Source of the DNA: Paenibacillus graminis
GTDB lineage: Bacteria > Bacillota > Bacilli > Paenibacillales > Paenibacillaceae
Direction of reading: 5' to 3'
NCBI RefSeq assembly: GCF_000758705.1
Contig: NZ_CP009287.1
Span: forward strand, 6,324,001 to 6,388,000
DNA: 64,000 nt
The translations under genes were made by a program, and so were the position numbers. The notes under the pieces were generated by a model, which was not told the DNA's origin, did no database searches, and worked only from the letters and a program-made list of their open reading frames with translations. This document shows, piece after piece, positions 1 through 64,000 of the stretch (the stretch's first letter is position 1; each line of letters opens with the position of its first letter).

Positions 1-670
1 CCGATGTTCATCCTTCATGTGCATGCGGATTACAATAACGATTTGAGTCCATACTGTTTAGCCAGGAACTTGACCTCGCGGATCGATCCGGTCCAGCGTG
101 AGCGTTGCCTCTTCTTCGCATACCATTAGTTCCCCGATCCCGCTACCGTGCCTCTCCCACAGAATGTCGAAGTAATTCAAGTAGATGTTCGCCAGTAGCG
201 GAGAAATGACCCCACCCTGCGGCGTGCCCAAATCGGAGCGCCTTACCGTTCCTTTCTCCATTCCCCCGCTTGTAACCACTTCCGTACTAGCTTCAAGATC
301 CGTCTGTCGCTGATTCCCGTGCAGGGGAGGGTCTCCCCGTTCACTGCATCCTCTTTCATACCATGCCGCTCCCCATACGCCGGAGGAATCTTCGCTGTCG
401 CTCCAAGCTCCAAACAGCTTCCGTGGCCTTCATCCGTATAGGCGAGATTCGGCTTCCTCTCTTCCCTCTTGCGAGGCCTTTTTGACGGCGCGGCAGGATT
501 CACTTGATGTTACGGCCTGGCATGTTGCTCGCTTTGTCTCTGACAAAACATTCGTCGATACGCTTCTGCACACAGATTTCGCCATATGCAGGTATCCTAG
601 CTACACGGGGGCTTGGTCCCTCCCGCGACCGGACTTTCACCGGCTAGAGGATGCGTGCTTAGCTGGGCAC
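1..670 (-). mobile_element. Degraded group II intron, probably class C (5' part and RT fragment)
   Basis: Reading on the minus strand, a sequence starting GTGCCCAGC at about 670 and containing CCGGTGAAAGTCCGG (629-643) looks like the 5' end and domain I of a group II intron. It is followed by a broken intron reverse-transcriptase reading frame. The intron begins directly behind the U-run of a Rho-independent terminator (677-709), which is where class C introns are known to insert. The element runs off the window at position 1, so its 3' end is unseen. Most of the N-terminal RT coding region is missing between the RNA part and the RT fragment. Class assignment is inference from the insertion site; the group II identity rests mainly on the RT motif. 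Confidence 0.72.
58..503 (-). pseudogene. ltrA: Group II intron reverse transcriptase/maturase fragment, frameshifted
   Basis: Two minus-strand frames together give part of a group II intron-encoded reverse transcriptase. The upstream frame (503-243) ends with SDRRILKLVRKWLQAG, the segment before RT motif 4; the downstream frame (279-58) holds TPQGGVISPLLANIYL, the diagnostic motif 4 block, followed by the LNYFD-LWERHG continuation. The catalytic YADD motif that should come next is absent, and a stop follows about 25 residues later. Normal proteins of this family are about 420-600 residues, so this is a frameshifted and internally deleted remnant and cannot support intron mobility. Confidence 0.85.
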
Positions 671-676
671 GCCCTA

Positions 677-709
677 TAAAAAAAGGCCCCCAGCAAGAAC
701 TGGAGGCCC
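677..709 (-). terminator. Rho-independent terminator of the TIR operon
   Basis: On the minus strand GGCCTCCAG pairs with CTGGGGGCC around a short loop and is followed by seven U residues. It lies 10 bp behind the stop of the 77-residue gene and directly before the intron remnant. Confidence 0.85.
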
Positions 710-718
710 TATTTACGG

Positions 719-952
719 TTAAGCAAACGAAGGTTTGTTATTGTCAACCTTCCCGCTGATGAGTTTCTTGTATTCGTCGTCTCCGCCTTCAAGCGATGGC
801 GCAATATAGACATTGATGGCTGAAGGCGACAGCTTGGTGGGACTTCCGGTTCCCGCCTTGCGCTTCGTGCGGCCTTTGGCGCCTCCGCTGCTGCCGTTTG
901 CGGTTCGGCGGACAGCACTGGACAAACTTACTGCATTCTTCATGTTCTTCAT
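719..952 (-). CDS. Small basic protein of unknown function, partner of the TIR gene
   Basis: A 77-residue protein I do not recognise. The N-terminal half is rich in Lys, Arg, Ser and Gly and looks disordered; the C-terminal half (about residues 40-77) is more regular, with a short INVYIAPSLEG stretch and an acidic DDEYKK segment. There is no signal peptide or membrane segment. The start codon lies 4 bp beyond the stop of the TIR gene, and its ribosome binding site GGGAGGGG lies inside the last codons of that gene, so the two are almost certainly translated from one message ending at the terminator at 677-709. Strict pairing suggests a role with the TIR protein, for example as a regulator or accessory subunit, but that is inference. 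Confidence 0.7.
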   Translation of the reverse strand: MKNMKNAVSLSSAVRRTANGSSGGAKGRTKRKAGTGSPTKLSPSAINVYIAPSLEGGDDEYKKLISGKVDNNKPSFA

Positions 953-956
953 CGTG

Positions 957-1958
957 TCAGTCCCCTCCCACTAAATGATTGACGGTACGGAACAAATCCC
1001 GGTTGTACGCCACGACCTCGGTCAGATCCTCCGCAGATAATCCGTCGCTTCCGGAAAAATGTACAGAAAGGACATGCCTCTCACCTAAAGGATAGCATAG
1101 GATATAGACCTCAGCAACTTCCGTGCGCTGAAAAAAGGTCCATTCCTTGGTCAGAAAAGCCTCAAGTACACCTGGACGGGAGCCCTTTTCTTCGTTCGGT
1201 GAAAACGAATAGGAATGCCCGCGTCCCACATTTCCGCCCACCTGCACCAGGGCTTCCTGCTCACGGGCCTGCCACATGGCAGCACCGATCACCCGGCAGT
1301 GCATGGGCGGCAGAAAGGAATTGCGGACTGCTTCGCTCAGCGCCTGGTAATTTTCGCGGTCTTCAGGAGAAGACATATTATTATTATATTGCCAGAAGAA
1401 GTGAAGGATACTTTCTTTTCGCCTAAGTTCAAGCTTCAGCTCTTCCAATTCCTTCTGGGGGTCGCGGAAGCTGCCCAGCCCCTGAATGCTGTCAATGATC
1501 TTGCCGCAGCTGACATCCACGGCCGCCACGGGATTCTCATGCTGCGATTCATATTCCAGAGGCGTAAGTCCTGATAAATCCGAGAGCAGATGATATTCCT
1601 CAATGTTCTCGCCGGGAATCAGATCCTTACGGGCCGGCACCTGGTCCGGCAGCAGGCAGAAGACGCGGCTCCGCCGCAGCCTCGCCCAGAACAGCCCCAT
1701 TTCAAACTGTGTATTGTCACGGGTCACATAATAATATTTGCCGCGTATCTTGGCTACATCATCCGCCGAGAACACAAATACGGCAAAATCACTCTCATCC
1801 AGATGACGTTCAAGCGCTTCCATGGTGTATTCGTTTGCCCGGAAGGCATTGGCATACCACGGATTCACCTGGGCCTCCCGCTTCAGCTGCTCGTGAATAG
1901 CCCGCGCGTAACGAATGGATTCTCTGGAAGATCCAATGAATAGTTTTGGTCTGGTCAC
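957..1958 (-). CDS. TIR-domain protein (Cap12/Pycsar-type TIR) with GAF-like C-terminus
   Basis: A 333-residue protein. Residues about 3-125 form a TIR-like fold of the kind found in CBASS Cap12 and Pycsar effectors: KLFIGSSRES at the start and QFEMGLFWARLRR, the family's FELG block whose glutamate (Glu86 here) is the likely NAD-cleaving residue. A charged coiled segment follows (about 170-200), then a C-terminal domain (about 205-333) that resembles a GAF or other ligand-sensing fold. I see no STING or cyclase partner. The GTG at 1958 is chosen as start because AAAGGAG precedes it at good distance; an ATG 36 bp upstream has no such site. A TATAAT lies at 1999-1994. The protein may be an NAD-consuming effector triggered through its C-terminal domain; no assay-level evidence exists here. 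Confidence 0.75.
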   Translation of the reverse strand: MTRPKLFIGSSRESIRYARAIHEQLKREAQVNPWYANAFRANEYTMEALERHLDESDFAVFVFSADDVAKIRGKYYYVTRDNTQFEMGLFWARLRRSRVFCLLPDQVPARKDLIPGENIEEYHLLSDLSGLTPLEYESQHENPVAAVDVSCGKIIDSIQGLGSFRDPQKELEELKLELRRKESILHFFWQYNNNMSSPEDRENYQALSEAVRNSFLPPMHCRVIGAAMWQAREQEALVQVGGNVGRGHSYSFSPNEEKGSRPGVLEAFLTKEWTFFQRTEVAEVYILCYPLGERHVLSVHFSGSDGLSAEDLTEVVAYNRDLFRTVNHLVGGD

Positions 1959-1993
1959 GTCGGCACTCCTTTGTCGGCTTCCAATATGTAACA

Positions 1994-1999
1994 ATTATA
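1994..1999 (-). promoter_or_regulatory. Candidate -10 box of the TIR operon
   Basis: A perfect TATAAT on the minus strand, 36 bp before the GTG start of the TIR gene. The -35 region is weak (CTGTTC about 18 bp upstream), so the call rests on the -10 box alone. Confidence 0.4.
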
Positions 2000-2123
2000 C
2001 AGGTGAATGCAATTCTGGAACAGAGGCTGTTTTTCTTTTAAATTTTAAGAGTATGCTGTTTCCCTCCGGCAGGAACGGGTAATAAACCTTTAACCTATTT
2101 CTGAAACGAGGATCTTACATAAT

Positions 2124-3269
2124 ATGAAAAAAACATTATCCACTGCCATGCTGGCAGTCACTTTATTGCTATCCCCCCCTTTGCAGCCTGAAACAGCCCA
2201 TGCAGCCGGAGCTTATACGGCCAAGGTCTACGCCTCTTCGCTGAATGTGCGCAGTGAACCGGCCGCAGGCGCGTCTGTCACCGGATCGCTGAAAAGCGGA
2301 GCGCTGGTCACCGTAACGGACGAGCAGCACGGCTGGCTTAAGGTGCGGTCGGGTTCGGTCTCCGGCTGGGTTGCCGGATATTATCTTAAACGGACCGGCG
2401 GAACAGCCGCAGCAGCGCCGCGGACCGCAGCCGGGGCAGCTTCCGTGAAGACCTCAAGCCAATCCTCCGGCAGTGCCGGAGGAACCGCACAGGTCACCGC
2501 CTCATCCTTGCGGATCAGAGGAGGCCCGGGAACGGGTTATAAAGTGCTCGGGTCCTTAAAAGAAGGGGATTCCGTCACAGTTTTGCTGCGGCAGGGAGAT
2601 TGGGCGCGAATCCGCACTGCCAGCGGAGAAGTAGGCTGGATAGCAGGGCAGTATATTGCCAGAGGAGGCTCGAGCACAGGGAGCACAGGAAGCACTTGGA
2701 ACAGCGGGAGCAGCAACCGCTCCGGAAGCATCCGCGGTAAGACGATTGTCATTGATCCCGGACATGGGGGCAGCGACCCGGGAATGCTAGGCACAAGCTA
2801 TGACACAATGGAGAAGGATTTGACACTGCAGACGGCTTTTTATGTGCGCGATTATCTGCGGGCAAAAGGGGCAAGGGTGGAGCTGACCCGCACGCGGGGG
2901 GACCAGAAGCCCTCCCTGTCACGGCGGGTGCAAATTGGGCAGCAGCTCCGGGCGGATGCTTTTGTCAGCATACATTACAATTCTTCTCCGAAGAAGGTGT
3001 CGGGGACGCTCACCTTTTTTTATTCGGAAAATAACGATTTACGGCTGGCCCGTTCCATCGAGAACCGGCTCCGGCAGGGCATTGGCCTGAAGTCCAACGG
3101 CTTATCTTTCGGGGACTATCATATTCTGCGGGAAAATAGCCTCCCGGCGACGCTGGTGGAGCTTGGTTTTCTGAGCAACCGCACTGACGAATCGATCGTC
3201 CGTACAGCGTCATACCAGAAAAAAGCAGCCAAGGCCATCGCTGAGGGGCTTGCGGATTATTTTGACTAA
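2124..3269 (+). CDS. Secreted N-acetylmuramoyl-L-alanine amidase with two SH3b domains
   Basis: A 381-residue exported cell-wall hydrolase that cleaves the bond between muramic acid and the stem peptide. Residues 1-28 are a signal peptide ending at AHAA. Two bacterial SH3 domains follow (about 30-92 and 122-182), each with the NVRS/RIRGGPGTGY and GWVAGYYL/GWIAGQYI signatures, separated by a Ser/Ala/Gly linker. The Amidase_3 catalytic domain (about 204-380) has all zinc and catalytic positions: His in DPGHGG, Glu in MEKDL, His in SIHYN and Glu in LVELGFLSN. Domain order is like CwlC/AmiC-type enzymes of Bacilli, with wall-binding SH3 domains in front. GAGGAT lies 10 bp before the ATG. It appears monocistronic. 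Confidence 0.93.
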   Translation: MKKTLSTAMLAVTLLLSPPLQPETAHAAGAYTAKVYASSLNVRSEPAAGASVTGSLKSGALVTVTDEQHGWLKVRSGSVSGWVAGYYLKRTGGTAAAAPRTAAGAASVKTSSQSSGSAGGTAQVTASSLRIRGGPGTGYKVLGSLKEGDSVTVLLRQGDWARIRTASGEVGWIAGQYIARGGSSTGSTGSTWNSGSSNRSGSIRGKTIVIDPGHGGSDPGMLGTSYDTMEKDLTLQTAFYVRDYLRAKGARVELTRTRGDQKPSLSRRVQIGQQLRADAFVSIHYNSSPKKVSGTLTFFYSENNDLRLARSIENRLRQGIGLKSNGLSFGDYHILRENSLPATLVELGFLSNRTDESIVRTASYQKKAAKAIAEGLADYFD

Positions 3270-3281
3270 ATACCCTGCTTG

Positions 3282-4289
3282 CTACTCGATACTGATCTCT
3301 TTAATCTTAATTGTATTCAGCTTACTGAGGTCAATATACTCATCATCGACTTTAACTAAAGGGGTCTCAATATCGTGGGGGTTCAAGTAGACGATTTCAC
3401 CGACCCGTCCATCGGTCAAAATGACCTCGCGGCCGACCGTCCGTTTCACAATATTCTCCAGGAACACCGAGACAATATGCGGGTCCAGCGCGCCAAAGCT
3501 CCCTCTTCTCATCTGATCGACAATGATATGGAAGGGTACCGGCTCATGATAGGGGCGTCTGGAAGACATCGCATGAAAGATATCGGCGACGGCTACGATC
3601 TTGGCGTAGGCATCAATCTGTTCTTCTTTCAGTCCCAGCGGATAACCCCTGCCGTCATTCCGTTCATGGTGCTGCAGCGCCGTCAGCGTGATATGGGAGT
3701 TCGCTCCCGTGGTTTCCTTGAGCATTTCATAGCCCAGAATCGTATGCTTCTTGACTAATTCATATTCATCCGGGGTCAGCTTGCCCGGTTTGTTCAATAT
3801 CTCGGAAGGGATTTTCAGCTTGCCGATATCATGAAGGGTTGCAGCCAGTGACAGCACCGACAGCTCCGCTTCACTCATATTCATCCATCTGCCGATCAGT
3901 GTCGACAATACACCTACCCCGATATTGTGCTGGTATGTATAGTCGTCTTTGCCCTGAATCGCATCGAACAACGCAAAAATATCGGATTGGCGGGATATTT
4001 CCTGAACAACAGGCACGACCTCCTTGCGGATATCCGCGAGCGGAACCTTGCGTGAGGTCCGGAAGGACTCAAATAAATCCTTCGATACATTCACCACATT
4101 GTACGCCAGCTCCTTGCTGGAAGGTGCCTGCCCCTCTTCACCCGCAAAGATAATGTCGAGAATATTGATTTTTTGCTTGCGGATCAGCTCCAAATGTTCT
4201 GCATTCAAAATGCTGTTCGCAGGAATTACCGTTACCCCGTAGGTATTGATCAAATCATTTTTTATTTTTTTGCCTAAATATCTTTCCAT
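3282..4289 (-). CDS. HD-GYP domain protein, probable cyclic-di-GMP phosphodiesterase
   Basis: A 335-residue cytoplasmic protein. The HD-GYP domain (about residues 125-300) has the metal-binding LHDIGK pair and the family's HHERNDGRGYP signature, which marks enzymes that hydrolyse cyclic-di-GMP to GMP or pGpG. The N-terminal 120 residues are not a recognised input domain. The ATG at 4289 is preferred over one 57 bp upstream because GGGAGGACGGGGT stands just before it. The gene lies tail to tail with the amidase, 12 bp apart. Confidence 0.88.
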   Translation of the reverse strand: MERYLGKKIKNDLINTYGVTVIPANSILNAEHLELIRKQKINILDIIFAGEEGQAPSSKELAYNVVNVSKDLFESFRTSRKVPLADIRKEVVPVVQEISRQSDIFALFDAIQGKDDYTYQHNIGVGVLSTLIGRWMNMSEAELSVLSLAATLHDIGKLKIPSEILNKPGKLTPDEYELVKKHTILGYEMLKETTGANSHITLTALQHHERNDGRGYPLGLKEEQIDAYAKIVAVADIFHAMSSRRPYHEPVPFHIIVDQMRRGSFGALDPHIVSVFLENIVKRTVGREVILTDGRVGEIVYLNPHDIETPLVKVDDEYIDLSKLNTIKIKEISIE

Positions 4290-4385
4290 ACCCCGTCCTC
4301 CCGAATCAACCGAATGAATATTTCCCTTATCTTTACTATCGGTCAAAAGCTGGAAATGCTGAAAGGGTTAAAACTGGAAAATTTG

Positions 4386-5966
4386 TTACTGGTTTTCTCC
4401 CTGCTTGCGGTATTCCCTCGGCGACTGCCCGGTAGACTTCTTAAATACGCGGCTGAAATATTTCTCATCCTCATAGCCAACCAGCTCCGATATTTGCGAC
4501 AGCCGCAGATTCGTATTCTGCAGCAGTGTTTTGGCCTTGTCTACCCGGAGGCCGGTCAGATAATCGGACAGATTCTCCCCTGTAATCTGCTTGAACTTCC
4601 GCGAGACATTCTCCCTGCTGATAAAAAAACGTTCAGCAATATGCTGCAAGGTCATATCCTGGGCATAGTTCTGCTGGAGATACTGCCGGATTTCCCCAAC
4701 AAGCCGGCTATCCGGCGTCTGGGTATTCCCCTCGGACAAGTGCTGGAGCAAGGCCTTGAGCTGGCTCCGCCAATTCTCCACAGAAAAAAGCCCTTCGCTG
4801 TCATAGCAAAGCTCCAATGAAATCTCCCCGTCCGGCCGCAAGCGGCGGAGGACTTCCGATATCTCCGCCTGAAGCTGCTGGAACTGTCTCTCTGTAAACA
4901 GCGGCAGTCCGGCCAACTGATCTGACCACCCATCCACGACCCGCTCCATTTTGTCCAGGTCACCGGAGAGGACCGCAATTCTTAGCTTGTCCAACTGCTC
5001 TTCAAAGGCGTAGCTCTCTTCAGGCCCACTCGATCCGGGCTGCTCCCTGAACAGATGAATCCGTCCTTCCCGCTGCAGCAGATTCCGCTCGTTCAGACTC
5101 TGCCGCGCCTGACGGAAAGCTGTTTGCAGCCCTTCCGGAAATGCAGCCGGAAGGCTGAGTCCGATATCCATCTGCACGCCGTAGGTTTGTCTAATGGACT
5201 CGTTAATACGGTGCATCTCTTCCTGCGCTTCAGCAACAGCGCTCCACAGCAGAAGAACAATCTCTGCTCCGCCCTGCCAGCTGCGGAAGGCGAAGCCGTT
5301 CTGCTTCGGCGCCAGCACCTCGTTGCAGACATTCGCCAGCACGAATGAGGTCAATCCCACATCGCCCTGAAATCTCTGCAGCAGCCGGCAGTCCGCCCCC
5401 TGAAGCGAGATGAGCGCAACCCTGCATTCTGCCACAAATAGCGGCATGCCCAACTCTTCGCACAGCGAATTTCTTACTTCTTGAAAAGAAGCCTGTCCCG
5501 CTACCAGATCCGAAAGCATCTTATCCCAGTAGAGCGGCCGCAGCACATTCAGCTGCATATTCTGGCGGTGCGCCTGGTGCCGCTCCTGTTCCTCCTCCAG
5601 CCACAGCTTGAAGGCATGCTCTGCGGCGGCAATCAGCTGCTTGCTGTTCAGCGGTTTCAGCAAATAATCCGTTCCGCCATAGACAATCGCCGGCTTCACA
5701 TAGTTGAAGTCCTGATAGCCGCTGATTACGATGGTCTTCGTATGCGGATAATGGCTGTGCAGCCACTCCAGCAGCTCTGCCCCATCCATAAGCGGCATCC
5801 GCATATCCGTAAAGACAATCGCAGGCTGCTGCTCCTGCATGATCCGCATCGCTTCCTGCCCGTTCGAAGCCTCATAAATATCTGTAATATGATGCTTCTC
5901 CCACGGCACAAAATAACGGATGGCTTCCCGCACATGCTTCTCATCATCTACTATCAGCACCTTCAT
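4386..5966 (-). CDS. YesN-type response regulator with AraC DNA-binding domain
   Basis: A 526-residue response regulator. The receiver domain (1-120) has the acidic pair in LIVDDEKHV and the phosphoacceptor Asp54 in FTDMRMP. A long middle region, typical of YesN-family regulators in Paenibacillus, is followed by a C-terminal AraC helix-turn-helix pair (about 425-525) ending in the canonical YFSRVFKKSTGQSPREYRK. It is encoded 27 bp behind its kinase on the same strand and divergent from a sugar importer, which is the usual arrangement for a carbohydrate-responsive pair. It probably activates the importer genes at 8001-11145 (see the shared motif at 7901 and 9744). Confidence 0.93.
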   Translation of the reverse strand: MKVLIVDDEKHVREAIRYFVPWEKHHITDIYEASNGQEAMRIMQEQQPAIVFTDMRMPLMDGAELLEWLHSHYPHTKTIVISGYQDFNYVKPAIVYGGTDYLLKPLNSKQLIAAAEHAFKLWLEEEQERHQAHRQNMQLNVLRPLYWDKMLSDLVAGQASFQEVRNSLCEELGMPLFVAECRVALISLQGADCRLLQRFQGDVGLTSFVLANVCNEVLAPKQNGFAFRSWQGGAEIVLLLWSAVAEAQEEMHRINESIRQTYGVQMDIGLSLPAAFPEGLQTAFRQARQSLNERNLLQREGRIHLFREQPGSSGPEESYAFEEQLDKLRIAVLSGDLDKMERVVDGWSDQLAGLPLFTERQFQQLQAEISEVLRRLRPDGEISLELCYDSEGLFSVENWRSQLKALLQHLSEGNTQTPDSRLVGEIRQYLQQNYAQDMTLQHIAERFFISRENVSRKFKQITGENLSDYLTGLRVDKAKTLLQNTNLRLSQISELVGYEDEKYFSRVFKKSTGQSPREYRKQGENQ

Positions 5967-5993
5967 TGCCCGCCATCCCTTTCTGTAAGTGAT

Positions 5994-7811
5994 TTATAGG
6001 TTGTCCAGCGGAATAAGGAGTGTAACTGTTACTCCGCTGTCCCCATTGCCGCTTAAGATGAGCTGCGCCCCGCTGCTCATCTGCAGGCGGAGCCGGGCAA
6101 GCACATTGTACAGCCCGATCTCCTCACGCTCCGTTCTGCCGCTCTCTGCCAATCCGGCCATGATGGCCTCCAGCCGTTCAGGCGCAATGCCTTTGCCGTT
6201 GTCCTTGACGGCAAGCAATAACCGTCCTTGGCCATCCAGCGCACACCTGATGGAAATAACTCCACCCTGAATACCGTCCGCGAAGCCGTGCTTGAAGATA
6301 TTTTCCACGATAGGCTGCAGAATCATCTTGGGCACCACCACATTCAGGGCCTCCTCCTCCGCATCGACATCAAGGTGCAGATTCTCTTCACCGAACCGCT
6401 CCGTCTGGAGGATGACATAGTTCTGCACATGCTCGATTTCATCGCGGAGCGGCACCTGTGTGCGTTCAGTATTCATCGAATAACGCATCATGCTGCCAAG
6501 TGAATAGATGAGATCATACACCTTGGGCGCATTGTACCGTAAGGACAAGCTGGCGATGGACTGCAGGGCATTATACAGGAAATGCGGATTGACCTGTGCC
6601 TGCAGCGCCTTCAGCTGGTTGGTTTTATTCGCCAGGTCCAGCTTATACTCATTGAGGATCAAATCGTTGATCGTCCGGGTCATTCCCGTGATCTTGCGCG
6701 TCAGCAGGCCGAATTCATCCTCCCGTTCCACATCCATATGCGCATCCAGCTGTCCGATCTGCACCTTCTGGGTGAAGGAGATCAGCTTCTTGATCGGTCT
6801 GGTGAAGCCAATAGAGATAAGCACGGCGGTGATTCCGCCCACGAGCAGAAACAATATACCAATACCGGCATTGAAGCGGGTGATGACCCGGGCATCTCCA
6901 TACAGATCTTCATAGGGAACCAGCTTAATAATGCTGCCTTTGAACAGCGGGTCCTCAATATGCCGGTACATGACAATCCCCTTGAATCCGTCCTTTTTCC
7001 AGGTAAAATGACCGCTGCCGCTGTTCCCGGGAAGCTGGCTCCAGCCCGCTTTGACCGGCTTAGCGATCCAGTCAGGATCAGAAGCAAACAGTGCTTGCCC
7101 CTGATCATTTAGCACATAAAGGCGTTCCGTATCGGAATTGTACATGGATTTGACGATCCCCTCCAGCTCTGCAAGGCGATAGTCAATCGACAGGTCGGCC
7201 AGAACGTCGGAGCTCGGGGTTTTGTAAATTGGAAAATGGGCCGTAAATACCGGCTCAATCCCCGGCCTCAAATTAGGAAAACCGGACTTTATCCCATACT
7301 GATGTTCTATATGGGTGACCTCGATGTAGGGGCGGTACGTCCCTTCAAGGTGCTCATCCAAAGCATAGTTGGTGTTGGCCTCCCGGCGGAAATACCCTCC
7401 CCGCAGCAGATTGGACTGCTGCGCTGCCCGCACATACAGATGAATCTGAAAAGTGTTCCGGTCCGAGAGAAACAGGTTCGAGAGCTGGGTGGAGATCACA
7501 GCCCGTGTATCAGGGACTCCAGAGCCGGGCGGAACATCCTGCCGGCTTTTGGAGGTGAGCAGAGTGGTATAAAAAGAGCTGGGCACATTGATTCCGCTGT
7601 ACAGCGACATCGCCCGCTGGTTCATGCCGCTGAAGTAGCTGCTCAGTTTGGCTTCCCCGAGCGTCAGCAGTTTCGTATTCTGCTTCACGGACTGCTCCGT
7701 GACCGATTCCTTGGTATAGAGATAAGAGAACGTAACTGAAATCGCTGATGGAATCACAGAGGCCAGCAGCACAAGCGCCATCAGCCGGGTCCGTATGCTG
7801 TTTTTGAACAT
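5994..7811 (-). CDS. YesM-type sensor histidine kinase
   Basis: A 605-residue membrane kinase. A transmembrane helix lies near residues 10-30, an extracellular sensing domain of about 250 residues follows, then a second helix (about 280-302), a HAMP linker, the His_kinase module with the phosphoacceptor in NPHFLYNALQS, and the ATPase domain with N and G boxes (VVPKMILQPIVENIFKHG, VKDNGKGI). The start at ATG 7811 is preceded by GGAGGACAAAGC; a longer frame extending to 7895 has no such site. It should sense an extracellular sugar or the loaded binding protein and phosphorylate the regulator encoded next to it. Confidence 0.93.
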   Translation of the reverse strand: MFKNSIRTRLMALVLLASVIPSAISVTFSYLYTKESVTEQSVKQNTKLLTLGEAKLSSYFSGMNQRAMSLYSGINVPSSFYTTLLTSKSRQDVPPGSGVPDTRAVISTQLSNLFLSDRNTFQIHLYVRAAQQSNLLRGGYFRREANTNYALDEHLEGTYRPYIEVTHIEHQYGIKSGFPNLRPGIEPVFTAHFPIYKTPSSDVLADLSIDYRLAELEGIVKSMYNSDTERLYVLNDQGQALFASDPDWIAKPVKAGWSQLPGNSGSGHFTWKKDGFKGIVMYRHIEDPLFKGSIIKLVPYEDLYGDARVITRFNAGIGILFLLVGGITAVLISIGFTRPIKKLISFTQKVQIGQLDAHMDVEREDEFGLLTRKITGMTRTINDLILNEYKLDLANKTNQLKALQAQVNPHFLYNALQSIASLSLRYNAPKVYDLIYSLGSMMRYSMNTERTQVPLRDEIEHVQNYVILQTERFGEENLHLDVDAEEEALNVVVPKMILQPIVENIFKHGFADGIQGGVISIRCALDGQGRLLLAVKDNGKGIAPERLEAIMAGLAESGRTEREEIGLYNVLARLRLQMSSGAQLILSGNGDSGVTVTLLIPLDNL

Positions 7812-7900
7812 GCTTTGTCCTCCTGTAGGTTTTGCGGAAGGTTGCTTCTTCCGTATACTACTGTGCCGAATATCCCTGCGCAAGCATCCCTGCAATATAA

Positions 7901-7929
7901 TCCACTTTTATCATCATCAAATTGAGTGT
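7901..7929 (+). promoter_or_regulatory. Operator-like motif ahead of the sugar permease operon
   Basis: TCCACTTTT (7901-7909) followed after 15 bases by AGTGT (7925-7929). The same two blocks with the same spacing stand ahead of the binding-protein gene at 9744-9772, and TGCAA precedes both. A TATAAT follows at 7950-7955. The motif is a good candidate binding site for the AraC-type regulator encoded at 4386-5966. Confidence 0.5.
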
Positions 7930-8000
7930 TGGTCATACTTGCCGATTCCTATAATGAAGATGTGAACCCGAAGATTAACTATACAAAAAGGAGACTCCAT

Positions 8001-8891
8001 ATGAGAAAAACTCTGCGTCTGCAACGGGGCTGGGGACAGCAAATCATTTTCCTCTGGCCCGCCCTGCTATTCTTCCTGACCATTGTGGTTACACCCTTCA
8101 TTCTCGGCTTTTACTACTCCTCCACCAACTGGAACGGACTGGATCTGGACAAAGCGGTCTGGACCGGTGCGGACAACTGGAAACGGATTTTTATGAATGA
8201 TGATAAGTTTTGGGATTCCCTCTTCTTTACTTTACGCTTCACGGTAGTATCCGTTATTGCAGCCAATGTCTTGGCACTGCTGCTTGCATTCCTGCTGATG
8301 ACGTCGCTGAAGACCAAGAAGGTGCTGCGCACGATCTTCTTCATTCCCAATGTAATTGGCGGCATTCTGCTCGGTTACATCTGGCAGTTTATCTTCACCA
8401 AAGGTTTCGCTACCATCGGCGAGATGACCGGCCTTTCCTTCTTCCAGCTGCCTTGGCTGGGTACAGCAAGCACCGGCTTCTGGGGGCTTGTAATCGTATT
8501 CGTCTGGCAGACAGCCGGATATATGATGGTCATTTACATCGCCGGATTGGCCGGAATTCCGAAGGATTTGATTGAAGCGGCCAAGATCGACGGTGCACGC
8601 GCTCCGCAATTGTTCAAAAATGTCTATGTCCCGCTAATCATGCCAGCCATCACCATTTGCCTGTTCCTGACCACTTCCAATGCCTTCAAAATGTTCGATC
8701 TCAATCTGTCACTGACCAAAGGCGGACCGGGAACCTCAACCCAGTCGCTCGCTTACAACATCTATGCGGAAGCGCTGATCAACAACCGTTACGGCCTTGG
8801 CACCGCCAAAGCGCTGCTCTTCTTCTTCGCCGTCTCGCTGATCACCGTCACACAGGTCTGGCTCACCAAACGGAAAGAGGTGTCCGCATAA
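8001..8891 (+). CDS. Sugar ABC transporter permease (MalF/UgpA family)
   Basis: A 296-residue inner-membrane permease with six predicted transmembrane segments and the EAA loop (DLIEAAKIDGARAPQLF) that docks on the ATPase. It belongs to the CUT1 carbohydrate family. The ATG at 8001 follows AAAAAGGAG; an earlier in-frame ATG at 7926 has no ribosome binding site and would overlap the promoter. It pairs with the next permease and the binding protein downstream. No ATPase gene lies here, so a shared MsmX-type ATPase elsewhere probably powers the system. Confidence 0.93.
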   Translation: MRKTLRLQRGWGQQIIFLWPALLFFLTIVVTPFILGFYYSSTNWNGLDLDKAVWTGADNWKRIFMNDDKFWDSLFFTLRFTVVSVIAANVLALLLAFLLMTSLKTKKVLRTIFFIPNVIGGILLGYIWQFIFTKGFATIGEMTGLSFFQLPWLGTASTGFWGLVIVFVWQTAGYMMVIYIAGLAGIPKDLIEAAKIDGARAPQLFKNVYVPLIMPAITICLFLTTSNAFKMFDLNLSLTKGGPGTSTQSLAYNIYAEALINNRYGLGTAKALLFFFAVSLITVTQVWLTKRKEVSA

Positions 8892-9727
8892 TGCAGACTA
8901 GCAGATATCGTCTGAACCATTTCATCCTTGAAATATTCGCCATTCTTCTGGCCCTGGTGTTTCTGTCTCCGTTCTACCTGGTGCTGAGCAACTCGGTTAA
9001 GAGGCTGAAGGAAATACTGATTGATGCGGCATCGTTCCCGCAGGTATTTCACTGGGATAATTACTCCAAAGTATGGGATGCGATCAATTTTCCCCAGGCG
9101 TTCTGGAACTCGCTGCAAATCACAATCCTGAGTGTAATCTTCATCGTGATGTTCAGCTCCATGGCAGCTTACCAGATCGTCAGAAAGCCGTCACGCTTCA
9201 ATTCCTTTGTGTTCCTGCTGCTCGTGTCGGCGATGATCATTCCGTTCCAGTCTCTGATGCTGCAGCTGGTCCGGGTAACCAGCATGCTGGAGCTGCGCGG
9301 TGAACTGTACGGCATTGTGGCCTGCTATCTCGGCTTCGGAATGCCGCTGTCCGTGTTCCTGTTCCATGGCTTCATTAAGAGTGTACCCATAGAGCTGGAG
9401 GAAGCTGCACGTGTCGACGGCTCAAGCCCCTATGGCGTGTTCTTCAAAATCGTCTTCCCGCTGCTGATGCCGATCATTGTTACCGTCATTATTCTGAACA
9501 CCCTGTGGATCTGGAATGACTACCTCTTGCCGGTGCTTGTCATTGGAGGCAATAAGGACCTGACCACACTGCCGGTGGCTGTTACCAAGTTCTTTGGACA
9601 ATACACCAAGAAATGGGATCTTGCCCTCGCAGGCCTGGTCATGGCGATTACGCCGATTCTCTTGTTCTTCCTGTCTCTGCAGCGTTATATTGTTGAAGGT
9701 GTCACCGCAGGCTCCATAAAGGGTTAA
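8891..9727 (+). CDS. Sugar ABC transporter permease (MalG family)
   Basis: A 278-residue partner permease with six membrane segments and the EAA motif (ELEEAARVDGSSPYGVF). Its ATG shares a base with the stop codon of the upstream permease (TAATG), so the two are translationally coupled. It forms the heterodimeric channel of a CUT1 sugar importer. Confidence 0.93.
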   Translation: MQTSRYRLNHFILEIFAILLALVFLSPFYLVLSNSVKRLKEILIDAASFPQVFHWDNYSKVWDAINFPQAFWNSLQITILSVIFIVMFSSMAAYQIVRKPSRFNSFVFLLLVSAMIIPFQSLMLQLVRVTSMLELRGELYGIVACYLGFGMPLSVFLFHGFIKSVPIELEEAARVDGSSPYGVFFKIVFPLLMPIIVTVIILNTLWIWNDYLLPVLVIGGNKDLTTLPVAVTKFFGQYTKKWDLALAGLVMAITPILLFFLSLQRYIVEGVTAGSIKG

Positions 9728-9743
9728 ACCTTCTGCAACAATA

Positions 9744-9772
9744 TCCACTTTTTTGGGCAAAATATTAAGTGT
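9744..9772 (+). promoter_or_regulatory. Second copy of the operator-like motif, ahead of the binding-protein gene
   Basis: TCCACTTTT (9744-9752) and AGTGT (9768-9772) at exactly the spacing seen at 7901-7929. It sits in the 107-bp gap between the permease and binding-protein genes, suggesting that the binding-protein gene has its own regulated promoter. Confidence 0.5.
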
Positions 9773-9834
9773 AAGCTAATTCAAATTTGCATTACGATCA
9801 GGTTGTAGGACCACTAGACCAGGGAGGTTATACT

Positions 9835-11145
9835 ATGAAAAAAAGAAAGTTCGCATTTGTTATCGCAACCGTTTGCACACTTATTATCGCAGGTTGCGGC
9901 AATGGCGGCAATAATAATTCCGCAAACGGTGGAAACGCTGTCAATTCAGGAACAGAGACAGCTGCACCCGATTCCACCAAAGCTCCTGCCAAGGATGTAA
10001 CGATCAAAATGTTCCAGTTCAAGGTCGAAATTGCCGAGCAGTTAAACACACTGGCTGAAGAATATGAGAAGGAAACCGGTGTGAAGGTTGAAGTGGAAAC
10101 ACATGGCGGCGGTGAAGATTATGGCGCGCTGCTCAAAGCAGAGCTTGCTTCCGGCTCTGAACCGGAAATTTTCAATAATGGCGGTTATACGGCCCTGGTT
10201 CCTTATATGGACCGTGCCACCGATCTGTCGAACGAGCCTTGGGTGGCCAATCTGATTCCAACCGCCAAAACGCCCGCTACCGTCGATGGCAAGCTGTACG
10301 GGATGCCGATGAACGTTGAAGGCTACGGACTCATCTATAATAAGGACCTGTTCACCAAAGCAGGGATTACAGAGGAACCCAAGACCCTTTCACAGCTCAA
10401 AGACGCGGCAGCCAAGCTGAAAGCCGCAGGCATCACGCCGTTTGAAGCTACCAATGAGTGGTGGTCCATGGGGATGCACCTGGTTAACGTAGGCCTGGCT
10501 CATCAGCCGGACCCGAAGAAATTCATCGAAGATCTCAAAGCCGGTACCCAAACCTTTAAAGGCAATGCGGTGTTCAAGCAATGGCTTGACCTGGTGGATG
10601 TGATTTTTGACAATGCACAGGATAATAAAATGACTACAGATTATGCTACCCAGATTGCAGACTTCGCATCCGGCAAAGCGGCCATGATGATGCAGGGCAA
10701 CTGGACGCAAGGGGATATCGACAAAATTGATCCGGACCTGAACCTCGGCCTCCTCCCGCTTCCGATCAGCGACGAAGAAGGAACCATTCTCGTAGGTGTG
10801 CCTAACAACTATATTGTAAACAGCAAATCGGCACATCCGGAAGAAGCCAAAGCGTTCCTCAACTGGCTCGTAAGTTCAGAAACCGGCCAAAAATATCTGA
10901 CCAAGGAATTCAAATTCATCCCTGCTGAAACCAACGTTAAAACCGATGCAGCGGATATCGGCCAGGTCGCTGTTGCCGTGCAGGAGCAATCCGATAAAGC
11001 ACTCGGCTGGAACTGGGATATGTTCCCTGATGGTGTGACTCAAGGTTTCGGTGCAGCTATGCAGGAATATCTGGGCGGCCAATTGAATCACGATCAGCTT
11101 CTGGAGAAACTTGACAAATCCGTACAGGATATCGTGAAGCAATAA
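9835..11145 (+). CDS. Sugar-binding lipoprotein of the ABC importer
   Basis: A 436-residue extracellular solute-binding protein (SBP_bac_1 family) for an unknown sugar. The N-terminus is a lipoprotein signal with the lipobox LIIAGC, the Cys being the lipidated residue, followed by a low-complexity Asn/Gly linker. Binding-protein fold signatures include the hinge-proximal GKLYGMPMNVEGYGLIYNK and AAMMMQGNW. The ATG at 9835 follows GGGAGG. It is cotranscribed with or regulated in parallel to the permeases, and a strong terminator follows at 11274-11333. Confidence 0.93.
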   Translation: MKKRKFAFVIATVCTLIIAGCGNGGNNNSANGGNAVNSGTETAAPDSTKAPAKDVTIKMFQFKVEIAEQLNTLAEEYEKETGVKVEVETHGGGEDYGALLKAELASGSEPEIFNNGGYTALVPYMDRATDLSNEPWVANLIPTAKTPATVDGKLYGMPMNVEGYGLIYNKDLFTKAGITEEPKTLSQLKDAAAKLKAAGITPFEATNEWWSMGMHLVNVGLAHQPDPKKFIEDLKAGTQTFKGNAVFKQWLDLVDVIFDNAQDNKMTTDYATQIADFASGKAAMMMQGNWTQGDIDKIDPDLNLGLLPLPISDEEGTILVGVPNNYIVNSKSAHPEEAKAFLNWLVSSETGQKYLTKEFKFIPAETNVKTDAADIGQVAVAVQEQSDKALGWNWDMFPDGVTQGFGAAMQEYLGGQLNHDQLLEKLDKSVQDIVKQ

Positions 11146-11270
11146 CCTTGCCCCCGTACAGCAGAGCTTAGTCTCAACGCAAACAAACCATGCTGGGCAA
11201 CCAAACAGAAACGGCTCCGCCGTCCTTGTAAGGGAAGTTAGCGTTTCAGCAGGAACTTTCTTATATTTCA

Positions 11271-11334
11271 AAAAAGCCCGCCTCCGGTCATCCGTTCAGG
11301 TATAACCTGACAGATGCCGGGGGCGGGCTTTTTC
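11271..11334. terminator. Bidirectional terminator between the sugar importer and mntH
   Basis: AAAAAGCCCGCC and GGCGGGCTTTTT form the arms of a GC-rich hairpin with A and T runs on both sides, so it can end transcription from the importer and from mntH. Confidence 0.8.
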
Positions 11335-11395
11335 CTAATCTTAACACTCTGTTCCCTTAGACTCGTTAAAAAACGCAAATGGTGGTAGGAAGCTC

Positions 11396-12691
11396 TCAGA
11401 CAAACATCTCCACAATCAGGAACAGATTCAGCGATACAACCAGTGCAGAGATGATCCAGCCCAGAACCGTAGTAATCCGGTGGTTTACCAGCCCGTTCAT
11501 GATCTTGCGGTCACTGGTGAAGATCACCAGCGGAATCAAGGCAAAGGCAATCCCGAACGAGAGTACCACCTGGCTCATGACCAGTGCGCTTGTAGCATTG
11601 ATGCCGAAGGCGATGATGGCCAGCGGAGGAATAATCGTAATCGCCCGCCGCAGGTAGAGATTGATTCTTTTATTAATGAAGCCTTGCATGACCACATCCC
11701 CTGCCATCGTCCCCACTGACGAACTCGAGAGTCCGGCAATCAGCAGGCCCAGTCCGAAGGAAATCGCAGTAACCGGTCCTGCCAGATGGCGGAACTGCTC
11801 AAAGGCGATATCCAAATCCTCGACCACTAAGCCGTTCTTGAAAAACAACGCGGCAGAGACAACCACCATCGCCATATTGACCGCACCGGCAATCAGCATG
11901 GCAATCAGAATGTCGATGAACTCCAGCTTGAAAATCTGTTTTTTCTCCTTGTCATCAATTCCGACTACGCGGCTCTGTGTCAGTGAAGAATGCAGATATA
12001 TCGCATGCGGCATTACCGTCGCCCCCAGGATGCCCGCAGCCAGCAGAATGCTGTCCACGCCCTGGAACTGCGGAGTGAAGATCCCGGCGACGACTGCCCC
12101 GGCATCCGGCTTGGCCATGATGACCTGGAACGCAAAGGCCAGTACAACAATGAGGACCATACCGGCGATTCCAGCCTCAAGTGTACGGTACCCGCGCCGC
12201 TGCAGCTCCAGAATGGCGAATGAACCGACAGCGGTGAACAGTGCGGCTGGCAGCATCGGAATGCCGAACAATAAATACAGTCCGAGGGCTGCCCCGATAA
12301 ACTCTGCCAGGTCGGTGGCGATAATCACCAGCTCACTCTGAATCCACAAAAAGATGGATACGCCCTTCGGGAATCTCTCCCGTGCTACCTCGGGCAGATT
12401 TTTGCCGGTAGCTATGCCAAGCTTGGCGGACAGCGACTGAATCAGAACAGCCATCAGATTGGACGCGAATATAACCCACAGCAGCAGATACCCATACTTC
12501 GATCCGGCTGTAATATTGGTAGCGAAATTCCCGGGGTCCAGATAGGCTACAGAAGCGATAAAAGCCGGGCCCAGGAAAGGAAGGAGCCTCTTCATTCCTT
12601 TGACATCCCCGTTCAGTACTGCCTGTGCGGTGAGTTTGTTTTTAGGTCTGTGTATCATTGGAGGTGTTTCTGCTAAGTTTTGCTCCATCAT
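11396..12691 (-). CDS. mntH: Proton-coupled manganese importer, Nramp family
   Basis: A 431-residue integral membrane protein with about eleven helices that takes up Mn(II) with protons. The two metal-site motifs are present: DPGN in helix 1 (AYLDPGNFATN) and MPH in helix 6 (GATVMPHAIYLHSS). Length fits the MntH family. The first of two adjacent ATG codons (12691) is chosen because GAGGAGGG lies 7 bp upstream. A good promoter with a MntR-like site lies just ahead, which supports manganese-repressed expression. Confidence 0.95.
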   Translation of the reverse strand: MMEQNLAETPPMIHRPKNKLTAQAVLNGDVKGMKRLLPFLGPAFIASVAYLDPGNFATNITAGSKYGYLLLWVIFASNLMAVLIQSLSAKLGIATGKNLPEVARERFPKGVSIFLWIQSELVIIATDLAEFIGAALGLYLLFGIPMLPAALFTAVGSFAILELQRRGYRTLEAGIAGMVLIVVLAFAFQVIMAKPDAGAVVAGIFTPQFQGVDSILLAAGILGATVMPHAIYLHSSLTQSRVVGIDDKEKKQIFKLEFIDILIAMLIAGAVNMAMVVVSAALFFKNGLVVEDLDIAFEQFRHLAGPVTAISFGLGLLIAGLSSSSVGTMAGDVVMQGFINKRINLYLRRAITIIPPLAIIAFGINATSALVMSQVVLSFGIAFALIPLVIFTSDRKIMNGLVNHRITTVLGWIISALVVSLNLFLIVEMFV

Positions 12692-12737
12692 TATCAATCC
12701 CTCCTCTTGCCCGGAAAAGTTGTCTATACACACGAAA

Positions 12738-12806
12738 GTTTCCCTGGTGCAACATTTAATTTAGTTTTATTATAATCTGCGTTTTGAAAAATGTAAATGC
12801 ATTTAC
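12738..12806 (-). promoter_or_regulatory. mntH promoter with MntR-like box and a 14-bp palindrome
   Basis: On the minus strand -35 TTTACA (12797-12792), 17 bp, -10 TATAAT (12774-12769). Immediately downstream, GTTGCACCAGGGAAAC (12753-12738) matches 11 of 16 positions of the Bacillus subtilis mntH MntR site as I recall it. The -35 is overlapped by the perfect palindrome GTAAATGCATTTAC (12793-12806), whose factor I cannot name. Confidence 0.6.
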
Positions 12807-13012
12807 GCAAACTAATGCTTGGCATCATTTCCTTACCCTATTATTAACCAATGTGCGCTGAATCTTTCGGGGTGGATTTTGTACACCTAATTATGTACAT
12901 TGATCCCATATGGCGCTTTCAACCGGATTGGTGGTATTGTCTAGAGTAAGCTACTTTAATCATATGTAACAAAGCCCCACAAAGTGAAACCTCGATTTAT
13001 CTGCTTATGCTC
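12807..13012. other. Intergenic stretch with no recognised gene
   Basis: Between the mntH promoter and the glnS terminator. Two TGTACA palindromes 14 bp apart (about 12879-12900) are the only structure seen. No reading frame with a ribosome binding site was found. Confidence 0.4.
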
Positions 13013-13056
13013 AAAACAAACGGGCGAGATTCCGGGTTACTCCCGGCTCTCGCCCG
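13013..13056 (-). terminator. glnS terminator
   Basis: On the minus strand CGGGCGAGAGCCGGG pairs with CCCGGAATCTCGCCCG and is followed by TTTGTTTT. Confidence 0.85.
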
Positions 13057-13093
13057 TAGTTATTACCTGTCTCTTCATCCCATTAATAGCGGC

Positions 13094-14785
13094 TTATTTC
13101 CCGCCCTTCCACGTATCCTTCAGCGGAACAATCCGGTTGAACACCAGCTTGTTTTCACGGCTCAGCTTGTTGTCGGCGCAGAAGTAGCCCTGGCGCATAA
13201 ATTGAAATTTATCCTCAGGCTTGGCACCAGCCGCAAAAGGCTCCAGAAGGCAGTGTTCCAGCAGCTTCCTGGACTCCGGATTGATGTGTTCCTCCCAGGT
13301 TTCACCTTCCGCCTTGGGACCGTCGTTGTCTTCCAGCAGCTTTTCATACAGGTATACCTCTGCCGGTATGCCATGACTGGCCGAGACCCAGTGCAGGGTG
13401 CCTTTGACTTTGCGCCCACTATTTGCCCCGCCGCTTTTCGTCAGGGGATCATAGGTGCAGCGCAGCTCGCTAACCGCACCGGTTTCAGCATCCTTGATGA
13501 CTTCATTGCATCTGATGATATAAGCCCCCTTCAGCCGGACTTCGCCGCCCGGAACCAGCCTGCGGAAACCCGGTGCCGGTTCCTCCATGAAATCATCACG
13601 CTCAATGTAGACAGTGTCTGAGAATGGCACCTCTCTTACACCCAGCTCTGCATTTTCGCTATTATTGGCCAGGGTCAGCCACTCTGTCTCCCCCGCCCCG
13701 TAATTAGTAATAACGACCCTCAGAGGATCGAGCACGGCCATTATACTCGGCACAGTGGCTTTGAGGTCCTGTCTCAGGCAATGCTCCAGCATGGAGAAAT
13801 CCACCATCGTCTGGTTTCTGACCATGCCGATCTCTCTAACAAAACTGCGGATGCTCTCCGGGGTGAACCCCCGTCTTCGCAGACCGCTCAGTGTGGGTAA
13901 ACGCGGATCATCCCAGCCGTCCACGTAATTCCCCGCAACGAGTGCTCTGAGATACCGCTTGCTGGTGACCACCCCTGTCAGGTTGACCCTTCCGAATTCC
14001 CTTTGCCTAGGCGCTTCTTCAATGCCCAGTTCCTCCAGTACCCAATCGTAAAGGGGCCGGTGGTCCTTGAACTCAAGCGAGCATAAGGAATGGGTAATCC
14101 CTTCAATGGCGTCCTGAATCGGGTGGGCAAAATCATACATCGGGTAAATGCACCAAGCATTCCCTGTACGGTAATGCTCCGCATGGATAATTCTGTACAG
14201 TACGGGATCACGCAGGTTAATGTTCGGTGAAGCCATATCGATTTTGGCCCGCAGCACCCGGGAACCAGTGGGATAAACCCCTTCTCTCATTCCGCTGAAT
14301 AAGCGGAGGTTCTCCTCCACGGACCGTTCCCGGTAAGGACTGTTTTTCCCTGGCTCCGTCAGTGTGCCTCTGTAGGCAGTCACCTCTTCAGGCGATAAAT
14401 CGCATACATAGGCTTTGCCTTTGCGGATTAAGCCCAGCGCGCTGCTGTAGATTTGCTCTGAATAGTCTGAACCGTAATAGATATGTTCTCCGGGGCTGCA
14501 GCCCAGCCATTCAATATCCTGAATGATCGCTTTTACATATTCCATGTCCTCTTTGAGCGGATTCGTATCGTCGAAGCGCAGATGAAAGGTGCCTCCGTAT
14601 TTTTGTGCAATCCCGTAGTTGGTGTGAATGGCAAATGCACTGCCGATATGCAGATATCCGTTCGGCTCCGGCGGGAACCTTGTACAGATCTTTCTGCTGT
14701 AGATGCCGGACTCTATATCCTCCTTGATGAGCTTATCCATGTAGTTTTCCGCTGCTGCGGTTTCCATTGAGTTGTCGCTGCCCAT
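13094..14785 (-). CDS. glnS: Glutaminyl-tRNA synthetase
   Basis: A 563-residue class I synthetase that charges tRNA-Gln with glutamine. The HIGH motif appears as GYLHIGSAFAI after RFPPEPN, a combination that separates GlnRS from bacterial GluRS; FDDTNP and the KMSKS-like VVTSKR follow, and the C-terminal half is the two-part anticodon-binding beta barrel. Length is close to the 554 residues of the E. coli enzyme. The ATG at 14785 follows CAGGAGGG; longer frames reach into the T-box leader and are not used. Most Bacilli lack GlnRS and make Gln-tRNA by amidation, so its presence is noteworthy. Confidence 0.95.
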   Translation of the reverse strand: MGSDNSMETAAAENYMDKLIKEDIESGIYSRKICTRFPPEPNGYLHIGSAFAIHTNYGIAQKYGGTFHLRFDDTNPLKEDMEYVKAIIQDIEWLGCSPGEHIYYGSDYSEQIYSSALGLIRKGKAYVCDLSPEEVTAYRGTLTEPGKNSPYRERSVEENLRLFSGMREGVYPTGSRVLRAKIDMASPNINLRDPVLYRIIHAEHYRTGNAWCIYPMYDFAHPIQDAIEGITHSLCSLEFKDHRPLYDWVLEELGIEEAPRQREFGRVNLTGVVTSKRYLRALVAGNYVDGWDDPRLPTLSGLRRRGFTPESIRSFVREIGMVRNQTMVDFSMLEHCLRQDLKATVPSIMAVLDPLRVVITNYGAGETEWLTLANNSENAELGVREVPFSDTVYIERDDFMEEPAPGFRRLVPGGEVRLKGAYIIRCNEVIKDAETGAVSELRCTYDPLTKSGGANSGRKVKGTLHWVSASHGIPAEVYLYEKLLEDNDGPKAEGETWEEHINPESRKLLEHCLLEPFAAGAKPEDKFQFMRQGYFCADNKLSRENKLVFNRIVPLKDTWKGGK

Positions 14786-14837
14786 GTGTGAACCCTCCTG
14801 TGTGAATGTGTAAACCGCCTTAACCAATCTTTGCCCC

Positions 14838-15123
14838 AAGCAAAAAGAACCCCACCTCCAAGACGTATGGTCTTGGGGACGAGATTCTCGCGGTACCACC
14901 CCAGGTTTATTAATATGTCGCCATATTAATCTCATTAAGTACAGCATTGCCTTCAGGCAATGCTTATACTCTAGCTCTGTAACAGGAGCTCCTGTCGCAC
15001 CATCCCCAGCATCTGCTATAGTTCCGGTACGCCGCTCAGAGGCTTGGTTCAATACACCGTTCTTTGCCCCTTTTCAGCATCCGGAGCTCTCTGTAAAAGA
15101 ATGGATATATCTACTCTTCTCAT
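14838..15123 (-). promoter_or_regulatory. T-box riboswitch controlling glnS
   Basis: The leader shows the standard parts on the minus strand. Stem I begins with AGAAGAGTAG near 15120 and has the apical AGAGAG and GCTGAAAAGG elements. A candidate specifier CAA (Gln) lies at 15046-15044 within GAACCAAGC. The T-box core GGGTGGTACCGCG is at 14901-14889. A terminator with arms CCAAGAC and GTCTTGG and a U-rich tail lies at about 14880-14842. Uncharged tRNA-Gln should bind the specifier and the T-box bulge and allow read-through into glnS. The specifier assignment is by position and by agreement with the gene. Confidence 0.93.
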
Positions 15124-15178
15124 CATCGCGTTTCCTTAATTTATTGCGTGAAGCCTATAAATTCTAATCATTTTACAT

Positions 15179-15212
15179 AAAAACAGGACTGATGTAAAGA
15201 CGGCATCAGTCC
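15179..15212 (-). terminator. Terminator overlapping the stop of the methyltransferase gene
   Basis: On the minus strand GGACTGATG pairs with CATCAGTCC and is followed by GTTTTTAT. The stop codon lies inside the first arm. Confidence 0.75.
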
Positions 15213-16762
15213 CCGCTGAGCGCCGCCAGCAGATCCAGCGCTTCCTCATGCTCCGGCTCCAGCACCAGCGCCTGGCGGGTATACTCCAGCGCAGCTTCCA
15301 GATCCTCAAGCTCATAGCTGCAGATAGCCAGGCAATAGAGCACTGTGACAACCGGCTCATCCTCCGTCTCCTGCAGCGATTGGGTCAGAAAATGCCGCGA
15401 GTCTTCGTACAGTCCCATCTCGAACAGCAGCAGTCCGCTGTCGAGGGCGAGATCATATTTTTGCGGCATCGGATAAAAGCCTGTCCACATCCGGCCGATC
15501 CCCAGCTTCAAATCGAGAATCTCCTCGTCGCTGGCCTCTTCCAGCAGGCTGGAAATCCGCTCGGCACTCTGGATGAACAGCTCGGCATCATAGCCGCCCA
15601 GCCGCCAGAAGCCCAGAATCTGCTGCAGCCCGATGGTGTCATAGTTCTGGTCGATCCAGAGCTTCAGACTGAAGAAGTCATCCGGACCAAAGCGCTCGAT
15701 AAACCTGCGGTAGGCCAGGCGGGCCTGGACATGGCGCAGCGGCTCTTCCAGCATGAAGATGCAGCCTACGTTCAGGTTCTTATAATGATGTTCAGTAAAT
15801 GAAGCGGAAGCGCCTTTTTGCTCAAAATAGCACACCAGCGCATGATAGTTCGCTGTAAGTGAGATGCTGCCATGATGGATCAGCTTCGGAGGCTCGGCAA
15901 ATTCCCAGTTCTCCAGCCGGTGGTCGCCCTTGTCGGCGGTCAGCAGCAGGAAGCCCGCCCCGGACAGCGCGCGCAGCCGCTCCATGCAGCCCAGCGCAGC
16001 CGCCGGAAAGAGCACATGCGAATCCTCCAGCTTCTCCTGATAGAACGCGATCACCTCGCGGTACGGGTAGGACTCCTCTTCATAGCCTTCTGCCCTGCGG
16101 TAGTGATACTGGGGAATCAGATCCCTGAGCACCTCGGAGGGTCCCATCTTGTCAGACTGTTCCGGGTACTGCAGCGATACCTCGCACTCATATATTTTGC
16201 CTTCATCTACATAGAGCAGCTCCTGCGGGATACTGTCAAAAAAGTAGTTGGCAATCACCATCAGCGGCTGCGCCAGCGTCCCCGGTGTAATCACCTTTCC
16301 GCTCTCGGTCAGATGCAGCACGGTATCCGCAACGGCATCGAAACGTGCGAAGTCGAGGATGCCCTGCTCAACAAAAGGGATCAGGCCGGGATGCTGCTGC
16401 CAGCCGGTGATATTTTTCCACGGAAGATCGCTCATGACATAAGTAAACGGAGGCAGCGGCAGCCCCGCATAATCCATTAATTCAGACAGCTTCTGCAGCA
16501 CATGGAACGCCAGGCGTCCGGCACCTGCACCCAGCTCCAGAATAATGACCGGCTCAGTGGCGTGTCCCATCCCCGCCCGGTCCTGCAAAAACCCGAAGAT
16601 CATCTCTGCATAGCCCGTCCCGATCATCGGATTGCTCGTAATATACTGCGGAACCTGGTCGTTTTTCCAGGCCTGCATGCCCAGCTCTTCATAATATTTA
16701 CGCTGCAGCTCCCATATCGGGGCTTCGCTGAAGCGGTAGCGTTCTTGTCCGCTGTCTGTCAT
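15206..16762 (-). CDS. SAM-dependent methyltransferase with C-terminal TPR region
   Basis: A 518-residue soluble protein. The N-terminal domain (about 60-330) has the SAM-binding motif I ILELGAGAGRLAFHVL and the later VIANYFFDSIPQELL block, resembling the methyltransferase family that includes mitochondrial NDUFAF7-like proteins. The C-terminal 130 residues contain at least two tetratricopeptide repeats (ALEYTRQALVLEPEHEEALDLL is the clearest stretch). The substrate is unknown; TPRs suggest a protein target. It lies 44 bp behind the stalk-domain gene and may be cotranscribed with it. Confidence 0.75.
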   Translation of the reverse strand: MTDSGQERYRFSEAPIWELQRKYYEELGMQAWKNDQVPQYITSNPMIGTGYAEMIFGFLQDRAGMGHATEPVIILELGAGAGRLAFHVLQKLSELMDYAGLPLPPFTYVMSDLPWKNITGWQQHPGLIPFVEQGILDFARFDAVADTVLHLTESGKVITPGTLAQPLMVIANYFFDSIPQELLYVDEGKIYECEVSLQYPEQSDKMGPSEVLRDLIPQYHYRRAEGYEEESYPYREVIAFYQEKLEDSHVLFPAAALGCMERLRALSGAGFLLLTADKGDHRLENWEFAEPPKLIHHGSISLTANYHALVCYFEQKGASASFTEHHYKNLNVGCIFMLEEPLRHVQARLAYRRFIERFGPDDFFSLKLWIDQNYDTIGLQQILGFWRLGGYDAELFIQSAERISSLLEEASDEEILDLKLGIGRMWTGFYPMPQKYDLALDSGLLLFEMGLYEDSRHFLTQSLQETEDEPVVTVLYCLAICSYELEDLEAALEYTRQALVLEPEHEEALDLLAALSGD

Positions 16763-16806
16763 TTGTGCATACCCTGCTCTCTATAATCTTCTGATTAAAA
16801 CTTCTC

Positions 16807-17664
16807 TTAGTGCTCCAAACCCGCTGTCCGGGAATTATAAATGACATACTCAGCCGCTGATGGAATATTCACTGTAAATGATAATGCCGCAGCCTTGGGC
16901 GTCTGGCCGGCCGGACCTGGAATCTTCCGGATTATTGCTTGTCCCTGACTGTCGACAGCTATCAGCTCCAGTGCCGCGCTTCCTTTGGGAAGGACGAACC
17001 CGGATGTGTTGATCACACTCAGCCTCAGCCGGTATCCCTTGCCGGAAGGCTCCTGCGTCAGTACCGCCGGATAAAACGGATTGAAGTTCTCTCCGGAGAG
17101 GCCCGTAAATGGTGTGGTGCTCAGCCATGGCTCCGTCTGCGGCAGCGTCACCCCCTGTCTGCCTTGCACCACCAGTATAGGGCGGTTGATATTATTCAGC
17201 ATATTTTCCCAGCGGACGGACTTCAAGGCCCCCAGCACTGGGCTCATTGGCACAAACAGCACACCGTCACGCAGCACCGGCGCCACCCCCATGGAGAACG
17301 CCGTTCCGTCACCGGCTTCAGCTGTAGTCTGCCCGGCTCTGATATGACTCACAGTCTGGCCGAGAAGTGAAACCGAAATGCTCTTCGTTTGGACATTGTA
17401 CGCCAGTTGTGCGCCAAGCGCCTTCGCAAACGGACGGATGGGCACCATTAATTTACCCGCTTGTGTATAGGGTGCAAGCTTGCCCGGGAACAGCACATAG
17501 CTATTGTTGATCAGCAGCGGCTGGATCTGATTCCCCATAACCGGTGCGGCATTTACTGCTGAAGGCGTTGGCACATAGACCATTGCCAGGATACCGGCAC
17601 ATAACAATATAACTAAACTTCTGATTCTGCCGAATCGGCGGACCTGGCAGCCGGGATGATTCAT
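16807..17664 (-). CDS. Exported stalk-domain protein (copper amine oxidase N-like)
   Basis: A 285-residue exported protein. A signal peptide with hydrophobic core near residues 16-32 is followed by a copper-amine-oxidase N-terminal-like domain (about 55-170), recognisable from KLMVPIRPFAKALGAQLAYN and VLFVPMSPVLGAL. This fold is common in cell-surface proteins of Paenibacillus and does not imply amine oxidase activity. The C-terminal 115 residues look like a beta-sandwich. GGGAGAGG lies a few bases before the ATG. The role is unknown. Confidence 0.75.
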   Translation of the reverse strand: MNHPGCQVRRFGRIRSLVILLCAGILAMVYVPTPSAVNAAPVMGNQIQPLLINNSYVLFPGKLAPYTQAGKLMVPIRPFAKALGAQLAYNVQTKSISVSLLGQTVSHIRAGQTTAEAGDGTAFSMGVAPVLRDGVLFVPMSPVLGALKSVRWENMLNNINRPILVVQGRQGVTLPQTEPWLSTTPFTGLSGENFNPFYPAVLTQEPSGKGYRLRLSVINTSGFVLPKGSAALELIAVDSQGQAIIRKIPGPAGQTPKAAALSFTVNIPSAAEYVIYNSRTAGLEH

Positions 17665-17833
17665 TTCATATCCTCTCCCTTGTTCATTGGAATATCAGAC
17701 ATAAGTCCATTATTAAGAATCCCTCTTCGAGCGGTCCCTGTCAATTACTGATTTGCAATTGCGGGCATCTTCAAACGGCCTTCCGGCATATATTCTCTAT
17801 TGAGCAATTGCGATCAGGAAAGGAGCCAGACCC

Positions 17834-19033
17834 ATGGAATCCCCGGAACATGGTTCAGCCAGAAAAGCAGGCATTCCCCAGCCGATCCGCAGCGACGGCG
17901 CAGGCAACGTAGACCTTGGCCCCCGCGATGTGATGCGGGACCGGGAGAACCCGGATATGTTCATTCCACCGGTTACGGACAATGGACTCATTCCCAATCT
18001 GAAATTCTCTTTCTCCGACGCCCATATGCAGCTCAATCACGGCGGCTGGTCCAGAGAGGTAACGGTTAGAGAATTGCCCGCTGCCACCACACTGGCCGCA
18101 GTTAATATGAGCCTGACACCGGGCGGCGTACGGGAGCTTCACTGGCATCAGCAGGCCGAGTGGTCCTATATGCTGCTTGGAAGCGCACGGATAACAGCGG
18201 TGGATCAGAACGGCCGGAACTTTATTGCCGATATCGGCCCGGGAGATCTGTGGTATTTTCCTCCGGGTATCCCCCATTCCATCCAAGGGCTCGCAGAGGG
18301 CTGCGAATTTCTGCTTGTTTTTGATGATGGCACATTCTCCGATCTCAATACCCTATCGGTCTCCGACTGGTTCGCCCATACGCCGAAGGAGGTGCTGTCG
18401 GCCAATTTTGGAGTTCCGCCTTCAGCCTTTGACTATCTTCCAAAGGATCAGGTCTACATCTACCAGGACCAGGTCCCCGGCTCCCTGCAGAGTCAAAAGG
18501 TACAATCTCCCTTCGGCGAAATTCCGCTGAGCTTCAAGCACCGGCTGCTGGCCCAGCCTCCGCTGAAAACGCCGGGCGGAAGCGTGAGAATCGTTGACAG
18601 CTCGAACTTCCCCATCTCCAGGACGATAGCCGCAGCACTGGTTGAGATTGAGCCGGGGGCGATACGCGAACTGCACTGGCATCCGAACAACGATGAGTGG
18701 CAGTATTATCTGGCCGGAGAAGGCCGCATGACGGTCTTTGGCGGCAACGGCGCAGCCCGGACCTTCAATTACAGGGCCGGAGATGTCGGATATGTTCCCT
18801 TTGCCTTCGGACATTATATCCAGAACACCGGAACGGAAACCCTGTGGTTCCTGGAAATGTTCAAAAGCGACCGGTTTGCAGACGTTTCACTGAACCAGTG
18901 GATGGCGCTTACGCCTGAGGAGCTGGTCAGCAGCAACCTGAACGCGGGGCCCGAGCTGATGGATGCGCTGCGCAAGGTCAAATGGCCTGTCGTCACCTAT
19001 CCGGGGTACGGCGGTCCGGAGCGAAAGGCCTAA
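17834..19033 (+). CDS. Bicupin of the oxalate decarboxylase family with an altered lid
   Basis: A 399-residue manganese bicupin. Both cupin domains keep the metal ligands: [10 protein letters not shown] with a later His in GIPHS, and [11 protein letters not shown] with a later His in FGHY. The arginine before each motif (VRELHWH, IRELHWH) that binds oxalate in B. subtilis OxdC is also kept. The lid that should read SENS in OxdC, with its proton-donating Glu162, reads SDLN here (residues 169-172), so ordinary decarboxylase activity is uncertain; oxalate oxidase or another small-acid activity is possible. No signal peptide is seen. GGAAAGGAG precedes the ATG. The gene appears monocistronic. Confidence 0.88.
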
Positions 19034-19205
19034 GGAGGTAAGACCATAGCATCCACAGGAGACCAATTCACCAGCATAATGATTCAGGGGATGAAGTAAT
19101 AACCTCAGTCAGCCCTTCATAGTCTGTATTAAGGGAACGAAGCAGCTCCTTGGGAGAGGGGATGTGGTCCGAAGAGCCATCCTAAAGATTGGAGGCCGGA
19201 CCCCT

Positions 19206-19286
19206 ATGAGTACAGACCAGCTCATTGCCTTGCTCGTTCTTGTCATCATGATTGTACAGCTTGCCGTTGGCAAAAAAAAATCCTAA
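19206..19286 (+). CDS. 26-residue single-span membrane peptide
   Basis: ATG 19206 begins a 26-residue peptide: a polar start (MSTDQ), about 17 strongly hydrophobic residues, then GKKKS. GGAGG stands about 10 bp before the ATG and a strong terminator follows 17 bp after the stop, so it looks like a complete small transcription unit. Size, topology and the lysine tail recall the holin-like or BsrG/TxpA type I toxins of Bacilli, but no antisense RNA gene was identified, so toxin status is a guess. Confidence 0.5.
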   Translation: MSTDQLIALLVLVIMIVQLAVGKKKS

Positions 19287-19303
19287 GCACAGCACTACTG
19301 CAT

Positions 19304-19343
19304 CCGCCTGCTGCCCATACTTAATGGGTGGCGGGTATTTTTT
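19304..19343 (+). terminator. Terminator behind the small membrane peptide
   Basis: CCGCC and GCCCAT pair with ATGGGTGGCGG around a short loop, followed by TATTTTTT. Confidence 0.8.
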
Positions 19344-19424
19344 ATGATTCAATTCACTTACTAAAGTTGAGAAACATTAAAAAATATAGTAAGATGAAGA
19401 TACGAAAAAAGGAGGCGGATTAAA

Positions 19425-20492
19425 ATGGCTGAAATGGAGAACAAGATGGAAATAGGCATCAGCACTTTTTTGGAAACGACGCCGGACCCGGTGACCGGTG
19501 AGGTCATCAGCCACGCCGAAAGACTGCGTGAAGCGGTGGAAGAAATTGTACTCGCCGATCAGGCCGGCCTGGACGTATATGGAATCGGGGAACATCACCG
19601 CGCGGATTATGCCGGCAGCGCCCCTGCTGTAGTGCTCGCTGCTGCGGCGGCTATGACGAAGAATATCCGGCTCACCAGTGCCGTTACTGTACTGTCTTCG
19701 GATGATCCGGTGCGCGTCTACCAAGCCTTCTCAACGCTGGACGGCCTCTCGGGCGGCCGGGCGGAAATCATGGCGGGCCGGGGCTCCTTTATCGAATCCT
19801 TCCCGCTCTTCGGCTACAGTCTGGATGACTATGACGAATTGTTCGAAGAGAACCTGGAACTGCTGCTAAAGATTAGAGCCTCGGAAAGGGTCACCTGGCG
19901 CGGCGGTCATCGTCCGGCCATCAACAACCTTCCGGTCTATCCCCGCGCCGTCCAGGACCCGCTGCCGGTATGGATTGCCAGCGGCGGCAATCCCGAATCT
20001 GCGATCCGGGCAGGCATGCTCGGCCTCCCCATCGCCTTCGCTATTATCGGCGGCATGCCGGAGCGCTTTGCCCCGCTGGTCAAGCTCTACAAGGAATCTG
20101 CCGCCAAGGCCGGGCATAACCCCGACAAGCTGCAGATCGCCACGCACTCGCATGGCTTTGTCGGTGAAACCACCGATCAGGCAGCCGCTTTGTTCTACCC
20201 GTCGACGATGGCCCAGATGAATGTGATCGGGCGCGAACGGGGCTGGGGACAAGCCTATAACCGGGCTACCTATGACGATGCCCGCAGTTTGCGTGGCGCC
20301 CTGTATGTAGGCGATGCCGAATATGTCGCCGAGAAAATTCTGCTGCTGCGCAAGAATCTGGGTGTCACCCGTTTCTTCCTGCACGTCAACGTCGGCACCA
20401 TGCCGCACCGCGAAGTCCTGCGTGCCATTGAACTGCTGGGCACCAAGGTCGCGCCGATTGTGCGCCAAGAGCTGGCGAAGGGCGCTTTGTAA
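19425..20492 (+). CDS. LLM-class flavin-dependent oxidoreductase
   Basis: A 355-residue luciferase-like monooxygenase that uses reduced FMN or F420-type flavin in a TIM barrel. Family marks include [11 protein letters not shown] near residue 55, [20 protein letters not shown] and [12 protein letters not shown]. Members of this subgroup are often annotated as alkanal or nitrilotriacetate monooxygenase-like, but the substrate cannot be told from sequence. AAAGGAGG lies 7-8 bp before the ATG, and a second Met six codons in is less well placed. It stands alone, followed by a terminator. Confidence 0.9.
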
Positions 20493-20524
20493 AGAACTAA
20501 GCCTGACAAGAGACAGTACAAAAC

Positions 20525-20580
20525 AAGGGATGCTTCATCAGCCATACGGTTACTTATGGCCGGTGCAGCATCCCTTTTCA
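20525..20580 (+). terminator. Terminator of the LLM oxidoreductase gene
   Basis: AAGGGATGC (20525-20533) pairs with GCATCCCTT (20568-20576), followed by TTTCA. Confidence 0.7.
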
Positions 20581-20693
20581 CTGCCGGAAATACATTTAAC
20601 TTAGATCTACATACAGTGCAATTGAGGTTGTGAAGGCAGGAAGCCGGGCATATGTAATGAAACCAAAGGAGAACCCTTTATCCATCCTTCGCC

Positions 20694-20885
20694 GATTCTT
20701 AGTGGAAAAAGGTTAACTAATTTGCCCCTGCACCCCGTTCTCCGCAGGTGAAGTGGAAAAAGTTTAACTAAATACAGCTCATTTCGCTCCTGACGAAGGA
20801 TTATGACCCAATTAAGTTCCATTTTTCCACTCAAATCTCTCGATTGTTTATTTTTAGAAAAAAATAAATTCCCTTTTTCCACTTA
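20694..20885. repeat. Intergenic repeat region built on GTGGAAAAA motifs
   Basis: Four copies of GTGGAAAAA or its complement. Two read on the plus strand near 20701 and 20752, each followed by a TTAACTAA block; two read as TTTTTCCAC near 20821 and 20874. The region has no promoter-like pair and its weak minus-strand frame of 91 codons starts inside a repeat copy, so I treat it as a repeat element rather than a gene. Motifs of this sort recur between genes in Paenibacillus, as far as I recall. Confidence 0.5.
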
Positions 20886-20992
20886 GCATTGCTCACCTGC
20901 GTCTTCGCAAGCGCTAGTTGGATAACGGGTATTTTCCTATACTGCAAAAAGACCATCTCCCAGGGAGACAGTCTCTCTACATTCAAAACAGC

Positions 20993-21424
20993 TTATTTCG
21001 ACGGATATAAATCCTGGAGCACCTCTCGCATCTCTGGCTTAATGCTGATATCCGGGCGTTTTGCTTGGGCTAAGGCTTCCGCCTCCTCTACCGTGGATGC
21101 CAGCCCCAGTTCCAGCAGGACTCCCGTAGCCACGGTTCCCGTGCGGTTTCGGCCGCCGGCGCAGTGAAAGTATACCGTTTTGCCGCCAGTTACCGCTTCT
21201 TTCACCGCATGGATAGCCGCCAGCACCGAAGCCTCCTGCCCGCTCTCATGTTCTACAATCGGATAATGATGGCGGGTTACCTCCGCAGGAAAACCTTCCG
21301 CTTCTGTTCCTGTATCCCTCAAATCAAACACATCGGTAATTTCCTGCTCCTGCAGCGCTGCAAATAGTGCATTTTCTCCGCCAATATACACTTTGCCCGG
21401 AATGAGCTCGTGATAATTCTTCAT
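20993..21424 (-). CDS. Dual-specificity/tyrosine protein phosphatase
   Basis: A 143-residue cysteine phosphatase with the P-loop HCAGGRNRTGT (HCx5R) near residues 87-97, and the general-acid region earlier. Length fits single-domain DSP or tyrosine phosphatases. AGGAGAG precedes the ATG. It is the last gene behind arsC, 77 bp apart on the same strand with no terminator seen between, so it is probably carried in the ars transcript. Its substrate is unknown; a link to arsenic stress is inferred only from position. Confidence 0.85.
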   Translation of the reverse strand: MKNYHELIPGKVYIGGENALFAALQEQEITDVFDLRDTGTEAEGFPAEVTRHHYPIVEHESGQEASVLAAIHAVKEAVTGGKTVYFHCAGGRNRTGTVATGVLLELGLASTVEEAEALAQAKRPDISIKPEMREVLQDLYPSK

Positions 21425-21501
21425 TCTAGTTCTCTCCTAACAGTTCTCTCCTATGTCTCTGGCAGCAGTTGGTCCCGCCATTTATAATCAGTCTTCACCC
21501 G

Positions 21502-21921
21502 TTATTCGCCGGTTTCCGCAAAACGCTGAATACGCTCGCCCACTTGGTCGCGCACCCGCTGGAAGACTGTCCACTTCTCTTCCTCCGTACCCTGCGCTTT
21601 CGCCGGATCATCGAATCCCCAATGCTCACGTCTCACCTGTGGTGGTGTAACCGGACATTTATCAGCGGCATCCCCGCATAATGTAATCACGAGGTCTGCG
21701 CTGTTAAGAAGCTTCGGATCAATAATATCCGAGGTTTGACCCGAGATATCAATGCCCACTTCATTCATAGCTTGTACGGCTTTTGGATTCAGACCGTGGG
21801 CTTCTATTCCCGCACTGTACACATCCCATTCATCGCTTAAGTATTTCTTGGCCCAGCCTTCGGCCATCTGGCTCCGGCAGGAGTTCCCTGTACACAAAAA
21901 GTAAATGGTTTTCTTATCCAC
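21502..21921 (-). CDS. arsC: Arsenate reductase, thioredoxin-coupled
   Basis: A 139-residue enzyme that reduces arsenate to arsenite using thioredoxin. It has the low-molecular-weight phosphatase-like loop CTGNSCRS at residues 10-17 and the later redox cysteines ([10 protein letters not shown]) that form the relay of the pI258/B. subtilis type. The GTG at 21921 is the start, with AAAGGAG upstream. It sits 21 bp behind arsB. Confidence 0.95.
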
Positions 21922-21942
21922 GAATCATAGTCTCCTTTGGGT

Positions 21943-23232
21943 TTAGAATAATGTCAACGTGATATAGAGGCCAAGCAGCGTGATGAACAACGTCGGGATC
22001 GTCAAAATAATGCCTGTTTTGAAATAGGTTCCCCAGGATATTTTCAGCCCTTTGCTTGACAGTACATGCAGCCACAGCAAGGTCGCCAGGGAGCCGATCG
22101 GTGTAATCTTGGGTCCCAGATCAGAGCCGATCACATTCGCATAGATTAAAGCTTCCTTGATCAGTCCGGAGGTATGCGTTGCATCGATCGCCAGGGCATT
22201 AATCAACACGGTTGGCAAATTATTCATTATTGAAGAGATAACAGCGGCAATAAAGCCCATTCCCACGCTTGCCGCGAACAGCCCCTGATCGGCTACAGCC
22301 TGAATCACAGCGGCAAGGACGTCCGTCAGACCGGCATTACGCAAACCATACACGACAACATACATCCCAATGGAAAAGAATACGATCGCCCAAGGCGCAC
22401 CCTTCACCACTTCCATAGCAAGCACATTAGGGCTTTTCCTTGCCATAATCAGGAAAAATATCGCGACAATCCCGGCCACGGCCGACACCGGAATGTTCAG
22501 GAATTCACTGACGAAATATCCGGCCAGCAGAACCGCAAGCACAATCCAGGATAACTTGAACATCTGCTTATCTTTAATGGCCTCTTCAGGTTTTTTTAGC
22601 TGTGAGCTGTCAAAGTTCTTAGGGATGCTTTTTCTGAATAAGAGATACAGAACGAGAATACTTGCCCCCAAGGAGAACAGGGTAGGGATTAGCATACGGC
22701 CAGCGTATTCCATAAAGGTTACCCCGAAAAAATCTGCCGATACGATATTCACCAGATTACTGACAACAAGCGGCAATGAAGTGGTATCCGCAATGAATCC
22801 TCCGGCAATGATGAACGGAAAGACCTTCTTCTCATCAAAATTCAGCGCACGGACCATAGCCAGCACAATCGGGGTAAGGATGAGCGCCGCACCGTCGTTG
22901 GCAAAAAACGCGGCCACCACTGCCCCAAGAACCGTGACGAAGAAGAACATCCGGGTACCACTTCCGTGTGCGGCTCTGGCCATATGCAATGCAGCCCATT
23001 CGAAGAAACCAATTTTATCGAGGATTAAGGAAATCAGAATAATTGCGACAAAGGCCAATGTGGCATTCCAGACGATCAGGGTGACATCGATAACATCGCT
23101 AAAGCGGACTGCACCGACAAGCAAAGCGAGTATCGCCCCGCCGCAGGCCGACCATCCGATGGATAGATTCTTGGGCTGCCATATGACAAATACCAGCGTT
23201 ACAACAAAGATAAAACCTGCTAAAATTCCCAA
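21943..23232 (-). CDS. arsB: Arsenite efflux pump
   Basis: A 429-residue membrane antiporter of the ArsB family with about 12 helices, exporting arsenite. Conserved features include [14 protein letters not shown] and the mid-protein [15 protein letters not shown] block. The start is a TTG at 23232, preceded by TGGAGG at 7 bp. It lies between arsR and arsC, behind a separate palindromic operator. Confidence 0.95.
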
Positions 23233-23315
23233 AAGCTAACCTCCAGTGTACATCCGGGCTTCATCCGGGCCTCTCACTCCTTTAAGCAGAATTGCACTGC
23301 ATTTATATAATTAGC

Positions 23316-23335
23316 ATATAACTATATAGTTATAT
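23316..23335 (-). promoter_or_regulatory. Palindromic operator ahead of arsB
   Basis: ATATAA, eight bases, TTATAT: a perfect 20-bp palindrome in the gap between arsR and arsB. It has the same half-sites and spacing as the site ahead of arsR (23734-23753). Confidence 0.6.
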
Positions 23336-23357
23336 ACCAGGCAAAGAAACGTCAGGA

Positions 23358-23711
23358 TCAATGCAATATTTCGCAGCAAGCCGTCACCTGTGTTTTATTC
23401 AGCACGGCCAGGATGGTGGAAGCATCAGGTGTAAGCTGAAGCACGGCCTGGATATGGGGTTTGTCCTCAACGTTAAGAGAATAGTGCACCCATTGGCCTT
23501 TCTTCTGTTCCTTGACGATGCCTTTGCTTCTTAATTTCCTTAGATGCTGGCTGATAGCAGGCTGGGAGATGTCAAAAATCTCAACAAATTCGCACACGCA
23601 CCATTCCCGTTCCTTTAATAGAGACAGCATTAAGAGACGCGTTCTATCACCTAACAGCTTCAGGTCATCAGCGAGCCCGGACATATCTGCTATGACAGTA
23701 GTTTCCTTCAT
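23358..23711 (-). CDS. arsR: Arsenic-responsive repressor, ArsR family
   Basis: A 117-residue winged-helix repressor. The metalloid-binding CVC motif lies in EREWCVCEFVEIF at the start of the recognition helix region, followed by SQPAISQHLRKLR, the DNA-reading helix. Two more cysteines (TACCEILH) end the protein and could add to As(III) binding. The ATG at 23711 follows GGAGAG; an upstream ATG at 23735 lies in the operator and lacks a ribosome binding site. It should repress arsB-arsC until arsenite binds. Confidence 0.95.
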   Translation of the reverse strand: MKETTVIADMSGLADDLKLLGDRTRLLMLSLLKEREWCVCEFVEIFDISQPAISQHLRKLRSKGIVKEQKKGQWVHYSLNVEDKPHIQAVLQLTPDASTILAVLNKTQVTACCEILH

Positions 23712-23733
23712 GACAGTCTCTCCATCCCCAGAC

Positions 23734-23753
23734 ATATAAGCCTGTGCTTATAT
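23734..23753 (-). promoter_or_regulatory. ArsR operator ahead of arsR
   Basis: ATATAA, GCCTGTGC, TTATAT. The outer half-sites and spacing match the arsB site; the inner GC pairs extend the palindrome. Confidence 0.6.
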
Positions 23754-23794
23754 ACTAAACGAGGTTTTTAAAATTGACAATCCTCAATTAAATA

Positions 23795-23823
23795 TTGCAA
23801 CTTGCAAATAAATATTGTATAAC
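23795..23823 (+). promoter_or_regulatory. Promoter and operator of the cysteine-rich MarR gene
   Basis: -35 TTGCAA (23795-23800), 17 bp, -10 TATAAC (23818-23823). The -35 is the first half of TTGCAA-C-TTGCAA (23795-23807). The same paired TTGCAA with one base between recurs before arsM, which suggests that the MarR protein controls both. Confidence 0.55.
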
Positions 23824-23844
23824 TAAATCATGAGGTGAGCCAAA

Positions 23845-24294
23845 TTGGACAATGCACGAGAAATATTTCAGATTATGACCCGGCGCCTAGGGCTGCTGAA
23901 CAAGAACTGCTGTACCGTTGGAGGATGCGATCTCTCCCCTCAGCAAAGCCATATCCTCTATGAGGTGGACCGCAGACATAATCCTTCCATGCAACAGATT
24001 GCGGAAACACTGGGTACGGATGTAACAACGTTCAGCCGTCAGGTTCAGACTTTGGTCAAAATGAATCTGGTCCAAAAAACACCGGACCCCAGCGACCGGA
24101 GAGTCTACACTCTCTCGCTTACAGCACCGGGCAAGATGGTCGCCACTACCATTGATACACAAATGAATGAGTATCTGGATGAGGTCTTCTCGTATATGAG
24201 TGAATTCGAGCAAGAGACTCTGCTGCGCTCTGTGCAGCTTTTTAATGAAGCTATGGGGAAATCCAGCAAATGCTGTGCGCCCGTTACCGGGTGA
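23845..24294 (+). CDS. MarR-family regulator with cysteine clusters, linked to arsM
   Basis: A 149-residue winged-helix regulator. The MarR fold is clear from PSMQQIAETLGTDVTTFSRQ, the recognition region, and DPSDRRVYTLSL, the wing. It carries unusual cysteines: CCTVGGC at residues 22-28 and KCC near the C-terminus, well suited to binding As(III) or another soft metal. It starts at a TTG with GAGGTG upstream; no better in-frame ATG exists. It is divergent from arsR and 67 bp ahead of arsM. Paired TTGCAA operators stand before both genes, pointing to self-regulation and control of arsM. The arsenic role is inference from context and cysteines. Confidence 0.85.
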   Translation: MDNAREIFQIMTRRLGLLNKNCCTVGGCDLSPQQSHILYEVDRRHNPSMQQIAETLGTDVTTFSRQVQTLVKMNLVQKTPDPSDRRVYTLSLTAPGKMVATTIDTQMNEYLDEVFSYMSEFEQETLLRSVQLFNEAMGKSSKCCAPVTG

Positions 24295-24307
24295 TTCCTC
24301 TTAACCA

Positions 24308-24334
24308 ATACTTGCAAATTGCAAGTATTATAAT
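24308..24334 (+). promoter_or_regulatory. arsM operator and -10 box
   Basis: ATACTTGCAA, one A, TTGCAAGTAT: a perfect 21-bp inverted repeat (24308-24328), overlapping or touching a TATAAT at 24329-24334. It contains TTGCAA-A-TTGCAA, like the site before the MarR gene. Confidence 0.6.
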
Positions 24335-24361
24335 CCAATATCACACAAGGAGTGTTGAAGA

Positions 24362-25144
24362 ATGACTAAGCTTTCCAATGACCAGATCCGCCAAAATGTA
24401 CGGGGACGCTATTCACAAATTGCCGTTAAGAACGTGACGTCCGCTTCTTCCTGCTGTAATTCGCCGTCTGATTTCGATTCCATATCCGCCAAGCTCGGAT
24501 ATTCCAGCAGTGAGCTGGCCGCGGCTCCCGAAGGTGCAAATCTGGGCCTTGGCTGCGGGAATCCGCAGGCGATTGCTGAACTGAAGGCAGGCGAGCGTGT
24601 GCTTGATCTCGGCAGCGGCGGAGGTTTCGATTGCTTCCTGGCCTCACGCCAGGTAGGGGATAAGGGACATGTCATCGGTGTCGATATGACACCCGAAATG
24701 ATCAGCCGTGCCCGGAACAATGCGGTTAAAGGGAACTTCGGCAATACCGAATTCCGGCTGGGTGAAATTGAGCATCTTCCGCTCGCTGATCATTCCGTTA
24801 ACGTGATTATCTCCAATTGTGTCATTAACCTTTCCCCGGACAAACCGCAGGTATTCCGTGAAGTCTACCGTGTCCTTGAGCCGGGGGGCCGTCTGGCCAT
24901 CTCAGATATTGTAACCACGGCCGAGCTTCCTCCGGAGATCCGAAACAACGTTGATGAGCTTTATGCAGGTTGCATTTCCGGTGCCTCCTCTATCTTGGAA
25001 CTGGAGGCCATGCTGCAGGAGAGCGGGTTTACGGAGATATCCATCAAACCGAAAGACGAATCCAAATCATTCATTAAGGTTTGGGTTCCGGAATCAAATG
25101 TTGAGCAGTACATCGTTTCTGCGGTTATCACAGCGAAGAAATAA
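24362..25144 (+). CDS. arsM: Arsenite S-adenosylmethionine methyltransferase
   Basis: A 260-residue enzyme that methylates As(III). The SAM site is VLDLGSGGGFDCFLA; arsenic-binding cysteines typical of ArsM are present: a CC pair near residue 32, the cysteine in NLGLGCGNPQ region, SNCVINLSPDK (the conserved third cysteine) and YAGCISGA. Length is near the lower end of the family. AAGGAG precedes the ATG. It is placed behind the cysteine-rich MarR gene and is probably induced with it. Confidence 0.95.
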   Translation: MTKLSNDQIRQNVRGRYSQIAVKNVTSASSCCNSPSDFDSISAKLGYSSSELAAAPEGANLGLGCGNPQAIAELKAGERVLDLGSGGGFDCFLASRQVGDKGHVIGVDMTPEMISRARNNAVKGNFGNTEFRLGEIEHLPLADHSVNVIISNCVINLSPDKPQVFREVYRVLEPGGRLAISDIVTTAELPPEIRNNVDELYAGCISGASSILELEAMLQESGFTEISIKPKDESKSFIKVWVPESNVEQYIVSAVITAKK

Positions 25145-25172
25145 AGGGACAGGAGGATACCTTCTCCGATTC

Positions 25173-25214
25173 AAAAAAACAGCCCCGGTGCAGACAAATT
25201 CTCTGCCCGGAGCT
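25173..25214 (-). terminator. Terminator between arsM and the decayed transporter
   Basis: CAGCCCCGGTGCAGA pairs imperfectly with TCTGCCCGGAGCTG. The U-run is on the minus strand, so it best serves the decayed transporter genes on that strand, but it may also slow arsM transcripts. Confidence 0.55.
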
Positions 25215-25240
25215 GGCATCATTTCACTCCTGACCGCCTC

Positions 25241-25608
25241 TCAAAGACTGACCATTGTTTTTACCCGTTGATTGAAAGTTGCCCACTCCTTATACCCAAT
25301 CTGCTTCAGGCTGGCACGGACCTCCTCATAACCGCTTCGTCCATCTCCTTGGAGATCCCGAAATAGAATTGCCGCAGCAAAAAGATCACAAAAGCGCTCC
25401 CCGTAAAAGCCGGTACAATGAGCGGCAAATAGGAATTGGTCCAGTGAATCCGGTTAAACAAAAGGTACTGGGGAATTAGGGTAACTTGGCTTGGAATCAT
25501 CATGGTGCCCAGCACCAGTGTGAACAGCAGCAGACTGCCGCGGGCGCGCAGACGGGCAAAAGCAAAAGCTGCCATGGAAGATGCAAGCACCGTTCCAATG
25601 TTCGACAT
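25241..25608 (-). pseudogene. Fused remnant of a sugar ABC permease and a binding protein
   Basis: From 25608 downward, about 90 residues of a MalG-type permease middle region are readable (FTLVLGTMMIPSQVTLIPQ is the clearest block). At the EAA motif (EMDEA) the frame breaks, and a second frame to the stop at 25241 reads YEEVRASLKQIGYKEW, which looks like the C-terminal tail of a sugar-binding protein. A deletion has therefore joined the two genes; neither can work. Confidence 0.75.
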
Positions 25609-25609
25609 T

Positions 25610-26240
25610 AGCCGCGAACGGAAGCATCAGTCCTGCATGCCTACACGGCATTACCATAACGGCTATGAAATTTTTTATCTGGTTTCAGGGGATGTCTGCT
25701 ATTTCATTGAGGATAAAGCGTACCAGGTGGTTGGCGGGGTAGCTTGTCAACGCAAGCGGAGAGTCCTTTGAGCGGACTACACTTGTGTTCAAGCGTGAAT
25801 TCATGGAGGATTTGTTTCCGGACAACAAAAACTTCGATGTACTCTCCGGCTTTTCGCAGAAAGGGCATCTGCTGCGCTTCAGCGGTGTGGAACAGAGCGC
25901 GATCGAGCGTTTATTCGACAAAATGGTCGCTGAGTTCAACAACAAACCACCCGGCTATGAATTTTATCTGAAGACCCTGATGTTCGAGCTGCTGATCTTC
26001 ATTTACCGTCATCAGGAAACCTCTCCGCGCAGAACCACCCAGGAGACCGGCATCGTTAATAAAAAGATTTTTGAGGTGGTCGATTATTTGAACCGCCATT
26101 ACGACCAGCGCTATTCGGTCAATGACATTGCCAAACGCTTCTATATCAGCCCGTCCTATTTCTGTAAAACCTTCCGTGACAGCACCGGTTTTACCTTCAC
26201 CGAGTATTTGAACAATGTCCGCATCAAGGAAGCAGCCTAG
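25610..26240 (+). pseudogene. Broken AraC-family regulator
   Basis: A cupin-like N-terminal part (HYHNGYEIFYLVSGDVCYFI, about 25636-25700) shifts frame near 25735 after a small deletion. The second frame carries FKREFMEDLFP and the first AraC helix-turn-helix (YSVNDIAKRFYISPSYFCK), then stops at 26240 right after NVRIKEAA, where the second helix-turn-helix should follow. The 5' end abuts the permease remnant. Both ends and the middle are damaged. Confidence 0.8.
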
Positions 26241-26273
26241 TTATGGTGTGAAATAGGAGCCCTTAAAAATAAG

Positions 26274-26322
26274 TAAAAAGCACAACCGCCGGGTTGCTTC
26301 TTTGGCAACCTGGCGGTTGTGC
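26274..26322 (-). terminator. Terminator of the giant surface protein gene
   Basis: GCACAACCGCC and GGCGGTTGTGC, plus inner GGTTGC/GCAACC, form a long hairpin followed on the minus strand by TTTTTACTTATTTTT. Confidence 0.88.
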
Positions 26323-26358
26323 TGCATCGAGCCATCTCCGGCTCATAAGGCACGAACA

Positions 26359-29300
26359 TTACCCATTAATTAGTCCTGCTTGCAGCAGCAGTCTGTGCAG
26401 CAATACGGTCGTCTCAGCACGGGTTACTGCCTGCTGCGGACGCAACTCATCTCCATACCCTTTCATAAGACCTTCATAAATCGCTGTCCGCAGCGCTTCC
26501 TTTGCCCAGGCGCCAATTTGACTGCTGTCAGTGTAAAGGGACAGATCCGCTTGTACTCCAACGTTGCCTGCTGGAGCAGCATCCGTCAAACGCAGCGCTC
26601 GAATGATAGTTACGATCGCTTCTTGCCGAGATACCTTCTGGTTAGGTCTGAAAGCACCATCACCGAAACCATCCATAATCCCGTATGCTTTTACTGCCGC
26701 CACAGCACTGCTGTACCAGCTCAAGCCGTTTACATCCCGGAACCCTGAATTGTCTCCTTCCGGCAACCCCAGCGCTCTTGCTACCATTGCAGCGAGTTCG
26801 GCCCGTGTAATCGCTGCTCCAGGAGCGAAGTGTCCTCCTTCTGTTCCCTGTACAATCATTCTGTTACTCATTTGGGAAATTTCCGGTTCCGCCCAGTGTC
26901 CCTTAATATCTGTTAATGGAGACGTTATGGATACCACTACATAAGTGCTGTTTGTGAGACTGCGAATAACAGCAGCCTGGTGCCCGTCAACTATAGTGAA
27001 TTCCGTTGGTACCGGGCGCACCCCTGAGTTCTGGTCCCATATGATAGCCGTTGATGCCGCTCCGGCATTCTCGGATAAGTAAATGACTCTTTCTACATAA
27101 TGGTTAAAGCGGGTGACTTCTTTTTTCTTGCCATTACCCGTTACAAGGACATTGAAATGAACCGGATCGGTTGCCAGGTGAAACCCGTTTGTAGTGGCCG
27201 CCTCTTGCAGCTCCGTTTCCCGCTTGCCACGCTCGATGATAATCTGGACTTCCACATCGTCCGTCCAAGTGGTCTGCTGATTTATAATCTCAACTAGCGG
27301 CAAGCGATATTGGCCATATTGTGTTTTTATAGTAATTGCAGCCGTCCTGCCAGCCAGGATGGGGACTGTATTGCCGGTAAGCCTGAGCGCCAGTTGATCC
27401 GCCTCTTCTTCAACTGAAATCGAAAGATTAGCTTCAGCCGTATTGGATAGCGAATCAAGGGCCTGGTACAGATTATCCATATTCAGCAGAACGTCGATTG
27501 TTTTTGCTCCATTGGCATTTACATTACGTGTGGCAAGCCCTGTTACTTTTCTGTTATTAATCCAAACCACTGGTGCATTGCCAGGCAATGACGGACTCGA
27601 AGAACCGGGAACAATCGCGGGTCCGCCCGGGACAGATCCGGAATCCGGAACCTTACTGGCCGCTGAACGAATCACGTTGAGCGTATAGGTTTTAAATGAA
27701 CTGTCTTGCGCCTTGACACGGACCTCAAACTTATTTTGACCTGTTGCAAGAACATACTCTTTGGTTAGTGCATTGCTGTCTACCTGGAGTCCGTTCACAT
27801 AGACGGCTGCATGCACATTTGCGGGAGTCAGCAGCATTCTCAAACCATACACCGAATCACTGACTTCCAGTGTATTGCTTAGTTTACCCGCATCAAAATC
27901 AAACTTCACCGTCCCGCCAAGCCCGATTAGCTGCCAGCCCGTCAAGTCCGAATCGCTGCTCAAAGGTACGATATTCTGGATTTCAATCAAGCTAACATTT
28001 GCGTTACCTGCTGTATCTGCCGCATAGACTGAATAAATCCCATTCTCCTGTACGGTGAAATGGTCTTTAATTTGTGTTCCCTGTGTGTCAAAATAAGAGA
28101 TCGAACGGCTTCCAGCTGCCCATTTTATTGAAGAAATACTATTGTATTCGCCATATACTGACGCATAAACCGCAACATGTACACTGGAGAAGGTTGGAGC
28201 GGCAGTATCAACCTGCAGTTTGATAACTGGAGGCTGATCGTACGTAAAAGTAATGCTCACCGTTTCGTCCAGTGATATACCACTTGCTTCTTCCTTTGCA
28301 GAATAAGTCACTTTCTCTGCCATTACATTGCTGACCGCAAATGTGGCAAGCCCCTCTTCATTAGTAACTCCATAAACTTCTTGGGTCACAGAGCTTCCAT
28401 CTTGAGCTTGAAGCTGCACCCGTTTTCCGGCGAGTGGATGATCATATTTATCTTTAAGCCTCACGTAGATCGAGGCTTGGCTTTTCCCATCTGCCCGTAC
28501 GACTAGATCGCTTGCCGTAACTGTAGAGTAAGATGAACTTACTTCACCCGGTATAAGCTGAACCGTTACCGTTGAGGCTAGCGCACTGCCATCGATAGTG
28601 GCACTTATCTTTGCGGTCCCTGCCGCTGCCGGCGCTGTCAGCGTCGCCGTATAGGTTCCGTTATGGTTGTCCGTGACTGGACTCACCGTACCGGATGTCG
28701 ACGCAACCGTTACCGTCGCCCCTCCGGCAGTTAAAGCATTGCCCTGCGCATCCTTCAGCTTCACGGTCACCGTCGTCTGACTTGTGCCGTCCGCCGTCAA
28801 CGAAGCATCTCCAACCTCGATTGTGCTGGTCGCCATCGACGGTGCCCCCGCCACGAACTGGACCGTTGCCGTGCTTGTCAGTGCAGCGCCGCCGACCGTT
28901 GCACTTACGGTCGCCGTTCCTACCGCTGCCGGCGCTGTCAGCGTCGCCGTATAGGTTCCGTTATGGTTGTCCGTGACTGGACTCACCGTCCCGGATGTCG
29001 ACGTGATCCCCACCGTTGACCCTCCGGCGGTCAGCGCATTGCCCTGCGCATCCTTCAGCTTCACGGTCACTGTCGTCTGGCTCGTGCCGTCCGCCGTCAA
29101 CGAAGCATCTCCAACCTCGATTGTGCTGGTCGCCATCGACGGTGCCCCCGCCACGAACTGGACCGTTGCCGTGCCTGTCAGTGCAGCGCCGCCGACCGTT
29201 GCACTTACGGTCGCCGTTCCTGCCGCTGCCGGCGCTGTCAGCGTCGCCGTATAGGTTCCGTTATGGTTGTCCGTGACTGGACTCACCGTACCGGATGTCG

Positions 29301-32300
29301 ACGTGATTCCCACCGTCGACCCTCCGGCAGTTAAAGCATTGCCCTGCGCATCCTTCAGCTTCACGGTCACCGTCGTCTGGCTCGTGCCGTCTGCCGTCAA
29401 CGAAACATCTCCAACCTCGATTGTGCTGGTCGCCATCGACGGTGCCCCCGCCACGAACTGGACCGTTGCCGTGCCTGTCAGTGCAGCGCCGCCGACCGTT
29501 GCACTTACGGTCGCCGTTCCTGCTGTTGCCGGCGCTGTCAGCGTCGCCGTATAGGTCCCGTTATGGTTGTCCGTGACTGGACTCACCGTCCCCTGCGTCG
29601 CCGCAACCGTTACCGTTGACCCTCCGGCAGTTAAAGCATTGCCCTGCGCATCCTTCAGCTTCACGGTCACTGTCGTCTGGCTCGTGCCGTCCGCCGTCAA
29701 CGAAGCATCTCCAACCTCGATTGTGCTGGTCGCCATCGACGGTGCCCCCGCCACGAACTGGACCGTTGCCGTGCCTGTCAGTGCAGCGCCGCCGACCGTT
29801 GCACTTACGGTCGCCGTTCCTGCCGCTGCCGGCGCTGTCAGCGTCGCCGTATAGGTTCCGTTATGGTTGTCCGTGACTGGACTCACCGTACCGGATGTCG
29901 ACGTGATTCCCACCGTCGACCCTCCGGCAGTTAAAGCATTGCCCTGCGCATCCTTCAGCTTCACGGTCACCGTCGTCTGGCTCGTGCCGTCCGCCGTCAA
30001 CGAAACATCTCCAACCTCGATTGTGCTGGTCGCCATCGACGGTGCCCCCGCCACGAACTGGACCGTTGCCGTGCCTGTCAGTGCAGCGCCGCCGATCGTT
30101 GCACTTACGGTCGCCGTTCCTGCCGCTGCCGGCGCTGTCAAAGTCGCCGTATAGGTTCCGTTATGGTTGTCCGTGACTGGACTCACCGTACCGGATGTCG
30201 CCGCAACCGTTACCGTCGACCCTCCGGCAGTTAAAGCATTGCCCTGCGCATCCTTCAGCTTCACCGTCACTGTCGTCTGGCTCGTGCCATCCGCCGTCAA
30301 CGAAGCATCTCCAACCTCGATTGTGCTGGTCGCCATCGACGGTAACCCGGCCACGAACTGGACCGTTGCCGTGCTTGTCAGTGCAGCACCGCCGACCGTC
30401 GCACTTACAGTCGCCATTCCTACCGCTGCCGGCGCTGTCAGCATCGCCGTATAGGTCCCGTTATGGTTGTCCGTGACTGGACTCACCGTCCCGGATGTCG
30501 ACGCAACCGTTACCGTCGACCCTCCGGCGGTAAGCGCATTGCCCTGCGCATCCTTCAGCTTCACGGTCACCGTCGTCTGGCTCGTGCCGTCCGCCGTCAA
30601 CGAAGCATCTCCAACCTCGACTGTGCTGGTCGCCATCGACGGTGCCCCCGCCACGAACTGGACCGTTGCCGTGCCTGTCAGTGCAGCGCCGCCGACCGTT
30701 GCACTTACGGTCGCCGTTCCTGCCGCTGCCGGCGCTGTCAGCGTCGCCGTATAGGTTCCGTTATGGTTGTCCGTGACTGGACTCACCGTACCGGATGTCG
30801 ACGTGATTCCCACCGTCGACCCTCCGGCGGTCAGCGCATTGCCCTGCGCATCCTTCAGCTTCACGGTCACTGTCGTCTGGCTCGTGCCGTCCGCCGTCAA
30901 CGAAGCATCTCCAACCTCGATTGTGCTGGCCGCCATCGACGGTGACCCGGCCACGAACTGGACCGTTGCCGTGCTTGTCAGTGCAGCACCGCCGACCGTT
31001 GCACTTACAGTCGCCATTCCTACCGCTGCCGGCGCTGTCAGCATCGCCGTATAGGTCCCGTTATGGTTGTCCGTGACTGGACTCACCGTACCGGATGTCG
31101 ACGCAACCGTTACCGTCGACCCTCCGGCGGTCAGCGCATTGCCCTGCGCATCCTTCAGCTTCACGGTCACCATCGTCTGGCTCGTGCCGTCCGCCGTCAA
31201 CGAAGCATCTCCAACCTGGACTGTGCTGGTCGCCATCGACGGTAACCCGGCCACGAACTGGACCGTTGCCGTGCCTGTTAGTGCAGCGCCGCCGACCGTT
31301 GCACTTACGGTCGCCGTTCCTGCCGCTGCCGGCGCTGTCAGCGTCGCCGTATAGGTTCCATTATGGTTGTCCGTGACTGGACTCACCGTACCGGATGTCG
31401 ACGTGATTCCCACCGTCGACCCTCCGGCGGTCAGCGCATTGCCCTGCGCATCCTTCAGCTTCACGGTCACCGTCGTCTGGCTCGTGCCGTCCGCCGTCAA
31501 CGAAACAGCTCCAACCTCGATTGTGCTGGTCGCCATCGACGGTGACCCGGCTACGAACTGGACCGTTGCCGTGCCTGTCAGTGCAGCGCCGCCGACCGTT
31601 GCACTTACGGTCGCCGTTCCTGCCGCTGCCGGCGCTGTCAGCGTCGCCGTATAGGTCCCGTTATGGTTGTCCGTGACTGGACTCACCGTACCGGATGTCG
31701 ACGTGATTCCCACCGTCGACCCTCCGGCGGTAAGCGCATTGCCCTGCGCATCCTTCAGCTTCACGGTAACCGTCGTCTGGCTCGTGCCGTCCGCTACAAG
31801 GCTGGACTCTGCACTGGATATCTCACTTAATGCAGGAGATGTCGAATAATCGGCAATCATGTACGTTCTGAAAGAGAAGTCATAATTGTTAGCCGGGGAG
31901 TATCCTCTTGTATACGGGTTGCCACTGCTGCTATACCACCCGAAACCACTCGATCCTCCGAACTCCGTAGAAGCAACCATTCTATACATCGTGTCCTTCT
32001 GCAAATAAGGTGATGCTCCAGAAAAGTCAACCGACGTCCAGCCTGTGCTGTAGGAAGCCAGTTGCGCTTCACCGAGCAATACCGAAAGATTCCCTTCCTT
32101 ATAAATTTTTAACTTCAGGACTCCAGGTGAACCATAGGTATCGAATATATTCAGTTCAATCCTGCTGAGATTTCCGGTAATCCCCGGAGTAAAGGTTTGA
32201 TATCTTCCATTTTCATAATTGACCCATACATTCCCTGTCACATTTTCCTGCTTTTGATCCAATACCACTGGATCTGCAGCAGATACATCCCCATAAAACA

Positions 32301-32370
32301 CCGATCCGAAAACAACCATGAATACCAAAATCATGGCGATCCGGCGTTCGTATCGTTGTATACCTTTCAT
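26359..32370 (-). CDS. Giant S-layer-anchored protein with eleven tandem Ig-like repeats
   Basis: A 2003-residue secreted protein. Residues 1-32 are a signal peptide. About 33-175 is a beta-sandwich domain. About 185-1275 holds eleven copies of a 100-residue invasin/intimin-like (Big_1) Ig domain, each starting near LTADGTSQTTVTVKLKDAQG and containing VSPVTDNHNGTYTA. A twelfth, divergent copy follows (about 1275-1385). A cadherin-like domain (about 1490-1570), a Pro/Gly/Ser linker and a further region lead to three SLH domains (about 1820-2003; ITRAELAAMVARALGL, RPNQKVSRQEAIVTIIRAL, QQAVTRAETTVLLHRLL), which bind pyruvylated wall polymer. Repeats form a stalk that lifts the N-terminal domain off the wall, so adhesion is a likely role. 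GGAGG lies before the ATG. Confidence 0.92.
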   Translation of the reverse strand: MKGIQRYERRIAMILVFMVVFGSVFYGDVSAADPVVLDQKQENVTGNVWVNYENGRYQTFTPGITGNLSRIELNIFDTYGSPGVLKLKIYKEGNLSVLLGEAQLASYSTGWTSVDFSGASPYLQKDTMYRMVASTEFGGSSGFGWYSSSGNPYTRGYSPANNYDFSFRTYMIADYSTSPALSEISSAESSLVADGTSQTTVTVKLKDAQGNALTAGGSTVGITSTSGTVSPVTDNHNGTYTATLTAPAAAGTATVSATVGGAALTGTATVQFVAGSPSMATSTIEVGAVSLTADGTSQTTVTVKLKDAQGNALTAGGSTVGITSTSGTVSPVTDNHNGTYTATLTAPAAAGTATVSATVGGAALTGTATVQFVAGLPSMATSTVQVGDASLTADGTSQTMVTVKLKDAQGNALTAGGSTVTVASTSGTVSPVTDNHNGTYTAMLTAPAAVGMATVSATVGGAALTSTATVQFVAGSPSMAASTIEVGDASLTADGTSQTTVTVKLKDAQGNALTAGGSTVGITSTSGTVSPVTDNHNGTYTATLTAPAAAGTATVSATVGGAALTGTATVQFVAGAPSMATSTVEVGDASLTADGTSQTTVTVKLKDAQGNALTAGGSTVTVASTSGTVSPVTDNHNGTYTAMLTAPAAVGMATVSATVGGAALTSTATVQFVAGLPSMATSTIEVGDASLTADGTSQTTVTVKLKDAQGNALTAGGSTVTVAATSGTVSPVTDNHNGTYTATLTAPAAAGTATVSATIGGAALTGTATVQFVAGAPSMATSTIEVGDVSLTADGTSQTTVTVKLKDAQGNALTAGGSTVGITSTSGTVSPVTDNHNGTYTATLTAPAAAGTATVSATVGGAALTGTATVQFVAGAPSMATSTIEVGDASLTADGTSQTTVTVKLKDAQGNALTAGGSTVTVAATQGTVSPVTDNHNGTYTATLTAPATAGTATVSATVGGAALTGTATVQFVAGAPSMATSTIEVGDVSLTADGTSQTTVTVKLKDAQGNALTAGGSTVGITSTSGTVSPVTDNHNGTYTATLTAPAAAGTATVSATVGGAALTGTATVQFVAGAPSMATSTIEVGDASLTADGTSQTTVTVKLKDAQGNALTAGGSTVGITSTSGTVSPVTDNHNGTYTATLTAPAAVGTATVSATVGGAALTSTATVQFVAGAPSMATSTIEVGDASLTADGTSQTTVTVKLKDAQGNALTAGGATVTVASTSGTVSPVTDNHNGTYTATLTAPAAAGTAKISATIDGSALASTVTVQLIPGEVSSSYSTVTASDLVVRADGKSQASIYVRLKDKYDHPLAGKRVQLQAQDGSSVTQEVYGVTNEEGLATFAVSNVMAEKVTYSAKEEASGISLDETVSITFTYDQPPVIKLQVDTAAPTFSSVHVAVYASVYGEYNSISSIKWAAGSRSISYFDTQGTQIKDHFTVQENGIYSVYAADTAGNANVSLIEIQNIVPLSSDSDLTGWQLIGLGGTVKFDFDAGKLSNTLEVSDSVYGLRMLLTPANVHAAVYVNGLQVDSNALTKEYVLATGQNKFEVRVKAQDSSFKTYTLNVIRSAASKVPDSGSVPGGPAIVPGSSSPSLPGNAPVVWINNRKVTGLATRNVNANGAKTIDVLLNMDNLYQALDSLSNTAEANLSISVEEEADQLALRLTGNTVPILAGRTAAITIKTQYGQYRLPLVEIINQQTTWTDDVEVQIIIERGKRETELQEAATTNGFHLATDPVHFNVLVTGNGKKKEVTRFNHYVERVIYLSENAGAASTAIIWDQNSGVRPVPTEFTIVDGHQAAVIRSLTNSTYVVVSITSPLTDIKGHWAEPEISQMSNRMIVQGTEGGHFAPGAAITRAELAAMVARALGLPEGDNSGFRDVNGLSWYSSAVAAVKAYGIMDGFGDGAFRPNQKVSRQEAIVTIIRALRLTDAAPAGNVGVQADLSLYTDSSQIGAWAKEALRTAIYEGLMKGYGDELRPQQAVTRAETTVLLHRLLLQAGLING
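28545..31800. repeat. Eleven 300-bp in-frame tandem repeats
   Basis: The block TTATGGTTGTCCGTGACTGG recurs at 28661 and every 300 bp up to 31661, eleven times. Copies are nearly identical in DNA. Differences fall in a few positions that are shuffled among copies, which suggests gene conversion or unequal crossing-over. Copy number may vary between strains and is vulnerable to assembly collapse. Confidence 0.95.
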
Positions 32371-32472
32371 TAAATATCCTCCATTTCCTGACTTCCCGAT
32401 GAATCGAAAGAACGCTTATGTAAGTTGAATCTTTTATCTACCAAAACCGGACGGATTTACCGATATAATGAC

Positions 32473-32643
32473 TTAACTCACGAAAAAAGTGCCTACCCCG
32501 ACAATCAGCGCCGCTAATAAAAAAATGCCAAAATACCATTTTGTAAACTTAAAGCTTATCCCGGGTCCATCCCACCAAATCTTCACAAAGATCACAACGC
32601 CAAGAAGAAGAATACTAATAAAAGCAATTAGGGCATTCTCCAT
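32473..32643 (-). CDS. 56-residue membrane protein of unknown function
   Basis: ATG at 32643, stop at 32473. Two hydrophobic segments (about residues 4-21 and 36-54) are separated by a short polar loop with KIWWDGPG, so it is a small two-span membrane protein. AGGTGA lies 5 bp before the ATG. It is on the same strand as, and about 100 bp ahead of, the giant S-layer gene. I do not recognise the family. Confidence 0.6.
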   Translation of the reverse strand: MENALIAFISILLLGVVIFVKIWWDGPGISFKFTKWYFGIFLLAALIVGVGTFFVS

Positions 32644-32798
32644 TTATTCACCTAAACCTCTCCCATTTCTCAAATCAGCTAATAAGTCATGCTCCAAGCA
32701 TAGAGTTAATATTTAAAATTCTCTATACCTAAAAAGTTGTATCTTCCATTACAATAATATGTATTCGCTACTAAGCCTAATATTAGAGGTGTTCAAAA

Positions 32799-35700
32799 AT
32801 GAAAGTGAATCAACAAGTTGACAGTGTTATCAGAAGAATCCTACTCGAAAACGCTGATTCTGGTAAAAGCCTGCAGCATGATGCAGATATGACGCTAAGA
32901 GAATTCATGAATCGACAGCCCTGTACAAAACCGGAGGTATTTCTCACCCTTGCCAGGTCCATCGCGGCAGGTGTCCTGCAGCTTCATCAGCTGCAGACCC
33001 TTCATCTGGATTTGCGGCCTGAGCGGATCGGGGTCCGTTCCAATGGCCAAGAGGCTTATTTAATAGATTCAGGTTATGCACTGCAACGCTCGGACAACGG
33101 TTATATCCGTCCGGCTGGCTATGGTATGTCTGACACGGGTTTACCCTATTGTTCGCCTGAGAACACAGGCAGAATGCTGCGGACAGTGGATGAGCGAAGC
33201 GATCTATATTCTATCGGCGTTATTTTCTACGAAATTTTGGCCGGATATCTGCCCTTTCTTGCCGACAATCCGCTGGAATGGGTGTATATGCATCTGGCAC
33301 AAGCCCCTCCTCCACTAACACGGGAACAGTCACATTTACCTGACGGCTTGGAGGCTGTAGTAATGAAGCTGCTCGACAAAAATCCGGATAATCGCTACCA
33401 GAATGCCGGTTTTTTACTAGCAGACCTAGACAAAATCGGACGTTCCCAAGACACCCTTTTCATGGAACCCGGGTTTCACGGAAGAGAATATGAGATCTCC
33501 ATGCTGACCCAGGCCTTTTATTCCGCTTGCTTCGGATCAACAGAAATGGTCTACGTTTCGGGCGAAGCCGGCATCGGCAAAACGAGCCTTATAGACGAGG
33601 TTTTCCGCAAACAGCAGCATGCCCGTAATTTTTTTTATGTCACCGGTAAATTCGAGCAAATATCTAAAGAAAGCCCCTATCATCCGATTATCCAAGCCTT
33701 TCGTGGCTTGATGCGGCATCTGCTGGGAGAACGCAAGGAACAGTCCGAGCTGTGGAGGCAAAGACTGCAGGAAACACTTGGGGCAAGCGCTAACGTCATT
33801 ACTGATATTATTCCTGAAGTGGAGCTGATCCTGGGCTCCATGCCGTCTGCGGAGGAGCTTCCGGCCAATGAATCGAAGAAACGGTTCATCTATATTTTCC
33901 GCAAATTTGTACAAGCCCTAGCCTCCAAAGAATACCCTCTCGTCCTGTTTATTGATGATTTACAGTGGGCGGATTCATCTTCACTGCAGTTGATTCATGC
34001 GCTGATGTGCGACCCGGAATGCCAATATTTGATGTTCATCTGCGCTTATCGCCCTAACGAAACAGACCGCAGCAAGCTGCCGGGATACGAGCTGGATGGG
34101 AGCATTACCGATCAGGCAGTAATCCGCCATATTCATTTGTCACCGCTTAGTCTTGAGCAAATGAATCATATTGTGATGGAGACACTGAATAGCGGGAAGG
34201 AGACTGCACTATCTTTTACGGAGCTGTTATACCCTAAATCAGGCGGCAATCCGTTTCATTTCAAGCAAATATTGCTGCACTTTCAAGACGACGGCATCCT
34301 GCAGTACAACCACGGGAATCAATGCTGGCAATGGAATTTGGGACAGATCATGGGGCAGGAACCGAGCTATGCCATCAATGATTTAATGGAGCACAGATTG
34401 CGGCGTCTCTCAGGGGTTGCACAGGAGCTGCTGCAAATTGCGGCTTGCGTGGGAAGTACCTTCCACCCGGATCTGATAGCCTGCGTTGCCAAACGGGAAA
34501 CCCCGGAGGTTCATGCAGAATGGGCCACGATTGAGGCTGAAGGCATGATTTCGGCATATGATACAGATGAATTCCGTTTTGCCCACGATAATATCCAGAA
34601 GCTGATTTACAGCCAGATAGGGGATGAAGCGAGACAGGCCATTCATATCCGGATTGCCGCAACCTTGCAGGCTGCCGGGGATGGAGAGCACTTGTTTGAT
34701 GTGGTCAATCATTTAAATAAAGGCTCCGGCAAAAATATGGAAGAAGCCGAGAACCTTAAGCTCGTACAACTAAATCTTGATGCGGGCAACCGTGCCAAGG
34801 CTGCTTCCGCTTACGACGTTGCGCTGGGTTATTTCAGAAAAGGGGTAGAACTAATGTCCGCAGAAGCTTGGAACAACGCCTTCGAGCTCTGTTTTGAACT
34901 GCATGCGGAGCAAGCGGAATGTGAATATTTATGTGGAAATGCTAAGGAGTCCGACCGGCAAATCGATTTCCTGCTTGGGTTTGCACGCAGTCCGGCTGAG
35001 CGGAGCAGAGTTCAGATGATCCGGATTATGCAGTATATTAATCAAGGCAAGTATTTGGAGGGCACAGCACTTGGTCTCGAAAGCCTGCGGGAGCATCATA
35101 TCATCATTCCGCCCCATCCGGGCAAATTCGCACTGATGATGGAAGCGGTGCGAATGGAGGTCCTTCTTCGCAACCGGTACGATAGGCTCGCTGATTTGGA
35201 GGAAATGTCCGATAATGACCGGATAGCTGCAATGAATCTCATTCTTGCGATTATACCCTCCACCTTCTTCACGAATAAAAGGATTTATTTCCTTCTGATA
35301 TGCAGAGCTATTCAATTATCCATTAAATATGGAAATACCCCTGTTTCCGCAGCCGTTTATTCTGCGTATGGCATGCTGTTGGGCAGTGCATGGGGTAAAT
35401 TCGATAAGGGCTATGCCATTGGCAAGGTCGGAATGGAGCTTTCCGAGCGTTATAATATCACTTCAGTTAAAAGCAAAACCTATACTATGTTCGGCGGAGT
35501 GCTCTGCCAATTTGCCGGAAATGCGCTCGAAGGCGAGAGATACTTGTCCAAGGCGCTTCGCTTTGGCCTGGAGTCAGGAGACTATGTGTTTGCCAGCTAT
35601 GCCATTGGCGCACATGTTAATTCGCTCTATACCAGAGCGCCTTTAAGTGAATTCGAAAGAACCATAGCCGAATATATGGTGGTCCTTGATACTACAAATG

Positions 35701-37283
35701 ACGAGTTCGTGAAGCAGAACTTCTACCTGTATCAGCAATTTATTCTTGCCCTTCAAGGGAGGACGGCTGCCCCCTACTCCTTCAGCAGCGCTGGGTTTGA
35801 GGAGGAGGAGTTCCTCCGCCGGACTCAGACTGAGGAGACCTCAGCCACTACCTTCTTTCAATACAATACTTATAAGACTCAGCTTTGTTACTTGCTTGGT
35901 AATTATGAGGAAGCCATTCACTGGGCGCAGCGGGCGGAATCCTATAAAGACTACGCGACACATTTGCCGCATTTGCCGGAATGCCTTTTCTATGAGTCGC
36001 TCGCTGCATTGGCCGGTTCTGCACCGTCATGGAAAGAGGCTCATACTAAGAAGCGCCTCCTGAGCCATCTTGACCGTTTCCGGAAATGGGCGGCATGGAG
36101 TCCGGATAATTATCAGCCCAGATATGATCTCCTTCAAGCCGAAATGGCCCGTGTTTCCGGCGAATTCAGGAGGGCTGAAGAATTGTATGACAAAGCCATT
36201 CGTGAAGCCAGGGAGCGGGATGATATACAGGTGGCCAGCCTTTCGGGCGAGCTTGCCGCCTGCCACTACTGGAGTCGCGGCAATCAAAAAACGGCTTTAT
36301 TTTATTTGCAAACGGCCTTTGAGGCATATACCGGGTGGGGCGTACAAGTGAAGCTCACACAGTTAGAAAAGCTTATGCGGCACTGGCAGCAGGATGAGAA
36401 CGCTGATACAGCTTCCGAAAACCTGCAAAGCACGCCAGAACCTAACAAAATACGACTAGCGGCAGAAACCACCGTCTCTCGTAATATGCCAAATGCCTTT
36501 GAAAACTTTGATCTTGCGGCAATCCTCAAAACCACCCAGGCGATATCCAATCAGGTGGACATCGATACTGTGCTTGCGGAGATCATGAATACCATAATGA
36601 AGTACGCAGGTGCCAGCAAGGGTGCTCTGCTGATGGGCAGTAATGATGGGCTCTACATACAGATCTATGCTGATTCTGAAGCGCAGGTTCCCCCCGCCCC
36701 ATTGGAATTGAATGGCAGCTCTCTCTTGCCCGAAGGCATCATCAGATATGTTTTCCGCACGCAGGAGGATGTTTATTATTCCGGGGACGAGGACAGCTGG
36801 CTGATTCATAATCCGTATATTGCGGAGCACCGGCCCGGTTCCGCACTCTGCATCCCGGTAACCGTTCATAGTAATATGCTTGGGATTCTATATCTCGAAA
36901 ACAGGCTGGCAAGCGGTGTGTTCGCGTCCGAGCGGATGGCTGTCCTTCAAGCTATGGCTTCAAACGGAATATTGATGTGCATGCTGCAGAACTCGGCTGA
37001 GCCAGCCTTTCCGGAACCAGTGCTAACCGAAGAACCCCCGCCAATGTCCGCTACAATGGAGGAGCCGCTTACCGATCGTGAGCTTGAGGTCCTCGCGTTA
37101 CTGGCAGCAGGATTATCTAATAAAGAAATTGCCGATCAACTGATTATCGCCATAGGCACAGTAAAGGTGCACGTCAAAAACATCTTTGCCAAACTAAAAG
37201 TCAACCGGCGCACCAAAGCAATTGTTCAGGCCAAGGAGCTTAAGCTGCTCAGCTCTTCGAATGACCATTTTCAGATTCGTTAA
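32799..37283 (+). CDS. Pseudokinase-AAA ATPase-GAF-LuxR regulator
   Basis: A 1494-residue cytoplasmic regulator. Residues about 30-210 form a protein-kinase-like C-lobe: [10 protein letters not shown] replaces the HRD loop, LIDSG replaces DFG, and YCSPENTG the activation segment; the glycine loop and ATP-binding lysine of the N-lobe are missing, so kinase activity is unlikely. An AAA/STAND ATPase follows (about 228-600) with Walker [11 protein letters not shown] and Walker [12 protein letters not shown] long TPR-like helical region leads to a GAF domain (about 1245-1395) and a LuxR helix-turn-helix (about 1425-1490; [20 protein letters not shown]). Related proteins usually end in a histidine kinase; here the output is DNA binding. 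The signal is unknown. Confidence 0.85.
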
Positions 37284-37362
37284 GCAAGGGCGGGAAGCAG
37301 CCTCTTGACGCCTATTGAACTCCCCCAGGTTCCTCTTCTCCTCAGCGCGTTCACACAAAAAT

Positions 37363-37402
37363 TGCCGGAGCACTAGAACTGCGTTCATTCCAGGCTCCGG
37401 CA
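37363..37402. terminator. Terminator between the LuxR-type regulator and the ABC exporter
   Basis: TGCCGGAGC (37363-37371) pairs with GCTCCGGCA (37394-37402). T-rich sequence follows on both strands. Confidence 0.7.
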
Positions 37403-37435
37403 TCTTTAGTTAGTGTACACCTTCATCACTGCCCC

Positions 37436-39814
37436 TTACTCACTGCGCAGGGCTGTAACCGGGTCTTTCTTCGCGGCCATCTTGGCCGGGATGAATCCGC
37501 CGATCATCGTAAGCCCTACACTGATCACGCCCAGAATAAACGCATGCAGCGGATTCAGCTGGGCGACATTCGACAGTTCCGTCAGATTATAGAGAATGGC
37601 ATTAACCGGAATCGTCAACAAGTAGGTAATGCCGATCCCCAGGAGGCCTGAGCAGGCTCCGATAATAAAGGTCTCGGCATTGAATACCCGTGTAATATCC
37701 TTCTTACGGGCTCCCAGCGCGCGCAGGACTCCAATCTCCTTCGTCCGCTCCATGACGGAGATATAGGTGATGATCCCGATCATGATCAGTGACACTACCA
37801 GGGAAATCGCAGCAAAAGCAACAAGCACCATCGTAATCCCGTCCATAATACCGCCAGATATATTGGTAACGATAGCGGCCAAATCGGTATACTCGACCTG
37901 ATCCTTGGCATCACGTCCTTCATTCCATTTATCCAGATAAGCCGTGACCGATTCCTTGGCGCTGAAATCAATCGGGTACAGCGAAACCGAGTTAGGGATG
38001 TCCGTTGCCCCCAGAGATGCCAGCACATCCTCTTTAGTTAAGGAAACAGCCCCCAGTGCTGCGCCTCTGCCAGGGCCCATCATCCCCATCGGACTTGTAC
38101 CGGCTCCGCCTGCGCCGCTGCCCGCGGCACCATCAGACAATACTTGACCGGTCAGCACGTTGAAATCTGCTTTTTCCTGTGCCACAACGATTTCGGATTT
38201 CTGCGCATCTGCTATAAATGAAGCGGCAAGCTCATCCGAATAGGCAATGCCCGGAGACAGTGTAGATATGCTGGAGCCTTCCTGGCCGCGCAGCACCCCG
38301 ACGATGTTCAGGGTCACCGCTTTAGGACTGTTATAGAGGTCCATAACATTCGCGGCTGTTCCGTTTACGACAAACTGCCCGCCGTTTTTGCGGTAATAGT
38401 CGTTGTTCATTACGAGCTTCAGTTGTTTACCAATAAGATCTCCCAGATTGATACTATCCGCTTTATAATCCAGCCCCAGGGCATCGGCCGCAGCTTCGGT
38501 CAGGCGGTTATATTCATCCAAGATGAGCACGACATCCGTCGGCTTGGCAGGGAATGTTCCTTCCAGCACATCATAATATTGCTCCAGATAGCTTCCCGCC
38601 TCACTTCCCTGTTTGCTGGGATATGCGGTGAAGCCGATATTGCTTTTATCCAGCGCAGCCGCCTTTTTGCCATCCGAAACCAGCACATTCATATTCACGG
38701 TGCGGGTATAGGAAATACCATCAATAAGCTCGGGGTCAATCTGATTCAAATACTCGATATATTCTTTAGTCAACACATTTGTATGCTGTGATGAATTCTC
38801 GCTCGGATCATAGGGGTATAGCTTTTTCTCTTTAGGGTACGAGGGAAGCTCCGAGTCTTTGCCGGCTGGCGGTCCCAGTTCTACATTTATCGGTGTCTGA
38901 GTAATCTGGATCGGGAAGTTAGAGAGCGCCCCCGTTTCATAGGTGTTGATCTGCTTATCGAATCCATTCGACAAGGACAGGATCAAGGCAATGCCAATGA
39001 TTCCGATACTTGAGGCAAAAGCAGTCAGGCCCGTCCGCCACTTCTTGGTCGCGATATTTTTCCCGGATAATTTCAGGGCGGTGAAAAAGCTCATGCTGGT
39101 TTCCTTCAGCTTATAAGAGCTTGAGGTCTTCTGATTCGCCAGCGGGTTGCTGTCCGAAACCGCATGACCATCCGAAAAACGAATGACACGGTCTGCATAG
39201 CTCTCAGCCAGCTCCGGATTATGCGTAACCATGATAACCAGCTTATCCTCCGCAATCTTCTTAATCAGCTCCATGATCTGCTCACTGGTTTCCGTATCCA
39301 GCGCCCCCGTCGGCTCATCCGCGAGAATAATATCCGGATTGTTGGCCAGGGCACGGGCAATCGCTACCCGCTGCATCTGTCCGCCGGAGAGCTGGTTCGG
39401 CTTTTTATGGACATGCTCCTTGAGTCCGACCTTCTCCAGGACTTCAAGCGCCTTGCGGTGTTTCTCACCGGAGTCTACCCCGCTGAGCGTCATCCCCATC
39501 TCCACATTATCCGTGATACTCAGATGCGAAATCAGATTATAGCTTTGAAAAATAAAGCCCACACTATTATTGCGGTACGCATCCCAATCGGCGTCTTTGA
39601 AGTGCTCCGTTGACTGGCCGTTGATAACCAGCTCTCCGCTGTCATATTGATCCAGTCCGCCGATGATATTCAGCAGCGTGGTTTTCCCCGAACCGCTCTG
39701 GCCCAAAATGGCGACAAATTCACTTTCCCTGAAATTCAGATTCACTTTATCCAGCGCTACCTGCGTGAAGTCTCCGGTCTTATAGCTCTTGGTGATGTTT
39801 TTTAATTGCAGCAT
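37436..39814 (-). CDS. MacB-like ABC exporter, ATPase fused to FtsX permease
   Basis: A 792-residue protein combining both halves of a type VII ABC exporter. The ATPase (1-225) has Walker [10 protein letters not shown], signature LSGGQMQR and Walker B ILADEPTG. The first membrane helix lies near residue 265, a large extracellular domain of roughly 350 residues follows, and three C-terminal helices carry the FtsX region with the coupling [19 protein letters not shown]. Such proteins move peptides, antibiotics or lipoproteins by mechanotransmission. It is divergent from a two-component system, as in peptide-resistance modules of Bacilli. AAAAGGAG precedes the ATG. Confidence 0.9.
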
Positions 39815-40009
39815 CTCATCAGTCTCCTTTTCTATCCCTGTACTCTTTGCTCTCTCTAATCTTTCTCTGTTCTTGTCTTGCTGGCACCAGTATAAGTTCC
39901 AAATATAAACTAAACCTCAACTTAGGCAGTTGAGATTCAATTGATGTTCATGAAGTATACTTAAGCCATCTATATACTGAACCCTATGAAGCACCCCGGG
40001 AGGAACCTC

Positions 40010-40684
40010 ATGTTTAATATTCTTGTAGTTGAGGATGACAGCAAATTACGGCAGCTCTTCTGTACAGTCCTGACCAAAAACGGATACCGGGCAATCCCGG
40101 CAGTTAACGGCGAGGATGCCCTTACGGTGTTGGATAAGGAATTTATCGACTTGATGATCTGCGATATTATGATGCCGCAAATGGATGGCTACGAGCTGAC
40201 GCGGACACTCAGAGACAATAACAATAATCTTCCGGTTCTTATGGTGACTGCACGGGAGACCTTTGCTGACAAACAACAGGGATTTCTCGTTGGAATCGAC
40301 GATTATATGGTTAAGCCCATTAATGTAAATGAAATGCTTCTGCGTGTCGGGGCGCTGCTGCGGCGTGCCAAGATTATTAGCGAACGCCGGATTGAATGTG
40401 GAGGAACCGTGCTGGATTATGACTCCCTGACCGTCAACCAGAGACAGGAAAGCATCCTTCTTCCGCAAAAGGAATTTTATTTACTCTATAAACTAATCTC
40501 CTATCCGAATAAAATCTTTACCAAACAGCAGCTGATGGATGAAATTTGGGGGATGGATACGGAATCCGATGAGCATACAGTAGTGGTCCATATTAACCGC
40601 TTGCGCGAGCGTTTCAGGGAGAGCACAGACTTTGAAATTGTCACTGTAAGAGGACTCGGCTATAAGGCGGTGAAGCTGGGATGA
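40010..40684 (+). CDS. OmpR-family response regulator
   Basis: A 224-residue regulator: receiver domain with the acidic pair in VVEDDSK and phosphoacceptor Asp in MICDIMMPQMDGYE, then a winged-helix domain (about 130-224) ending VRGLGYKAV. GGGAGGAACCTC stands before the ATG at 40010. It overlaps its kinase gene by four bases (ATGA) and probably controls the divergent exporter. Confidence 0.95.
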   Translation: MFNILVVEDDSKLRQLFCTVLTKNGYRAIPAVNGEDALTVLDKEFIDLMICDIMMPQMDGYELTRTLRDNNNNLPVLMVTARETFADKQQGFLVGIDDYMVKPINVNEMLLRVGALLRRAKIISERRIECGGTVLDYDSLTVNQRQESILLPQKEFYLLYKLISYPNKIFTKQQLMDEIWGMDTESDEHTVVVHINRLRERFRESTDFEIVTVRGLGYKAVKLG

Positions 40685-41736
40685 GGATGAGGCGCCCTAA
40701 AAACAGAGGTTTGTGGTGGTATTTTGTATCGTTGGTGTTTGTGATTATCCTGTCCTTCCTTTTACTCTTGTCGATCTTAGCCTATCTATATATCAGTCTA
40801 GGCAATGATTTAGTACAGCACAGAAATCCTTTCCCGCCTATTCTAACCATTATATTATTCAGCCTCATCCTCGGAACAACGATCACTTTGACTGTGGGCC
40901 GGAAAGTATTAGCTCCCATCGCGGATCTGATCAAGGCAGCCAAGGAAGTCTCCAAAGGCAACTTTGAGATTCATTTGGATGAATCCCACCGGGTGGGCGA
41001 AATCAGCGACGTCGCTCACCACTTCAATATTATGGTTCAGGAGCTGCGCAGCATCGAGACTCTGCGCAATGATTTTGTGGTCAATGTGTCCCACGAATTC
41101 AAGACGCCCCTTGCGGCGATCGAGGGGTATGCCACCCTTTTGCAGGATGACAGTCTAAGCAAAGAAGAGCATGACGAATACACCGGGATGATTATTGACA
41201 GCGCCCGGCAATTAACCACCCTGTCCGGCAATATCCTCAAAATATCCAAGCTCGAAAACCAGGAACTGCTCACAGAACAAACGGAATACCGCTTGGACGA
41301 GCAGCTCCGGCAGGCTCTTCTATTACTGGAACCGGCTTGGGGGCCGAAGCAGCTGAGCCTTAACCTTGATCTTGAGGAGCTGCGCTATTACGGAAATGAA
41401 GAGCTCATGATGCAAGTATGGCTCAATGTGCTCGGCAATGCGGTCAAATTCACGCCGGAAGGCGGAGAAATTTCGGTTTCTCTCCGTCCCGGCCCCTCAT
41501 GGATTACAGCGGTCATCTCTGATACAGGAATAGGAATGGCCCCGAAGGTCCGCAAGCATATTTTCGAGAAATTCTACCAGGGCGATCCCGCCCGCTCTGC
41601 CGAAGGCAACGGCCTCGGCCTGCCCCTGGTCAGCCGAATTATCAGCTTAAGCGGAGGCACGGTCGAGGTTAGCAGCGAGCCGGGGGTGGGATCGGCTTTT
41701 ACGATTAAGCTGCCTGGGCCAGTCAACGTAAAATAA
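40681..41736 (+). CDS. Sensor histidine kinase with two membrane helices and HAMP
   Basis: A 351-residue kinase. Two membrane helices (about 13-40 and 58-78) enclose a very short extracellular loop of roughly 15 residues. HAMP follows (about 80-132), then the H box in NVSHEFKTPLAAIEGYA and the ATPase domain (N box NVLGNAVKFTPEGG, G boxes DTGIGMA and GNGLGLPL). The short loop is like intramembrane-sensing kinases (BceS-like), which usually sense through a partner ABC transporter, here the one encoded divergently. Confidence 0.93.
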   Translation: MRMRRPKNRGLWWYFVSLVFVIILSFLLLLSILAYLYISLGNDLVQHRNPFPPILTIILFSLILGTTITLTVGRKVLAPIADLIKAAKEVSKGNFEIHLDESHRVGEISDVAHHFNIMVQELRSIETLRNDFVVNVSHEFKTPLAAIEGYATLLQDDSLSKEEHDEYTGMIIDSARQLTTLSGNILKISKLENQELLTEQTEYRLDEQLRQALLLLEPAWGPKQLSLNLDLEELRYYGNEELMMQVWLNVLGNAVKFTPEGGEISVSLRPGPSWITAVISDTGIGMAPKVRKHIFEKFYQGDPARSAEGNGLGLPLVSRIISLSGGTVEVSSEPGVGSAFTIKLPGPVNVK

Positions 41737-41855
41737 GTATTTAATGACCCTATAAAAGAATCGCAAATCCTTTTTGTTATGATGCTTTTCCAAACTGCAT
41801 ATTCGATTTTGCAAAATCATTATGTAGGAATTATGTTGCATACTGAATTGCGCGC

Positions 41856-42643
41856 TTAAAGCATGAGATACTTCCAGATCAACCAGCAAAACAGTACGGA
41901 TACCCAGGAAATGAAACCGAAAATCATCACGATTTTGTTTTCGCTCCACCCGTACTTCAGGCTGAAATGGTAATGGATCGGGGCCATCCGGAACAGCCGC
42001 AACTTCGTCCGTTTGTACCACCACACCTGCAAAATGACCGACAGTTGCTCTGCCAAATAGACGAGAAACAGTATTGGAATCAAAACCTCGACCTTCTCAA
42101 TGATGGCTAAAACGGAAAGGGAACCTCCTATCGCCAGTGAACCCGTATCGCCCATAAACACTTTTGCCGGATAGATGTTGTACAGGAAAAGCCCAAGCAA
42201 ACAGCCGATCATGACGAGTGAAAATGCCTGCACTTCAGGTTTGTCCGAAATCATGAAAAAGAAAAAATACGTCGGAACGGCCGCATTGATCAGCAGCCCA
42301 TCAAGACCGTCCGTAAAATTGATGGCATTCGCCGAGCCGACCACAAACAGAAGCATGACTGCCATATAAAATCATCCAGAAATCCGACGGAGCTGAACAA
42401 CAAAAATGTAACGCATAAGAGCAACATTAGAGGCCCGGGACGAAACTGCAGCGAAATTGCTATCCCGATAAGCAGGGTCAGCCCTGCCATAAGCGGTGTA
42501 CCTCGTTTGGCCTGATGATCCGCTGGTAGCTCGGCGCGAATTGGCTGCGTTAGCCTCAGCCTGCGCAGCGTCCAGATCAACAGCGGGGTAAATACCGCCA
42601 CCAGAAGAAAGGACAGCCCGGAAATAGCCATGATTCCGTACAT
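41856..42643 (-). pseudogene. mraY: Broken mraY paralogue
   Basis: Two frames of a phospho-MurNAc-pentapeptide transferase. The first (from ATG 42643) covers the N-terminal helices with GTPLMAGL and the catalytic FLDDF. The second covers NAINFTDGLDGL, FMGDTGSLAIGG and PIHYHFSLKYGWSENKIV. The intervening 70 or so residues are missing and the two parts are out of frame, so one deletion near 42370 destroyed the gene. Because MraY is essential, another intact copy must exist elsewhere. Confidence 0.85.
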
Positions 42644-42735
42644 ATGACGAACTCCTCTTCTTTATGCTTTTTATTTAAGTGTTCTGCCCGTTAGCTCAAT
42701 GAATTGCTCATCTCTTCTACAATCCTTTTGAGTCA

Positions 42736-43533
42736 TTATAGTACCGATACCATCCATTTAATCCAATAAGCGGCTGGCTCCAGCAATACCTGTGCAAGAA
42801 CAGTTCCAACTAGTCGAGACACCATTAATAACCCAAAAACCTTATTAAGTGTAGCCGTCTTACGTTCTCCTCTTAGAACTTTATCGGTAATTAAACCGAT
42901 TTGCGGATCAATGAGTATGGTAAGTAAAATAGTCGCCATCCCATTTATTAGACCAGAAGATTGTGAGGCGGCAGTCGAGTATTCTGTGGTTAATGTTGAA
43001 GCAAGTAGAGCTGCTAGCACACCGATTGTGTAGATTGCGGTTACCAAACAATTCAGAACCACCAGCCTTTTGGGTATACCTCCAATCCTCAGCCTTGACA
43101 GCATCGATAATTTGGGAAAACGCAAATGATATCGTGCATTATTTATCTTTTGAAAAGAAACCGAAGAACGAATCATTTGTGGTATAGATCCTGCCACTTC
43201 TAAATGAGATATCACTCTTGAAGAGAGTAATACAGCTGATGGGAACAGTAATAAAGCTGTAAATGTCCCTAAGGCGGCAGCACCGATAATAATCCGAAAC
43301 TGATCAATTAGATGATAATCCTGATTATGTTTTGCGTAGTCTAGAATTTTGCCGGTAAGTAGGGCCTGGACCATGTTAGCTGTTCTTGAAATGAGCAGTA
43401 TAATCCCCGATAAGGACATGGCGACCGCTAATTTCCCTAAACGTACACCAGCTAAACGAAGGGAATATGTAAGCGTCTCGGAAAGATGAATAATAAAAGT
43501 AAATAAAGATACTAGTAATACTTGCTCGACCAA
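42736..43533 (-). CDS. amj: Alternative lipid II flippase Amj
   Basis: A 265-residue membrane protein of the Amj (YdaH, DUF2837) family. In B. subtilis Amj moves lipid II across the membrane when MurJ is absent and is induced by envelope stress. Six or so hydrophobic helices span the protein, and length matches the family (about 270). It starts at TTG 43533, with GAGGTGG before it; no in-frame ATG with a ribosome binding site is available. The next gene on the strand is the mraY remnant, a second lipid II gene. I found no clear SigM or SigW promoter. Confidence 0.85.
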   Translation of the reverse strand: MVEQVLLVSLFTFIIHLSETLTYSLRLAGVRLGKLAVAMSLSGIILLISRTANMVQALLTGKILDYAKHNQDYHLIDQFRIIIGAAALGTFTALLLFPSAVLLSSRVISHLEVAGSIPQMIRSSVSFQKINNARYHLRFPKLSMLSRLRIGGIPKRLVVLNCLVTAIYTIGVLAALLASTLTTEYSTAASQSSGLINGMATILLTILIDPQIGLITDKVLRGERKTATLNKVFGLLMVSRLVGTVLAQVLLEPAAYWIKWMVSVL

Positions 43534-43709
43534 TCGACCACCTCATACGCGTTCATAATGATAGTGAATAAAGTTATAAGTAAAATGATAAAGTAAAAAG
43601 CCTTTCGATAAAGAGAAATTATTCTGTCTTTATTTCCTGTTTTCGACCCTCAACTTAATCGATGTTATTCTCAGTGTGGCCCGCCACGGTTATGAACATT
43701 ATTAAACGC

Positions 43710-43750
43710 AAAAAAGGATGTCTCCGAAGCATTAGCTTCAAGACATCCTT
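43710..43750 (-). terminator. Terminator of the second sugar importer operon
   Basis: AAGGATGTCT pairs with AGACATCCTT, with an inner GAAGC/GCTTC; a U-run follows on the minus strand. Confidence 0.85.
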
Positions 43751-43758
43751 AAGCAGAA

Positions 43759-44135
43759 TCAGGTTATCTCAGAACACATACAGTTGAAAGCAGGACGTTC
43801 GCTTAAAGGAGTACAGGCCGGATTCAGGACCGTTCCTTGAAAGACAAAAGGTCCCCAAGGCTTATCGCTCACTGCATAGACGATTTTATGAGTCGTGCCC
43901 GTAGAGTACGACAGATAATATTTCCCCTCATACTTATGCATCCAAGGGCCCTCGAAATATTTTCCATAGATAATACATGATAATCTTCCATCGCATATTG
44001 GTCGCCATTATCGTTTGTAGGTCCGTCGTGGTCGATGTCATGGGATGGATAAATATACAGTTTGCCCTTGAATACATGAGCGGAGGGATCGGCTGTATAG
44101 AGATGGGTAACTAGCGGCTCATTTTGTGCTGCCAT
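43759..44135 (-). pseudogene. Internally deleted glycoside hydrolase family 43 gene
   Basis: The N-terminal frame has the GH43 start HLYTADPSAHVFKGKLYIYP with its catalytic-base aspartate and YAMEDYHVLSMENI. The frame then breaks, and the second frame reads MHKYEGKYYLSYSTGTTHKI, a region normally about 150 residues further on. It stops after QGTVLNP. Both a large internal segment and the C-terminus are missing. It follows a sugar importer, so it once cut arabino- or xylo-oligosaccharides. Confidence 0.85.
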
Positions 44136-44189
44136 AGTCGGATTCTCCTCCTCATTAAAATTAGTATGGTTGATTACCCCAGGAAGGGG

Positions 44190-45044
44190 TTATTCTTTCA
44201 CGCCTCCCAGCGCTACGCCCGCGATAATATACCGGGACAACAGGAAATAAACTACAAACAGCGGTAAGGCCGTCAAAGCCAGACCCATATAGATCGAGCC
44301 AAACTCCGTTTTATAGATATCGCCGCGCAGTAAGCTTACCATGACCGGCATCGTATACTTTTCCTTCTGTGTCAGCAAAATCAGCGGCATGAACAAATTG
44401 TTCCAATTGGCCACAAAAGCAAAAATGGCTTGCGTCGCCACGGCCGGCATCATCAGCGGCAGGATGATCCGGTTAAAGGTTTTGAATTCACCAGACCCGT
44501 CTACGCGCGCTGCTTCTACGATCTCTATCGACAGCGTTGCGAGCAGGTATTGGCGCATGAAGAACACCACCGCCGGAGCTGCTATCGCAGGCAGAATCAG
44601 CGGAAGAAAGCTGTTTGTCCAATGTATTTTATACATGAACTGATAGAATCCGATGGCACTTGCCTGAGAAGGAATCATCATCACGCATAAGATAAAGGTA
44701 AAGAATGGCTTACGCAGCTTCCAGTCATAGGTCACAAGCCCATAGGCCGCCAAGGACGAGAAGTAGACCGTTAAGATGGTGGCTGAACTCGAGATAATAA
44801 ACGAATTCAGGAACCCCTGTATGGGATCAAAGCTCTTATCCAGCAGCACCCGCAGGTTGCTCATCATGTGGGTCGAAGGAAGCAGTGAAAGACCGCTTTG
44901 GATTTCCGCCGTAGAGCGGGTAGCATTTACAAACATGATCCAAAAAGGGAGGATGCTAAGCACCGCCAAAAAGATGCAGACGATATAGATAATCGTCTTG
45001 TTTATCTTTCGGGTAACGGTTCCGTTTTTATAATTGTGGTCCAT
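44190..45044 (-). CDS. Sugar ABC transporter permease (MalG family)
   Basis: A 284-residue CUT1 permease with six membrane helices and the EAA loop (EIVEAARVDGSGEFKTF). It is the last intact gene of the importer operon, 3 bp behind the other permease and ahead of the broken GH43 gene. Confidence 0.93.
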   Translation of the reverse strand: MDHNYKNGTVTRKINKTIIYIVCIFLAVLSILPFWIMFVNATRSTAEIQSGLSLLPSTHMMSNLRVLLDKSFDPIQGFLNSFIISSSATILTVYFSSLAAYGLVTYDWKLRKPFFTFILCVMMIPSQASAIGFYQFMYKIHWTNSFLPLILPAIAAPAVVFFMRQYLLATLSIEIVEAARVDGSGEFKTFNRIILPLMMPAVATQAIFAFVANWNNLFMPLILLTQKEKYTMPVMVSLLRGDIYKTEFGSIYMGLALTALPLFVVYFLLSRYIIAGVALGGVKE

Positions 45045-45047
45045 ATG

Positions 45048-46019
45048 CTATACCTCCCTCACGGCTGCTGCTTTGGCAGATTTTTTAAAATTCTTTTCCG
45101 CTTTTTTCATTCTTCCCGCGTCGCGGTCACGCATTAGATAGAACACCAATCCAGACAATATTGCCGCGATCACGAACATGATCATGCTCGCCGCTGCAGC
45201 GCGGTTGTACATATAGCTTCCCTTGAACGCTTGCCCATAGATGAACATGGACGTGGTAAGCGTGGAGTCGTCCGGTCCGCCCGCAAGGAACAGCTGTGGA
45301 ATATCGAACATGGTTAAGCCACCGATCATCGATGTAATCAGCGTGAATAGCAAAATGGTACGGAGACTCGGCAGCGTGATACGGAAAAAGGTTTGAAATC
45401 CGTTGGCGCCGTCAATCGCCGCAGACTCGAAGAGAGCGGGATTTATGCCCATAACGCCTGCGACAAGAATGATCATGGTGTTGCCGTACCACATCCAGAA
45501 CTGGATGAACGCCACAATGCCCCGCGCTGTTGTCTTATCCTGAAGGAAGAAAATCGGAGCATCGGACCATCCCAGCATATCAAAAATACTGTTTATGGGG
45601 CCCATCGGATAAGCAAACAAAGTGCTGAAAAGCACGGCGATCGTACCCGCTGTGATAATATTGGGCATATAGAGCAGGACTTTGAACGCACCTTGTCCCT
45701 TTATGTTGAGGCGTTTGTTCGTGAACCAGGCAGTGAGCAAGAGCGCCAGAACGATCTGAGGAATGAAGTTGACGATCCAGAGCAACCCTGTGTTGATTAG
45801 AGACTTCCGGAATGAGACGTTATCAAAGAGGAGGTCTTTGAAATTTTGAAAAGGGTTATCCATAATGTGAATCGGTTTGGGTATCAATCCCTGCATATCG
45901 GTGAAGCCGATGACTGCGGTGTATAAAATGGGATATAACGAGAAAATCAGAAATGCCAGGACAAACGGAAAAGTGAAGATATAACCGAATTTCGAGTAGT
46001 TCACACCTTTGCGGCGCAT
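45048..46019 (-). CDS. Sugar ABC transporter permease (MalF family)
   Basis: A 323-residue CUT1 permease with about six helices and the EAA-like loop (ALFESAAIDGANGFQTFF). The C-terminus carries a long basic tail. GGGGTGAAAGC precedes the ATG. It pairs with the next permease and the binding protein encoded just upstream. Confidence 0.93.
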   Translation of the reverse strand: MRRKGVNYSKFGYIFTFPFVLAFLIFSLYPILYTAVIGFTDMQGLIPKPIHIMDNPFQNFKDLLFDNVSFRKSLINTGLLWIVNFIPQIVLALLLTAWFTNKRLNIKGQGAFKVLLYMPNIITAGTIAVLFSTLFAYPMGPINSIFDMLGWSDAPIFFLQDKTTARGIVAFIQFWMWYGNTMIILVAGVMGINPALFESAAIDGANGFQTFFRITLPSLRTILLFTLITSMIGGLTMFDIPQLFLAGGPDDSTLTTSMFIYGQAFKGSYMYNRAAAASMIMFVIAAILSGLVFYLMRDRDAGRMKKAEKNFKKSAKAAAVREV

Positions 46020-46078
46020 GCTTTCACCCCTTTAGTTGATATGAAGGGACGGGATAACCCCCGCCCCTCAATTCTTTC

Positions 46079-47491
46079 TTATTCGCTATCGATACCAAGC
46101 TGGTCTTTGACTTGCTGCTTGAAGGTTTCGATTGCTTTAGCACGGTCTTTGTTGCCCGCTGTATATTCGCGTACTTGCTCGCGCCATAGCTTGTTAATCG
46201 TTTCGTCGTACTGGGTCAAGTTCTTGCCTGAAGCGTTAGCGTTAGCCGGAACGAACACATCGAACATGTTCTGCCCGCCGAGCAGTGGAACTTCACCGTT
46301 TGACTTCGCCATTACCACAGAGGATGCAACACTGTCCTTCGTGCCTTGTTCGCCCTCTTTCATCGTTCCGTTAGCCCAGTAGTACTGGAGGCCGGTTTCG
46401 GAGGTATCGAGCGTCACCCACTTGATAAAGTCCGCAACAGCTTGCTTCTTGGCATCGTCCTTAGTAACGTCTTTGTTAGCAAGCAGCCAGGTACCTCCCC
46501 AGAAGAAGCCTGTCGGCGGTTCGGTAACTGCCCAGTCGCCATTTGTATCTTTTACTTGTCCGCTCATTGTATAGTTGATGAGCCAAGCGGGACCGAAGAA
46601 ACCGAAGATCGGTTGGGCGCCGGCACCGGACATATCTGCGTACCATGCTTCCGTCCAGTCCGTTGTATCGTTGTGATAGCCGTTATCTTTCAGCTTCTTA
46701 GAGAGATCAAGGAACTCTTCACGCTTCGGATCGATATGAAGCTTGCCGTCGACAATCCAGCCTTTCTCAGAACTGTTCTCGATCGCGTGCCAAATATCGC
46801 CGTCGCCGGATACGATGCCATACCCTTTGGCTTTTAGCTTCGCAGCTGCTTCGTAGAACTTCTCCCAGCCAGGTCCAACTTCATTTTTGATAGTGGCCGG
46901 ATCGTCTGTTCCAAAAACATCCTTGGCAATCGAGCGGCGATAGATAAAGGCTCCGCCTGTCGCTTGGTAGCCGAGTCCTTTTAGTTGGCCGTCTTTGCTG
47001 CCGATGTCAACCGAGTATTGGGCAATCCCTGCATCCTTAACCATTTGATCGTCAAGGCCCAGGTCTGCATAGTTAGCAGCATAGCTGGATGCATCGCCTT
47101 GCGTATATTTGAGGACAAACGCCGCTTCAGCAGCAAAAATATCCGGAGCATCTTTACCGCCAGCGGCCAGGGCCTGGTCAAGAGCCGGCTGATAAGCGCC
47201 ATCGGTTGTTGCAATAACTGTAGTTTTAAAATCCACATTTGCGTCGGGATGAGTTTCTATATACTTTTTGGTCATGTTCGGAATCTCATCTGTGAAGCTC
47301 CAGAGATTAATAGTGACCTTCGAGCCATCTCCCTTGGCTGGTGCCGCTGATGCGCTGGCCGAAGCTGCCGGAGCTTCGCTTGGGCTGGATGAGTTTGAGC
47401 TGGAATTTGAGTTTCCGCCACACGCTGTAAGAGCAGATGTCATCACAAGCATTGTAGAGATCCCCGCTAGAACACGCTTCATACTTTTCAT
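46079..47491 (-). CDS. Sugar-binding lipoprotein of the second importer
   Basis: A 470-residue SBP_bac_1-type binding protein. The lipoprotein signal has the lipobox SALTAC with lipidated Cys, then a Ser/Asn/Ala-rich linker. The ATG at 47491 follows GGGGAGG; a longer frame to 47599 has no ribosome binding site. With the GH43 remnant at the end of the operon, the ligand is probably an arabinose- or xylose-containing oligosaccharide. No ATPase gene is present here. Confidence 0.9.
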   Translation of the reverse strand: MKSMKRVLAGISTMLVMTSALTACGGNSNSSSNSSSPSEAPAASASASAAPAKGDGSKVTINLWSFTDEIPNMTKKYIETHPDANVDFKTTVIATTDGAYQPALDQALAAGGKDAPDIFAAEAAFVLKYTQGDASSYAANYADLGLDDQMVKDAGIAQYSVDIGSKDGQLKGLGYQATGGAFIYRRSIAKDVFGTDDPATIKNEVGPGWEKFYEAAAKLKAKGYGIVSGDGDIWHAIENSSEKGWIVDGKLHIDPKREEFLDLSKKLKDNGYHNDTTDWTEAWYADMSGAGAQPIFGFFGPAWLINYTMSGQVKDTNGDWAVTEPPTGFFWGGTWLLANKDVTKDDAKKQAVADFIKWVTLDTSETGLQYYWANGTMKEGEQGTKDSVASSVVMAKSNGEVPLLGGQNMFDVFVPANANASGKNLTQYDETINKLWREQVREYTAGNKDRAKAIETFKQQVKDQLGIDSE

Positions 47492-47582
47492 ACTTTGCCT
47501 CCCCTTTATATTGATTCCTCGGTTTTGTGTAACCGCATACATAATTATAGAGCCGATTGTCCTCAGGCATAAGGAACCGATC

Positions 47583-47610
47583 ATTGGGTAAAATTCCACT
47601 TTTATTGGGT
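47583..47610 (-). promoter_or_regulatory. Candidate AraC-type operator ahead of the second importer
   Basis: ATTGGGT occurs at 47583-47589 and 47604-47610, exactly 21 bp (two helix turns) apart, with TCCACTTTT (47595-47603) between. Direct repeats at this spacing are usual for AraC-family regulators. TCCACTTTT also occurs in the operator-like motifs of the first importer. Confidence 0.35.
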
Positions 47611-47630
47611 TTCATTCCGTTCAAGACATA

Positions 47631-47661
47631 AAAAAACACCAAAGGATCTCTGCCTTGGTGT
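47631..47661 (-). terminator. Hairpin terminator upstream of the second importer
   Basis: ACACCAAAGG and CCTTGGTGT form a hairpin with a U-run on the minus strand. It may end the transcript of the 73-residue gene. The 47662-47917 stretch holds nothing else that I recognise. Confidence 0.6.
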
Positions 47662-47917
47662 CTCCATTCTCATATTTTTTTGAAGCCCGTTTTCAAACGA
47701 GTCAGTCTATTGCTCAGGGCCGTCTCTGTCATAGGAAATCCCCTAACGAGACAGCCCCTACGTATTACATATAAACTATAGCCCAGGTGGCAGATTACAC
47801 CAATCTTTCCACAAGAACCTTATTCCATAAACTAATACTTTGAAATTAATCCAGGTATGTCTTCATTTGAATATCAAGTTAGCTCGCATCATTCGTTTTC
47901 ACGATTGAGGCCAGTTA

Positions 47918-48136
47918 TTACAATTCATCTAATGCCTCGTTGATTAAATCTCTTGCATCGTTGACTCTATTCCGGGCGTCAAAGAGAGCAGCACGGCTGC
48001 TGTTGATAATTTGTCGTGCATCATTCAATTGTTGAAGTGCATTCTCAAGTTGTGTTCTTTGTCTTGCCTTATATGGCGGCTTTACAGTTGCTCTCTTTTT
48101 GACCGGTGTTACTTTTCTTACTCCAACTTTTTTCAT
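47918..48136 (-). CDS. Small basic protein with coiled-coil tail, unknown function
   Basis: A 72-residue protein (74 if the ATG at 48142 is used). The first 30 residues are very basic (KKRATVKPPYKARQR); the rest is a helical stretch with heptad-like Ala/Ile/Leu spacing and repeated A-R-x-x-(I/V)-N units (DARQIIN, DARNRVN, DARDLIN). The ATG at 48136 sits at better distance from AAAGGG. The make-up suggests nucleic-acid binding or an assembly protein, but I do not recognise it. Confidence 0.6.
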   Translation of the reverse strand: MKKVGVRKVTPVKKRATVKPPYKARQRTQLENALQQLNDARQIINSSRAALFDARNRVNDARDLINEALDEL

Positions 48137-48245
48137 CTTCATACACCCTTTCTTTATTTAGCCTGCATTTTTATTAAATGCAGTTTGCAGAGAAGAAGAT
48201 TGGGTGACTAACCCCTATGAATTAGTTTGATTTTTGATAAAAAAT

Positions 48246-48340
48246 AGAGCCGTCCTTTACATTTCAAGGACGGCTTATGATATTTATTTAGTTATAATCT
48301 TTATTTTTCAGTTGCATACAGTCTTTAGCATATTCAAAAG
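48246..48340. repeat. 95-bp direct repeat, copy A
   Basis: Aligns without gaps to 51355-51449 with 15 mismatches in 95 bases. It begins with the hairpin AGCCGTCCTT/AAGGACGGCT. Copy B lies just downstream of glmS, so the segment was probably duplicated there. Confidence 0.85.
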
Positions 48341-48521
48341 ATGTTCGTTGAAAATAAAGTATGAACTGACCGCTGTTGTTGTTCAACTAATGTTTCCCGT
48401 TAGCGCATCAAGCGGCTGCCAGAGAACGGACAGCCACCTCTTCGGACGAAACTAATTTCCGCTTAACCCTTTACTTTATCAAAACATGTTGCCGCTAAAT
48501 AAGTGCTTAAGTTGCGATAGT
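48341..48521 (+). other. Intergenic stretch, no gene seen
   Basis: Between repeat copy A and the methyltransferase promoter. No reading frame with a ribosome binding site and no clear structure. Confidence 0.4.
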
Positions 48522-48529
48522 GATATAAT
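48522..48529 (+). promoter_or_regulatory. Extended -10 promoter of the leader/methyltransferase unit
   Basis: TGATATAAT (48521-48529) fits the extended -10 form TGnTATAAT. No good -35 is present at 16-18 bp, as is usual for such promoters. Transcription would begin near 48536, before the leader peptide. Confidence 0.55.
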
Positions 48530-48563
48530 AATATCAGGCAAACTTAGAAAGAGGGTGAATCCT

Positions 48564-48614
48564 TTGGCTATTCATTTTGGTGTAACACTCGATCTGCTCC
48601 ACGCAAAGTCTTAA
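48564..48614 (+). CDS. Putative 16-residue leader peptide
   Basis: TTG at 48564, stop TAA at 48612. GAGGGTG stands 6 bp before the start. The encoded peptide is MAIHFGVTLDLLHAKS. Its last codons form one arm of two mutually exclusive pairings (see the attenuator entry), which is how leader peptides of erm-type genes work. It is too short to judge by composition, so the case rests on position, ribosome binding site and RNA pairing. Confidence 0.55.
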   Translation: MAIHFGVTLDLLHAKS

Positions 48615-48719
48615 GGGCAAACAGACCCTGAACCTTGTGTGGAGCTAATTTGGCATCCTGAGTTAGGTCTGTTGGTCCAGAGACTTTGCATCCTATATGA
48701 AATTAATTCATAAAGGAGC
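48590..48719 (+). promoter_or_regulatory. Candidate ribosome-mediated attenuator ahead of the rRNA methyltransferase
   Basis: CTCCACGCAAAG (48597-48608) can pair with CTTGTGTGGAG (48634-48644). Alternatively GCAAAGTCT (48603-48611) pairs perfectly over nine bases with AGACTTTGC (48681-48689), with AACAGACC (48620-48627) and GGTCTGTT (48666-48673) as an inner stem. The two states exclude each other and share the end of the leader-peptide frame. No U-run follows, so translational rather than transcriptional control is more likely. The AAAGGA of the methyltransferase site (48712-48717) could also pair with TCCTTT at 48560-48565. Confidence 0.5.
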
Positions 48720-48727
48720 GGGTTTCG

Positions 48728-49471
48728 ATGACAAGCATGACAAATTTCTCATTAAAGCAATATCGTAAAGAGCAGGACTATAGCTATACCCTTGGCGCAT
48801 ACGCCACTATTGAAATGATTCAGGCACGGCCGGAGATCGTAAAAGCCGTTTATATCCATTCTGCTTATCGGGATCGCAGTGTTCTTGAAACCCTCTGCCA
48901 ACAACAGCATATTCCAGTTGTCCAGCAGGATAAGGCTTTCGCCAAGGTCGATCGGAAAGAAAATTGCTTCGTGTTTGGGATGTTTTCCAAATATTCAGAT
49001 AGGCTTGCTTCCGATAAACCTCATATTCTCCTCGTCCATCCTGGGGATATGGGCAATCTCGGCACCATTATCCGGATAACCGCAGGTTTGGGATTTGGCA
49101 ATCTCGGGATCGTTACTCCCGGAGCAGATCATTTCCATCCCAAAGCCATCCGCGCCTCTATGGGGGCATTATTCCGGATTCAATGTTGTTCCTTTCCCAG
49201 CTTCGAGTCATATCGCAGCCAGTTCGGTCGGCACGACCTGTTTTCTTTCATGCTTCGTGCTGCAACCACACTGACACCCGAGACCTGTCCCGTAACGGAG
49301 CTGTTTACCCTTGTTTTCGGAAATGAAGCTGCAGGTCTTGACGAAGAAATATTTAGCCATGTGGGAACCGGCTTGAAAATAGCACAAACCCCAGACGTGG
49401 ATTCCCTGAATTTATCCATTGCCGCAGGCATCGGCGCCTATTTGTTCGCGTCAAAAAACAAGCTCATCTGA
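48728..49471 (+). CDS. SpoU/TrmH-family RNA 2'-O-methyltransferase
   Basis: A 247-residue RNA methyltransferase. The C-terminal SPOUT domain has the three knot motifs: GDMGNLGTIIRIT (motif 1), LVFGNEAAGLDEE (motif 2) and DSLNLSIAAGIGAY (motif 3). The N-terminal 85 residues form the L30e-like substrate domain. The family methylates riboses of 23S rRNA or tRNA; TsnR of this family gives thiostrepton resistance. AAAGGAG precedes the ATG. A leader peptide and alternative RNA pairings upstream suggest induction by a ribosome-targeting drug. The target base cannot be told. Confidence 0.85.
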   Translation: MTSMTNFSLKQYRKEQDYSYTLGAYATIEMIQARPEIVKAVYIHSAYRDRSVLETLCQQQHIPVVQQDKAFAKVDRKENCFVFGMFSKYSDRLASDKPHILLVHPGDMGNLGTIIRITAGLGFGNLGIVTPGADHFHPKAIRASMGALFRIQCCSFPSFESYRSQFGRHDLFSFMLRAATTLTPETCPVTELFTLVFGNEAAGLDEEIFSHVGTGLKIAQTPDVDSLNLSIAAGIGAYLFASKNKLI

Positions 49472-49513
49472 CTACTAACATTCTCTCGTGTATAAGATTT
49501 TGAAGCTTCATCG

Positions 49514-49540
49514 GAGGGCGGAAGCCCTCTTCTTTACTTT
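49514..49540 (+). terminator. Terminator of the methyltransferase gene
   Basis: GAGGGC, GGAA tetraloop, GCCCTC, then a T-rich tail TTCTTTACTTT. Confidence 0.75.
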
Positions 49541-50530
49541 CCAAATCTCCCTTCATCCAACTGGGGCGATCCCAATCCCACTACATCGGAGCTGCACTTC
49601 AAAGGGTCTCACACCTTCCATTGTCTTAGCTCACGAACTTAAGGCTTAACTCCCTCTTGCTGGTTACTATCCTGCCCGTTAGAATTCCTGTAGAATGAAT
49701 AACTTGGACTTTGTACAAAAAAAGATTACCTCTGTAACATGGGAGCGTAATGCCTCATTGATGCAAGAATTTTCCTCGTAGCCCAAAATTTGGGGCCATC
49801 AACAAGATTAGTCCACTTATTAGAAACGATGTCCATGAGTCGTAAGCAATCATTCGAACAAATTCCCATATATTCGAAGGACTCTGATGTCCATTGCCTC
49901 GATAACTTTCTCAGTCGTCAACGGCTTGGAATTCGCTTCGGCTTTTTCGTTATACAACTGCACGAGTTTTGCAGCCAGCGCCTCCTCCGCTTCTTGCTTA
50001 AAGCTTGTTTTGAAAGTAAACTATAAGGAATGAGTTGGATCGAATAATCGATCTGCTGCCCCGCCGAATCTTAAATATTGTCGCGGGTGGGCGGGATGGA
50101 TACGCCCTTCGTGATTATGCTTGTCTGGCGTTCCTAGAGACTTCGACCCTCGACGAACTGTAGATAAGCAAAACGTACGATTCGTGAAGAGAACAGGAGA
50201 AATGTAAGCATGAAAAAGACATTTAACCTAATACTGAAGTGGTGACTGTTTCGAACATTTCTTAATTTCCTACCATTCCCTCATTCCGTCACTCGATACC
50301 CACCCTTTAATTGTCATATATTTAGACGAATTCCTTTTTAGAGAGGTTCAATCTCTATCCCTGCACAATAAGAATAAGCAACCTTACGGGAATGGCGGGT
50401 ATCCGAACTCAATACCAAGTTATTTTTCAAAATTTACGCTACCGAATCCATGAGACCGATGAGTTCCCGGATCGGCTGTCGTCTATATAAATGAAGGCAT
50501 AAATGAACACAAACTTATTTGACGAAGAGG
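49541..50530. other. Decayed stretch without an intact gene
   Basis: About 1 kb with no convincing full gene. It contains a protein-like fragment on the minus strand (49850-50022, listed separately) and a ribosome binding site followed by an 11-codon frame at 50210-50245 (MKKTFNLILKW) that may be the start of a lost exported protein. It probably represents old, broken genes. Confidence 0.5.
49850..50022 (-). pseudogene. Fragment of an unrecognised protein gene
   Basis: An open minus-strand stretch of 57 codons without a usable start. It reads like real protein, helical and charged (FKQEAEEALAAKLVQLYNEK, then KPLTTEKVIEAMDIRV), and is bounded by stops. Another frame immediately upstream (QQIDYSIQLIPYS) may be its continuation across a frameshift. 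Family unknown. Confidence 0.35.
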
Positions 50531-50540
50531 TGTTTTGAAA

Positions 50541-50957
50541 ATGGCATTAACGTCCGCATTCACGAGCGTCAACCTGCCCGTAAAAAACGTAGAACAATCG
50601 AAAGCATTCTTCACCGGACTCGGATTCGAACTCAACCCGCAATTCCCCGAGAATGAGAATTCGGTAGCCATCGTGATCGGCGACAACCTGCAGGTCATGC
50701 TGATCAATCAAGCATTCTTTAATACGCTCACAGAGAAGGAATCCGTCGATACGAGCAAGTATGCGCAGATGACGATCGCATTGGCCTTCGAGAACCGGGA
50801 AAAGGTCGATGAAATCGTGAATACCGCGGTCTCCTTGGGCGGGAAATTGCACGCTGAACCTGAAGATCATGGGTTCATGTATCATTGGGGCTTCGTGGAC
50901 TTGGACGGCCATCTGTGGGCCATTAACTACATGAACATGAATGCGGCACAAGGTTGA
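50541..50957 (+). CDS. VOC-family (glyoxalase/bleomycin-resistance-like) protein
   Basis: A 138-residue protein of the vicinal oxygen chelate fold, made of two beta-alpha-beta-beta-beta modules. Family marks are SVNLPVKNVEQSKAFFTGLG at the start and FVDLDGHLWAINYM at the end, typical of the PhnB/YtjA-like stand-alone group. The ATG at 50541 follows AGAGGTG at 8 bp; a TTG two codons earlier is also in frame. It lies convergent with an AHSA1 remnant; these two families often occur together in Bacilli. The substrate is unknown. Confidence 0.85.
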   Translation: MALTSAFTSVNLPVKNVEQSKAFFTGLGFELNPQFPENENSVAIVIGDNLQVMLINQAFFNTLTEKESVDTSKYAQMTIALAFENREKVDEIVNTAVSLGGKLHAEPEDHGFMYHWGFVDLDGHLWAINYMNMNAAQG

Positions 50958-50998
50958 GGTTAACGAAGAGCAAGCTCGTATTTTAGGATTCAAACAGA

Positions 50999-51027
50999 AA
51001 GACGCCGGGCATCTTCCCAGGCGTCTT
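50999..51027. terminator. Hairpin between the VOC gene and the AHSA1 remnant
   Basis: AAGACGCC pairs with GGCGTCTT around CGGGCATCTTCCCA-like loop sequence; it could end transcripts from both sides. Confidence 0.65.
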
Positions 51028-51036
51028 CTTCGATGA

Positions 51037-51228
51037 TTAGTTTTGTTCGGTATAGACTTTGAAATTGTCCATGATCGCTTGCCAGCATGCTTGCTGGAAC
51101 TCGGCGGGATTGGAGCTTTCCGCGTCGAACGTTTCAATGACCTTCGTCTCATTTCCTTGATCGACGGAAGCAATATCCACTCTTCTTCCGTCTTCCATAG
51201 TGTGGCCGAACGCCTCATGCCGATTCAC
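51037..51228 (-). pseudogene. C-terminal remnant of an AHSA1/START-like (SRPBCC) protein
   Basis: Only the last 60 or so residues remain: MEDGRRVDIAS, then ETKVIETFDAESSNPAEFQQ, CWQAIMDNFKVY, a typical AHSA1-family C-terminus. The full protein is about 140-150 residues. The N-terminal part is replaced by a tandem repeat (51242-51322), and no ribosome binding site precedes the first Met. Confidence 0.75.
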
Positions 51229-51241
51229 GACATCGTAGATC

Positions 51242-51322
51242 TGAGTCTAACACTTTATTTTCTGAGTCTAACACTTTATTTTTGATTCTAATACTTTGTT
51301 TTTCATTCTAATACTTTGTTTT
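51242..51322. repeat. Four 20-21-bp tandem repeats
   Basis: Four consecutive copies of a unit of the form TGAGTCTAACACTTTATTTT. The first two read GTCTAACACTTTA, the last two ATTCTAATACTTTG. A fifth partial copy follows. There are no spacers, so this is not a CRISPR array. Confidence 0.9.
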
Positions 51323-51354
51323 CTTCTAATAATACTCACCCCTACATACACAAC

Positions 51355-51449
51355 AGAGCCGTCCTTTACATTTAAAGGACGGCTCCTGATATTTGTTTAA
51401 TTACAATCTTTACTTTTCAGTTACAAACAATATTTAACGCAGTCAAAAG
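51355..51449. repeat. 95-bp direct repeat, copy B
   Basis: Second copy of the segment at 48246-48340 (80 of 95 bases equal, no gaps). Its hairpin AGCCGTCCTT/AAGGACGGCT lies about 90 bp behind glmS and may serve as its terminator. Confidence 0.85.
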
Positions 51450-51470
51450 ATTGTACTGTACCTTAACCCC

Positions 51471-53303
51471 TTACTCCACCGTAACACTCTTCGCCAGGTT
51501 TCGTGGTTTATCGACATCGTGGCCCAGGGCCAGCGAAGCGTAGTAGGCGAGCAACTGCAGCGTAACTACGGACAAGGCAGAAGTCAGCAGCGGCAGGGTC
51601 TGAGGAATCACGAACACCTCATCAACGGATCTGAGCAGGTCATTCTTATGCTCTTCATGAGTGACGGCCAGGACGTGTGCTCCGCGGGCCTTCACTTCTT
51701 TGATGTTACTGACGGTCTTCTCAAGCACCGATTCCTGGGTGGCCAGGGCAATCACCGGAACGCCTTCTTCAATCAGCGCCAGGGTGCCGTGCTTCAATTC
51801 GCCTGCAGCGTAAGCTTCGGAGTGAATATAAGAGATTTCTTTCAGCTTTAGCGAGCCTTCCTGAGCGACAGCGTAGTCAACGCCGCGGCCAATGAAGAAC
51901 AGGTGGTGGTGCTCAGCGATTTGCTCGGCATAGGCTTTGATCGCGTCTTTCTGAGCCAGAATAACTTCTACCTGCTCCGGCAGGGACTGCATAGCCGCCA
52001 GAATCTTGGCAACTTCAGGTTCGGACTGTGTATCGCGAACTTCAGCCAGGTACAAACCAAGCAAAGTGAACGCGATCAGTTGAGAAGTGTATGCCTTGGT
52101 CGATGCTACAGCAATTTCAGGACCCGCCAGCGTTACCAACACACTATTGGCTTCACGGGCAATGGAGCTGCCCACTACGTTAGTAATCGCCAATACATGC
52201 GCACCATTTGCTTGCCCTTCACGCAGTGCTGCCAGCGTATCCGCAGTTTCACCGGATTGGCTCACTACGATCACCAAAGTTTCCGGTGTAACGATCGGCG
52301 AGCGGTAACGGTATTCCGAAGCAATGTCATTTTCTACAGGAATACGCACTAAAGACTCAATCAGATTGCGTCCAACAAGACCGGCATTGTATGCCGTACC
52401 ACAGGCAACGATCTGGATGTTGCGGATGTTCTTGATCTGCTCTTCAGTCAGGTTAAGTTCTGGCAGAATCACTTTGTTGCCTTCAGCATTTGTACGTCCA
52501 CGCATAGTATCGCGGTATGCTTTTGGCTGCTCGTGGATTTCTTTCAGCATGAAATGCTCATAGCCGCCTTTTTCCGCGGTAACTGCATCCCAGTCGACAG
52601 TAATCATTTCCCGAGAAATAAAGTTGCCTTCAATCGTCATCAATTCGACAGCATCCCGTGTCAGTACAGCCATTTCGCCGTCGTTCAAAATATATACGTT
52701 GCGGGTATATTCCAGCAAAGCCGGAATATCCGACCCGATAAAGTTTTCGCCTTCGCCCAGACCAATGATCAGCGGGCTTGCTTGACGCACAGCCACCAGT
52801 TTGTCGGGCTCATATTCAGTCAGAACTCCCAGTGCAAACGCACCGCGCATGAAGGTGATCGCTTTTTGTACAGCTTTTACGATATCACCATTATATTCGC
52901 GGGCGATCAGGTGGGAAATAACCTCCGTATCTGTTTCGGAAGTAAAGTGGCATCCTCCGGCAATCAGTTCTTCCTTAAGATCAAGGTAGTTCTCCACAAT
53001 CCCGTTGTGTACGACCGAGAACTTCTTGCTCTCGTCGGTGTGCGGGTGGGAGTTCTCATCGGAAGGCTTACCATGCGTCGCCCAGCGTGTATGCCCGATT
53101 CCGGCGCTGCCGGTAAGTGGAGTTGCTTCCAGTCTGGATTCCAGGTTCGCCATACGGCCTTGTGCTTTTACAACTTGAAGGCCTTCTTTGGTAAATACGG
53201 CAATCCCTGCCGAATCATAGCCGCGATACTCCAGCTTCTTCAATCCCTCTACCAAGATCCCCTGCGAATTCTGATTCCCGATATATCCTACAATACCACA
53301 CAT
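51471..53303 (-). CDS. glmS: Glucosamine-6-phosphate synthase
   Basis: A 610-residue amidotransferase that makes glucosamine 6-phosphate from fructose 6-phosphate and glutamine, the first step to UDP-GlcNAc. The N-terminal glutaminase domain starts with the catalytic Cys2 (MCGIVGYIGN); two SIS sugar-isomerase domains follow, and the protein ends in the usual KPRNLAKSVTVE. GGGGGAAATTATA precedes the ATG. Expression is controlled by a self-cleaving glmS ribozyme in the leader and the gene has its own promoter behind glmM. Confidence 0.97.
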   Translation of the reverse strand: MCGIVGYIGNQNSQGILVEGLKKLEYRGYDSAGIAVFTKEGLQVVKAQGRMANLESRLEATPLTGSAGIGHTRWATHGKPSDENSHPHTDESKKFSVVHNGIVENYLDLKEELIAGGCHFTSETDTEVISHLIAREYNGDIVKAVQKAITFMRGAFALGVLTEYEPDKLVAVRQASPLIIGLGEGENFIGSDIPALLEYTRNVYILNDGEMAVLTRDAVELMTIEGNFISREMITVDWDAVTAEKGGYEHFMLKEIHEQPKAYRDTMRGRTNAEGNKVILPELNLTEEQIKNIRNIQIVACGTAYNAGLVGRNLIESLVRIPVENDIASEYRYRSPIVTPETLVIVVSQSGETADTLAALREGQANGAHVLAITNVVGSSIAREANSVLVTLAGPEIAVASTKAYTSQLIAFTLLGLYLAEVRDTQSEPEVAKILAAMQSLPEQVEVILAQKDAIKAYAEQIAEHHHLFFIGRGVDYAVAQEGSLKLKEISYIHSEAYAAGELKHGTLALIEEGVPVIALATQESVLEKTVSNIKEVKARGAHVLAVTHEEHKNDLLRSVDEVFVIPQTLPLLTSALSVVTLQLLAYYASLALGHDVDKPRNLAKSVTVE

Positions 53304-53589
53304 TATAATTTCCCCCGTCCAATTTATAGTGTGGGCGGCATAAGGAAAGAAACGTGCCGTGCGGCATGTTTTTGAGAAAAAGCAAATATTCTGTTGTATT
53401 TCAAGCTCACCAAGTTAACACGATTACGCCATCCCTAAAAAAAGGACAGTATCCGTTTCCCTTGCGTCTATGTTCATGAAATGCACAGTCTTCTCCTCTG
53501 CCGCAGCAGAACGCTCTGTGTTTCTTTCCGTTATTGCGCGATCCCATGAAATGAATAACTTCTGATTGCACCCATAGAAACGTTGTGTG

Positions 53590-53768
53590 AAAGGTCGCCC
53601 TCGCATTTTCCGTTTCCATTTACGGCTCTGGTGCATCACCGGGAGGTCCCCGCCGAACATTTCGAACACCTCCACCTCGTCAGCTTACATCTGCCGTGAT
53701 CCGTTCAAGCCCTGCCCTATGGGCAGCTGCTGTCCCTTCTCCCCCGCGCAAGATCAAGCTCTGGCGCT
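53590..53768 (-). ncRNA. glmS ribozyme/riboswitch
   Basis: On the minus strand the core begins at AGCGCC (53768-53763); self-cleavage should fall after the A at 53768. The conserved catalytic segments follow: CTGACGAGG, then GTTCGAAATGTTCGGCGG and CCTCCCGG, as in the Bacillus glmS ribozyme. Glucosamine 6-phosphate acts as cofactor, and cleavage lowers glmS expression. The 3' boundary near 53590 is approximate. An unusually long stretch of about 285 bases separates it from the glmS start. Confidence 0.93.
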
Positions 53769-53821
53769 TGCTGTTGCCAACCTTACTATCCCCGCTTTCC
53801 TTCTGGAATGACACTTAATCT

Positions 53822-53850
53822 ATTATATGCACCTTACATCGTTTTGGCAA
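53822..53850 (-). promoter_or_regulatory. glmS promoter
   Basis: -35 TTGCCA (53850-53845), 17 bp, -10 TATAAT (53827-53822) on the minus strand. Transcription would start near 53815, about 47 bases before the ribozyme cleavage site. Confidence 0.7.
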
Positions 53851-53910
53851 TGCTGTATCGCAAGAATACTTGTGGCAGCCCGTGCAAGAAATTGGATTTA
53901 AATTTAAATA

Positions 53911-53951
53911 TTCAGCCGGTGAAGCAGATCAATCACTCCCTACCGGCTGAA
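53911..53951 (-). terminator. glmM terminator
   Basis: TTCAGCCGGT pairs with ACCGGCTGAA; the following minus-strand sequence is AT-rich, with a weak U-run. Confidence 0.6.
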
Positions 53952-53974
53952 CAACTTAACATAAATATAATTAA

Positions 53975-55315
53975 TTACACCAATTCACGCTGAACAACAT
54001 CAACAATCTGCCCTACATAAAGATCCAGTTCCGCCTTATCCGGACCTTCCGCCATCACGCGGATTAACGGTTCTGTACCGGAAGGACGCACCAGCACACG
54101 GCCATTATCGCCGAGCTTGCCTTCGACTTCTTGAATAGCTGCTTCAATCGCCGGATTGTTCGGATAGTTAGTCTTATCCTGCACACGAACATTCACAAGC
54201 ACCTGCGGATATTTGGTCATCATCGATTTCAGAGCACTAAGCTTCTTGCCCGATGACTTCATTGTGTCTACCAGTTGGATTGCGGTCAGAATACCGTCAC
54301 CCGTTGTGTTGTAGTCCAGGAAAATAACATGGCCGGACTGTTCCCCGCCCAAATTGTATCCGCCCCGGCGCATTTCTTCCATCACATAGCGGTCACCGAC
54401 TGCGGTTTTCGCCGTATTCAGCGCCAATTGCTCTGTTGCTTTGTAGAACCCGATGTTGCTCATAACTGTGGATACAATGGTCCCATCCTTAAGCTTGCCG
54501 GCGCGGTTCATAGCATCTCCGCAAATACAAAGGATAAAGTCTCCGTCAACTTCGTCACCCTTCTCATCTATGGCAATCAAGCGGTCAGCATCCCCGTCAA
54601 AAGCAAGTCCCAGATCCGCACCCTGGCGCAGAACTTCCTCGCGCAGTGTCTCCGGATGTGTGGAGCCAAAGCCGTCATTAATGTTCAGTCCATCCGGTTC
54701 TGAACCGATGGCAATCACTTCCGCCCCCAGCTCTCTGAACAGGCGTGGCGCAAGTTCATAGGCCGCTCCATGGGCGCAATCCAGTACTACCTTAAGTCCA
54801 GCGAAGCTATGAGAAATCGTTGTTTTGAGATAGTCCAAATATAAATATTTCGCATCATTATCTATGCTTACTGTCCCCAGACCCGCACCTACAGGGCGCG
54901 GCAATTCATCGATTTCCGCATCCATCAGCTCTTCAATCCGCAGCTCAGTTTCATCTGTCAGCTTGAAGCCGTCTCCGCCAAAAAACTTAATCCCATTGTC
55001 TTCAACCGGATTATGCGAGGCGGAAATCATCACTCCCGCATCAGCTTTCAGCAATCTTGTTATATAAGCTACCGCAGGCGTGCTCACGATACCCAGACGG
55101 ATAACCTGGGCACCAATAGACAGCAAGCCCGCTACAAGTGCTGATTCCAGCAGTGGACCCGAAATCCGCGTGTCCATGCCTATCACCACCTTGGGCTTCT
55201 CCACATTTCCTGCCAATACATATCCTCCGCAGCGGCCGATGCTATAGGCCATTTCTGCAGTTAATTCACGGTTTGCAACTCCGCGTACACCATCTGTTCC
55301 AAAATACTTACCCAT
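53975..55315 (-). CDS. glmM: Phosphoglucosamine mutase
   Basis: A 446-residue enzyme that converts glucosamine 6-phosphate to glucosamine 1-phosphate. The phosphoserine loop is [15 protein letters not shown], metal binding is DGDADR, sugar binding GGEQSGH, and the phosphate-binding loop is [15 protein letters not shown]. The start [12 protein letters not shown] is standard. It is the third gene of the cdaA-cdaR-glmM group, as in other Bacilli, where c-di-AMP synthesis and GlmM are physically linked. Confidence 0.97.
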
Positions 55316-55425
55316 CTGTTTTCTCCTTTAGAATACGCTGCTTCAGCTTAATGAATTATTGTATGAATGAATTCTTATTTCGTGTGCTTATAACTCATAG
55401 GTTAGACGTATACCGGCTGAAAAAG

Positions 55426-56889
55426 TTACGTTCCATCTGTACTGCTTACATTATTGCCAACTCCGTTGAGAGCACCTGAACTAGCACCACTCTCCGGTAC
55501 TACGTCGGAAGGGGTTGGCGTGGCTGTGGGTTCCCCGGCATCTGGACTCTGTGCAGGTGCTGTCGGACTCTCTTCAACGAAGGCCGGCTCCGAACTTGGC
55601 TCAGGGGTCACTGCTGCACTGCTGTTATCCGGTGTCTCCGTGGCTTCCGGCGTTGCCGGAGCCAGTAGTTCGACCGTTGCCGTGAACCGTTGCGACGCAT
55701 TCGCAAGAGTAATGAACCTGGGCAGCGAGACATGCAGAGTTACCGCATGATTTCCGGCCGTGAGGCCAACCACATCCGCCACCACACTGATATTATTCTT
55801 GTCCAGCTGATTCAGCAAAGCCGGGGCTCCAGATACCGTCAGAGTCACAGCTTTATTGGCCGGATCTGTGATCTGAGCGGTAAGCCCGTTGTCTACCCCC
55901 TCCAGCTTAATGGGGATATTATCGATGGTCTTCTCAGCAACCTCCGAGGTGACTACCGAAACATTCAAGACTGCAGGTTCAATCTTCACCGTGCCTTCCG
56001 GTGCAGTCAGCTCCAGCTTCAGCTCCTTTGTACCTGCGGAATCAATTGTACTTAGATTCAGCGTGGCTTCATAGGAGGATAAATCGGCTAAGGACGCTTC
56101 GGTTCCATATACCGTTACCGTGTCCTGCCCGGGTGACACCCGGGACAATGCCAGCGCTCCTGGAAGCTGACCGGTGAAGCTGATGTCCAGCGGCAGGCTT
56201 TTGAATGGCATAGTGACCGGCAGGTCCACAGTAACAGAGGACGGCTCGATGACCGCATCCTTAATCTCATTGCCGCTGCTGTCAACTGCGTATAGCTTCA
56301 GCTTTTTATCTTTAATCGTCTCGCTTTCACCATCCAGTTCAATGGTTCCCTGCACCTTGGACACCTTGCTAAGCTCACTGGCAGCCAGCGTAACCTGCGC
56401 TTCCACAGCTGGATCTATGACCGGAGCACCCACCTGATAACCTGCCGCCGGCTTCCCTTTAGTAACAATAGATACAGGAAAAGACTTGGTATTCCGCAGT
56501 TCCACATGAATATTCACTTCATTGGGGTTGATATCCTGCAGCGACACCCCGCTCGGAAGTGAATAATGAAGCGGCAGTGTGGTATCCCCCGGTTGAATGT
56601 TGCTTAAATCAATCCACACCTTATAGGCATCCGAAAATTTATAGGTAAGATCCGATTTTTTGCCCAGGACCTCGAGTCTGACGCTTACGGCGTCCTGGGA
56701 CGTGATCACATATTTATCCTCATCGAATCCTTTGACCTCTATCTTGACATTTTCAATGATTTTGGACTCCTTGTTGACCGTGGTCTGGCTGGTAGGTGCA
56801 GTATCCACATGCACGATGGTCCACAGGATAATAGCAAGGGCAAGGGCAAGAATTTTATTGAAATTATTGTTCTTCATCCACTTATCCAT
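55426..56889 (-). CDS. cdaR: CdaA regulator, YbbR-domain protein
   Basis: A 487-residue membrane-anchored protein that modulates the cyclase CdaA. One N-terminal helix (about 10-26) anchors it, four YbbR beta-domains follow outside the membrane, and the last 75 residues are a Pro/Ala/Ser/Thr/Glu-rich low-complexity tail. The ATG at 56889 follows GGAAGGGGG and overlaps the cdaA stop by eight bases. A longer frame to 56964 lies inside cdaA and is rejected. Confidence 0.93.
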   Translation of the reverse strand: MDKWMKNNNFNKILALALAIILWTIVHVDTAPTSQTTVNKESKIIENVKIEVKGFDEDKYVITSQDAVSVRLEVLGKKSDLTYKFSDAYKVWIDLSNIQPGDTTLPLHYSLPSGVSLQDINPNEVNIHVELRNTKSFPVSIVTKGKPAAGYQVGAPVIDPAVEAQVTLAASELSKVSKVQGTIELDGESETIKDKKLKLYAVDSSGNEIKDAVIEPSSVTVDLPVTMPFKSLPLDISFTGQLPGALALSRVSPGQDTVTVYGTEASLADLSSYEATLNLSTIDSAGTKELKLELTAPEGTVKIEPAVLNVSVVTSEVAEKTIDNIPIKLEGVDNGLTAQITDPANKAVTLTVSGAPALLNQLDKNNISVVADVVGLTAGNHAVTLHVSLPRFITLANASQRFTATVELLAPATPEATETPDNSSAAVTPEPSSEPAFVEESPTAPAQSPDAGEPTATPTPSDVVPESGASSGALNGVGNNVSSTDGT

Positions 56890-57712
56890 TGTTTTTATCC
56901 CCCTTCCGTTTCCAGAAAGCGGAGCTTTTCTCCTTGAGCGATGAAGTGGCACGCAGTTCCTCATACAGCTTGGAGATCAAGGATTCTTCCTTAATATCGC
57001 GTACGATCTGCCCGTTAATCGCCAGTGAGATCTGTCCAGTCTCTTCCGAGACTACAACGGAGACAGAGTCGGCCACTTCACTAATCCCGATCGCGGCGCG
57101 GTGGCGGGTCCCCAGTTCCTTGCTGATAAACGGATTCTCCGACAGCGGCAAATAGCAGGCGGCAGCGGCAATCTGTCCTTCCTGCATAATCAGCGCACCG
57201 TCATGCAGCGGCGTGTTCGGGATAAAAATATTGATGAGCAGCTCGGAACTGACCACAGAGCGCATAGGAATACCGGATTCCGTATATTCGTTAAGCCCGG
57301 TAGCTCTTTCAAAAACAATTAACGCGCCTATTTTTCGCTGGGCTAAGTAATTCACAGCTTTAATTACTTCACCGATCAGCTTGCTGATCTCTTCATCGTT
57401 TTCGGCAGCCCGTCCAAAAAACTTGCCCCGGCCAAGCTGCTCCAGCCCCCTTCGTAGCTCCGGCTGAAAGATGATAAATATCGCAAATATCCCGAAGGTA
57501 AAAATCTGGTTCATCAGCCATTTCAGGGTATACAGATCAAGCAGAGTGCTTAATGCCCAAATCACAACCAGGACCAGAATCCCCTTCAGCAGCTGAACCG
57601 CCCGGGTCCCGCGTACCATATTGAGCACTTTGTAGATAATATAGCTGACGATCAGTATATCGACTATATCTTTAATGGAATCTTTCCATGTCATGTCCGA
57701 AAAATAACTCAT
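56882..57712 (-). CDS. cdaA: Diadenylate cyclase, c-di-AMP synthase
   Basis: A 276-residue membrane enzyme making cyclic-di-AMP from two ATP. Three N-terminal helices (about 10-85) precede the DAC domain, which has both catalytic motifs, DGA in TPLHDGALIM and RHR in LGTRHRAAIG. c-di-AMP controls potassium and wall homeostasis in Firmicutes. The gene starts the cdaA-cdaR-glmM unit, separated from rsiW by a terminator. Confidence 0.97.
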   Translation of the reverse strand: MSYFSDMTWKDSIKDIVDILIVSYIIYKVLNMVRGTRAVQLLKGILVLVVIWALSTLLDLYTLKWLMNQIFTFGIFAIFIIFQPELRRGLEQLGRGKFFGRAAENDEEISKLIGEVIKAVNYLAQRKIGALIVFERATGLNEYTESGIPMRSVVSSELLINIFIPNTPLHDGALIMQEGQIAAAACYLPLSENPFISKELGTRHRAAIGISEVADSVSVVVSEETGQISLAINGQIVRDIKEESLISKLYEELRATSSLKEKSSAFWKRKGDKNNG

Positions 57713-57852
57713 GCCAAAACCCCCGTCATTTCATATTAGCTGGGTTTATGTAAAATGTCTGTAAGTTCTATAACATATCTAGGTTATAACGTTCCAGCCC
57801 AGGTTGCAAGTTTAGACTCGCAGAGAATCATACCATGTTATTTCCAGGCAGC

Positions 57853-57885
57853 AAAAAAGCGCCATCTTTCCGGAAAAAGAGGCGC
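57853..57885 (-). terminator. Terminator of sigW-rsiW
   Basis: GCGCC(T)CTTT and AAAGA(T)GGCGC form a hairpin followed by six U residues on the minus strand, so cdaA needs its own promoter in 57713-57850. Confidence 0.8.
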
Positions 57886-57919
57886 AAATGAGATTTCTGC
57901 TAAAAGCGACCAAATGTTA

Positions 57920-58534
57920 TTAACGGTAGGCAACTTCAGAGAACATGTTCGTCACTTTATACCAGAGCCAACTTACCGCTTGGTCTATGCTTTTGACTTG
58001 CCCGGAGATATGAGCTGTTGAAGCCTGATACAAGGAACCGTCGATCACAGTCACATTGCCGTTCACTTCACCATACACCTGAGTTTTACCATTCTCCACC
58101 GTTAGATCACCGGATATTGTTTTGCCGGAAGGTACGATAACCGTATCACCCTTGATGACAACCTGTTCCAGGTCACTTCCCCTGACAACAAGCTGCCGAT
58201 CCTGATTCCAAAAAGTAACGGAACTCATCAGCATTACGAGAATAAACACGGACGCCGCTGTAAGCGCAGGATGCCGCTTGATCCAGGTAACAAAAGCCCG
58301 TTCCTTCTTGACATGTGGCAATGAATTCATAATCCGGCCTACAAGATCCTCAGAAGCCACAGGATTCTGGTGCATCAGGGAAAACATCAGCATATCGGTC
58401 TGTTCCAATTCTTTGAACTTGGCACGGCAATCTGTACAGGATAGAAGATGCTCCTTCAATTCCCTCTGCTGCAGTTCGGGCAAGTCGTCATCCAGGTAGT
58501 CGTGCATCATAGAGACGGCCAGTTTGCATTCCAT
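57920..58534 (-). CDS. rsiW: Anti-sigma-W factor, RsiW-like
   Basis: A 204-residue membrane protein that holds SigW inactive until intramembrane proteolysis. The zinc-binding anti-sigma domain has HLLSCTDC (His-x3-Cys-x2-Cys) near residues 29-36, one membrane helix spans about 90-107, and the outer part is a beta-helix-like domain of repeated short strands (GDTVIVPSG, GDLTVENGK). The ATG at 58534 follows AAAGGA. Order and spacing behind sigW match B. subtilis. Confidence 0.9.
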   Translation of the reverse strand: MECKLAVSMMHDYLDDDLPELQQRELKEHLLSCTDCRAKFKELEQTDMLMFSLMHQNPVASEDLVGRIMNSLPHVKKERAFVTWIKRHPALTAASVFILVMLMSSVTFWNQDRQLVVRGSDLEQVVIKGDTVIVPSGKTISGDLTVENGKTQVYGEVNGNVTVIDGSLYQASTAHISGQVKSIDQAVSWLWYKVTNMFSEVAYR

Positions 58535-58655
58535 AGGAGCCAATCCTTTCATGAGTGCTATTTAATTATTACATGGCAAAGGGGCAGAGCGCATAAGACT
58601 TGCTTAACTTACATACGTCGCTGCCCGTCAGGCGTTTCATAAAAAATAATCTATT

Positions 58656-59222
58656 TTACATTTTGGGGCCTAATTTTTTACGCAAAAATTCACGTCCGCG
58701 GTGCACACGGGTCTTAATCGTAGTTACAGGCATATCCATGACGTCACTAATCTCCTGAAGCGACAAATCCTGCAGATAACGTAAAATCATCACCGACCTG
58801 TATTTCACAGGCAGGCTGTCAATGGCCTCATAAATCAGGCTCTGTGTCTCGGAGAGCAGCAGTTCTGTTTCCGGGGTCACATTATCGCTGGGGATCATGG
58901 AATAGCCGTCAATCCCCTCCTGGTCGTTCATCTCGGCATCCAATGAATACGTCGGCCGCCGCTTGCGGAGTCTGTCAATACAAAGGTTCGTGCCGATGCG
59001 GTAGATCCAGGTTGAAAATTTCTGTTTGTCATCATAACGGTCCAAATTCCGGTACACGCGCAAAAATGTTTCCTGAACAATATCCTCTGCCTCATGGCGG
59101 TTGTTCAGCATCCGGTATGCCAAATGATATATTTTGTCTTTATATAGTTCCACAAGCTCGGCAAATGCCCTTTGGTCGCCCTTCAAGGCGAGCTTTGTCA
59201 ATCTGCCTTCCAAATTCTCCAC
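58656..59222 (-). CDS. sigW: ECF sigma factor SigW
   Basis: A 188-residue extracytoplasmic-function sigma factor for cell-envelope stress and antimicrobial peptide genes. Region 2 (DIVQETFLRVYRNLDRY, STWIYRIGTNLCIDRLRK) and region 4 (LPVKYRSVMILRYLQDLSLQ) are clear. It begins at GTG 59222 with GGGGGAG at 7 bp. The whole order sigW-rsiW-cdaA-cdaR-glmM-glmS is the same as in B. subtilis. Confidence 0.95.
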   Translation of the reverse strand: MENLEGRLTKLALKGDQRAFAELVELYKDKIYHLAYRMLNNRHEAEDIVQETFLRVYRNLDRYDDKQKFSTWIYRIGTNLCIDRLRKRRPTYSLDAEMNDQEGIDGYSMIPSDNVTPETELLLSETQSLIYEAIDSLPVKYRSVMILRYLQDLSLQEISDVMDMPVTTIKTRVHRGREFLRKKLGPKM

Positions 59223-59291
59223 CTGTTAACTCCCCCAGACTTGCCGCCCTTGGTCGTTCATCTCTTGATTGTCCACGGTACAAGCTCTTAA

Positions 59292-59320
59292 ATCGTAATT
59301 CAAGTTTGTGCAAAAATCAA
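59292..59320 (-). promoter_or_regulatory. Candidate SigA-type promoter of sigW
   Basis: -35 TTGATT (59320-59315), 17 bp, -10 TACGAT (59297-59292). No convincing TGAAAC/CGTA autoregulatory promoter was found in the gap. Confidence 0.4.
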
Positions 59321-59397
59321 GGATAGTATTGTTACCTTCTATATATATTGGGCAAAAAATAATTGCGCAGTAGGGGCAGTTGGATACGGCGGCATTC

Positions 59398-59523
59398 CTA
59401 AGAATGTTTGGACTTCCGGACGCTGTTGTCTCCAGATTTCCTGATTTGTACCGCTGTTCGCGGTTGAAATCCGGAGACAAAGGCGGTCGCTGACGCTCCT
59501 ACAGTTCCAAAATTCTTCTCCAT
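59398..59523 (-). repeat. Palindromic intergenic element with a 41-codon frame
   Basis: TTGTCTCCAGATTT and AAATCCGGAGACAA form long inverted arms (about 59424-59480) around a loop. On the minus strand the element carries a frame from ATG 59523 to TAG 59398 (MEKNFGTVGASATAFVSGFQ start), but without a strong ribosome binding site. I recall related elements recurring between genes in Paenibacillus; treat as a REP/MITE-like unit until checked. Confidence 0.45.
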
Positions 59524-59695
59524 GCCTTCTCCTCACCTATACCTAGCGTTACTTTGCGGCTTTGCCCAAAATCCATATCGGCAACAAAGGGCAGGGTAAA
59601 GGGAAAGAAGCTGCTTGATCCTTGCAGCGCAGAAACTATAATCACACAACAAAGCCTCTATGGTTATTCGATACATAGTTCAATCGGTATTAAAC

Positions 59696-59739
59696 AAAAA
59701 ATCCCCGTTCCGCCTCCATATAGAGGCGGGACGGGGATT
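59696..59739 (-). terminator. ppc terminator
   Basis: AATCCCCGTTCCGCCTC pairs with GAGGCGGGACGGGGATT, then a U-run on the minus strand. Confidence 0.92.
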
Positions 59740-59775
59740 GGAAACGGCCCGGCCGGCTTCCAAACTCACTGTAAA

Positions 59776-62568
59776 TCAGCCGGTATTCCGCAGTCCGGCG
59801 GCAATGCCATTGATCGTAAGCAGCACCTCGCGCAGAAGCTCGGCGTCATCTCCCTCGGCTTCACGCAGGGCTCTAAGCTCCGACAAGAGCTGCACCTGCA
59901 GATAGCTGAGCGGATCAACGTAAGGATTCCGCAAACGAATGGATTCCTGGATGACAGGAACGTTATCCAGAATATCCTGCTGCCCGGTGATTTTGAGAAT
60001 CAGCTCGGAGGTCAGTTTGAATTCCGCTTCGATCTGTCCGAAGATACGGTGACGGGCTTCCTCATTTTTGCCCATGCCGGCGTATTCCTTGGCGATAATC
60101 AGATCCGCCTTGGCAATCGCCATTTGCAGAGTATCAATTAATGTAGTGAAGAACGAAAATTCTTCATACATATGCTGCATGATCTTCAGGTTCTCTTCCT
60201 TGCCGTCGTAAAAGCTCTGCAGCCCCGTTCCGGCAGCGTACCATGCTGGAAGCAGGTAACGGCTCTGTGTCCAGGCAAAAACCCAAGGGATGGCACGCAG
60301 ATCTTCAAAGCGGTCGCTGTTCTTTCGTTTGGAAGGACGCGAACCAATGTTAAGCTCACCCACCTCAGGAAGCGGCGTCGACTCCTTGAAGTAGTTCAGG
60401 AAATCCGGATCACGGAAGATCAGGTCCTGATATTTGTTCAGTGATACTTCAGAAATCCGGGCTACAATCTCTTCCCATTTAGGATCGTACAGATCAGCCT
60501 GCGGTGATCTGGCATTAATCGCTGCCGTAATCAGCGCGGAAGTTGCCTGTTCCAAGCTGCGGTAGGCGATTCCCTGCATCGAGTACCGGGAGGAGATGAC
60601 TTCGCCCTGCTCTGTAATCTTAATGCCGCCGCCAATCGTCGAGGCCGGTTGAGCCAGAATACTGCGGTTCAGCGGCATGCCCCCGCGGCCAAGGGCTCCC
60701 CCGCGGCCATGGAAAAATTTCAGTTTGATGCCGAATTCATCCGCCGTAGCCGTAATTTCCTTGAGTGCCACACGCAGCTCATAGTTGGCGGTAACCACAC
60801 CGCCATCCTTGTTGCTGTCCGAATATCCCAGCATGATCTCCTGCAGATCATTCATCGCCCTAACCGCATCACGGTAGATTGGCAGGTTGAGCAGTGTCCG
60901 CATAATTTGCGGTGCATCATGCAGATCGTCAATGGTTTCGAACAACGGCACAGCCTGAAGTGTACAAACAACAGTACCATCGTTGTCTTTGCGGAATAAG
61001 CCGACTTCCTTGGAGAACACCATAACCTCCAGAATATCGCTTGCAGCTTCAGCCATGCTGATCAGGTAGCTGGTGATGCATTGTTTGCCGTACTCCTCTT
61101 GAGCCGTATAAATAGTACGGTACACAGCAAGACATTCTTCCGTGCTCTCGCTGTAAGTCTGATATGGTGAAGTTAGCGGCCGCGGATCATTCAGCAGTTT
61201 TTCCAGGAGTTCAATCTTCTCGTTTTCCTGCAGCTTGGCATAATCCTGCGTAACATTCATTTTGGCCAAAATCTCAGTCATCGCATTTTCATGCTCCTGA
61301 CTGTGCTGGCGGACATCAAGAGTTGCGGTATGGAATCCAAACAACTCTACCTGGCGAATCAATTTCTTAATGTAGGTATCCGCTACATAATCGGCATAGT
61401 GATGACGCAAGCTGCGGTCAATCACATTTAAATCATCTATAAATTGCTCCGGTGAGGAGTAGCGCTCCAATGAGCCTTTTTTCTCATCATCCATAACATT
61501 CTGTGTCTTCGCGATCATATAGGTAAGCTTAATCCGGTATGGCTCATTATCATTATGCCAGGATTTCGTCTTATCCAGCTGAATAATACCCCGGTCCAGT
61601 TCAATGGATTCCAGCAGCTCCGGCGTCACCTTAACGATACTTGTACTAAAACTCAGATACTGCATCAGTTCGCGCATAATGCGCTGATATTCCCGAATCG
61701 CCAGCTTGCGCTGCAAACGCAGGGTCTGCAGGGTCACAGCTGCGGTTACCGAAGGGTTGCCGTCACGGTCCCCGCCGATCCACGAGCCAAACCGCAGATA
61801 GGTGGGAACATGCCAATTCTGGCCCGGATAATATTTGCTTAGACATCGTTCAAGTTCTTGATACACATCCGGCAGCACCTGGAAAATCGTCTCATGGAAA
61901 TAGTACATTCCATTGCGGACTTCATCGAGTACCGTAGGCTTGCGGTCGCGCAGCTCATCCGTCTGCCATAAGGTAATGACTTCATTCAGCAGCTTCTCAC
62001 GCAGCTGTTCGCGTTCCCGGAATGTCAGGGTAGGGTTATCCAGACCCATCACATCATCAGAGATACGCTTATGAATATCAAGGATCGCCCGTCGCATGGC
62101 TTCCGTAGGGTGAGCCGTCATGACCAGCTCCAAAGACAGGCCGTTCATGATCTCATGAACATCCTCGTGTGAGAAATCCCGTTCGCGGAGCTCCTGAATC
62201 GCGCTTTCGATAGAACCAGGCTGTACAGTCTCCCCGGCTGAACGTTCGTAGTCGCGTTTTCGGCGAATCCGGTGATTCTGCTCGGCAATGTTCACCAATT
62301 GAAAATAAATAGCGAACGCCCGTATCACCTGGTGTCGATTCTCAGGATCAAGTGAATTGATTAGCTCCTTGAATTCATTGTGCAGTTCAGGCAAAAACAA
62401 TGAGCGCAGCGATTTGCTGGTTTCGCGGATCTTCTCTACGATCTCCAGCAGTTCGTTGCCGCCTTGGTGAACCAAGACTTCGCCCAAAATATTCCCCAGG
62501 AACCGTACGTCTCGCCGCAGCAGATTGTTAGAGTTGCTTTTGCTGACGGCAGTCGTAAGTTCGGTCAT
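59776..62568 (-). CDS. ppc: Phosphoenolpyruvate carboxylase
   Basis: A 930-residue enzyme that adds bicarbonate to phosphoenolpyruvate to give oxaloacetate, feeding the TCA cycle. Catalytic motifs are VMTAHPTEAMRR (catalytic His), GGDRDGNPSVT, GYSDSNKDGG, and FHGRGGALGRGG; the C-terminus ends in RNTG as is typical. Length matches the family (about 880-960). The ATG at 62568 follows GGGGGGAGC; a longer frame to 62610 is less well supported. It appears monocistronic. Confidence 0.97.
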   Translation of the reverse strand: MTELTTAVSKSNSNNLLRRDVRFLGNILGEVLVHQGGNELLEIVEKIRETSKSLRSLFLPELHNEFKELINSLDPENRHQVIRAFAIYFQLVNIAEQNHRIRRKRDYERSAGETVQPGSIESAIQELRERDFSHEDVHEIMNGLSLELVMTAHPTEAMRRAILDIHKRISDDVMGLDNPTLTFREREQLREKLLNEVITLWQTDELRDRKPTVLDEVRNGMYYFHETIFQVLPDVYQELERCLSKYYPGQNWHVPTYLRFGSWIGGDRDGNPSVTAAVTLQTLRLQRKLAIREYQRIMRELMQYLSFSTSIVKVTPELLESIELDRGIIQLDKTKSWHNDNEPYRIKLTYMIAKTQNVMDDEKKGSLERYSSPEQFIDDLNVIDRSLRHHYADYVADTYIKKLIRQVELFGFHTATLDVRQHSQEHENAMTEILAKMNVTQDYAKLQENEKIELLEKLLNDPRPLTSPYQTYSESTEECLAVYRTIYTAQEEYGKQCITSYLISMAEAASDILEVMVFSKEVGLFRKDNDGTVVCTLQAVPLFETIDDLHDAPQIMRTLLNLPIYRDAVRAMNDLQEIMLGYSDSNKDGGVVTANYELRVALKEITATADEFGIKLKFFHGRGGALGRGGMPLNRSILAQPASTIGGGIKITEQGEVISSRYSMQGIAYRSLEQATSALITAAINARSPQADLYDPKWEEIVARISEVSLNKYQDLIFRDPDFLNYFKESTPLPEVGELNIGSRPSKRKNSDRFEDLRAIPWVFAWTQSRYLLPAWYAAGTGLQSFYDGKEENLKIMQHMYEEFSFFTTLIDTLQMAIAKADLIIAKEYAGMGKNEEARHRIFGQIEAEFKLTSELILKITGQQDILDNVPVIQESIRLRNPYVDPLSYLQVQLLSELRALREAEGDDAELLREVLLTINGIAAGLRNTG

Positions 62569-62822
62569 GCTGCTCCCCCCATCCTCTTTCCGGATCAATG
62601 CTTTTAACATTGTCTATTTGATGCTTTCCTCATATCATACAATAAAACTGCCCGGAAATCTCCAACTTCATTGCGCTGTAAAGCGATACAGCAATTAAGA
62701 TTATACACCAATCCGTCTATATATGCAGTCTCAAAAAAAATATGTATCTCTTCCTATTTATAATGCCTGATCTGCGTCGGGTTTATGTAGTTTTTGTGTG
62801 ATAATATATCACGCAGGAACAC

Positions 62823-62850
62823 AAAAAAAGCCGACTCCAAGGAGCCGGCT
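62823..62850 (-). terminator. Terminator of the endolysin-holin unit
   Basis: AGCCGGCTCC pairs with GGAGTCGGCT, followed by seven U residues on the minus strand. The remaining gap to ppc (62569-62822) holds no recognised gene. Confidence 0.88.
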
Positions 62851-62868
62851 GTCAATTAAATTCACGTA

Positions 62869-63150
62869 TTATTTTTTGGTGGTTCCCGGGCGATCGTTGA
62901 AGGCTAATTCGAATAAACCTGTCGCGGATAATCCGGCGAGTCCCCCTGACCATAACCGGAGCGTGAGCCCCAGATCGGTAAAAGGATACGCAGCCGCTCC
63001 TATAAGCAGCCCAATCCCAAGTCCGATAAAAGGCACCGCGTTGGTTGGCAGATTAATATTATTTTTGACCAACTGCACCAAAGCAAGCGTAAATACCGCC
63101 AATACCGATGCAAAAGCCAATACATTATTCAGAATATCGGTGTTAATCAC
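62869..63150 (-). CDS. Phage-type holin
   Basis: A 93-residue membrane protein with three hydrophobic segments (about 8-28, 38-55, 63-82) and a short charged C-terminus (NDRPGTTKK), resembling the A118-type holins of Gram-positive phages. It starts at GTG 63150 behind AAAGGAA. It follows a peptidase gene with a phage-endolysin fold, so the pair looks like a lysis cassette, though no other phage genes are seen. Confidence 0.7.
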   Translation of the reverse strand: MINTDILNNVLAFASVLAVFTLALVQLVKNNINLPTNAVPFIGLGIGLLIGAAAYPFTDLGLTLRLWSGGLAGLSATGLFELAFNDRPGTTKK

Positions 63151-63252
63151 TTAAAATCATTCCTTTCTGTTTCGCGTTTATCGCTCAAACGTGTTAATAT
63201 TTCTATTCTAGGAAAGTATTTCTATTATTCATAATATACAGCTGCGGTTATT

Positions 63253-63951
63253 CTAGCGGCCACTTGTAATCTCAACGGTTCGGGTAACCGAATCATAACC
63301 AACCGAAGCTCCAAGCGCCTCCGCTACAGCACGTACCGGCACATAAGTTACACCATTTTCCAAACGGCCATCGGCTATTTTTGCGCCATTCACTTTTACT
63401 ATTGTAATTGCATCACTATTCAGATTCTGTTCCTCCTTAGCCCTTCCGTTGATTAGCCTATACGCCGCTTTCACCGCTTGTACTGAAGGCTGTGCTCCCG
63501 CTCGCAGCTTGGAAAGCGTCAATCCGAAGCTCATCTGAAAATGGGGGTAGTCCTTCAGGCTGGTCCAGTCCCCGCCCCATTCGAAACCCAGCCGCTTAGC
63601 CTGCTGAACCACCTCGAGCCAATCCGTTGTCCGATCCTTGTCTCCGTCGCGCGCCATGTCCCAGGACACGCTTGAGCCATTCGGCAGCAGCAATGCAAAA
63701 TCAATGGCCAGACCATAATTGTGGTAGCTATAGCCACCCCGGGCATTGGTAACAATCGATCCCGGTTTTGTGCGTCCTTGGGCATAGAGCGCATCCTGCT
63801 CTGCAATCGTCCGCAGTCCTTGCGTAATCTGGATCGGAACACCGAATGTGTAGCAGCATTCGATTAACGCAGTAGCTGCTGCGAGCACAACGGGATGCAG
63901 ACCCGTTAGGCGGGGGGCGGATTTATTTTTGATTTGCATTAGGGTCAGCAT
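63253..63951 (-). CDS. M15-family L-alanyl-D-glutamate peptidase with stalk domain
   Basis: A 232-residue peptidase of the VanY/CwlK/Ply500 group that cuts wall stem peptides. The zinc site is formed by SYHNYGLAIDFA (His and Asp) and YPHFQMSFG (His), with the arginine of TQGLRT and the EQ-x-LYAQGRT helix conserved. A copper-amine-oxidase-like stalk domain ends the protein (about 183-232; YVPVRAVAEALGASV). No signal peptide is present, consistent with release through the holin. GGGAGGAG precedes the ATG. Phage endolysins usually carry an SH3 or LysM domain here, so the stalk domain is unusual. Confidence 0.88.
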   Translation of the reverse strand: MLTLMQIKNKSAPRLTGLHPVVLAAATALIECCYTFGVPIQITQGLRTIAEQDALYAQGRTKPGSIVTNARGGYSYHNYGLAIDFALLLPNGSSVSWDMARDGDKDRTTDWLEVVQQAKRLGFEWGGDWTSLKDYPHFQMSFGLTLSKLRAGAQPSVQAVKAAYRLINGRAKEEQNLNSDAITIVKVNGAKIADGRLENGVTYVPVRAVAEALGASVGYDSVTRTVEITSGR

Positions 63952-64000
63952 GGCTTACTCCTCCCTTCTTCACCTCCTGCAGAACAATGAACAAATCTCG

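Follow-up and report, generated by a model that had tools for sequence, protein, structure and literature searches.

The question raised by this locus is why the gene of a SpoU-family RNA methyltransferase should stand behind a short reading frame and RNA segments that can pair in two ways, in a layout for which an earlier note had suggested the logic of drug-induced erm attenuation. The gene lies in a 64,000-nucleotide stretch of Paenibacillus graminis DNA (contig NZ_CP009287.1, positions 6,324,001 to 6,388,000; hereafter the window), and all coordinates of the unit are on its + strand. An extended -10 promoter element (TGATATAAT), read directly in the sequence, occupies 48521–48529, so that the start given in the earlier note (48522) falls one base inside it. 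It is followed by the Shine-Dalgarno sequence of the leader (AGAGGGTG, 48550–48557), read in the sequence and aligned among copies, and by a leader ORF of 16 codons with a TTG start and a TAA stop (MAIHFGVTLDLLHAKS, 48564–48614). Homologous peptides occur in the loci L003–L006, L015 and L020, the last two having ATG at the codon where the window leader has TTG. Then come the mutually exclusive pairings, the AAGGAG Shine-Dalgarno sequence of the methyltransferase (48713–48718, read in the sequence), the gene itself (48728–49471, 247 aa; PF00588, E 7.5e-27) and an intrinsic-terminator-like hairpin found by a terminator scan at 49513–49530. The parts named in the earlier note were thus recovered where it had placed them. 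TGNTATAAT matched the 64-kb window once, at TGATATAAT, with 1.79 matches expected by chance and at least one in 86 of 100 shuffles; since chance matches are expected, the promoter call rests on its position and on its recurrence in L003, L005 and L006 (the L004 copy is one base short). Upstream homology from 48382/48396 to 48490 was left out of the unit, being absent from L005.

The SpoU methylase domain (PF00588, 94.6 bits against a gathering score of 29.7) was the only Pfam match of the enzyme, which makes it a member of the SpoU/TrmH superfamily and excludes an Erm methyltransferase. The enzyme stayed under the NCBIfam cut-offs of all 11 families listed; identity with RlmB was rejected at 52.3 of the 160.15 bits required, and identity with the NshR/TsnR thiopeptide-resistance methyltransferases at 35.1 of 425 bits (NshR_TsnR model, E 8.9e-9). 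Resistance methyltransferases of the SpoU type, acting as 2'-O-methyltransferases, are known in the TsnR/NshR and AviRb groups. Solved structures are only distant relatives, with 7qiu (E 4.9e-13) and 5kzk (E 1.1e-12, placed first by a profile search) nearer to the enzyme than 3nk6, 3gyq and 1x7o, which we take to be TsnR/NshR or AviRb-group enzymes. An AlphaFold prediction was set aside for its poor quality (mean pLDDT 46.9). LlmA of Paenibacillus sp. LC231, a predicted 23S rRNA methyltransferase giving clindamycin resistance, was rejected as a match for the enzyme, being described as RlmK-related and not SpoU; the word leader is absent from the main text of that report (PMC5155152).

The nearest named copies of the enzyme gene are from Paenibacillus species. 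At E 1e-30 it was found in eight of 394 genomes of the window's family, in two of 398 Bacilli genomes (the window's genome included) and in one of 104 from the family of G695. In three other genomes (L003, L004 and L005) the enzyme is 96% identical to that of the window, compared with 81–84% for GlmS, and the DNA flanking the gene is unrelated. Horizontal transfer is the simplest reading of these identities and flanks, with the SpoU gene apparently bringing along its own copy of the leader. More distant relatives are numerous (1913 database proteins at E 1e-15); among the matches listed below the closest few they are mostly 50–58% identical, with Lachnospiraceae as the source of many named ones. 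Metagenomic relatives (P0003–P0007) stand at 60–63%. Plasmid and phage collections held no match to the enzyme of at least 60% identity, the plasmids gave no DNA match to the whole unit, and a scan of viral contigs gave no confirmed relative of the enzyme. An integron-like reading of the cassette ends, raised by CCCGTTAG near both ends in L004, was dropped because CTGCCCGTTAGCTCAA also occurs at window position 42684–42699. The repeat around CTGCCCGTTAGCT(T/C)AA is found in the window at 42684–42699, 48396–48404 and 49671–49682, and in L004 at 2619–2681 and 3938–3959; lying near the edges of the L004 homologous stretch and between genes elsewhere, it looks like a scattered intergenic repeat.

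The earlier note had made conservation of the leader frame alongside the enzyme a point on which its proposal depended. The leader peptide was present in all seven Bacilli copies of the enzyme at 53% identity or more, namely the window, L003, L004 and L005 (96%), L006 (93% over the part kept), L020 (60%) and L015 (53% in the genome search, 51% in alignment A3), an outcome in favour of the proposal. Their peptides comprise MAIHFGVTLDLLHAKS and near copies, MAITFGYVLGALHARS... and MAVQFGRVLAKLHAKS..., and the frame of L015, with 29 codons, is annotated as a hypothetical protein of Fontibacillus panacisegetis. Seven testable relatives at 42–51% identity (L007–L010 from Clostridia, L016–L018 from the window's family) gave no leader with either of the covariance models R1 and R2 introduced below; L011, which came without upstream DNA, was excluded from this comparison. 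In L006 (3001–3447, the J2TS4 copy) the enzyme gene breaks off after about residue 148, behind an intact leader.

The leader proved not to be private to the SpoU enzyme. The seven SpoU leaders, and no CD3324 or FusB leader, went into model R1, which at a threshold of E ≤ 0.01 had matches in 134 of the 394 genomes from the window's family. Reading of 76 of these loci (L026–L101; 15 returned, L041 from the window's own genome and 60 chosen among the matches listed, mostly top ones) placed 73 before a gene of the CD3324 family (NF040785, weakly Mor-like), two before broken CD3324-like genes and one before an acetyltransferase. Model R2, built from 65 leaders with that of the window among them, had matches in 98 of 398 Bacilli genomes; among the matches listed, 65 genomes belong to families other than that of the window. 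The 71 R2 loci read stood before CD3324 and FusB-like genes (29), a FusB-like gene only (23), a CD3324 gene only (18) or neither (1); these counts include L132, which is the same place as L041, and score L130 as FusB-like only, although a CD3324 gene can be seen to begin at that locus. The E-values of both models are rough, and the 72.8 bits of the window leader with R2 come from a model trained on it; R2 also matched this leader weakly on the minus strand (15.9 bits), as self-complementary RNA does.

The window's genome holds four copies of the leader, before the SpoU gene, two CD3324 genes and one gene for a FusB-like EF-G-binding protein, the last three copies (L041, L122 and L134) at 2625583, 2722133 and 3646817; a fifth R2 match was no better than chance (E 0.139). 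Both domains of EF-G-binding proteins (PF07299 and PF16571) are present in the FusB-like protein of L134, which, like that of L130, matches the FusB/C/D/F models with scores below their narrow cut-offs. A Pseudalkalibacillus plasmid carries an annotated CD3324-FusB pair with the leader. The leader, which in Bacilli mostly has CD3324 and FusB-like genes behind it, is best read as a widespread family of translational attenuators. Several arrangements at single loci may be added. In L197 (494–1530), as in the 29 R2 loci with both genes, the CD3324 and FusB-like genes follow each other behind one leader; by analogy, a WhiB7-like activator role is conceivable for the Mor-like CD3324 protein. In L058 the leader precedes a GNAT acetyltransferase that starts with MKYKNAND, as does the CD3324 gene of L055, as if the acetyltransferase had captured the switch by recombination. 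On the Priestia megaterium plasmid pBMV_2 (L200, 1831–3718) a macrolide-family glycosyltransferase gene stands directly before an EF-G-binding protein gene, a pair that gave no match to the leader model.

The window leader folds at -67.6 kcal/mol compared with -52.1 kcal/mol for its shuffles (z -3.39; 2 of 200 shuffles were as good). In one fold, segment 1a (48596–48606) pairs with segment 2 (48635–48645); in the rival fold, segment 1b (48603–48627, made up of 48603–48611 and 48615–48627) pairs with segment 3 (48666–48689), 48603–48611 with 48681–48689 and 48615–48627 with 48666–48678. The two pairings are mutually exclusive, 48603–48606 being common to both. By its 3' end segment 3 can instead pair with segment 4, in a 3:4 hairpin (48685–48722) that lies over the ribosome site of the enzyme, supported by pair counts and by a fold of -12.7 kcal/mol for 48684–48727. 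The other segments were assigned by pairing counts and covariation. From a set of 83 leaders, 71 were segmented, 75 entered the first fold scan and 83 the chimera test, and pairing was counted in 82 (1:3) or 83 (1:2). Pairing 1:2 joined at least 9 of 13 positions in all 83 leaders (mean 11.9), compared with 57% for shuffled segments (mean 8.7), and in the inner 1:3 helix the own partner beat foreign partners in 3320 of 4164 comparisons.

Covariation was counted on a MAFFT alignment (A8) of 65 of 67 selected leaders (without L075 and L081), which was not fitted to structure, with the structures taken from row L094. Pairing 1:3 was formed in 90.0% of cells, with two-sided changes in 16 of 23 pairs and 133 cells; shuffles had means of 10.0 pairs and 50.4 cells, and in 500 of them neither observed value was reached, while the number of further pair types was reached in 2 of 500. 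Sliding the 1:3 partner by 1–3 columns left at most 45.1% paired. The alternative fold, 1:2 plus 3:4, was paired in 87.4% of cells (96.9% for 1:2; 80.3% for 3:4, which has several weak pairs), with two-sided changes in 11 of 28 pairs and 63 cells; shuffle means were 7.9 pairs and 31.6 cells, and the observed values were reached in 10 of 500 shuffles for pairs and in none of 500 for cells. Kinship among the leaders can inflate shuffle tests of this kind. Both exclusive folds are thus supported by covariation in 65 related leaders, 1:3 beyond all 500 shuffles, and on this point, which the earlier note had proposed to check in homologous leaders, its pairings hold.

Fold scans pointed to a position from which a ribosome would open the start site. 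A 30-nt ribosome mask was set at each position, and the energy cost of opening the ribosome site together with the start codon was read out. In 75 leaders this cost dropped most, by a mean of 2.0 to 3.1 kcal/mol, with the P site 15–21 nt ahead of GCAAAG; it was raised with the P site at -12 to +30, and lowered by at most 0.75 at +33 to +54. The best opening fell at -21 to -15, three of the 23 positions tested, in 60 of the 75 leaders. A second leader set (70 of the 71 R2 loci) had the same minimum, with a mean of -2.34 at -18 and 63% lower by at least 1. In the window, opening the stretch from Shine-Dalgarno sequence to start codon costs 14.7 kcal/mol, and 9.2 or 9.4 with a ribosome at codon 8 or 9 (48585–48590), the P-site position predicted for an inducing stalled ribosome; the 9.2 kcal/mol still needed in the open state is high. 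A ribosome at codon 8 left the Shine-Dalgarno core as paired as before (0.20 unpaired in either state) and raised the unpaired value of the core plus spacer from 0.11 to 0.37. L020 had no marked opening. Chimeric leaders also opened at -18 (mean -2.12 vs. -3.24 for cognate ones; a drop of at least 1 in 68% vs. 77%), with roughly two thirds of the effect retained at -18 and one quarter at -21, in a scan whose main start was set by rule and is wrong in some leaders (L015, L055 and L058 among them). They keep part of the opening because the core helix is nearly invariant.

The leader peptides carry recurrent motifs at this predicted site. A start with a ribosome site and a frame running into segment 1 was found in 82 of 83 leaders by a looser rule; by a stricter one a start was found in 76, four lacking a start and three a segment. 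The 82 assigned leaders use three reading frames over the same RNA (34, 45 and 3). Of the 34 leaders in frame 0, 22 have L at -15, 17 have V at -18 and 13 have F at -21, and the IDFVL group of class A has F7-V8-L9; L031 and L063 retain IDFVL despite a different frame over the RNA segments. In class B, [RK] at -20 with [LF] at -17 occurs in 25 of 45 leaders and in at most one at any other offset tested; these motif counts are not independent, the leaders being related. Many class B leaders are without the second basic residue of the +X+ motif, and the second leader set has further peptide classes without an obvious known motif. In class A (17 leaders, L015 and L020 included) changes favour third codon positions in the proposed frame, with synonymous to non-synonymous counts of 113:159 in frame and 31:132 and 1:105 in the shifted frames. 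The class B signal is weak, at 37:58 in frame and 33:66 and 17:53 shifted.

In the erm scheme segment 2 is freed to pair with segment 3, and residues 6–9 of ErmCL read IFVI. With azithromycin, ErmCL is described as stalling at Phe7 and Ile9 in the P site, Ile9 being the one needed for induction (PMC13148051), and ErmDL as stalling when Leu7 of its Arg6-Leu7-Arg8 occupies the P site (PMC8298421). As in the attenuators of ermC and ermD, the present unit combines a leader peptide, mutually exclusive stems and a hidden ribosome site, and the F7-V8-L9 of class A leaders and the [RK][LF] of many class B leaders at the predicted site resemble what is described for ErmCL and ErmDL. The SpoU leaders have x-[VT]-L at positions 7–9, and their likeness to ErmCL is therefore partial. 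The unit departs from the erm scheme in that segments 2 and 3 are both partners of segment 1, and in that its enzyme belongs to SpoU and not to Erm. The erm-type logic proposed by the earlier note is supported by conservation, by covariation and by the fold scans, for a leader that turns out to be widespread beyond SpoU genes. The proposal of the note is in this way partly supported, antibiotic resistance being a putative role.

A further parallel is fusB of the Staphylococcus aureus plasmid pUB101, for which fusidic-acid-dependent translational attenuation before an EF-G-binding protein is described (PMC12493156); FusB-like EF-G-binding proteins are likewise main neighbours of the present leader family. 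These neighbours support a role in drug response, but R2 did not match the S. aureus fusB leader in the pUB101 region (L196) up to E 1. With the same switch standing before genes related to a known ribosome-drug resistance gene, the SpoU enzyme is, by analogy, probably switched on when ribosomes stall.

The reading that we prefer, at a probability of roughly two in three, is a ribosome-operated translational attenuator carried by a mobile gene, in which a stall near codons 8–9 of the leader frees the start of a SpoU enzyme that protects ribosomes. At rest, the end of the leader frame would pair with segment 2 and segment 3 would join the start-site hairpin, leaving the enzyme poorly translated. 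A translation inhibitor would stall the ribosome near leader codons 8–9 and segment 1a would be covered; with a ribosome over segment 1a, 1:2 cannot form. Segment 1b would then capture segment 3, the start-site hairpin would lose its lower half, and the enzyme would be made and would modify RNA, probably rRNA, protecting the ribosomes.

A real attenuator might instead report slow translation or starvation in general, the SpoU protein being a housekeeping-type RNA modification enzyme under stress control. This is unlikely but deserves consideration: relatives of the enzyme at about 50% identity are numerous, many of the named ones being from Clostridia or Lachnospiraceae, the four such relatives with upstream DNA have no leader, and several unlike classes of leader peptide sit on the same RNA fold. 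It fits poorly with the rarity of the gene in the window's family (8 of 394 genomes) and its apparent movement from species to species, and with the same leader preceding FusB-like EF-G-binding proteins, whose staphylococcal relative is described as a fusidic-acid-induced, translationally attenuated resistance protein (PMC12493156).

That the RNA folds act without a translating ribosome, for example on RNA stability or by binding a ligand, the peptide being incidental, appears improbable. It is true that the RNA segments are retained across leaders whose peptides differ in sequence, and even in frame, and that the codon-position signal of class B is weak; against this, 82 of 83 leaders have a start and a ribosome site with the frame entering segment 1, IDFVL is kept in L031 and L063 across a change of frame, the synonymous counts of class A single out the proposed frame, and the position of the peptide motifs agrees with the optimum of the fold scan. 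Transcription attenuation, with the alternative folds deciding termination before the gene, is very improbable. For the yxjB leader of Bacillus subtilis both a terminator and an SD-hiding hairpin are reported (PMC6851288), but the terminator scan gave no terminator-like site on the + strand at 48500–48727, and the last leader hairpin contains the ribosome site of the enzyme and has no long T-run after it.

Beyond the preferred attenuator, a broader proposal can be made, which we hold tentatively and at somewhat less than even odds. The leader may be a widespread, portable stalling switch of Bacilli, in which several types of arrest peptide share a single fixed position on a conserved, refolding RNA, acting as a general sensor of tunnel- or elongation-blocking antibiotics. 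It would drive the Mor-like CD3324 proteins and FusB-type EF-G rescue factors, and would have been recombined before new effectors, here SpoU as an inducible 2'-O-methylation resistance enzyme, elsewhere an acetyltransferase.

Translational attenuation is known already, as is a non-Erm rRNA methyltransferase (RlmA-II, yxjB) described behind a drug-stalled leader peptide in B. subtilis (PMC6851288). Unlike that leader, for which a terminator is reported, the SpoU leader has no terminator that the scan could find, and the enzyme is SpoU and not RlmA-II. Among the open-licence papers listed by our searches, none was seen to describe this RNA family, its association with CD3324 and FusB-like genes or an attenuator before a SpoU enzyme, in agreement with the earlier note, which knew of no described case before a 2'-O-ribose methyltransferase. 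The rare and apparently mobile SpoU enzyme is a candidate inducible resistance factor, and the leader family offers a natural series of different leader peptides on one conserved RNA switch. In Rfam 15, no family reached its gathering score in the window leader (best below it, uup RNA, E 1.1, 16.1 of 36.8 bits), and the L041 leader had a best E of 2.1 or worse. Elsewhere in the window, Rfam matches, all on the minus strand, were to a group II intron domain, a T-box leader and the glmS ribozyme (505–646, 14872–15135, 53564–53779).
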